Shown here in pieces: positions 1 through 33,558 of a stretch of DNA of 33,558 nt (position 1 is its first letter; the number at the start of each line of letters is the position of its first letter). A program made the translations under genes and the position numbers. The DNA is from Promethearchaeota archaeon. GTDB lineage: Archaea > Asgardarchaeota > Lokiarchaeia > Sigyniarchaeales > SOKP01. The stretch covers positions 1,906,082 to 1,939,639 of the forward strand of contig CP070805.1 of assembly GCA_020343655.1 (NCBI GenBank), read 5' to 3'. The notes beneath the pieces were generated by a model. The model saw only the letters and a list, made by a program, of their open reading frames with translations. It was not told the DNA's origin and searched no databases.

Positions 1-88
1 TAAAAAAAATATCATATTGATATTTCAGTTAGATTTTTTTGAAATCCATAATATATATAGTTATATTAATAGTTGAAATAATTCGAAA

Positions 89-1390
89 ATGAAGGATTCA
101 AAATATATAACCGTTTCTGATGCTTTAAAACAAGAAGAACATTATGTGAATTTGAGAGGTTGGGTATATCGAGAAAGAAAATCGAATAAATTTGTATTCA
201 TTGTATTACGTGATGAATCTGATATTATACAGTGTGTTATTTCAAAAGCTAAAAATCCAGAGATCTTTGAAAAAGCTGAAAAATTAACAATTGAATCTTC
301 AGTCAAGGTTTCAGGTGAATTAAAGAAGGATGAAAGAGCCCCAACTGGTTATGAAGTAGCCGTTTCTGATTTGGAAATTGTCCAAATTGCCGAACCGTTC
401 CCAATTACGGAACATCAATCGCCTGAGCTTTTATATGATAATAGGCACTTATGGATAAGATCAAGGAAATTAAATGCAATTTTAAAAATAAGACATACTG
501 TTGTAGGAGCTATTCATGAATTTTTTAGAAGTCATGGCTATTATGAATTTGATGCTCCTATTTTCCAACCCAGCCAATCTGAGGGAGGTGCCACCCTATT
601 CGAAGTAAAATATTTTAAAGATATAACTTATCTTAGTCAAACATGGCAATTATATGCTGAAGCCGGGATTTTTTCATTAGGAAAAATATATAATATGGGT
701 CCAACATTCAGAGCAGAAAAATCAAAAACTTCAAGACACTTATCAGAATTCTGGATGGCTGAGATGGAAGCAGCATGGATGCAACTTGATGAGGTTACTG
801 AAGTTGCTAAAGATGAGATTAGGTTTATTGTTAAACAAGTATTGAAGCATAATAGAAAAGAACTTGAAATTTTAGAGCGAGACATAAAATTACTTGAGCA
901 TTATGCAGAAGCAGAATATCCAACTATCAAATATTCTGAAGCATTAGATATTCTTAATACAAAATATAAAATGAAGATTCCATGGGGTAAGGATTTAAGA
1001 ACCATTGAAGAAGCTAAAATTGCAGATCATTTTAAAGTACCTGTTGTTGTCACACATTATCCTACAGAAATCATGGGTTTTTATAAACCTCCAAGCGAAG
1101 AAAACCCTAAGGAAGCATTATGTTTTGATATGTTAGCTCCAGAGGGATATTGTGAAATTATTGGAGGTTCAGAAAGAAGTTTATTAGTAGATAATATGAT
1201 AAAGAGATTAAAAGCTGATGGTGAAGATCCAAAGAATTATGATTGGTATTTTGAATTAAGACGTTATGGTAGTGTACCTCATTCGGGATATGGTGTGGGT
1301 GTCGAACGTGTCGTTATGTGGCTCTGTGGAATAGATAATATTAAAGATGCCATTCCATTTCCTCGCACTCTAACCCGGTGGACTCCTTGA
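89..1390 (+). CDS. asnS: Asparaginyl-tRNA synthetase (class II)
   Basis: This enzyme charges tRNA-Asn with asparagine in the cytoplasm. The 433-residue protein has an N-terminal OB-fold anticodon-binding domain (about 18-105) and a class II catalytic core (about 125-433). Motif 2 is seen at 207-230 (FRAE start) and motif 3 at 400-412 (GYGVGVERVVMWL). The C-terminus, with EIIGGSER, LRRYGSVPHSGYG and IPFPRT, matches archaeal AsnRS rather than archaeal AspRS. The length is normal for the family. The start is the first ATG, with a TATA-like run at about 50-59 and no clear SD, so the transcript may have a very short leader. The gene is convergent with the DUF3795 gene, 11 bases away. The gatA and gatB genes follow nearby, so both Asn-related charging and transamidation functions are encoded here. 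Confidence 0.93.
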   Translation: MKDSKYITVSDALKQEEHYVNLRGWVYRERKSNKFVFIVLRDESDIIQCVISKAKNPEIFEKAEKLTIESSVKVSGELKKDERAPTGYEVAVSDLEIVQIAEPFPITEHQSPELLYDNRHLWIRSRKLNAILKIRHTVVGAIHEFFRSHGYYEFDAPIFQPSQSEGGATLFEVKYFKDITYLSQTWQLYAEAGIFSLGKIYNMGPTFRAEKSKTSRHLSEFWMAEMEAAWMQLDEVTEVAKDEIRFIVKQVLKHNRKELEILERDIKLLEHYAEAEYPTIKYSEALDILNTKYKMKIPWGKDLRTIEEAKIADHFKVPVVVTHYPTEIMGFYKPPSEENPKEALCFDMLAPEGYCEIIGGSERSLLVDNMIKRLKADGEDPKNYDWYFELRRYGSVPHSGYGVGVERVVMWLCGIDNIKDAIPFPRTLTRWTP

Positions 1391-1401
1391 GGAAAACGCC
1401 A

Positions 1402-1809
1402 TCATATATCAATTAACGCATTTTTTCGTAAAATTTTTAAAACCTCTCTTTCTGTCTTTAGATCCAAATCACCATCCTTCTTAATATCTAATCCTTTTTT
1501 TATAGCAACAAGAATATAATTGGCAAATTCATCTATTCCATCTTCTCGGATACATCTAGCAAATGCTCTAATTTTAGGACTATATGATTCACTATATACA
1601 TCTTTATCACAAGGAAATTCAGTACATTCCCAGCACCCATTAATTTTCTTTTTAATACAACAATTGAATTGATAACATCCAGTCGAACTCAAATGTTTAC
1701 TACATCTATTATTTTTTGATTTACACCCATCACACTCATCCGAAAGATGGCATATTTTGCAGATTAATCCACAATAAGCTATACTTGAAATAATATTTTG
1801 TTTATTCAT
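1402..1809 (-). CDS. DUF3795-type Cys-rich protein
   Basis: This is a small protein of about 135 residues with a Cys-rich N-terminal half: YCGLICKIC, DECDGC, NRCSKH, GCYQFNCC and GCWECTEFPC. This succession of Cys pairs, opening with YCGL and closing with C-EC-FPC, is characteristic of DUF3795, a family found in archaea and anaerobic bacteria with no established function. Metal or iron-sulfur binding is likely from the cysteines but is inferred. The helical C-terminal half has no recognisable motif. I chose the ATG at 1809 because it puts YCGL about a dozen residues in, as is usual; an in-frame ATG at 1827 would add six residues. The gene is convergent with asnS. Confidence 0.72.
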   Translation of the reverse strand: MNKQNIISSIAYCGLICKICHLSDECDGCKSKNNRCSKHLSSTGCYQFNCCIKKKINGCWECTEFPCDKDVYSESYSPKIRAFARCIREDGIDEFANYILVAIKKGLDIKKDGDLDLKTEREVLKILRKNALIDI

Positions 1810-2029
1810 TTTGATATTCCATTCCAAAAATTAGATTTGATTATTATAAAAAACAAGGATAAGATGTGACTGCTCAAATATAAATTTGTTTGATAAATGT
1901 TTTTTATAAGTGAAATCTCAGAAGAAGAAAAACACATTAATAAAGAAATCTAATTATGATACTTAACTATTAATTGCTATCTGTTTTTTATTGATCATAA
2001 GATATTTAATTGTTTTTAGCTCGATTCTA

Positions 2030-3511
2030 ATGAAATTCTATGAATATATGGGATATGAATTAATAGAGAAGATTAAGAACAAGGAATTATCAATTCCAGA
2101 ATTAATAGAATCTTGTTTTCATAGAATAGAAGAAACTGAGCAAATATTACACTCTTTTGTCGCATTATCTAAAGAGAAAGCTTTAGAAAAAGCAAAATCA
2201 CTTGATAAAGATCTAGAGCAAGGAAAAAAAATAGGCCAACTTTATGGTTTACCATTAGCTAACAAAGATCTAATTTGTGTTAAAGGTTTCCCAACAACTT
2301 GCAGTTCAAAAATTTTACAAGATTATCACCCTCCCTATAATGCATTTGTGATTGGTAAACTAGTTGAACAAGAAGGAGCAATTCATATTGGCAACACAAA
2401 CATGGATGAATTTGCAATGGGTAGTTCTACAGAAAACAGCTGTTATGGGCCAACATATAATCCATGGGAAATTTCAAGAGTTTCCGGAGGATCAAGTGGA
2501 GGGGCCGGAGCAAGTATCTCATCAGGTCAAACAATATTAGCTTTAGGCAGTGACACTGGAGGAAGTATCCGGTGCCCTGCTTCATTTTGTGGAGTTGTTG
2601 GATTAAAACCTACATATGGAAGAGTGTCGAGATATGGATTAATTGCTTTTGCAAATTCACTAGATCAGATAGGCCCAATTACTAAATGTGTTTACGACTC
2701 AGCTTTAATGCTTGAAATTATGTCAGGAAAAGATCCACTCGATTCTACTTCAGTAGATATGAAAGTAGATAAGTACACCGAAGAGTTATCAAAACCAATC
2801 GAAAAAAAGATTTTAGGCATACCAAAAGAATTTTTTGGAGAAGGAGTTGATAACGAAGTAGAGAGTGCTGTTAGAAAAGCTATTGATAAATTAGAAAGTT
2901 TAGGAGCGAAGACTATAGACGTCTCAATCCCGCATCTTGAATATACAGTTGCCACGTATTATTTAATTTGTATGAGTGAAGCAAGTTCAAATTTGGCGAG
3001 ATATGACGGCTTAAGATATGGTAATATGAGTGATAATCTTTCTGGCGACGTATATGATGTTTTTAGTAGAACTAGGGGTGAGAGATTTGGACCAGAAGTA
3101 CGAAGGAGAATCTATTTAGGAACTTATGCATTATCAGCAGGATATTATGATATGTTTTATATAAAAGCTCTTAAAGTCAGATCTTTAATTAAAAATGATT
3201 TTGTTGAAGCATTTAATAAGTGTGATTCTATAGTATGCCCAACAATGCCTTTAACAGCTTTTAAAGTTGGAGAACTAATTGATGATCCTTTACAGATGTA
3301 TATAGCAGATGTTTTAACTTGTCCTGTTAATCTAGCTGGTATTCCCGCATTATCGATTCCTTGCGGTTTTGATAGTAATGGATTACCCATTGGATTTCAG
3401 ATTATAGGAGATTACTTTGATGAAAAAGGAATTCTTAATATAGGGTATCAGCTAGAACAAGAACTAAATATATATCGTAAAATGGCACCGGCTGCAAAAG
3501 GAGGCAAATAA
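2030..3511 (+). CDS. gatA: Glutamyl/aspartyl-tRNA amidotransferase subunit A
   Basis: This is the amidase subunit of the GatCAB tRNA-dependent amidotransferase. It hydrolyses glutamine and passes ammonia to GatB, where Asp-tRNA-Asn or Glu-tRNA-Gln is amidated. The amidase-signature triad is complete: Lys79 (ANKDL), cis-Ser155 (GGSSGG) and nucleophile Ser179 (GSDTGGSIRCP), numbered from the start used here. This numbering agrees closely with well-studied GatA proteins (K79/S154/S178 in Staphylococcus), which is why I chose the ATG at 2030. An in-frame ATG at 1991 would add a hydrophobic 13-residue extension, and one at 2048 would shorten the protein. No SD is visible before this start. gatB follows after one base, with its SD inside the end of gatA. 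No gatC is visible in the window. Confidence 0.93.
   Translation: MKFYEYMGYELIEKIKNKELSIPELIESCFHRIEETEQILHSFVALSKEKALEKAKSLDKDLEQGKKIGQLYGLPLANKDLICVKGFPTTCSSKILQDYHPPYNAFVIGKLVEQEGAIHIGNTNMDEFAMGSSTENSCYGPTYNPWEISRVSGGSSGGAGASISSGQTILALGSDTGGSIRCPASFCGVVGLKPTYGRVSRYGLIAFANSLDQIGPITKCVYDSALMLEIMSGKDPLDSTSVDMKVDKYTEELSKPIEKKILGIPKEFFGEGVDNEVESAVRKAIDKLESLGAKTIDVSIPHLEYTVATYYLICMSEASSNLARYDGLRYGNMSDNLSGDVYDVFSRTRGERFGPEVRRRIYLGTYALSAGYYDMFYIKALKVRSLIKNDFVEAFNKCDSIVCPTMPLTAFKVGELIDDPLQMYIADVLTCPVNLAGIPALSIPCGFDSNGLPIGFQIIGDYFDEKGILNIGYQLEQELNIYRKMAPAAKGGK
3498..3504 (+). promoter_or_regulatory. Shine-Dalgarno of gatB inside gatA
   Basis: AAGGAGG lies within the last codons of gatA (the Lys-Gly-Gly-Lys tail) and ends eight bases before the TTG at 3513. 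It decides the TTG start of gatB and implies translational coupling of the two subunits. Confidence 0.75.
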
Positions 3512-3512
3512 T

Positions 3513-4982
3513 TTGAGTAGTCAAAAAAATGAAGTGGTAATTGGATTAGAGGTCCATATTCAATTGACAAATCTCAAGACAAAACTATTTTGTAGTTGTA
3601 GTAATAATTATCGTGGTGCAGAGCCAAATTCATATGTTTGCCCTATTTGTATAGGATTACCGGGTTCACTTCCAGCTATTAATAAAAAAGCTATTGAATT
3701 TGCAACCAGATTAGCAATAGCATTGAATGGTAATATAAATGAATCCATATATTTCTTTAGGAAAAATTATTTCTACCCTGACATGTCTAAGAACTTTCAA
3801 ATTAGCCAATATAATAAAGCAGGGGGAAAGGCTTTTGCAGATGGGGGACAAATTACCATTAAACTAAATTCACATAAAAAAGATATAATTCTTAATAGGA
3901 TTCACTTAGAAGAGGATCCAGCAAGATTAGTCCATAAAGGAAGCATAGCAACATCGCCTTATACTCTTGTTGATTATAATAGATCAGGAGTCTGTTTAAT
4001 AGAAATTGTCACTGAACCAGTAATAAGCTCACCAGAGGAAGCTCGTGAATTTTTAAAACAATTGAAATCAATTGTTCAGTACTCCGAAATTTCAAATCTC
4101 GACTATGAAGGATCAGTTAGAGTTGATGCAAATATTTCGATAAGAGGCCATGAACGCAGTGAAGTTAAAAATATTAACAGTTTTAGAGAAGTAGAACGAG
4201 CCTTAAGGCATGAAATTGTAAGACAAAAAAACCTACTTAAAAGAGGAAAACTTTTAGCGCAAGAAACGAGACACTGGGATGATAAAAGAAGAATCACAAT
4301 TTCATTACGAACAAAAGAGTTTGAAGCAGATTATCGTTATTTTCCTGAACAAGATTTAGTCCCGATAGAAATTGATGATGAATTTATTCAAAAAGTTAAA
4401 GATGAATTACCAGAAATGCCTAGAGAGAGATCTATAAGACTTCGTAGGGATTATAATTTATCAGAATTCGACTCGGATAATTTAGTTTTAGATAAAGATA
4501 TTGCTGACTTTTATGAGGATGGTGTCAATTCCGATGCCTCATTTGGTCCGGATGAATACAAGCAATTTTGTAATTGGCTAATGAACGATGTATCAAGATG
4601 GTTAAATGAACAAAACAAGACAATAAATGATACAAAACTTCATCCACACCAAATAGTCGATTTAATTAAATATATCAATGAAGGAAAAATAACAACTAAA
4701 ATAGCTAAGACAATTATAAAAGATATGATGGAGGGCTTTTCAATTTCAGAGATACTTGAAAAGAAGGGTAAAAAAAGAATTTCTGATGAAAAACTCCTCA
4801 ATAAGTTTGGTAATGAAGTGATTGAAGAGAATCCCAATATAGTAAAAGATTGTCGTAAAAATCCAAAAGCAATAGAAGCACTAATCGGAAGGGTTATGGC
4901 TAAGACAAGGGGACAAGCAGACCCTCATATAACCCGAGCCATAATGCTTGAACTTCTAAAGGAATTGGGGATTATTACATAG
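3513..4982 (+). CDS. gatB: Asp/Glu-tRNA amidotransferase subunit B
   Basis: GatB is the tRNA-binding and kinase/transamidase subunit: it activates the carboxylate of misacylated Asp- or Glu-tRNA and amidates it with ammonia from GatA. The 489-residue protein opens with the family signature IGLEVHIQL. It has the zinc site Cys27/Cys29 and Cys43/Cys46 (CPICIGLPG), and the conserved ETRHWDD and FEADYRYFPEQDL segments around 250-285. A helical tail with a YqeY domain fills about 340-489 and ends in the usual GQADP region. The start is TTG, preceded by AAGGAGG at 3498-3504. It lacks the insert domain that separates archaeal GatE from GatB, so it belongs to the GatCAB system rather than GatDE. It forms an operon with gatA. 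Confidence 0.93.
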   Translation: MSSQKNEVVIGLEVHIQLTNLKTKLFCSCSNNYRGAEPNSYVCPICIGLPGSLPAINKKAIEFATRLAIALNGNINESIYFFRKNYFYPDMSKNFQISQYNKAGGKAFADGGQITIKLNSHKKDIILNRIHLEEDPARLVHKGSIATSPYTLVDYNRSGVCLIEIVTEPVISSPEEAREFLKQLKSIVQYSEISNLDYEGSVRVDANISIRGHERSEVKNINSFREVERALRHEIVRQKNLLKRGKLLAQETRHWDDKRRITISLRTKEFEADYRYFPEQDLVPIEIDDEFIQKVKDELPEMPRERSIRLRRDYNLSEFDSDNLVLDKDIADFYEDGVNSDASFGPDEYKQFCNWLMNDVSRWLNEQNKTINDTKLHPHQIVDLIKYINEGKITTKIAKTIIKDMMEGFSISEILEKKGKKRISDEKLLNKFGNEVIEENPNIVKDCRKNPKAIEALIGRVMAKTRGQADPHITRAIMLELLKELGIIT

Positions 4983-4999
4983 TAAAAAAAAAATTTGGA

Positions 5000-5902
5000 T
5001 TAAATTGAAAGAGTTTCTCCTTTTATAAATCCACTTAATTTTAAACCATTTATCATGTTTTGAATTATAAATGCAAAGACCCTCTCATTCCAAAATTTTG
5101 AATTTGGAATTAAAGTATTACAATATTTGTTTGTTATATAGTCAATCGACGGATTTTCATTATACCATTCAATCAGCAAGTTCTTTACTTTAAAGTATAA
5201 ATCTTCCATTTCATCTAATATTTGCTCGAAATGATTATCTTTCCATACTCCAAAATGTCCTATAGAGATGGAATTCAACTCATTTTTCATATCTCGCAAT
5301 TTATTAAAAGTTGTAAGAAGCTCTTCTTCATCGAAATCGGGTGGCATTAGAGGTATATAAAAAGCATCTTGATCTAATCTCATACTGATTGCGTCTCCTG
5401 CGAATATATTTCTATTGGCTTTATCAAATATTGCTATAGAATCCATAGTATGTCCAAAAAAATTCTTGATCTCTAATTCTAATCCATTTAAATCAATGAT
5501 ATCACCTTCTTTCAAGGGAGTTACCTCTCCTTCAAAAGGATATAAGTTAATTCCTTCAAATCCTTCAATCATCTTTTCCGGATGTTTTAAATTTTCAAGC
5601 GCGTTTTCTGAAGCTAAAATTTCTACATCTAAGTCTTTCATTGATTTAGTCAATTTTGAGAGTGCTTGAACATGTTCCCAATGAGAATGAGTTATTATGA
5701 TTTTATGAATAGGATAAAGACCGAAATCTTTAAGTTTTTTCATTATTGTTCTGGCTTTAATAGCCTCTCCAGCATCAATCATTAATCGCATACCACTGTT
5801 TTCAATAATATAAATTGAAAGAAGTTTGGGTAATCCCATTAGCATTCCATCAATAAGATAATAATTATCACCAAATTTGCCTTCAGTATTTATAAAAACT
5901 AT
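5000..5902 (-). CDS. MBL-fold metallo-hydrolase, apparent AUA start
   Basis: This is a metallo-beta-lactamase-fold hydrolase of the glyoxalase II-like group; its substrate is unknown. Counting from an AUA at 5902, it has 300 residues, with the metal motif HSHWEH at 72-77, His151 (GHTMDS), Asp170 (FAGDAI) and a late GHFG. The usual motif is HxHxDH, so Glu replaces the Asp here. The first standard start is the ATG at 5845. However, the 19 upstream in-frame codons encode KFGDNYYLIDG, which is the normal first strand of this fold, and contain no ATG, GTG or TTG. An in-frame TAA at 5903-5905 sits directly upstream, and a perfect SD (5906-5915) places initiation at AUA 5900-5902. An ATG-to-ATA change or assembly error is the alternative. 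The C-terminal 100 residues are helical. Confidence 0.82.
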   Translation of the reverse strand: MVFINTEGKFGDNYYLIDGMLMGLPKLLSIYIIENSGMRLMIDAGEAIKARTIMKKLKDFGLYPIHKIIITHSHWEHVQALSKLTKSMKDLDVEILASENALENLKHPEKMIEGFEGINLYPFEGEVTPLKEGDIIDLNGLELEIKNFFGHTMDSIAIFDKANRNIFAGDAISMRLDQDAFYIPLMPPDFDEEELLTTFNKLRDMKNELNSISIGHFGVWKDNHFEQILDEMEDLYFKVKNLLIEWYNENPSIDYITNKYCNTLIPNSKFWNERVFAFIIQNMINGLKLSGFIKGETLSI

Positions 5903-5905
5903 TTA

Positions 5906-5915
5906 GATCACCTTT
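5906..5915 (-). promoter_or_regulatory. Strong Shine-Dalgarno before an AUA codon
   Basis: On the minus strand this reads AAAGGTGATC, of which AGGTGATC is an 8-base match to the canonical archaeal/bacterial SD (GGAGGTGATC). It is followed by TAA and then ATA, with six bases between GGTG and ATA. No ATG, GTG or TTG lies at a suitable distance, so it supports initiation at the AUA of the MBL-fold gene. Confidence 0.6.
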
Positions 5916-6050
5916 CAATTTTAATTTAAAATCGTAAATTGAAAATGCACATAAAAAGTATTTTGATAAGGATTTAAATCTTAGTAAAGCAAATTATGGA
6001 AGGATAGAAATAAAAAATATTCTATTTATTTTAAAAAAAGAATAAAAAAA

Positions 6051-6404
6051 TTAAATCAATACTTCAAGCGCTGAACTAGCAGCGTCTAATTTTAGGTTTA
6101 TTATCCCTAATTTTGCTTCACGAGTTGTAATTATTGTTAAAATATTTCCTTTAATTTCACTAAATAATATCTTTCCTTTTTCAGATTCAATAATTGCACT
6201 GAAAAATTGACCTTGTTCTAATTCTTTAGTTGCTCTCTGGCTAGCTTTCAAAATCAAAGTGACCATTGCGGCAACAGCTTCTGGGTCAACCCAACCAGGT
6301 AAAGCATTTCCTTTTATCAACCCAAATTTCTCGATAAGGGCAGCACCATGCACCCCTTTTATCGCCTTAAGACTATCCAGAATTTCTGTTATTCTTTCAG
6401 TCAT
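6051..6404 (-). CDS. Roadblock/LC7-domain protein
   Basis: A 117-residue single-domain protein with the Roadblock/LC7 fold pattern. It starts with helix 1 (MTERITEILDSLKAIKGVHG), followed by strand AALIEKFGLIKGNALP, then the central helix EAVAAMVTLILKASQRATKEL, and then three beta strands (SAIIESEKGKILFSEI, LTIITTR, LGIINLKLDAA). Roadblock proteins dimerise and act as platforms or regulators for small Ras/Rab/Arf-like GTPases (for example MglB with MglA, or the Ragulator subunits). Asgard archaea encode many of them. No GTPase gene lies in the window, so its partner must be elsewhere. It stands alone, divergent from the GNAT gene at 6557. The family call is firm; the role is inferred. Confidence 0.85.
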   Translation of the reverse strand: MTERITEILDSLKAIKGVHGAALIEKFGLIKGNALPGWVDPEAVAAMVTLILKASQRATKELEQGQFFSAIIESEKGKILFSEIKGNILTIITTREAKLGIINLKLDAASSALEVLI

Positions 6405-6556
6405 TTAACTCAATTCACATTTATTTTAGTGAGAATATTATTTCTTTATTTATTATGTAAGTTTTAATTATATTTAAGTATAGGAATCTTACTTAAAAAA
6501 GCTAGTTTTTCCTATTTTGTTATGATAATAATAACGAAGAAGGAAGATATATTCGA

Positions 6557-7699
6557 ATGGTAAACATAATTTATAGACATTATAAAGAAGGGGATGAGAC
6601 GAATTTGGCAGATTTATTTAATTTAGCTTTTCAACAAGCTGGAGGAATGGTAAGAACTCCTAAGAATTGGTACTGGAGATTTGTTAAATCCCCTGGATTT
6701 GAGCCAGATATGTGTCAAATCGCTGAAGATACCGATAAAAAGAAAGTTGTAGGCGCTATTCAAGTTAATTTAGTAGAACTAATACCTATTGGTCAGAAAA
6801 AATATTGGATGGGTGAAATAAATGATGTAGCCACTCTTCCTGAATATGCAAAAATGGGAATTGCTACAAAACTAATGAAAATGTCAATTGAATATATGGA
6901 ACAAAAAGGATGTGATTTTTCGATACTCTCTACAGGATTTAAAGGTTTGGCGAGAACTAAACTTTATCAAAAATTTGGGTATTATGATACTCAAAGAGAA
7001 ATGTTTTTTATACAGATTCCAAACTTATTTCAGCTTATAAGAAATGTTTGTGCTTTTGCTATAATATTTCCGGTTTTCTTTGCCATTTCCTACTTCCCTC
7101 GATTTTTAAATAGAATAAGAATAAAATTTAATCATTTCTTTAAAGATTTTTCTTACGAGATTAATCATAATAAGGAACATTTTGAATATATGCGTGCCAT
7201 AAATAAAATCATGCCAAAATATTATGAAGGCTATCCTGAATATGATAAAGTAAAATTTATATGGGCAAGAATAAAAGTTCCTGCGAGGCGGCAAAAACCA
7301 ACATATATCATAATTAAAAAAGGCGGAAAGATTATTGGTGGTTCAGTAATTACCCATCAAAATGTTTATGCTTTTAAATACGGTATAAAAATAAGATTAG
7401 GAATAATTCATGAAATATTTCTGGAAAAAAATATATTTATTAATTCCAAAAATTTACATCTTGGATATATTTATTTAATTGATAAAATAATGAAAGCAGC
7501 AACAAGAAGATCATTAGGAGTTGTATTATACAATTCAAACATAAAAGACAAAGACTTAAATCAAGCTTTTAAAGGTATGAATTTCTTAAGAGTCCGTAGT
7601 GATGTAATAATGATTAAAGAGTTAAAAAAGAATCTTAGATTCCCTCATATTAAAAAACCTCTTTTCATTCCGTCTTATTTAACGATTGGTTTTCCTTGA
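6557..7699 (+). CDS. GNAT acetyltransferase with membrane segment
   Basis: A 380-residue protein. Residues 1-155 form a GNAT domain: strand IIYRHYKEGDE, the central MGEINDVATLPEY strand, and the acetyl-CoA loop YAKMGIATKLM at about 97-107, then KLYQKFGYYDTQ, the usual GNAT ending. A strongly hydrophobic stretch at about 159-182 looks like one or two membrane segments or a membrane-binding hairpin. Residues 190-380 form a second part resembling a degenerate GNAT-like half, with KKGGKIIGGSVITHQ followed by a helix with KAATRRSLGVVLY, so the protein may be a double GNAT in the manner of Eis or FemX. The start ATG follows a purine-rich GAAGGAAG. It begins a same-strand run of genes. The acceptor substrate cannot be told from sequence. 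Confidence 0.72.
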   Translation: MVNIIYRHYKEGDETNLADLFNLAFQQAGGMVRTPKNWYWRFVKSPGFEPDMCQIAEDTDKKKVVGAIQVNLVELIPIGQKKYWMGEINDVATLPEYAKMGIATKLMKMSIEYMEQKGCDFSILSTGFKGLARTKLYQKFGYYDTQREMFFIQIPNLFQLIRNVCAFAIIFPVFFAISYFPRFLNRIRIKFNHFFKDFSYEINHNKEHFEYMRAINKIMPKYYEGYPEYDKVKFIWARIKVPARRQKPTYIIIKKGGKIIGGSVITHQNVYAFKYGIKIRLGIIHEIFLEKNIFINSKNLHLGYIYLIDKIMKAATRRSLGVVLYNSNIKDKDLNQAFKGMNFLRVRSDVIMIKELKKNLRFPHIKKPLFIPSYLTIGFP

Positions 7700-7726
7700 A
7701 ATATAAATATTTAAAATAGAAAAATT

Positions 7727-8917
7727 ATGGATTTGGATCAAAAAATCGAGAAAGAAATAAACGAATTTATCTCAGAATTTTGTGAGAAAATTGGACCAAG
7801 ACCCCCTTGTAGTTCTAATGAAACTAGAGCAGCTCAATTATTTTATGATAAAATTAGGAATTATAGTAATGAAATAATGATTGAAAAATTCCATACTCAT
7901 CCACAAGCGTATAAAGCTTCCTTTCGTTATCCTATGATATTGTACATTTTAGCTATTATCTTTTATTGGTTTTTGCCTTTACTGAGTCTAATATTAATTA
8001 CTTTGTCTTGTATCATTTTATTCGGAGAAGTGTATCTTGTAAAAGAAGTCATTGATTTCATCTTTCCTAAAAAATACTCTCAAAATGTTATATCTAAAAT
8101 AAAGCCACAAAGTCAAACTAAGAACTTGTTAATAATTGGTAGTCACATAGATTCTAATTGGGAATTTCCACTAATTAGAAAAATTAGATACGGTTTTCTC
8201 ATAGTAGTTGGTTTAAATGTCTTATTAAACGTAATTCTATTGATCATACTATTTTTGAAAATCGTTTTGAATGTCATTAATAAAGGAATCAGATTTACAG
8301 AATTTGAATTATCTATGTATTGGATTTTCATAGGAATGATTCCAGTAGCATTAACTCAATTATTTTTCATAATTTCCAATCATCCAGTAATGGGAGCTAA
8401 TGATAACTTGTCAGGAATGGCAGTATGTTATGTAATTGCTAAAAATCTAAACTCTCCTGAAAATAAATTAAAAAATATTGAAGTTTGGATTAATAGCTAT
8501 GGATGTGAAGAAATTGGCTCTAAAGGAAGCAAAAACTTTATTAGAGAACATTTCAATGAAATTAAAAAGGCTAGAATTATAAATCTTGATATGATTGGTT
8601 ATAGGGAATCTCCGCTATTAATCATTAAATCAGAAATTCTTGGTTTAATCAAAATGGATCAGGATTTAATAGATTTAGTAAAGAAATCAGCATTAAATAA
8701 TGATATTGATATAAAACTAAGTTCAAGTATGGCTTATACTGATTCATTAAGTTTTTCTAGGAAGGGTTTGTCAACTGTATCAATAAGTAGTAAACCTCAA
8801 TCATCTAAGGAATTTTATTATCATACTAGAAATGATGTAATTGAAAAATTAAATCTCAAAAATTTAGTTAATACTTATAGGATTTGCATGAGCCTTATCA
8901 AAGATCTTGATAAATAA
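7727..8917 (+). CDS. M28-family zinc peptidase with inserted membrane helices
   Basis: A predicted co-catalytic zinc aminopeptidase (M28 family, 396 residues) in the membrane. All expected metal ligands and catalytic residues can be placed: His140 (GSHIDS), Asp226 (GANDNLSG), the Glu261-Glu262 pair (GCEEIGSKGS), Asp288 (NLDMIGY) and His366 (YYHTRND). Two hydrophobic hairpins interrupt the fold, one at about 70-106 and another at about 155-217. The second lies between the first and second zinc ligands, so the active site would sit at the membrane face. The start ATG is 27 bases after the GNAT gene, so the two are probably co-transcribed. The substrate is unknown; eukaryotic relatives with added membrane helices, such as ERMP1-like proteins, are only a loose analogy. 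Confidence 0.8.
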   Translation: MDLDQKIEKEINEFISEFCEKIGPRPPCSSNETRAAQLFYDKIRNYSNEIMIEKFHTHPQAYKASFRYPMILYILAIIFYWFLPLLSLILITLSCIILFGEVYLVKEVIDFIFPKKYSQNVISKIKPQSQTKNLLIIGSHIDSNWEFPLIRKIRYGFLIVVGLNVLLNVILLIILFLKIVLNVINKGIRFTEFELSMYWIFIGMIPVALTQLFFIISNHPVMGANDNLSGMAVCYVIAKNLNSPENKLKNIEVWINSYGCEEIGSKGSKNFIREHFNEIKKARIINLDMIGYRESPLLIIKSEILGLIKMDQDLIDLVKKSALNNDIDIKLSSSMAYTDSLSFSRKGLSTVSISSKPQSSKEFYYHTRNDVIEKLNLKNLVNTYRICMSLIKDLDK

Positions 8918-8970
8918 AATTATAGTCAAAATAATTTATAAATGAAATTTAAATAGAGATGATATGAAAT

Positions 8971-10446
8971 ATGGCATTATATGATGATTTAGCAAAAATC
9001 GTGGGGAATAAGTATTGTTCTGACAAAGATTACATTTGTGTAGCTTATTCAAGAGGATTAGATCCATGTTTGCCAGAGATAATTCCTCAAATAGTAGTAC
9101 GCCCTGAAACGACTGAAGAAGTGATTGAAATTGTAAAAATTGCTAATAATTATGAAACTCCAATACTTCCTAGAGGTGGTGGCTGTGGTTTAATGGGAGG
9201 TAGCAAGCCTATTAATGAAGATACTGTGGTGCTAGACTTAACTAGAATGGATAAAATCTTAGATATTGATGAGGAGAATCATTGTGTTACTGTTCAATGT
9301 GGAATTAACTGGTCACGGCTCAACGCAGTTCTTTTTGATAAAGGTTTTTATACAGGAAATATGGGTCCTGGATCAGGTCTTAATGCTTCGATTGGTGGAG
9401 GATTATCTCATCATTCTGGAGGTGGAGGTGGTTGTGCAAAATATGGAAAATGTAGTGAAAATTGTATCGGGTTGAAAGTAGTGTTAGGAACTGGAGAGGT
9501 TATTAATCTTGGTTCTCAAGAAAGCAGATTTATTATAAAGCCGTTTACAAGACTTGGATTTGGTCCAGATTTAATGGGCATATTCCTTGGCGATAATGGC
9601 GTCATGGGAATAAAAACAGAAGCCACCTTGAAGATTTTTCCAAAACCTCCATTTTATTCAGGTAAAACATTTTTAATAAAAGAAAATGTATATGAGAATT
9701 CACAAAAAATAGTTTTAGAGATGATTAAAAATGGCTGGTCTAAAGCTTTAGGGATTTATGATTATTTTTTTACGCCTCCAGCTCAAGTAATGGGGATAAC
9801 AACCGATAGATTAACAAAAACATGGAGTGATATAATAGGTGGAGTGATTTTTTATGTTACTGAAGCTTTTAATGAAGATATTCTGGAAAAAAATTCACAT
9901 ATCTTAGAAATGATTGCCAAAAAATATTCTACTAAAGAACTAGGACCAAGTGAAGAAGAAGGAAATATAACACCATGGTTTTATGAGGAACAGGGTCACT
10001 GGCAAGCATACCATCAAGGATTTTCATTATTAGGACCTAATTATTTTGTAGCAACAACGGAAGTAATCGTTCCTATTTCTAAATATCCGGTAATTCTCAA
10101 AAAATTAGATGAGTGGGAAGAGAAAAAACATGATGAATTATTTGAAGCTGATGCCTTTGCGGGTGCTAGTCATGTGGTTATGTTAAATCACAATAGTTGT
10201 TATATTGGCGGAGGATTGGCAGCTACTTCTGATGAAGATCTTAAAGAAGATGTTATCAAATTATGGAAGGATCAATTAGAATTATTATTGAATGAAGGAT
10301 CTGTTCTTTATATGTGTGGACAAATTGGTTCTCATGTTATGGTTGACTCGCGGATGTATTCCGATGACTTTTACCGCTTTTTCAAAAAAGTGAAGAGTAT
10401 TGTAGACCCTAATAATATTATTAGTCCAGGTAAATTTAGATTATAG
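8971..10446 (+). CDS. FAD-linked oxidase, GlcD/DLD family
   Basis: A 491-residue flavoprotein of the FAD-binding PCMH (type 4) class, as in glycolate oxidase GlcD and D-lactate dehydrogenase. It should oxidise a 2-hydroxyacid to a 2-oxoacid. Residues about 40-215 are the FAD domain: VRPETTEEVIEIV, the pyrophosphate loop PILPRGGGCGLMGGS, VVLDLTRMDKIL, and a glycine-rich IGGGLSHHSGGGGG stretch near 150. That stretch runs into a Cys-containing segment (CAKYGKCSENC). The C-terminal domain ends with the family's VDPNNIISPGKFRL. It precedes the iron-sulfur gene by 56 bases on the same strand, giving the usual GlcD-GlcF pairing. No GlcE is present. The electron acceptor (quinone, ferredoxin, F420 or an electron-transfer flavoprotein) is not determined. 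Confidence 0.85.
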   Translation: MALYDDLAKIVGNKYCSDKDYICVAYSRGLDPCLPEIIPQIVVRPETTEEVIEIVKIANNYETPILPRGGGCGLMGGSKPINEDTVVLDLTRMDKILDIDEENHCVTVQCGINWSRLNAVLFDKGFYTGNMGPGSGLNASIGGGLSHHSGGGGGCAKYGKCSENCIGLKVVLGTGEVINLGSQESRFIIKPFTRLGFGPDLMGIFLGDNGVMGIKTEATLKIFPKPPFYSGKTFLIKENVYENSQKIVLEMIKNGWSKALGIYDYFFTPPAQVMGITTDRLTKTWSDIIGGVIFYVTEAFNEDILEKNSHILEMIAKKYSTKELGPSEEEGNITPWFYEEQGHWQAYHQGFSLLGPNYFVATTEVIVPISKYPVILKKLDEWEEKKHDELFEADAFAGASHVVMLNHNSCYIGGGLAATSDEDLKEDVIKLWKDQLELLLNEGSVLYMCGQIGSHVMVDSRMYSDDFYRFFKKVKSIVDPNNIISPGKFRL

Positions 10447-10502
10447 GCGATAAGATTAAAATTATTATTCCAATAAAAAAAATAATGATTGAGAAATAGA
10501 AA

Positions 10503-11723
10503 ATGACAAATACATTAAAAAGACTCAATAGTTTAGAAGAGAAAATCTTATCTTGTGTTGCTATTGGTGATTGTCGAGGTGCATTAAAAGGATCTTATAA
10601 AAAGCCAATTCTAGAAATTACATGTCCCTTGAGAGATCATGGATCTGGTTTTGAATCATCTTTTGCTCGAGGACGATTTTCAATTGCACGAGCACTTCTA
10701 GAAAGGAGAATTTTACCAAGTGAAGGTCTTGCGGAAGTAATATATCAATGTACTTTATGTGGTTCCTGTAGAGAGGTTTGTAACAATCCAGAAAATCCGT
10801 GTATGACCATATCTGCTAAGGAAAATATTGGAGATCATGTAGAGATCTGGGAGAATTTACGATCAGACCTTGTCGATGCGAATGTAGCTCCTATGCCTCG
10901 TCATAAAGAATTAATTAAACACCAGAGAAAGGAACACAATCCTTATTTTGAAAACCATAAAGATCGATTAAACTGGATATTAAAAGATCTTAAATATTTG
11001 CCAAAAGGAGGAGACGCATTCTTTTTTGTAGGATGTACTTCTGCGTATCGCTTAGATGAAATAAGCACCTCCTTTTTAGAAATTGCAAACAAATCTAAGA
11101 TCAGTTTAACAGTTTCCCCTGATGAAAGATGTTGTGGTTCAATAAATCTTAGAACGGGAACTGAAGCGCTATTCAAGGAATATGTTGAGTATAATAATCA
11201 ACTATTTGAAAATTCCGAAATAGAAAAGATTGTTACCACATGTTCTGGTTGTTATAAAACTTTGAGCCAAGATTATCCAAAATATCTTGATAGTTGGAAC
11301 TTTCAGGTATTACACTCTCTTGAAATGATTGATGAAGCAATTAGTCAAGGTAATCTGAAAATTAAAGAAAAAGTAAACGGAATTATTACATATCACGATC
11401 CGTGCCACTTGGGACGACATTCAGGGATATACGATGCTCCAAGAAATGTAATAGATGCTATAAAGAAAGATGAATTTGTTGAGATGAGAAGGAATAAAAA
11501 GTATTCTTACTGTTGTGGGGCAGGAGGGGGTGTTAAATCAGCATTCCCAGATTTAGCACTTGAAATTGCTTTGGATAGACTTAAAGAAGCAGAAGAGACT
11601 GGTGCTGACTATTTAACATCTAGTTGCCCTTTCTGCCTTAATAATTTAAGAGAAGCAACAACAATTTTTAAAACACAATTAAAAGTGGTAGATCTTCTTG
11701 AATTAGTAAAAAAAGTAATCTAG
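10503..11723 (+). CDS. GlcF/HdrB-like iron-sulfur oxidoreductase (CCG domains)
   Basis: A 406-residue electron-transfer subunit. The N-terminus has a first, incomplete-looking Cys set (Cys18, Cys24, Cys41) and a canonical 4Fe-4S set CTLCGSCREVC at 83-93, with Cys100 nearby. Two CCG domains follow: one with DERCCGSIN plus TCSGCYKTL, and one with HDPCHLGRH, YCCGAGGGV and SSCPFCLNNL. CCG domains in GlcF, LldE and HdrB bind 4Fe-4S or noncubane clusters and pass electrons from a flavin subunit to a quinone or disulfide. Pairing with the FAD oxidase immediately upstream supports a membrane-associated or cytoplasmic 2-hydroxyacid dehydrogenase complex. No membrane helix is visible. It is convergent with the epimerase gene, 17 bases away. 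Confidence 0.82.
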   Translation: MTNTLKRLNSLEEKILSCVAIGDCRGALKGSYKKPILEITCPLRDHGSGFESSFARGRFSIARALLERRILPSEGLAEVIYQCTLCGSCREVCNNPENPCMTISAKENIGDHVEIWENLRSDLVDANVAPMPRHKELIKHQRKEHNPYFENHKDRLNWILKDLKYLPKGGDAFFFVGCTSAYRLDEISTSFLEIANKSKISLTVSPDERCCGSINLRTGTEALFKEYVEYNNQLFENSEIEKIVTTCSGCYKTLSQDYPKYLDSWNFQVLHSLEMIDEAISQGNLKIKEKVNGIITYHDPCHLGRHSGIYDAPRNVIDAIKKDEFVEMRRNKKYSYCCGAGGGVKSAFPDLALEIALDRLKEAEETGADYLTSSCPFCLNNLREATTIFKTQLKVVDLLELVKKVI

Positions 11724-11740
11724 ATTATTTATTGAATTTT

Positions 11741-12757
11741 TTATCTCCTTTTTATATATCCATTTTCATAAAACCAATTGATTTGCTCCTTAATTGCGAT
11801 TCGTATATTAGTTCTTGGCATTTTTAATTCACTCCAAGCTTTTGTACAATCAAATATTCGATACTTAGCGGCAGCTACACTCTCTAACGGAGTTTTTGGA
11901 TCTTTATGTTTAATTTTACAAGAAACAAACTCATCAAAAAAGGCAAATAATTTTGCTAATACTTTCGGTATTGACAGAATTGGTGCCTTTTTCTCTGCTA
12001 CATCCGCAATTAAACGCAAGAAGTCTCTAAATGTCAAATTTTTATTTCCTGTAATATATCTTTCTCCAGGTTTTCCATTTTCAATCGCAAGCACATGTGC
12101 CATAGCCACATCTTTCACATGCACAACATTCATTTTTGTATCAACGAATCCTGGCATTTTTCCGTTCATAAAATCCATGATGATTCTTCCTGTAGGTGTA
12201 GGTTTTATATCATATGGGCCAATTGGCGTGGTTGGCAAAATAGAACAAGTTGATAATCCTTTTTTATTCCATCCTAATGCTACTAATTCTCCTAAATACT
12301 TCGATATTTTATAATGACCAGGCAATTCTCTTTTAGTAGCAAAACGAGTTTCATTTCCTATAGATCCATCTTGAGGCATACCTATAGCACTTTCAGAACT
12401 AGTGAAAATTACTTTTTTTATTCCCTTCTCTTTTGCTGCTTTCATTATTCTATTAGTCGCTCTAACATTTACATCATAAATAGCTTTTATTTTCGCAGGA
12501 TCTGCCCAAAACCACTTTGGTGAAAAGATATAAATAGCACCATTATGAATAATGTAGTCGCAATCGTTCATAGCTTTACTGATAGATCTAATATCTCTTA
12601 AATCACCATATGCAATTTCTATTGATAAATCTTTAATTGTTTGGAGATTAGAAGTTTTTCTAACAAATGCTTTAACTTTATAATCTTTTTCTAATGCAGC
12701 ACGTACAATATTCGCTCCAATAAAACCATTCGCGCCTGTAATTAAAACCTTTGACAA
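11741..12757 (-). CDS. NAD-dependent epimerase/dehydratase, extended SDR
   Basis: A 338-residue extended short-chain dehydrogenase/reductase. The Rossmann loop GANGFIG has the glycines at 8, 11 and 14. NAD/NADP-contact segments GDLRD (51-55) and HNGA (71-74), catalytic Ser in TSSES (119-123) and Tyr149/Lys153 in HYKISK are all present. The C-terminal substrate domain includes MNVVHVKDVAMAHVLAIENG and ERYITGNKNLTFRDFL. The pattern resembles the dihydroflavonol-reductase/HpnA-like group acting on nucleotide sugars, sterol-like or hydroxyketone substrates, so the substrate cannot be fixed. The length is typical and the active site intact. It is transcribed alone, convergent with the GlcF-like gene. 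Confidence 0.82.
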   Translation of the reverse strand: MSKVLITGANGFIGANIVRAALEKDYKVKAFVRKTSNLQTIKDLSIEIAYGDLRDIRSISKAMNDCDYIIHNGAIYIFSPKWFWADPAKIKAIYDVNVRATNRIMKAAKEKGIKKVIFTSSESAIGMPQDGSIGNETRFATKRELPGHYKISKYLGELVALGWNKKGLSTCSILPTTPIGPYDIKPTPTGRIIMDFMNGKMPGFVDTKMNVVHVKDVAMAHVLAIENGKPGERYITGNKNLTFRDFLRLIADVAEKKAPILSIPKVLAKLFAFFDEFVSCKIKHKDPKTPLESVAAAKYRIFDCTKAWSELKMPRTNIRIAIKEQINWFYENGYIKRR

Positions 12758-12992
12758 ATTAAAATACCTCTTTACTTTGAGAAGAATTATATTACAAAAT
12801 GAATAATTAAAGATTGTTTTTATTTATTTAAAACATTATAGAAAGGATCGCTTGAGATTCCTTTAACTATAAGGTTTTACTGCCTATTATTTGTTATAGC
12901 TAATAGTATTTAAAGATAATTTAAAAGTTAAATATATATAATCTAATTAAAATTATTAATTTAGTAGGGTTCTAACTAAAGATCACATAATT

Positions 12993-13001
12993 GGGAGTGG
13001 T
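12993..13001 (+). promoter_or_regulatory. SD deciding the ATG at 13006
   Basis: GGGAGTGGT ends four bases before the ATG at 13006, which fixes that codon as the start. The open frame extends upstream to a TTG at 12991, but that would place the SD inside the gene. Confidence 0.5.
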
Positions 13002-13005
13002 ATTT

Positions 13006-13788
13006 ATGGGTAAAGAAATAGATAAAGCTAAAAAAGTATTTAAGGATGCATTTGAAGCACTTAGTGATTATTTTGAAGAAAAACGGTCTGATACTATCGT
13101 GGAAAAAGAAAAGAAGGCTAAGAAAGGGAAAGTAGCATTAGCTAAATTTTCTAAAGGGTTGATAGGGAAAACGGATAAAATTAATTTTCGAATATTAATA
13201 GGTCATAAGAAACAAATGGGCGATGTTATCTATGAAGCAGTCTATTTAAGCGATAAAAAGGAACCTAAAATCTATGTGTTTGATGTGAATAAAGGAAAGC
13301 CACCTAATACTATTTTAACAAATTTCAAAGAAGCTGACTGGAATGGATATAAAAAAATCCAAAAACATAAATCATTAACCAAATTTTTAGAAACTGCCTA
13401 TAAAGATGGCATTTATTACAAGGGTAAAAAAGAAAAAAAAGAAGATGCTCTAAATATTTTAATTAAAGGATTAAAGAGATCTTTAGAAGCTGTTGGTGAT
13501 GAGGAGGAAGCCAAAGGGAGGGGCGCGGGTCCAATTGCAAAAAAAATCGCTAAAGTAGTCGCAGTCGCTGCAATAACAACAGTTGTATCAGCAGTCTTAA
13601 CTCCAGCAGTAGGTGTAATAGCGCAGGAAATCGCAGGTGGAGGTAGTATTACTGGTGATTTATTAGGGTCTGCTGCTCAGGCAGCTGGAGAAGGTTTAAA
13701 AAATTTAGCTGATCCAATGAATTTAACAAAGAAAGTTGTTCAAAAAGTTGTAACAAAAGGAAAAGATTTGCCTGGTGCTGACAGATAG
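13006..13788 (+). CDS. Unrecognised protein with Gly/Ala-rich hydrophobic tail
   Basis: I do not recognise this 260-residue protein. Residues about 1-40 are a charged helix, followed by a Lys-rich linker. Residues 45-165 look like a soluble mixed alpha/beta domain (FRILIGHKKQMGDVIYEAVYL, PKIYVFDVNKGKPP). An acidic and Gly-rich linker (DEEEAKGRGAGP) leads into a hydrophobic stretch near 175-200 (IAKVVAVAAITTVVSAVLTPAVGVIA), and then a Gly/Ala-rich amphipathic tail ending in Lys-rich residues. The tail could be a membrane-inserting segment, reminiscent of pore-forming or holin-like peptides, but that is only resemblance. Nothing nearby looks like an immunity, secretion or cleavage gene. A T-rich stretch follows the stop. 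Confidence 0.62.
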   Translation: MGKEIDKAKKVFKDAFEALSDYFEEKRSDTIVEKEKKAKKGKVALAKFSKGLIGKTDKINFRILIGHKKQMGDVIYEAVYLSDKKEPKIYVFDVNKGKPPNTILTNFKEADWNGYKKIQKHKSLTKFLETAYKDGIYYKGKKEKKEDALNILIKGLKRSLEAVGDEEEAKGRGAGPIAKKIAKVVAVAAITTVVSAVLTPAVGVIAQEIAGGGSITGDLLGSAAQAAGEGLKNLADPMNLTKKVVQKVVTKGKDLPGADR

Positions 13789-13816
13789 CAGAATAGAATA
13801 AAAACTTTCTTAAATT

Positions 13817-13841
13817 ATTATTTTTTTATTTTCTTGGTTTT
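13817..13841 (+). terminator. Oligo-T stretch, candidate terminator
   Basis: A T-rich run with seven consecutive T and two further T tracts lies about 30 bases after the stop at 13788. Archaeal transcription commonly ends at such oligo-T tracts without a hairpin. The AT-rich background lowers confidence. Confidence 0.35.
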
Positions 13842-13891
13842 ATCAATTTAAAGGAAATTTTAATAAAAAAAAAAAAAAAGAGTTTGACAAT

Positions 13892-14347
13892 TTGAAACTA
13901 ATTCAATATTTTAAAGAAAGAAATGTTCAATTAGGTATTGTAATTTTTGCCATAATTACATTTATTGCTTATGTAGTGAGTTTTCGATATTTGCCTTATC
14001 TTTATCTTGTAGCTGATGTTCAATTCTTAATTGGAGCAACAATTGGCGTTATTTTTGCTTTACAAAAGCGTGATCCCGATCAATCAATCCTAAAATGTGG
14101 TATCATAGTAGGAATAGTGGGTGGGATTTTATCTTCATTAATAATGTCTTTATATGATTTGCTAATTTATATGATGGTCTTTATTGATTTCTTCAGTTGG
14201 TTTGGATTTCTTCTCACATCTGGTATTCCTATTGGTTTGATAATAGGTGCATTGATAAGTGCTTATTATATGTTTAAAGAATTAAAGGGAGAAAAAGAAG
14301 AAGATGATGTTGACGAGGATTTATTTAAAGATTTAATTGAAAAATAA
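13892..14347 (+). CDS. Small four-helix membrane protein
   Basis: I do not recognise a named family with confidence. The 151-residue protein has four predicted membrane helices at about 14-33, 38-55, 65-90 and 95-125. Glycine-rich turns (LIGATIGVIFALQ, GIIVGIVGGIL, GIPIGLIIGALI) alternate with them, and it ends in a very acidic cytoplasmic tail (KEEDDVDEDLFKDLIEK). This pattern recalls small archaeal DUF-type membrane proteins such as DUF5518, but the match is weak. The start is TTG with no clear SD, after an A-rich leader that has a run of fourteen or more A. It follows the unrecognised 260-residue protein on the same strand, about 100 bases away and beyond a possible terminator. Confidence 0.6.
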   Translation: MKLIQYFKERNVQLGIVIFAIITFIAYVVSFRYLPYLYLVADVQFLIGATIGVIFALQKRDPDQSILKCGIIVGIVGGILSSLIMSLYDLLIYMMVFIDFFSWFGFLLTSGIPIGLIIGALISAYYMFKELKGEKEEDDVDEDLFKDLIEK

Positions 14348-14412
14348 ATCTACATAAATTCTAATATTATTACTTCATTTTTATGGTAATTTTAAGTTAA
14401 TCTTACTTTTTT

Positions 14413-14433
14413 GTTTTGAAAAAAAATCAAAAC
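14413..14433. repeat. Perfect 7-bp inverted repeat with A-only loop
   Basis: GTTTTGA, seven A, TCAAAAC form a perfect stem-loop between the small membrane protein and the gene at 14520. A run of six T precedes the stem on the plus strand. It could be part of a terminator for the upstream gene or a transcript-processing structure. In AT-rich DNA it may also be chance. Confidence 0.35.
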
Positions 14434-14505
14434 AACTTAATAATTGGACTCTAAAAGACATTTATTTAACTCTACTTTAGTCATATTTAGAAAAAATAAT
14501 TAAAC

Positions 14506-14512
14506 AGGAGGT
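14506..14512 (+). promoter_or_regulatory. Shine-Dalgarno for TTG start at 14520
   Basis: AGGAGGT ends seven bases before the TTG at 14520, the textbook position. It is the best evidence that this short reading frame is a real gene and that TTG is its start. Confidence 0.65.
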
Positions 14513-14519
14513 TATAATA

Positions 14520-14813
14520 TTGAGTAGAGCAACAATATGGCAATTTAATGATTTTTTCCAATTAAGGAAAAAAAAATTAGTTAATATGCTTATTAGTGAA
14601 ATTATATTTTTAAGAACGGAATTTGAAAGAGTTAAAAATAAAGAAGGAATGCACTATCTTAAAAATTCTTTAAGTAAATTAGAATATCTTTTAAATAAGT
14701 TACAAAAATATAGTTTTGAAATTCCTGAAGAAGATTTTGATAAAATAATTATGATGATTTATCGGATTTTTAAAGAAATTGCTGATAATTTAGAACAAGA
14801 AGTTAGAATTTAA
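14520..14813 (+). CDS. Small helical protein, unknown
   Basis: I do not recognise this 97-residue protein. It is almost entirely helical and charged: a first helix near 10-50 (RKKKLVNMLISEIIFLRTEF) and two more near 44-65 and 70-95 (DFDKIIMMIYRIFKEIADNL), so it is probably a small helical bundle or coiled-coil dimer. There is no Cys, no signal peptide and no membrane segment. The strong SD at 14506-14512 supports the TTG start. Its last 11 bases overlap the end of the convergent alpha/alpha-toroid gene. Confidence 0.6.
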   Translation: MSRATIWQFNDFFQLRKKKLVNMLISEIIFLRTEFERVKNKEGMHYLKNSLSKLEYLLNKLQKYSFEIPEEDFDKIIMMIYRIFKEIADNLEQEVRI

Positions 14814-15630
14814 TAAGATTATATTCTTTCAATGCTCTTAATGCTAATATAGTTGCATTAACTCTATGCTCCTTTCCCTCACCTTCCTCAAGATCCCAAC
14901 TTCCATCAGCATTTTGCTTTTTCTTTAATTCTGATATTGTTCGTAAAACTAATTTATGGTCAGATGATAAGCCACCATCTTTTAAACAACGCAATAACCA
15001 TGCAATATAAGATCCTCTCCAATCTAAAGAGAAATTATCTTCAATAATTTTAACCGCTTTATTAAATGATTCCAGATCTGGACCAGGGTAAAAAGCTAAC
15101 ATAGGGAGCGCAATCCAAGTAGCGCGTAAATATCCCTTCAATCTACCAGAAGGATCACAATTTGCAACTAGGAAATCTGTTGGACAATAAGTACCTTCTG
15201 CTTCAGCATAACCAAAACGTATTAATACATGAGCACAGTAAGCAGTTAACCACACACGAGTCTCAATTCGACCAGGCATCATCCACTCTGGCGGATTGTA
15301 TTTTACTATTTCAGATACCTCATCCCAACCTCCGTCTTTTTGCTGATGATCTAAAAGAAATCGGCATGCCAAATCAACTATTTCTCCCTTATATACTTTT
15401 AAATCATCAAACCACTCGAGTACATAACATGTATCAGTAATATTACTTATGTTTTTTACCCAATAAGAGAATCCTCCATCTTGTTTTTGAAATGAAGCTA
15501 ATTCTTCTAGAACTTCTGTTGATGGTTTTGCATTCCATATAATAGCTGAAAGTCGGGCCTTTTCAACAAGAGTTCCATGAGTCTTTACATAGTTAAGAGA
15601 TTTTTGAATGTTCACACTTTTAGCTCTCAT
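14803..15630 (-). CDS. Terpenoid-cyclase/prenyltransferase-like alpha/alpha-toroid protein
   Basis: A 275-residue protein with repeated QW-type motifs of the squalene-hopene cyclase and protein prenyltransferase beta-subunit fold: FQKQDGGFSYW near 48, HQQKDGGWDEV near 95 and KKKQNADGSWDLEEG near 245. Helices between them fit an alpha/alpha barrel. It is about half the length of a squalene-hopene cyclase and has no DxDD acid motif, so a cyclase reaction is unlikely. It resembles the stand-alone 'prenyltransferase/squalene oxidase repeat' proteins of unknown role found in archaea and anaerobes. There is no signal peptide. Its 3' end overlaps the convergent 97-residue protein gene by 11 bases. 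The fold call is good; no function can be given. Confidence 0.72.
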   Translation of the reverse strand: MRAKSVNIQKSLNYVKTHGTLVEKARLSAIIWNAKPSTEVLEELASFQKQDGGFSYWVKNISNITDTCYVLEWFDDLKVYKGEIVDLACRFLLDHQQKDGGWDEVSEIVKYNPPEWMMPGRIETRVWLTAYCAHVLIRFGYAEAEGTYCPTDFLVANCDPSGRLKGYLRATWIALPMLAFYPGPDLESFNKAVKIIEDNFSLDWRGSYIAWLLRCLKDGGLSSDHKLVLRTISELKKKQNADGSWDLEEGEGKEHRVNATILALRALKEYNLIKF

Positions 15631-15865
15631 TTTTAACTAATTTACTCAGTCATTTTAGGTTTCATATATTTTACTTGTATTTAGACTCTCAATTCTTATT
15701 TATTGTTTTTCAATTAAAAATTTAAATCATCTTTACTAAAGGAGTGTAAATCTATACTTAATGATTGTATTTTAAATTTAAATATATTAATTAAAATCTC
15801 TTAAAGATCTCAAATTATCTATTTTAAAAAAGGATAAAAAAAAAAATTAATAAATAAAGATTAAA

Positions 15866-16813
15866 TTACATTTTTAAGCCTAGAGAGCCAAACAAACCCA
15901 TAAAAGACTCTTTACTGGGTTTACCCTTCAATAATTCTTTTTTAACGCGTTCAGCCAAAATTTGAGGAGTAAATCGTTCTCCATCATTATCTATCCATTT
16001 ATAGGTTGTCCATCCTATTAATGAAGCAACTTTATCACCAACAATTCTAAAAACTTCTCCTGTAATCTTACTTGCTTCGTTTGAGGCCAAAAATGCAACC
16101 ATCGGTGCTACATTCTTAGGATCGAAAATATCATAACCTCTATCATCTAATTTACTCATGGTATCGACCATTGATGGTGTTGCGTCTGTGGTGAGTCTTG
16201 TTCTAGCTACGGGTACGACACAATTAACAGTAGCATATTTTCTTAATTCCATAGAAACAATGTTTGTAAACGCGGCGATTCCAGCTTTCGCAGCACCATA
16301 ATTAGATTGCCCCATATTTCCTAACAAACCAGCATCAGAAGCAGTATTAATAATCCTACCAAAATTTCCTAAATCTTCATTAACTTTTACTTGTCCTCTA
16401 AAGTATTCTGCTGCATGACGAGTCATATTAAATGTACCCTTCATATGTACTGCTATAACATCATCAAATTCTGCTTCAGTCATATTAAAAATCATTCTAT
16501 CTCTCAAAATCCCGGCATTATTTACCAATATATCTAACTTTCCAAATTCAGATATCGCCTGCTCAATCATAGCTTTAGCTTTATTAAAATCAGTTACTGA
16601 ATCATAATTTCCTACAACTTTAACTCCCAATTTTCTGCATTCATCTGCTATTTGGTCAGCAATCTTAGTTTCAGATCCACTACCATCGTGACTAGCACCT
16701 AAATCGTTTACAACCAAATTACAACCTTCTTTGGCGAATAATAAGGCTTCCTCACGCCCTAATCCACGACCAGCACCAGTAATGATTGCTACTTTTCCAT
16801 CTAACATTCCCAT
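15866..16813 (-). CDS. SDR-family hydroxyacyl/3-oxoacyl dehydrogenase
   Basis: A 315-residue classical-type short-chain dehydrogenase with a long C-terminal extension. The cofactor loop TGAGRGLG is at 12-19, NNAG at 98-101, and the catalytic Ser159, Tyr172 and Lys176 are in SDAGLLGNMGQSNYGAAKAG. The segment VVNDLGASHDGSGSET and the extended C-terminus (WTTYKW, RFTPQILAERV) are typical of the group that includes the dehydrogenase part of peroxisomal multifunctional enzyme type 2. A (3R)-hydroxyacyl-CoA dehydrogenase or related fatty-acyl role is therefore plausible. It is monocistronic and divergent from the YdjM-like gene. The exact substrate is inferred only by resemblance. Confidence 0.85.
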   Translation of the reverse strand: MGMLDGKVAIITGAGRGLGREEALLFAKEGCNLVVNDLGASHDGSGSETKIADQIADECRKLGVKVVGNYDSVTDFNKAKAMIEQAISEFGKLDILVNNAGILRDRMIFNMTEAEFDDVIAVHMKGTFNMTRHAAEYFRGQVKVNEDLGNFGRIINTASDAGLLGNMGQSNYGAAKAGIAAFTNIVSMELRKYATVNCVVPVARTRLTTDATPSMVDTMSKLDDRGYDIFDPKNVAPMVAFLASNEASKITGEVFRIVGDKVASLIGWTTYKWIDNDGERFTPQILAERVKKELLKGKPSKESFMGLFGSLGLKM

Positions 16814-16965
16814 AATATTTTTCCCTTTTCTAAATTATTTTTTTATGTTTAATTCAAAATTTTATGTGCTAAATAATACGTATAATAAAAAATTATTTCT
16901 AAACTTAAGGATTTTTTTAAATATCATATGTTTAAAGTGTCATAAGTGTTTTAACTCAAAAGAAT

Positions 16966-17463
16966 ATGAATTTAATCACTCACGTTTTAATTGGTATAAT
17001 CATTCAAATTTTATGTTTTATATTTCTAGCTTTTCCCTTTAATTTTTTACTTACCATAATTATTGCCTTTTTATCCCATTTTATAGTTGATGCATTTTCA
17101 AAAATTACATATCATACTCCTGAACCACATTGGGATGATAAGTTCTGGATTTCTTGGAATATTAGCGTACGTGTTATTGGTTATATTGCAATAATTCTTT
17201 TTTATCCTTATTATTTAGGAATAATATTTGTCAATTTACCAGATATTTGGGATTGGGCAATAGTAAGAAGAATTCAAAAGAGAAGAAATAAAAATAGAAA
17301 AATAGATTATCATCATAACAACTTTTTCCATAGAATTGTGGATAAAATCAGAAAAAAAACACTATTTTGGCTTCCAAATTGGATTTATGAAAAAAAAGCA
17401 GTAATATCAGAGATATTAATTGATATTGCTTTAATTATTGGAATATATTTCTTAATGATTTAA
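16966..17463 (+). CDS. YdjM/DUF457-like membrane metal-binding protein
   Basis: A 165-residue membrane protein with hydrophobic segments at about 8-22, 26-42, 68-90 and 147-165. Conserved-looking polar residues sit within or next to them: THVLIG (His6), LSHFIVDAF (His38, Asp42), LPDIWDW (Asp93) and a histidine cluster DYHHNNFFH (116-122). This spread of His and Asp across membrane segments is the pattern of the YdjM/DUF457 'membrane-bound metal-dependent hydrolase' group, though the order of motifs is not fully canonical, so the call is tentative. It is divergent from the SDR gene. Its last 29 bases overlap the convergent GIY-YIG gene. Confidence 0.55.
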   Translation: MNLITHVLIGIIIQILCFIFLAFPFNFLLTIIIAFLSHFIVDAFSKITYHTPEPHWDDKFWISWNISVRVIGYIAIILFYPYYLGIIFVNLPDIWDWAIVRRIQKRRNKNRKIDYHHNNFFHRIVDKIRKKTLFWLPNWIYEKKAVISEILIDIALIIGIYFLMI

Positions 17464-17839
17464 AGTCTTTAAAATAAAGCAAATGGGAATTACAGAGACA
17501 ATCTGAAGATCCAAATTTCTTAATGTAGCCATCTGAAATGTTTAATAATTCATTCGCTATTAAACACTCCAGTTTCTGAAGAGAAGGAATTATATAGAGA
17601 TAATTTATAACCACATTCTTATTATAAAGTAAGTAATCAATATGCCAATGAACTTTTTTTTTATTTGGGGAAGAAATATGTCTTTTTACTCTATTGATTA
17701 ACGTAGGCGCCCCAGAACTTCCCATAGCAGAACCAATATAAAAATAATAACCTTTACTAAATATTGTTTTACCGAGAGCACCAATTATGAGTTTAATATT
17801 TTTTTTTATGAAAACAACTAAAATATAAGTTCCTTTCAT
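17435..17839 (-). CDS. GIY-YIG domain protein, DUF123 type
   Basis: A 134-residue protein matching the archaeal DUF123/COG1833 family. It opens MKGTYILVVFI, has GYYFYIGSAMG (the GIY-YIG core, with FYIG at 33-36), a basic RVKRHI helix, KVHWHIDYLL at about 62-71, a conserved Glu in LECLIANEL, and a C-terminal SSDCLCNSHLLYF. In some archaea this domain is fused to endonuclease III. The GIY-YIG fold suggests DNA cleavage or repair, but no activity is firmly established for stand-alone DUF123 proteins. Its ATG directly abuts the TAA of the small zinc protein gene upstream, so the two are probably translated together. Its 3' end overlaps the YdjM-like gene. Confidence 0.8.
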   Translation of the reverse strand: MKGTYILVVFIKKNIKLIIGALGKTIFSKGYYFYIGSAMGSSGAPTLINRVKRHISSPNKKKVHWHIDYLLYNKNVVINYLYIIPSLQKLECLIANELLNISDGYIKKFGSSDCLCNSHLLYFKDFKSLRNIFQ

Positions 17840-18013
17840 TTATCTGCAATTCTTCTTGTGATCATAATAACATCCGTCACATAAATATTCTCTGCAATTC
17901 TTACAGATATTAGCACATATCTCGCAAATTTGATTAAAACAATCTACACATTCATACAACTCTGATGATGAATTATCTCCACAATTCTCACAAATAAGTT
18001 CTTCTTCACTCAT
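17840..18013 (-). CDS. 57-residue Cys-rich zinc-binding protein
   Basis: A very short gene (57 residues) running from ATG at 18013 to TAA at 17840-17842. The protein has eleven Cys and a His in regular order: CxxC at 8/11, 22/25, 30/33, 37/40 and 45/48, then His52 and Cys56. The spacing resembles RING, B-box or AN1-like cross-brace fingers and could hold three zinc ions. The sequence between pairs is acidic (MSEEELICENC). Stop and next start are joined (TAA then ATG), so it appears to be the first gene of a two-gene operon with the GIY-YIG protein. I do not recognise the family; a role in protein or nucleic-acid contacts is an inference from the zinc-finger pattern. Confidence 0.7.
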   Translation of the reverse strand: MSEEELICENCGDNSSSELYECVDCFNQICEICANICKNCREYLCDGCYYDHKKNCR

Positions 18014-18199
18014 ATTAACAGATATAATTTTTTTCTTCTAATCAAGTTAATTAAATAAATGAAAATAAAAATCGCTTTTATTATTTAATAAATAAATTTA
18101 TTTAACTGTACATTTTCCGTTTAATGATTTTAAGTCTAAAACTTTTTTATAATTCTTTAATTCATTATCAATAACTAATTTAGAGAGAGCTCGTGATTT

Positions 18200-19948
18200 A
18201 TGGGAAATCAACCAGAACAAAAAAAGCTTCAGCTTGATTTCGAAAAAGAGAGGAAATTTTTTGAACATGAGGGAAGTTCACGTGTAATCACTTCCGGGTC
18301 TCTCTATATGTTTTTTTCGTTAATTAATGCTAGTTGTATTTGGATTTTTATTATTTTAGGAACAGATACTGATCTTTTAATATATTTTGGATTAACAACT
18401 GCATTAAATGGGATCATAAGTTTAATCGGAATTGGAATTTCTCGATACTTTATAGCAGAAATTAAAGCCGCATTTGTTATTAATGAAGAACTTGGACGAT
18501 TAAAAGCCACATCATATTCAAAATTATTATTTTTAATTGGTGTTGGAATAGGTTTAGTAATGATAGCTACTCCTTTTGTTTTTGGGTTTTTTATTACTAA
18601 TAAATTACTTAGAGAGTGTATCTTTGCTTCAGGCTTTTCATCATTTCTGATTTATGGTACTTTTGTATTTCAAATTGGATTGGAGATTAAGAATAGATAT
18701 GATATAATTGCTTTCACATCCATTTTTAATGGAATTTTTATCCTCCTTTTTGCTTCTATTTTTATAATTTATAAATTGGATCCATTTGGGTTTGCATTTT
18801 ATCCATTTTTTAATATCATTACATTAATTCTTTTAATATACTTCTTTAAAAAATTGGCTCCTTATTCAATTAGAGAAATTTTTAGAGCAAAACTGAGATC
18901 TCGGAATATGAGAAAGTTAGCTTCTCCTGAAATTAGAGATTTTATTGAAAATCATCAAATTCTGATATATATGAAAAATTCTTTATACTCTATGATGATA
19001 AATATTCAGAATTCAAAATTTTTTGAAGATATATTATATTTTATAGCCGCAATATATTTAGCAATTTTTGATGCTTCATTTCAAAATTTCGGCTTGAGTT
19101 TATTGACAGTTTTAATGGCTTATGGAGCAGTTAAATCAGTAATTTTATATTATTCCGCACCCTTGAACATTGAAATTGCTGAAGCATGTGCTAAGGATCG
19201 TCATGAAACAGTTGAAGAATCAGTTAATGCATCCACGAGAATATCAAGCATCTTAGCTCTAGGATTTTTAACTGCAATGGTTGCTTTATCAAAAGAATTA
19301 TTATTTTTTCTACATAGAGATTTATTTATTGAGGGTACAGAATTCAATTGGGATCTGTTTTTTATGGGTCAAACATTATTTATAATAATTATTACGGGTC
19401 AATTTCTTTACGGGTACTCAACCTTATTCGGTAATGCATTAATTGGATCTGGAAATGCTGGTTTAGCAGCAAAAGGCTTTACAATAACACTCTTGATAAT
19501 ATTAGCAACTTCTCCCATTTTTATCTATATTAATGGAATCTTAGGTATTGGAATCGTAATGTTGATTTCTTCACTATTTCTATTGCCCTATATTTTAATT
19601 CAACTTAAAAGAAAGCTTGATATTAATTATAATTATAATTTTTTTTATAGATTAATTCCTAATTTAATACTACTCTTTTTTATTATGTGGATATTTCCAT
19701 ATAATAGCACATTAAGCATTCTTATTGGTATTATATTAGGAGCAACATTGTATTTATTCTTAAATCCCTTTTTTGGGGTTTCAATTCCAGAAGACCTCCA
19801 AATGATTAATGACCTATTTAATACATTGAAATTAAAACTCGCTGGAAATCTTATTGTAAATGCAATGAAAATTACTTACAATTTTAGCCCTTTAAATAAA
19901 GATAGAATAATTATTGAAGAAAATAAATTAGTTTTAGTTAAAAAATAG
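18200..19948 (+). CDS. Polytopic membrane protein, MOP-flippase-like
   Basis: A 582-residue membrane protein with about 13-14 hydrophobic helices after a charged N-terminal 30 residues. The organisation, with two bundles separated by a charged loop near 225-260 (IREIFRAKLRSRNMRKLASPEIRDF), resembles polysaccharide/lipid flippases of the MATE/MOP superfamily, including the late 'LFGNALIGSGNAGLAAKGFTI' type segment where such proteins have a conserved polar helix. It may move lipid-linked sugars across the membrane, but no glycan genes adjoin it, and the assignment rests on topology rather than a diagnostic motif. The ATG at 18200 follows a purine-rich leader (AGAGAGAGC) about ten bases upstream. 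It is convergent with the coiled-coil membrane protein at 19988. Confidence 0.6.
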   Translation: MGNQPEQKKLQLDFEKERKFFEHEGSSRVITSGSLYMFFSLINASCIWIFIILGTDTDLLIYFGLTTALNGIISLIGIGISRYFIAEIKAAFVINEELGRLKATSYSKLLFLIGVGIGLVMIATPFVFGFFITNKLLRECIFASGFSSFLIYGTFVFQIGLEIKNRYDIIAFTSIFNGIFILLFASIFIIYKLDPFGFAFYPFFNIITLILLIYFFKKLAPYSIREIFRAKLRSRNMRKLASPEIRDFIENHQILIYMKNSLYSMMINIQNSKFFEDILYFIAAIYLAIFDASFQNFGLSLLTVLMAYGAVKSVILYYSAPLNIEIAEACAKDRHETVEESVNASTRISSILALGFLTAMVALSKELLFFLHRDLFIEGTEFNWDLFFMGQTLFIIIITGQFLYGYSTLFGNALIGSGNAGLAAKGFTITLLIILATSPIFIYINGILGIGIVMLISSLFLLPYILIQLKRKLDINYNYNFFYRLIPNLILLFFIMWIFPYNSTLSILIGIILGATLYLFLNPFFGVSIPEDLQMINDLFNTLKLKLAGNLIVNAMKITYNFSPLNKDRIIIEENKLVLVKK

Positions 19949-19987
19949 GAAATTTTTTGATAGGATTTTTTCTCTAATTGATAGTTC

Positions 19988-20488
19988 TTAATACCTTTCA
20001 TTGAGCTTATTTCGAATTATTAAAATGATTAAAACTATCTGAATAGCTATTAATGAATATAATAAAAAATCGATGTAAAAGCTGGCATGAATATCAATTC
20101 CCAGCCAGTTAGCAACCCAACAAAAAGGATTTCCCTCGCTATACGTTAAGCAACTCGTAACTGATAAATATAAAATATGAAAACCTAATATTAATACAAT
20201 TACAAAAATTCCAAGAAAGATTTGAATATAGAAAATTTTACCTCCTTTTGTATTTTTATGACCAAAATTTAATTCTCCTCCTTTTATCAGGGCTCCTTGA
20301 ATTTTATTATTTGAGTTTTCTAAGATTAAACTCTTTAATATTTTATTTTCATTACTTAAGATTTGATTATCATTCTTTAATTTACCATATTTTTCTTGTA
20401 AATCACTGTAATTTTTATTCATTTTATTTAAGCTATCAATATCTACCTTAAGTTCCAAATTGTCTTTGTTTATCCCTGTATCACTCAT
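19988..20488 (-). CDS. Coiled-coil protein with two membrane helices
   Basis: I do not recognise the family. The 166-residue protein starts with a predicted coiled coil at about 14-60 (heptads of Leu and Asn/Lys, as in DLQEKYGKLKNDNQILSNEN). A Gly-rich linker (GALIKGGELNFGHKNTKGGK) follows, then a membrane helix at about 85-110. A short loop with two Cys (SCLTYSEGNPFCW) and a second membrane helix at about 135-158 follow. The coil would face the cytoplasm and the Cys loop the exterior, if the positively charged flank rule holds. It could tether or oligomerise at the membrane; no partner is evident. Confidence 0.6.
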   Translation of the reverse strand: MSDTGINKDNLELKVDIDSLNKMNKNYSDLQEKYGKLKNDNQILSNENKILKSLILENSNNKIQGALIKGGELNFGHKNTKGGKIFYIQIFLGIFVIVLILGFHILYLSVTSCLTYSEGNPFCWVANWLGIDIHASFYIDFLLYSLIAIQIVLIILIIRNKLNERY

Positions 20489-20769
20489 TATTTCTTATCT
20501 CAGTTGTAATTAGAAAAAGAAATTCTTGAATTTAGAATCCCCTAATAATTTTATCATAGTTATCTTATAATACAAATAATTAATCTAACTTTCTATATTA
20601 AAAAATTAGTAAAATCTAATTATTTCGTTATTATAAAACAACTTTATGATAGAAAATTTATTTGAAATAAGAAAAAAAAAGAAGATTTTAAAATGGTATC
20701 AAAAAATCAAATGTTTCAAAAAAATAAACAAAATTAAATAATTGGAAAATAAAAATAAAGTTATTAGGA

Positions 20770-21561
20770 TTATTTATTTCTAAATTGATTGAAATTGGGT
20801 TTACGTTTTTCTATAAAGGCATTTTTTCCCTCCACTGCTTCTTCGGTACCGTAATAAAGAGACAAACCACCAACTCCAAGTTGGGTAACACCTGCTACTC
20901 CATCAGTTTCAGCTAAAAATGCATATTTTAACATTTTAAGAGCGGTTGGACTTTTTTCTAACAGTTCCTGGCACCACTGATCTACTTCATCATCCAACTT
21001 TTCATAGGGCACTACAGCGTTCACAAGTCCCATTTCCAAAGCTTGTTGTGCAGAATATCGTCGACATAAATACCAAATTTCTTTTGCACGCTTAATTCCA
21101 ACTGATCTCATTAAATCTCCTGTACCAAAACCTGGATCAAAAGAACCCACACGTGGTCCCGCTTGACCCAATTGTGCGTGTTCTGCTGCGATACTAAGAT
21201 CACAATTAACATGCCATACATGCCCTCCTCCAATTGCATAACCATTGATTCGTGCGATCACTGGTTTGGGCAGTGTACGGATCAAATACGTCACTCGCTG
21301 CCAACCTACCTCTAAAGGCAATAAGAGTTCTCCTTCATATCCCCCAATATCTCGAGTTGTTTGGTCACCTCCAGTACAAAAAGCTTTTTCCCCCGCTCCT
21401 GTGAAGACTACTACACCTATCTCATTATCCCAACATTGGTTGAAAGCATCGATCAATTCATATACAGCTTGTAGATTACATGCATTATAACGTTGAGGTC
21501 GGTTAATCGTAATACGGGCTAATCTTTCCTTCTTTTCAAAAATTATTTCTTTATAATCCAT
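20770..21561 (-). CDS. MenB/BadI-type crotonase (dihydroxynaphthoyl-CoA synthase or ketocyclohexanecarboxyl-CoA hydrolase)
   Basis: A 263-residue enoyl-CoA hydratase-superfamily enzyme of the MenB/BadI branch. It has AFCTGGDQTT (60-69), GYAIGGGHVWHVNCDL (107-122), QAGPRVGSFDPGFGTG (133-148, catalytic Asp142), EIWYLCRRYS and the C-terminal EEAVEGKNAFIEKRKPNF. MenB makes 1,4-dihydroxy-2-naphthoyl-CoA for menaquinone. BadI opens the ring of 2-ketocyclohexanecarboxyl-CoA in anaerobic benzoate and cyclohexanoate breakdown. FCTGGDQ and FDPGFGT look somewhat closer to BadI, but the two cannot be separated safely. No other men or bad genes are nearby. The gene is about 43-52% GC in the stretches I counted, against roughly 30% around it, which suggests recent transfer, probably from a bacterium. 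Confidence 0.82.
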   Translation of the reverse strand: MDYKEIIFEKKERLARITINRPQRYNACNLQAVYELIDAFNQCWDNEIGVVVFTGAGEKAFCTGGDQTTRDIGGYEGELLLPLEVGWQRVTYLIRTLPKPVIARINGYAIGGGHVWHVNCDLSIAAEHAQLGQAGPRVGSFDPGFGTGDLMRSVGIKRAKEIWYLCRRYSAQQALEMGLVNAVVPYEKLDDEVDQWCQELLEKSPTALKMLKYAFLAETDGVAGVTQLGVGGLSLYYGTEEAVEGKNAFIEKRKPNFNQFRNK

Positions 21562-21687
21562 TTTTTCACACTCTTTTATATTTTTAATAATTTACATTTC
21601 AATGATTAATCATTTAAAACGATCTTAATATATTTCTTTCGGTTGTTAAAACTCTAAGAATTAAGCCTTGTTACATTGACGTTTTTT

Positions 21688-21711
21688 TTCGTGAAATTCT
21701 TGTTTTACGAA
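21688..21711. repeat. Nine-base inverted repeat in the 21562-21791 gap
   Basis: TTCGTGAAA, a six-base loop, then TTTTACGAA form a 9-bp stem with one G-T pair. Eight T precede it on the plus strand. It lies between the stop of the gene at 21792-22319 and the start of the crotonase gene, both on the minus strand. The rest of this 230-base gap holds nothing I recognise. It may be a regulatory stem, or chance. Confidence 0.3.
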
Positions 21712-21791
21712 GTTTAAACTTAAAAGTGAGAGTATTTTTTTGGTTCTTCTCTAACAGAAAAGGTAAATAAATAGTTTTTACTGAGGATATT

Positions 21792-22319
21792 TTAAAGAAT
21801 TAATTTTTGTTTAATTTCTTGAATCATTTTATGTCCTTCATTATTTATTTCAGTTATTATTTCCCTTAAAATCTCATTAATTTCAATTCCGCGTAATTCG
21901 CATGATATGTATAATAATGAGAGTATTTGTTTAGCTAAAATACTAATATTTTTGATGTCACTAATTGGAATTCTGATACCAAGCGCTTTTAAATCCATAT
22001 GTGTTTCTTTTTCTTGTTGTCTAATTGTAATTAAAACATCATTCTTTCTACCTTTCCATTCTTCGGTTATTGCTCTTAAAGATAATAAATATCTTTTTGT
22101 AGGACTTCCAATTCCCATGACATCCCTTGCAAAATTCAATGGCTCAGAATTTCTGATAGTTTTTAAGCCAAACGTTCTATTAACCTTATAATTTTTATCC
22201 AATTTTGTCTTCATTTTTGAAATTTCGTCCGTTAGCTGTTCAATCTTTAAAGCTAATTTCTCAAATTTTGCTAGAAGGATTTCTTCAGAACTCATTTCAA
22301 AATTACTCATATCAAACAC
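21792..22319 (-). CDS. Helical cytoplasmic protein, unknown
   Basis: I do not recognise this 175-residue protein. Residues about 10-45 form a coiled coil (EILLAKFEKLALKIEQLTDEI). A central segment, FARDVMGIGSPTKRYLLSLRAITEEW, could be a small folded unit. The rest is helical with regular hydrophobics (KNISILAKQILSLLYIS, EINEILREIITEIN). There are no membrane segments and no metal motifs. In-frame ATG codons at 22319, 22310 and 22295 are all possible starts; I kept the first. It sits between the crotonase gene and the large membrane protein on the same strand, but with gaps over 150 bases, so co-transcription is not implied. Confidence 0.55.
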   Translation of the reverse strand: MFDMSNFEMSSEEILLAKFEKLALKIEQLTDEISKMKTKLDKNYKVNRTFGLKTIRNSEPLNFARDVMGIGSPTKRYLLSLRAITEEWKGRKNDVLITIRQQEKETHMDLKALGIRIPISDIKNISILAKQILSLLYISCELRGIEINEILREIITEINNEGHKMIQEIKQKLIL

Positions 22320-22484
22320 TAATTAGAAATTAAGTATGACACTTTTTGAATAACTGTTTAATAAAACTAATTATTAAACTATTAATCTATGAGAAATTTT
22401 TGATTTCTAATAAACCTAAACTTCAAAATTGGGAAAAAAAAGATACTAAATAAAAAATTTAAAAGAAAAGTTTTTTATCAGTTT

Positions 22485-23705
22485 TTATTCATTTTCATTT
22501 TTATTCCAACTGTTGGTAAACTCTTTTGAATTAGCTATATCAACTCCTTCAGCCAACTCAGTTTCATCGATCATTGTGCTTGGTTCTTCAATAGTAGGTA
22601 AAGATGATGCCAGTTTTTTTACTTCTTCAGCTACTTCTTTTTTTAATTCTATTTGTTCTCTAGTATATTTTCTAATCTCATATATTCCTATTATTAATAT
22701 AAGAATAATGAAAAACACCAAAACTGCTACATTTTTAGCGAGATTAATAGTGTCATTATCTAAATCTTTTAAAACATTAATCCAAGGTATTTGTATTTGT
22801 TCAAATAAACTATATGGGAAGTGATGAATAAATTCATATGCAACTTTGGAAAATATAAGCCAAAGCAATGCTGTATCTATTCCCATTCGTTTAAATCTTT
22901 TAGTTAGAAACTCTGCATTTGATCCCATAAGGGTACTTAGCGCGTAAAGTAGAATAAGTAAATCAACCACTAAAGTACCAATCGTAGCCCAGATTGAAGG
23001 AATAGTTTCAATGTTTGATTCATCAAGACCGAGATATATCTTTACTACTAAAAATAAAGTATAAACAGCAACAAGAATAAAAAATATACCCAACCAGGCG
23101 TTAAAAATTCTTTTAAACATTAGAACTATGCCCAAAATTGCTAATCCAACTAATGTACCTCCAACTATTACATAAACAAGGTTTAAAAATAGAGGAAATT
23201 CTACCGTTGAGATAGCAGAAAAATCAAATAATGTAGGACCAATCATAAATAAATATAAAAGTAGTAAAGACCCAACTAACCCCCCAAAAAATATTATAAT
23301 TCTGAGAAACGTTCTTGATTTTGGATATTTAAGCAATTTTCTATCCAATCCAATCCCTGTTAAATAACATGCGTATAAGATAAACCAGGATGTAAAGAAA
23401 AAATAGGATATTATTGAAAAGGCAAATAGAATAATAAGAACTATAGAGAGTAATAATAAGACTGGTAATGATAATACTAGAAGTAAGACTATTTTCCATG
23501 GTGGATATTCCATAACATTTTTTTTAGAAATAAGAGAAAGTAAGTATAGAAACATCAAAAACGTAAGGAATGGTAAAAAGATGAATATTCCTACTAATGG
23601 AAGAAATTGAATTATAGTTACACCAATAAAAAGCCATATAACTAGAGCAAGTAACCTCCAGTTCTCTTTCTTAAATAATTTCTTTAAATTGTAGATGATT
23701 TCCAT
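22485..23705 (-). CDS. Large polytopic membrane protein, unknown
   Basis: A 406-residue protein with about nine or ten membrane helices between residues 18 and 350, and a charged, acidic cytoplasmic tail of about 55 residues (REQIELKKEVAEEVKKL onward). The first 17 residues are basic and probably cytoplasmic. The helices are dominated by Leu, Ile, Val and Phe and show no conserved charged residue that would mark a known transporter family. One segment (TIPSIWATIGTLVVDLLILLYALSTLMGS) is typical of unassigned archaeal membrane proteins. Function cannot be given. Confidence 0.58.
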   Translation of the reverse strand: MEIIYNLKKLFKKENWRLLALVIWLFIGVTIIQFLPLVGIFIFLPFLTFLMFLYLLSLISKKNVMEYPPWKIVLLLVLSLPVLLLLSIVLIILFAFSIISYFFFTSWFILYACYLTGIGLDRKLLKYPKSRTFLRIIIFFGGLVGSLLLLYLFMIGPTLFDFSAISTVEFPLFLNLVYVIVGGTLVGLAILGIVLMFKRIFNAWLGIFFILVAVYTLFLVVKIYLGLDESNIETIPSIWATIGTLVVDLLILLYALSTLMGSNAEFLTKRFKRMGIDTALLWLIFSKVAYEFIHHFPYSLFEQIQIPWINVLKDLDNDTINLAKNVAVLVFFIILILIIGIYEIRKYTREQIELKKEVAEEVKKLASSLPTIEEPSTMIDETELAEGVDIANSKEFTNSWNKNENE

Positions 23706-23807
23706 AAAAATATAGTCAAATTCGAGGTATTTAAAACTTACTTATTCAAAAAGATGATTCAAAAATTAGAGAGAGTATAAGTTTGAAAAATAAATTATAA
23801 AAATATT

Positions 23808-24608
23808 TTATATGTATTCAATCAAGTTTTTTTGTGTATTTAATGCACGGAAAGGCAATCCCACCATCTTTTTTAGTTTATTAACAGATTCAGGAGCAAA
23901 ACCTTGGAAATGATTATTTACAATGATAAATATTTCATATATATTGGGTCTATTCATTAAATTTTGAGCATTCTTATAGAGGTCGTTTAGAGCATCCTTT
24001 TGATCTCTTTGAATTTGATTAAAAACCGTAAGTTCTCTATCTCCAATCAGTCTAATATAATAGAAATTTTGATTTAACATATAAAACGGAATAACCCCTG
24101 GCATATAGGTTGTTCCTAATATTAAATTTTCCCCATCAATAAATTTAGAAAGAATTTCAGGATTATACCATGAATTATCACGTAACTCAATGATATATTT
24201 ATAAACTGAGGGAATCTGATTAAGTAGCGACTTCAATTTCTGTAAATGATTTTCTGAATATTTAAACCAAGGAGGAAATTGTAATAAAAATCTAGCAATT
24301 TTAGGACCTAATAACTTCAATCTAGAGAAGAATTCGAGGATGTAAGAATCTAAATCAGGATCTTCCAGATTATGGGTAATTTTTTGCCATACTTTGACTA
24401 TGAATCGAAAATTTTCCGGAACACGATTATTCCAATTAATAACCATATCTTCGGATGGTAAGTTATAGAAAGTAGAATTTATTTCAACTAGACTGAAGAA
24501 TTTGGAGAAGTATTCTAGATGTTGGGATTTTTTTAGCTTTTTCGGATAAAATGGACCAATCCAGTCTTTATAATCCCATCCAGCTGTTCCGATAGTTAAT
24601 TTTACCAT
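23808..24608 (-). CDS. DUF72 protein (YecE-like)
   Basis: A 266-residue protein of the DUF72/COG1801 family, a TIM-barrel-like fold of uncertain biochemical role. The opening IGTAGWDYKDWIGPFYP and then FSLVEINSTFYNLPSE, NWNNRVPENFRFIVKVWQKITH, LLQFPPWF and IELRDNSWYN are the family's hallmark segments. The middle YIRLIGDRE and the late EIFIIVNNHFQGFAPESVNKL are also usual. The length is normal for the family and no membrane or signal segment is seen. It is on the minus strand, with its start near the degenerate coiled-coil gene. The family call is firm; no function is established. Confidence 0.85.
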   Translation of the reverse strand: MVKLTIGTAGWDYKDWIGPFYPKKLKKSQHLEYFSKFFSLVEINSTFYNLPSEDMVINWNNRVPENFRFIVKVWQKITHNLEDPDLDSYILEFFSRLKLLGPKIARFLLQFPPWFKYSENHLQKLKSLLNQIPSVYKYIIELRDNSWYNPEILSKFIDGENLILGTTYMPGVIPFYMLNQNFYYIRLIGDRELTVFNQIQRDQKDALNDLYKNAQNLMNRPNIYEIFIIVNNHFQGFAPESVNKLKKMVGLPFRALNTQKNLIEYI

Positions 24609-24740
24609 TTAAAGTCAAATTAAATATTATAATATTTTAATGATTCAAAATTTTTTTAAATTGAAATAATTAATTTTTATAAAAAATTATTCCTCCTTTA
24701 AATCCTGATAAAAAATACGATTAATTAATGATTAATAGTA

Positions 24741-25178
24741 TTGAGTATTGATTGGGCTAAAGTAGAAGAAAAACTCACTGAAGCTGTCACCAAAATTACC
24801 AACGTAGAAAATCAATTAATTCTAACTGCGGAAAATTCTACTGAATTTGAACAGAAAATTTTTACTTAGAGATAAAGAAATAAAAATAAAGAGGAAGAAG
24901 TATTAAATAAAGTAAAAGAGCTCTTAAATAAGGAAAAAGGAATCAAGAAATTAAAAGGTATTATAATCAACAAAGATAAAGAAGTTAATTTTCTAAAAGA
25001 GAAATTAGAAGAGAGGGCAAATAAAACAAATGAGCAAATAGAAAAACTATACTCTTTTAAAGCCCAAATGTCAAATACTATTAATGCATCTAAAATTATT
25101 GAGAAAATAAAAAAGTTAATGGAGTTTAAAGGTTTTTTATCTGATAAAGAATTCGGACAAGTGTCACCATTACTATAA
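24741..25178 (+). pseudogene. Broken paralogue of the coiled-coil gene at 25291
   Basis: Read from TTG at 24741, this stretch begins LSIDWAKVEEKL and ends with MEFKGFLSDKEFGQ before TAA at 25176-25178. The intact gene at 25291 begins SIDWAKAEEKP and ends ITKGFLSDREFDEL. The first 34 bases of the two copies differ at only about five positions. Two in-frame stops, TAG at 24867-24869 and TAA at 24873-24875, interrupt it; the frame then stays open and coil-like for 100 codons. The middle is shorter than in the intact copy (145 versus 230 codons). It is best read as a tandem duplicate that lost function recently. Two adjacent stops argue against read-through or pyrrolysine. Confidence 0.78.
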
Positions 25179-25290
25179 ATTAATTAAATACTTTTAATGT
25201 AAAGTTTATAAATAATCAACTTTAAGAAAATAAATATAGAGCAATATAAAATTAAAAATTTCAAAAACAAAATATGGTGAAAATTAAAAG

Positions 25291-25983
25291 TTGAGTATCG
25301 ATTGGGCAAAAGCGGAGGAAAAACCTGATAAAAAGTTATCTATTGAAGGAAAAGTTTTATTGGATCTTCGATCAAAGATAAACAGTCTAGAAAAACAATT
25401 AGCTCAAAAAACAGGAGATTTTGAAAAAATTTCAAGTGAGTTAGAAACAACTAAAGAAAATCTCTCTGAAATTAAGAAAAAGAACGAAGAAATGGATGAA
25501 AAATTAAATTCTTTAAAGAAGAACTTTGAACGTGTTAAAGAAGAAAAGCTCTATGCTGATGCTGAAATTAACAAAATAAAATTGGCAAAATCGGACTTGG
25601 AAACTAAGCTTAATGAATCTCATTCTAAAATATCAGATTTAGAAAACAATTTAAAGGAATCCTCTGCAAAAATTGAAAATATAGAAAATGAGAAGGAAGA
25701 TATTAAAGCTGATTTACAACAGAGAAAAAACGAAATTGAGAGTCTTAAAAGTGATTTACAAAAATCTGTTTCAGAAAAGTATGTAGAGGTAGAAAGCCTT
25801 AAAGAAGAAAGAGATAATAAAGCAAAAGAAGTCAAGGAGCTTAATGAAAAAGTTACTTCACTTGAGAAAACAATTGCAGAAGCTAAAGGAGCACCTCAAC
25901 TCATTGAAAGTATTAAAGATATTATGATTACCAAAGGTTTTTTATCAGATAGAGAGTTTGACGAGCTCTTAGAAAAATCATAA
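25291..25983 (+). CDS. Long coiled-coil protein, intact copy
   Basis: A 230-residue cytoplasmic protein of no recognised family. After SIDWAKAEEKPDKKL, residues about 22-205 are a nearly unbroken coiled coil rich in Lys, Glu, Leu and Ser, with Leu spaced as in a heptad. A short C-terminal domain (IESIKDIMITKGFLSDREFDELLEKS) is shared with the broken upstream copy and appears to be the conserved functional end, together with SIDWAK at the N-terminus. The start is TTG with a GGTGA ten bases upstream; a TATA-like TTTATAAAT lies at 25205-25213. The DNA methyltransferase gene follows after 31 bases on the same strand, so they may be one operon. Similarity to SMC or tropomyosin-like proteins would be only compositional. 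Confidence 0.68.
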   Translation: MSIDWAKAEEKPDKKLSIEGKVLLDLRSKINSLEKQLAQKTGDFEKISSELETTKENLSEIKKKNEEMDEKLNSLKKNFERVKEEKLYADAEINKIKLAKSDLETKLNESHSKISDLENNLKESSAKIENIENEKEDIKADLQQRKNEIESLKSDLQKSVSEKYVEVESLKEERDNKAKEVKELNEKVTSLEKTIAEAKGAPQLIESIKDIMITKGFLSDREFDELLEKS

Positions 25984-26014
25984 ACCCAGTAATTAAATTC
26001 TTTTTATTATTAGA

Positions 26015-27094
26015 ATGGTTAATTTAATTTGGAAAGACAAAAAATCGGAAGACCCAAAAGTATTTCCTCCTAATTTTTTTCGAGCTTTCGAAAATTACAT
26101 ATTCAATTTTAATGAGAAATTAGATAAAACAAAAACTTCTAAATTTTGGTCGAATAAACTATTTTGGGGAGATTCTTTAGAGGTTTTATATTTTTTGATA
26201 AATAATTATGAAGAAAAAATAGATTTAATTTATATTGATCCCCCTTTCTTTTCTGGAACTAATTATCAAATCAATATTGAGGAAGAAGATAAATTTTACA
26301 ATTCTATTGCTTATTTTGATCACTGGAATAATGATTTAGATTCATATTTACAAATGATATATGAAAGATTACTATTATTCAAGAAAATATTATCAAAAAA
26401 AGGGTTAGTTTTTATTCATTCAGATTGGCATGCTAATCATTACATCCGACTAATTTTAGATGAGGTTTTTGGAGAAAATAGATTTGTAAATAATATTATA
26501 TGGTATTATTATAACAAATATTCTGCAGGAAAGAAAAATCTGCCAAGAGCTCATGATACAATTTTAGTATATTCTAATTCGAGTAAGTACACGTTTAATG
26601 AAATAAGGATTCCTCGTAAAAAACCTAGAAAGCAGTTAATGAGAGTAAATGTCGAGGGAGTATTAAAGAATGTGAAAGATAAGAAAGGTCATGTAAGATA
26701 TCGAACTGTAACAGATAAAAAGTTAGATGATGTTTGGAAGATACCCTGTTTACAACCAGCCTCAAAGGAATGGACAGGATTTCCTACTCAAAAACATCAT
26801 GATTTGCTTGAGAGAATAATAAAACTAGGATCAAATGAAGGCGATTTAATTGCGGATTTTTTCTGCGGTACAGGTACAACTTTATTGGCCGCAGAAAAAT
26901 TAAATCGTAGGTGGATTGGTTGCGATATTTCAGAGTATTCCATATATTTAACAAGAAAAAGAATTTTAGATTATCATAATAAAAATCAAGTTGAATATCC
27001 GTTTGAAATCTATACTCATTTGAATGAAGAAAAAAGAATACTTATTGAATCAGGTTTTTTCCAAAAAAAAATTTCCATAAGAAGAAAAAAATGA
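26015..27094 (+). CDS. Beta-class DNA (N6-adenine or N4-cytosine) methyltransferase, orphan
   Basis: A 359-residue site-specific amino-methyltransferase. The catalytic DPPF (motif IV) at 75-78 in LIYIDPPFFSGTNYQ comes before the S-adenosylmethionine motif FCGTGTTLLAAEKLNRRWIGCDIS at 283-306, so the order is the beta class, as in type III Mod subunits and many type II enzymes. A FWGDSLEVL segment near 50-58 and FTGFPTQKHHDLLERI-type residues near 254-268 are typical of the Mod/type II group. The recognition domain is the region between the two motifs (about 165-245), including a basic stretch (RKKPRKQLMR). No restriction enzyme, S subunit or helicase is in the window, so this is an orphan, perhaps with an epigenetic role. 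It follows the coiled-coil gene by 31 bases. Confidence 0.86.
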   Translation: MVNLIWKDKKSEDPKVFPPNFFRAFENYIFNFNEKLDKTKTSKFWSNKLFWGDSLEVLYFLINNYEEKIDLIYIDPPFFSGTNYQINIEEEDKFYNSIAYFDHWNNDLDSYLQMIYERLLLFKKILSKKGLVFIHSDWHANHYIRLILDEVFGENRFVNNIIWYYYNKYSAGKKNLPRAHDTILVYSNSSKYTFNEIRIPRKKPRKQLMRVNVEGVLKNVKDKKGHVRYRTVTDKKLDDVWKIPCLQPASKEWTGFPTQKHHDLLERIIKLGSNEGDLIADFFCGTGTTLLAAEKLNRRWIGCDISEYSIYLTRKRILDYHNKNQVEYPFEIYTHLNEEKRILIESGFFQKKISIRRKK

Positions 27095-27096
27095 AT

Positions 27097-28539
27097 TTAA
27101 ATTCCTTTATTGTGGAATTCTATATTATAGCCTAAATATTTTGAAAGGGCTTCGTATACAATATCTCCAACTTTCTTTAAAGTTGATGCTACATGGTGAG
27201 CGAAACCTCCTAAACATAGAGACTTTAATAAATTTTGTAACTTAGGAATTTCAACTACTCCATATCCACCAAATGTGTCTAAAGGATCTTCAGTATAACT
27301 CCCTTCTGCTAATATTGCTTTAATTTCTCCAAATAAGTCATCTGTTTCAACTCTTAGCAAAGTACAAGGTTTTGTTTTAATACGACCTTGGATTGCGCCA
27401 AAACTTACGTCTCCACCTTTCTGATCCGAAATAATTGGATGTATTGTCATTCGTGTATCTTGAAAGAACGATTTAGGGAGGTTGCTACAATGAAATAATA
27501 CCATTTTATTTGGATCATCCCCATAATTATTATTCCAATCCAATATAGCTGAGGGTGTTTCAGAAGCAATTTGTAATATTAACATTGCTATTAAACCTGA
27601 GATATCGACTTCACAGGCAGCCGGAACTAATCCTTCACTAAACATACTCATAACTGCACATGGTACAATCCCAAAGTTATCTTGTATACTTGGCCAACAT
27701 TGAAATGCAAAACCATCTAATTCATTTTCAACTACCCAGTTCTCAATTATAGCTGCTAGTTTTGCCAGTTTAATTAAACTCTCTTCGGGAATCTCCATAG
27801 TAGTTGTGTAATTCTTTATAAACTCAATTTTCTCTTTTACTTTTATATCATCATCATTTAATTGATTAATTAAACCAAAAATTTCGGATAGATCTATAGG
27901 CTCTATGCTGATCCCGCTAAATTGCAAAATTTTTTCGCTATATCTAACAGTTTCAAAAGCATTAGGTCTTGTTCCTATTTGCCCTAGCCTTACTCCTCTA
28001 AGTTTTTTTACAATTCTGCAGATTTTATCAAACCTCTTTAGATCTCCTTTAAAAATGTCTGACATTATAGGGCAGGTATGATATTTGGTTAATGTAAATG
28101 GAATACCATATTGATATAATACACTTGTAACAGATATCTTTCCACAAAATGCATCTCTTCGATGTGTTCGATCCATTTTATTTATTTCATCAGCAGATGC
28201 ATGAATTAGGACAGGTACATCCAGAGCAGCAAGTTTAAGTGTATTAGCTACACCTTTTTCGTCTCCGAAATTTGGTAATATGACAACAATACCTGTTATC
28301 TTATCTTTATTAGCTTTAAAGATTTCAGCACATTTTTTTGCATCCCCATAAGTTTCTATAACACCATCTTTTGTATCATTTTCTCCTGAGATAACAAAGT
28401 CATAACCTAATTCATTTAATACATCTATAATTTCTGATCGTCCTTTTTTTGCGAGATCATCGGGAAAAACATCTCTATTACCAACAATAACTCCAAATGT
28501 TGTTTTTTCTTCCATTCCTTTTTTAGTTATAAAAGACAT
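27097..28539 (-). CDS. L-fucose/L-arabinose isomerase-family protein
   Basis: A 480-residue protein of the FucI/AraA isomerase superfamily, whose members interconvert aldoses and ketoses with a bound divalent metal. Candidate metal ligands Glu310 (AACEVDI) and Asp334 (ILDWNNNYGDD) are 24 residues apart, the same spacing as the catalytic Glu and Asp of E. coli FucI (E337 and D361). A His is near 350 (LFHCSN) and another pair is at 448-449 (GFAHHV). The N-terminal half has Rossmann-like segments (GVIVGNRDVFP, TGIVVILPNFGDEKG). It is shorter than FucI and may act on another sugar, such as sulfoquinovose. It is convergent with the methyltransferase, two bases away, and stands alone. An in-frame ATG ten codons in is an alternative start. 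Confidence 0.78.
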   Translation of the reverse strand: MSFITKKGMEEKTTFGVIVGNRDVFPDDLAKKGRSEIIDVLNELGYDFVISGENDTKDGVIETYGDAKKCAEIFKANKDKITGIVVILPNFGDEKGVANTLKLAALDVPVLIHASADEINKMDRTHRRDAFCGKISVTSVLYQYGIPFTLTKYHTCPIMSDIFKGDLKRFDKICRIVKKLRGVRLGQIGTRPNAFETVRYSEKILQFSGISIEPIDLSEIFGLINQLNDDDIKVKEKIEFIKNYTTTMEIPEESLIKLAKLAAIIENWVVENELDGFAFQCWPSIQDNFGIVPCAVMSMFSEGLVPAACEVDISGLIAMLILQIASETPSAILDWNNNYGDDPNKMVLFHCSNLPKSFFQDTRMTIHPIISDQKGGDVSFGAIQGRIKTKPCTLLRVETDDLFGEIKAILAEGSYTEDPLDTFGGYGVVEIPKLQNLLKSLCLGGFAHHVASTLKKVGDIVYEALSKYLGYNIEFHNKGI

Positions 28540-28628
28540 AATTATCTCTTATTTTTATGATTTTAAAAAGATTAATTTTAGTAATTTAATTAAGAAGTTA
28601 TAAGCAAAAATATTATTCAAATTATCTG

Positions 28629-29927
28629 ATGAGTATCAAAACACAATTTAGTAGAATAAAAGATAGGTTCTTAGAATTATGGAAAACTTCACAAATATTT
28701 AAGTATGCGATTAGTCTTCATATATTATATTTTATAATATCATTGATTTTAGTTTTTACAATTTATAGAGAGCAAAACGATTTTCTGATCTATTGGAAGG
28801 CAGGCGGAGTATTTCTTGAAAATACTCCCGATCTTTACAATCAAGAGTATTATGTATGGGATTTTAGATACTTTCCTCTTTCTGCACTCTTTTTTATTCC
28901 ATTTTATGTCTTAGGATTTGATTTGGGATTTCTATCTTTCCAAATTTTAAATTTGATCTTGAACATTTTAATTTCTATTATTTTATACAAAATTATAATG
29001 TTAGTGAAAAGAGAAGGTGAAAAAAAAGATGATAAGAGAGTAATATTATATATTTGCATCTATTTAATGGCAGCACCCCAGGTTTTAAATTATATATTGG
29101 GCCAAATCAACCTCTACATTACGTTTTTCATGTTGTTATCTCTTTTAATTTTCCTGAAAAAAGAAGGAGTTATTTGGGATTTAATTGGAAGTATTGTTTT
29201 AGGAATCAGTATTATTTTAAAACCAACTGCTTTGTTTATAATCCCTTTTCTTCTAATAATTCATTTTGATTTAAAAGAAAAAAAGTTGAAAATTGATTAC
29301 TCAAGAAGTATAGTAAGATTAATTGGAGTAATATTACCAATCGCTTCAAATTTTATTCCATTCCTCTTATATCCTCAATTACTCGAAGGTTTTATCGCAA
29401 CAAATTATACTGGAAGTAATCCACTCACATTAAATTATTCATTTAGTATTACAAAGAATATCACTAATTTTTGTTATCTTTTTAATATTCCATATAATCA
29501 ATTATTTATTTTAATAGTAGTTATCGGAATTATTGCGATCCTTGGATTATTAATTTTTATTATCGGTGATTTTGATGGAAATGCACTTGTTTATGGATTT
29601 ACTTTTAGTTTAATCATCATGCTCTTAGGATATTTTGATTCTTGGAATCACCACTTATTAAATCTTATTCCATTATTGATGATAATTTTATTTAATATGC
29701 CGAGTAAGTTAAAAGAAACTATTGGAATAAAAAGAATGTTTTTCTTTTTTAGTTTTTTTGATATTGCATTTATGGGTTTATGGTTTTTGACTTTTGTATA
29801 TTTTCCTTTCAATTTTGCCAGCACAACTTTCTTGATATTAACTTTCTATTATATTGGCAGATATTGCCTGAAATATTCTAGAGATATTATTGTACATAAA
29901 TCAGAGATGGAAGTAAATGAAAAATAA
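28629..29927 (+). CDS. GT87-like membrane glycosyltransferase
   Basis: A 432-residue integral membrane protein with about 10-11 helices, resembling DUF2029/GT87 polyprenol-phosphate-dependent mannosyltransferases. The typical features sit in the first extracellular loop: QNDFLIYWKAGGVFLENTPDLY at about 49-70 (catalytic acidic Asp near 51) and VWDFRYFPLSALFFIPFYVLG at about 77-96. GT87 enzymes move sugars from lipid-phosphate donors to a lipid or glycoconjugate acceptor on the outer face. It overlaps the next gene by 11 bases, so the two are translationally coupled. Donor and acceptor are unknown; in an archaeon this could serve lipid-linked oligosaccharide or surface-glycan synthesis. Confidence 0.75.
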   Translation: MSIKTQFSRIKDRFLELWKTSQIFKYAISLHILYFIISLILVFTIYREQNDFLIYWKAGGVFLENTPDLYNQEYYVWDFRYFPLSALFFIPFYVLGFDLGFLSFQILNLILNILISIILYKIIMLVKREGEKKDDKRVILYICIYLMAAPQVLNYILGQINLYITFFMLLSLLIFLKKEGVIWDLIGSIVLGISIILKPTALFIIPFLLIIHFDLKEKKLKIDYSRSIVRLIGVILPIASNFIPFLLYPQLLEGFIATNYTGSNPLTLNYSFSITKNITNFCYLFNIPYNQLFILIVVIGIIAILGLLIFIIGDFDGNALVYGFTFSLIIMLLGYFDSWNHHLLNLIPLLMIILFNMPSKLKETIGIKRMFFFFSFFDIAFMGLWFLTFVYFPFNFASTTFLILTFYYIGRYCLKYSRDIIVHKSEMEVNEK

Positions 29928-30684
29928 ACATATGCTTCTAATATTAATAATATGTACTTTTATTGGTTTAGGTTTAATTCCAAGAGTTAGGGCAATTGAG
30001 TATAGTGCTGGAGTCAAGGAAGGAGATGAATTAATTTGGATTTGCAGTATATATCAAAAAGAAAAAATGGAACAACTTTTTGGAAATGACTGGGATGAAA
30101 TTAATGCAAGTGTTTTTAAAGATATGGAGGAAGGGGCTAAAATGAAATGGAGAATTACAGAAATTATTGAAAATGCCATTTTGTACAGTAATAAAACAAA
30201 GAACAATGAATCTGCTTTATCCATTAAGTTTGATATTTGGAATTGGACAAAAAATGTCGATTGGGGGTCAAAAGATTCGCAAGATCAGCGTAGTTTATTT
30301 AAGAATCCTCTAAACAACTTGGACGATTTGATATATCCAAATTTTGCTCCCTTCTGGTTACCCGTTCCCATAGGAGAGTATATGAAAGCAATGGAGCCTG
30401 TTTTATCAAGTGGTTATACTGTAGATGGAAGAGTTTTATTAGCTATCACTATAGAATTAAATATAGGTGATTTGGATGGGACTTATCCAACAGAATATGT
30501 TAAAGTATTAGCTTTGTACAATGATAAAGGTATTATAAGATCCTACAAACTCTATATTACTGATCATTTCGTTATGGTTGATATTTCTCTTGAATCAAAT
30601 CCTATACTTGAGATCCCTCTTATTATTCTATTAGTAGTTCTTTCTTATATTGGTCTTGCAATTGTATTGTCAAAAATAAAATAA
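29917..30684 (+). CDS. Secreted protein anchored by a C-terminal helix
   Basis: A 255-residue protein with a predicted N-terminal signal peptide (residues 1-26, MKNKHMLLILIICTFIGL onward, with cleavage after the RVRA region). A mainly beta ectodomain rich in Trp and Asp follows (for example GDELIWICSIYQ, FAPFWLPVPIGEY), and then a C-terminal membrane helix at about 231-252 with a short basic end. At least three NxS/T sites (Asn-Ala-Ser, Asn-Lys-Thr, Asn-Trp-Thr) could be N-glycosylated. The gene overlaps the upstream glycosyltransferase by 11 bases, which suggests a shared role at the cell surface. I do not recognise the ectodomain; similar GDELIW-type exported proteins seem common in Asgard genomes, but that is from general familiarity, not a search. 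Confidence 0.65.
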   Translation: MKNKHMLLILIICTFIGLGLIPRVRAIEYSAGVKEGDELIWICSIYQKEKMEQLFGNDWDEINASVFKDMEEGAKMKWRITEIIENAILYSNKTKNNESALSIKFDIWNWTKNVDWGSKDSQDQRSLFKNPLNNLDDLIYPNFAPFWLPVPIGEYMKAMEPVLSSGYTVDGRVLLAITIELNIGDLDGTYPTEYVKVLALYNDKGIIRSYKLYITDHFVMVDISLESNPILEIPLIILLVVLSYIGLAIVLSKIK

Positions 30685-30881
30685 ATAGAATAAAAATATT
30701 TGAAAAAATCTCTTTTTTGATTATATTTTAAGGTCCAAGAAAATTTTACTTAATTATTGTTTATCATCTTTAACAGTTGAGAAATATTTATAATAAATGA
30801 GTCTAAATATTATAATTGAAAATATATTAACAGTAAAGAAATTCCCATAATTAAAAGGCAAATAAAAAGATCTAAAAGAAC

Positions 30882-31613
30882 ATGTTTCAATTTTATCCAC
30901 CACCATTATTATTGATTTTTGCTCCTGCATTTCTTATAGGAATTCTTCATACATTAATTCCGTGTGAAGATAAGGCAATATTCTTCTTTTGGTCGTTCGG
31001 TATATCAAAAACACCTAAACAAAGTCTCTTTATTTTAATGTTATATGGATTAGGATTAATGTCATCTAATTTAATGATTGCTGTTGGGACTGTCTTAATA
31101 AGTTTTATTCCTAAAGTATTAATTCCAGGAATAGGTGAATTAGAATCGTACACTATTAATTTTTTTGGAGCGATTACTTCTATGTTTGCGGGATTTATTC
31201 TATTGTTTTTCATTACTAGGAAAGGTTATATCCCACATTCAAAACGTAAGGATGAGATTTTTCATTTTAATTGGGAAAAGAAAAAAACGCCATATCTCTT
31301 TGGAATCTTAGCGGGATTTGCTCCTTGTATCTTTGAATTATTCATATATTCTCAATGTATACAATTTTCTTTAGGTGGTGGTTTTGGTTTTGTCGATGGT
31401 ATTTTTACAGTGTTTTACTTTTCATTAGGTACATTTGTAGGATTGTTTCCTTTAGCTTTAGCAAAACAAGGGACTTCTCAAATTATAAAATCTAGGGAAT
31501 CTAAAAAGAATTGGCTTTTAATTTTCATGATATTAATAATTATTATATTTAATACTGTTGTTATGATACTATCCTTTTTAAAAATACGTGTCTTTCCAGA
31601 GGTTCATCTTTAA
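30882..31613 (+). CDS. NicO/TauE/CcdA-like transporter of the LysE superfamily
   Basis: A 243-residue membrane protein with about six helices (roughly 8-26, 47-77, 92-112, 139-160, 165-188 and 212-235). Helix 1 has GILHTLIPCEDKAIF (His23, Cys28, Glu29), the position where NicO/UreH-like and cytochrome-c-biogenesis CcdA-like proteins carry a His or Cys signature. A matching GILAGFAPCIFE motif opens helix 4, giving two internally related halves. This fits nickel/cobalt or sulfur-anion export or thiol-electron transfer; the mixed signature prevents a firmer choice. It lies about 200 bases downstream of the secreted-protein gene. The AN1 protein gene follows on the same strand with its own promoter. 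Confidence 0.65.
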   Translation: MFQFYPPPLLLIFAPAFLIGILHTLIPCEDKAIFFFWSFGISKTPKQSLFILMLYGLGLMSSNLMIAVGTVLISFIPKVLIPGIGELESYTINFFGAITSMFAGFILLFFITRKGYIPHSKRKDEIFHFNWEKKKTPYLFGILAGFAPCIFELFIYSQCIQFSLGGGFGFVDGIFTVFYFSLGTFVGLFPLALAKQGTSQIIKSRESKKNWLLIFMILIIIIFNTVVMILSFLKIRVFPEVHL

Positions 31614-31730
31614 TTAATCTTAAAAATGTTTCTTAAAACAAAATAATAAATTTAAAAATCTATTGATAATTCCATTGTTATTAAAACAATAAAATTGGTC
31701 TATATAAAACATATATTAGGCAAGATTTTC

Positions 31731-31748
31731 TTTTAATATAATATATAC
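31731..31748 (+). promoter_or_regulatory. TATA-like element for the AN1 gene
   Basis: A T-then-A/T alternating element (TTTTAATATAATATATAC) ends 28 bases before the ATG at 31776. An archaeal TATA box sits about 26 bases before the transcription start, so this gives an almost leaderless transcript, consistent with the lack of an SD. In AT-rich DNA the call is weak. Confidence 0.35.
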
Positions 31749-31775
31749 TCATAAATAGTAACTATTTTTTAAATT

Positions 31776-33558
31776 ATGAAATGCCTATTCTGTGAAAGTC
31801 AAAAAATTGATTTTACGTGTGAGCGATGTAAATCGAGTTTCTGTATTAATCACATAGCAACAACGGAAACACATGAATGTAGAAAACATAATCTTTTTTA
31901 TTCAAAAGTAAAAGCTATAGAAAGGAATTATAAATGCACAGTTGTTGAAAATAGTGAATGTCCTGTCTGTAATCATCTATTAAGATTAGAAAGATTATCA
32001 TCTGGACAATATTATCTAGAATGTACGAATCCTGAATGCCCTGAAACATGGAATTCATATTTAAAAACCCCCGGATTATTCTTTCCATCAAAGGAAAAAC
32101 TTGCCAGAGAAGCTGTGAGATACAATCTAATCAAAGGGAATAAGCTAATCCTATGTAGTAAAAAATTAAGGCATATAATTGGAAGGGAGGTTTGTCCCAA
32201 TTGTTTTTTGGATTTACTAAAAAGAGCTCCACTTACTAATTTTTCTACTATAATGAATTCCTTTAATATTTCTGCAGAACAAATGATTAAATTTATCGAC
32301 AAATATTTGGAAGAAGAACGAATCTATGGAATTATTGATCAAAAAAATCAGATGTTTTATTACATATCTTCCGAAATGCGTGAAAAAATACTTGCCAAGT
32401 TTCAAGAAGAAGGAATAATTAATGTAGCAGATTTAGGAGTAATGCTTGATATGAGTTCTGAAATTGCTACAAAGGTAATTTACAAGTTAATAAATCAATA
32501 TCAAATAAAAGGCTCATTTTCTTTAGATAAAAAGACATATTATACTCAACAGTATATAATGGATAATTTAATAAAAGAAATCAATACTAAGGGTAGGGTT
32601 TCATTAAAAGATCTTGCGAGTAACTTTAATATTCCAAAAGAACTTGTTAAATCCTTTTGCGTTAATTTAATGAGAGCGAAAGCAGTAAATGGTTTCTTCG
32701 CAGATCGCGGAAATGAAGTGATTACTGCTGACCAAATTTATAAGGACATAAAAAGCTATTCTAAAGAAATGGGATTATTTGAACTCTCAAAACTTGCCTC
32801 AAAATTAAAAATAGCTGTAGAATTGGCAAGAAAAAGCCTCCACGAGTTAATTAAAACTGGTGAAATCAATGGTATATTTACTCAAAGAAGAGAATTCATG
32901 ACAAATAAATACATGGAGAAGAAAATAAAAGAAATAGCGAGAGCTTATAGAACTATGCCTTTAAGAGAACTTGCAAATAGGTTAGGAGTAACAGAATCAA
33001 GTATTGAAGAAAATTTAGCTATGATAATTAGTAAAGGAGACATTGATGGATATATTGATATGTCCAAAAGATCTTTTACAGCGTACAGTGTACCAATGGA
33101 AGCGAAATCTCGAGAGGAACCAAAAGCTTTAGAGCCAATTGATGAAGGTAAAATTGAGGTAGTTCGTGATTATGATTTTATTGGGGGACAATTACACTAT
33201 AAAGTGGCAGTTCGCAATCAGAGTAAAATGGCAATAAATTCAGTAAAAATAATCTTAGATGTTCCATCTAGCTATAAAGTTAAACAATCTTTAATTAATA
33301 TCCCCGTTATAGAAGCTAAAAATTCAAGGGGTGTTGACTTTTACTTAGAGCCTAAAGAATGTGGTATTTCCTCCATCGGTGGTGATGTGATCTATAAAAC
33401 TGCTGACGGAACTAAACATACAAAACATATAAGGAAAAAGGATGTTCAAATTAAATGTCCGCTTGTTGTATCATGTTTATCAACGATTGAAGATGTCCAA
33501 ATATCAATACAAGATATGCCAAATGATGCACGTGCATTTTTAGTAGCAGATTTGGATC
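31776..33558 (+). CDS. AN1 zinc finger - tandem winged-helix - beta-sandwich protein (3' end beyond window)
   Basis: An open frame from ATG at 31776 running off the window, with 594 residues visible. An AN1-type zinc finger is at 3-35 (Cys3, Cys6, Cys15, Cys18, Cys23, His26, His33, Cys35). Further Cys pairs at 62/65, 83/88, 127 and 140/143 suggest one or two zinc ribbons. Residues about 146-440 hold about five tandem winged-helix units with phrases such as GRVSLKDLASNFNIP and YRTMPLRELANRLGV. An extended, beta-rich module at about 458-565 resembles a coat-appendage or immunoglobulin-like sandwich, and another domain begins near 566. AN1 fingers are linked to ubiquitin and stress pathways in eukaryotes. 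The winged-helix repeats resemble those of UFL1 in spacing and style. The resemblance is mine and has not been computed. Confidence 0.85.
   Translation, partial: MKCLFCESQKIDFTCERCKSSFCINHIATTETHECRKHNLFYSKVKAIERNYKCTVVENSECPVCNHLLRLERLSSGQYYLECTNPECPETWNSYLKTPGLFFPSKEKLAREAVRYNLIKGNKLILCSKKLRHIIGREVCPNCFLDLLKRAPLTNFSTIMNSFNISAEQMIKFIDKYLEEERIYGIIDQKNQMFYYISSEMREKILAKFQEEGIINVADLGVMLDMSSEIATKVIYKLINQYQIKGSFSLDKKTYYTQQYIMDNLIKEINTKGRVSLKDLASNFNIPKELVKSFCVNLMRAKAVNGFFADRGNEVITADQIYKDIKSYSKEMGLFELSKLASKLKIAVELARKSLHELIKTGEINGIFTQRREFMTNKYMEKKIKEIARAYRTMPLRELANRLGVTESSIEENLAMIISKGDIDGYIDMSKRSFTAYSVPMEAKSREEPKALEPIDEGKIEVVRDYDFIGGQLHYKVAVRNQSKMAINSVKIILDVPSSYKVKQSLINIPVIEAKNSRGVDFYLEPKECGISSIGGDVIYKTADGTKHTKHIRKKDVQIKCPLVVSCLSTIEDVQISIQDMPNDARAFLVADLD

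Follow-up and report, generated by a model that had tools for sequence, protein, structure and literature searches.

The gene at the end of the window (the whole 33,558-nucleotide stretch that was analysed) codes for a multidomain protein whose winged-helix (WH) rod shows homology to the UFM1 E3 core of eukaryotes, with a DDRGK1 WH followed by UFL1 WHs in a single chain. The rod is preceded by cysteine clusters and followed by an adaptin-type appendage and, in complete relatives, by a Vps28 C-terminal domain (Vps28-C). These pieces are known singly, and their joining in one protein appears to be new among the open-access papers searched, where neither the UFL1/DDRGK1 and appendage/Vps28-C parts as one protein nor a one-chain DDRGK1-UFL1 arrangement was found. 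The following features were assigned:

31776..33557 (+): DDRGK1/UFL1-like multidomain protein, N-terminal 594 codons; the gene runs past the window
31776..31925 (+): N-terminal zinc-finger-like cluster, AN1-like (C3, C6, C15, C18, C23, H26, C35, H38); invariant Cys/His, sub-threshold AN1 matches
31935..32204 (+): second Cys cluster, zinc-ribbon-like (C54, C62, C65, C83, C88, C127, C140, C143); invariant Cys, weak zinc-ribbon matches
32196..32369 (+): WH1, counterpart of DDRGK1 WH1' (bit score to DDRGK1 WH1', AlphaFold)
32370..32546 (+): WH2, an intact WH where human DDRGK1 pWH' and UFL1 pWH form a composite domain
32547..32726 (+): WH3, UFL1 WH1 in the preferred register
32727..32903 (+): WH4, UFL1 WH2 in the preferred register
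32904..33089 (+): WH5, UFL1 WH3 in the preferred register
33147..33458 (+): appendage of adaptin/COP/BBS type, Ig-like sandwich lobe (Foldseek; GAE_BBS1 and Alpha_adaptinC2 weakly matched in Pfam)
33459..33557 (+): first part of the platform (TBP-like) lobe, which continues into the missing tail

The reading frame and its winged-helix rod

The ORF has no stop up to the last codon of the window, and a run of exactly 100 N starts at the next base (window 33559 on; L002:5641-5740). Because this scaffold gap cuts the reading frame, the protein described in the earlier note was incomplete. The complete Lokiarchaeal relatives (n = 20) are 788-790 aa long and 72-87% identical, therefore about 195 C-terminal residues have been lost from the window gene in this assembly; a search of the same assembly did not find the missing tail elsewhere. 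Every statement made here on the C-terminal tail, that is, the remainder of the platform and Vps28-C, is read from complete relatives. The sequence after the gap is unlike that of all relatives, so the junction at window 33558/33559 is considered a scaffold join and the downstream neighbours unreliable. An in-frame tail beyond the N run, evaluated as a membrane anchor, was discarded as a gap artefact. A gene for a JAMM-domain protein with a TPR-like tail lies 3.6 kb past the gap (L002:9379-10995, - strand); relatives do not support this adjacency, and the gene was discarded as a partner in view of the same post-gap sequence.

An AlphaFold model built with a 42-sequence alignment reached a mean pLDDT of 85.8, while an earlier model from 13 close sequences was poor (60.7). 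The deeper model shows exactly five WH units (residues 141-198, 199-257, 258-317, 318-376 and 377-438), in agreement with the earlier note, which had counted about five between 146 and 440. Pfam matches of the window protein were all past the cut-off (PCI, 5.9e-23; E3_UFM1_ligase, 2.4e-19; DDRGK, 1.5e-14), and PF09743, the UFL1 N-terminal WH region, scored 70.5 bits against a curated cut-off of 23.2. Among 227 Asgard genomes the best match of this model was the protein described here, and 14 control genomes had none. When a 25-sequence family profile was compared with the whole PDB, the first five matches were DDRGK1/UFL1 structures (8b9x, 6.7e-14; DDRGK1, 4.4e-6; UFL1, 1e-3), and the DDRGK1-UFL1 chimera 8b9x was also the top Foldseek match (3.7e-12, TMt 0.71) with the shallow and the deep model alike. 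The earlier note had read a UFL1 link from patterns and had warned that the region might match only generic transcription-factor winged helices and that the C-terminal module might not be an appendage. Independent Pfam, PDB profile and Foldseek searches bear out the UFL1 link; the WH matches extend beyond such factors, and the C-terminal module is appendage-like.

The assignment to DDRGK1 is clearest for WH1: its score is 31.3 bits against DDRGK1 WH1' and no higher than 8.5 against the remaining human WHs. The two are reciprocal best matches, and other archaeal WHs reach at most 13.6 bits with DDRGK1 WH1'. The human UFL1 letters used in this comparison were checked against PDB. The alignment with DDRGK1 alone runs to archaeal residue 223, that with UFL1 alone starts at 226 (UFL1 residue 27), and they thus abut inside WH2 without overlap. 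In the human complex, a composite WH is built from half-domains of DDRGK1 (pWH') and UFL1 (pWH) (PMC9627666), and the alignments make the intact WH2 a likely, not a proven, equivalent of it. In a permutation control of human WH order, the natural order ranked only 9th of 120 (55.1 versus 62.6 bits), so sequence alone leaves the order of WH2-WH5 unfixed. We kept the preferred register because the Pfam UFL1 model picks it in 50 of 52 genomes, which are related and not independent, and because the DDRGK1 and UFL1 alignments abut.

Two parts of UFL1 are missing. The E2-binding helix alpha1 is absent, as the match begins at about UFL1 residue 27 inside a continuous WH2 that leaves no room for it, and the C-terminal region (PF25041) had no match at E<=1 and was over the cut-off in 0 of 227 Asgard genomes. 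Therefore, the protein is not a strict UFL1 orthologue. In the alignments, G-[IV]-I-D of the DDRGK motif is kept and Arg265 is not, its position being occupied by Lys in most relatives and by Gln, His, Val, Ile or Asn in others.

Zinc-type clusters, appendage and Vps28-C

The earlier note had claimed an AN1 finger between Cys3 and Cys35. Its ligands are real, in that C3, C6, C15, C18, C23, H26 and C35 are invariant across 21 diverse relatives, and the spacing of the first ones fits C-x2-C-x8-C-x2-C-x4-C-x2-H. The AN1 pattern is C-x2-C-x(9-12)-C-x(1-2)-C-x4-C-x2-H-x5-H-x-C, which the first six ligands nearly fit, but the last pair differs (C35/H38), and Pfam zf-AN1 matched only at E=6.9. Several AN1 structures appear among the few weak PDB matches (E 0.06-1). 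By these sequence criteria the cluster is AN1-like and not proven AN1. The further Cys pairs of the earlier note are well founded, since eight more Cys between residues 54 and 143 are invariant in the 21 relatives.

Downstream of the rod, residues ~458-690 form a two-lobed adaptin-type appendage according to AlphaFold and Foldseek; the beta-rich, appendage-like module previously placed at 458-565 is the first of the two lobes. Foldseek matches of the beta region were COPI, AP2 alpha/beta2, gamma-COP and BBS9/BBS7 appendages (5e-10 to 5e-6). Those to COPI and AP2 appendages, which ranked next after the 8b9x chimera, extended over ~240 columns at 5.5e-10 to 1e-8, with the sandwich and platform lobes both present. 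Sequence alone sees the appendage weakly. The suggested tie to coat appendages was thus upheld by independent searches, including Foldseek.

In relatives, residues ~690-789 are the Vps28 C-terminal bundle, which the earlier note missed because of the assembly gap. The Pfam matches were over the cut-off in a divergent orthologue (4.7e-9) and in the relative P0002 (8.5e-6), and the fold superposes on PDB 2j9v with TMt 0.75 and rmsd 2.0. A profile of the Vps28-C domain alone gave no significant match against PDB (0.18). The N-terminal steadiness-box half of Vps28 is absent, the Pfam match spanning only 87-187 of 188 positions.

Distribution, genomic setting and a UFM1-like cassette

Copies that cover 700 or more of the 790 positions in a single frame were found in 58 genomes, all in the window's order, which does not bear out the earlier description of the protein as a candidate Asgard ancestor of UFL1-type or coat-associated adaptors. 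Sister groups encode related appendage proteins and also zinc-plus-WH arrays without an appendage; two such proteins (L102:6275-8446 and L103:7224-9395) share these zinc clusters, have a long WH array behind them, with matches at 6-443 and ~580-716, and lack the appendage and Vps28-C. In another protein (L107:6611-8491), UFL1-like WH repeats are fused to an ABC ATPase. Of 51 Asgard genomes with a DDRGK match, 47 have it in this protein. Asgard UFL1 and DDRGK1 homologues have been reported as separate (Picard et al. 2023, PMC10183829), and IPR018611, the UFL1 InterPro entry, has been used as an "E3" marker (Hatano et al. 2022, PMC9192718). We infer that the separate homologues of the former study are one polypeptide in this order and that the matches in both studies probably reflect the same models on this protein family; the appendage and Vps28-C are unmentioned in the searched portions of these two papers.

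The window's own genome encodes Vps28, an EAP30/Vps22-like protein and an ESCRT-II Vps25-like protein, and Vps4 and ESCRT-III-like ORFs were read from the sequence beside the ESCRT genes; ESCRT-I, -II and -III, Vps4 and a ubiquitin cassette are thus all present. The ubiquitin cassette (L148:7972-11438, own genome ~1.854-1.857 Mb) includes an E2, a JAMM protein and a membrane protein with a RING-like Cys pattern, and its E1-like fragment spans another N gap. The window gene is not inside the ESCRT or ubiquitin loci of this genome, and its neighbours are not ESCRT genes and differ between families, so neighbour genes were discarded as a guide to function, the context being unconserved. Within the window, 26015-27094 resembles an adenine-type DNA methyltransferase with a DPPF motif; no restriction partner is obvious. 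Elsewhere (L145:1420-2100, own genome 740.9 kb), a protein matched by NCBIfam Sel_Asgard, "putative selenocysteine system protein", resembles a free-standing platform plus Vps28-C; its gene adjoins a SepSecS-like gene, with Vps28 ~7 kb away. The family name may be misleading, and it was not accepted as a function name for the window protein, where the similarity is confined to the tail.

The earlier note had called for a search for UFM1-, UBA5- and UFC1-like genes. Tracing weak UFC1 matches led to a conserved cassette in relatives, consisting of a zinc-ribbon protein of ~360 aa, a UBA5-like E1, a JAMM protease, an 88-aa ubiquitin-like protein (UBL) and a UFC1-like E2. No such cassette was found in 77% of the window's own assembly (1.75 of 2.27 Mb; the assembly is 82% complete), and Pfam UFC1 had no match in this genome. 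The top five PDB matches of the E1 are all UBA5 (2e-43 versus 1e-25 for MoeB). The 26 best PDB matches of the E2 are all UFC1 or so annotated (1.4e-6), its Pfam match is past the cut-off, and it has one invariant Cys, in I-C-H-x-H. The UBL resembles UFM1 weakly by sequence (PDB E=0.96, Pfam 0.044), and Pfam UFM1 is over the cut-off in 0 of 227 Asgard genomes. Its C-terminal V-G is invariant, nearly always as R-x-x-V-G, and mature UFM1 likewise ends ...RDRVG. A free-standing 103-aa UBL of genome G162 (L033:1390-1698), ending ..GIVPRDLLGVFW, is matched both by Pfam UFM1 (E 0.009) and by the cassette UBL profile (22.8 bits), and from these scores may link UFM1 with the modifier of the cassette.

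The cassette is whole or mostly so in ten genomes of the window's order (two in the window's genus, G111 and G119) and in families f12 and f18 (L157:6406-10412 in the window's genus; also L149, L150, L151, L153-L156, L158, L159 and L161-L165). Modifier and E2 are fused in some of these genomes, and EAP30-type ESCRT-II genes and an SPFH gene adjoin some cassettes. The UFC1-like gene occurs in eleven genomes of the order, all eleven of which also carry the WH-appendage protein.

Proposed function and relation to known systems

Our preferred reading, to which we give even chances, is that the protein is a modular adaptor or scaffold that couples a UFL1-type WH core to ESCRT. Vps28-C would dock on ESCRT-II, the appendage would take short peptide motifs, and the zinc modules and WH rod would hold a modified client or an E2, by which the protein would deliver clients to ESCRT. 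Where a UFM1-like cassette is present, it could plausibly serve the cascade as a scaffold, but one that has neither alpha1 nor an operon link. Against the adaptor reading, the gene stands alone, alpha1 is absent, the E-values of Vps28-C are modest and the cassette was not found in the part of the own assembly given above.

That the protein is instead itself the E3 ligase of a UFM1-like archaeal system, with the WH core activating a charged UFC1-like E2 and the tail only placing it at membranes, seems unlikely to us. Homology to the minimal human ligase region and the protein's presence in 11/11 genomes of the order with a UFC1-like gene are in keeping with such a role. However, the protein lacks UFL1 alpha1, the helix on which UFC1 binding depends in human (PMC10937380), and relatives have other residues at Arg265 of the DDRGK motif. 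The co-occurrence says little, given that the protein is present in most genomes of the order, and the cassette was not seen in 77% of the own assembly. We also hold it improbable that the protein is an ESCRT/coat adaptor that takes no part in modifier transfer, an old WH scaffold that UFL1 and DDRGK1 later co-opted. Alpha1, UFL1_C and, by Pfam, UFM1 are all missing, appendage and Vps28-C are also paired in other Asgard proteins (PMC10936438 and our own observations), and a UFM1-independent role of UFL1/DDRGK1 has been suggested (PMC10183829), but WH1 specifically matches DDRGK1, a subunit of the UFM1 pathway. A ribosome or translation factor, comparable to UFL1 on the 60S subunit or to SelB with its tandem WHs, is very unlikely. 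UFL1 binds 60S, SelB (1lva) is among the Foldseek matches (2e-5) and the tail resembles Sel_Asgard, which is encoded next to a SepSecS-like gene; yet the ribosome-binding C-terminal region of UFL1 is absent, the Sel_Asgard score is 29-42 of 132 bits, far under the cut-off, and the appendage and Vps28-C are indicative of membranes. That the winged helices are generic ones of a DNA-binding transcription factor is scarcely credible, for the weak HTH Pfam matches are surpassed by the UFL1, DDRGK and PCI models by many orders of magnitude and no WH transcription factor outscores UFL1 in sequence or fold search.

The protein bears on the origin of UFMylation, for which UFM1 and UFC1 have no accepted prokaryotic source. 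Asgard UFM1/UFC1 were not found in the open-access papers searched, and both are called eukaryote-only in PMC10183829, which raises the question of what UFL1/DDRGK1 did before UFM1. A single archaeal chain with both WH cores plus ESCRT and coat modules offers a specific candidate for this earlier function that can be purified, and it opens the origin of the UFM1 system to testing; the UBA5-, UFM1- and UFC1-like cassettes of relatives, if they hold up, supply the rest of the pathway. As a tentative and rather doubtful extension, the protein may preserve the state that preceded DDRGK1 and UFL1 as separate proteins; a split of the gene within WH2 would have given rise to the composite WH now holding the eukaryotic heterodimer together. 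The original machine would then be an ESCRT-coupled Asgard UFM1-like system, made up of a UBA5-like E1, a UFM1-like modifier, a UFC1-like E2, a JAMM protease and the window protein as scaffold. If so, UFMylation would be wholly of Asgard origin, serving membrane sorting at first, and not a eukaryotic invention.

Among known proteins, the same combination of module types is seen in the Asgard Vps28-C/appendage/HTH-PCI proteins, for which an ESCRT-0-like action that circumvents ESCRT-I has been proposed (Makarova et al. 2024, PMC10936438). The window protein may be one of the architectures in Fig. 6B of that paper, which in the text searched does not mention UFL1, UFM1 or DDRGK1. The appendages of AP2 alpha/beta2, gamma-COP and BBS9/BBS7 are likewise two-lobed, with sandwich plus platform, but lack a significant sequence match to the archaeal module. 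Vps28 shares the C-terminal four-helix bundle, of the ESCRT-II-binding type by fold and sequence, whereas the archaeal protein lacks the Vps28 N-terminal half, and the same genome has a complete Vps28 at another locus. The UFL1-DDRGK1 (UFBP1) heterodimer, the best PDB match by sequence and fold, has the same tandem PCI-like WH rod, formed there by two chains and here by one. Unlike UFL1, the archaeal protein has no alpha1 and no UFL1_C/PTC-loop region; unlike DDRGK1, it begins with a Cys cluster, with no membrane segment recognised on reading; and to what the two share with it, it adds zinc clusters, an appendage and Vps28-C.
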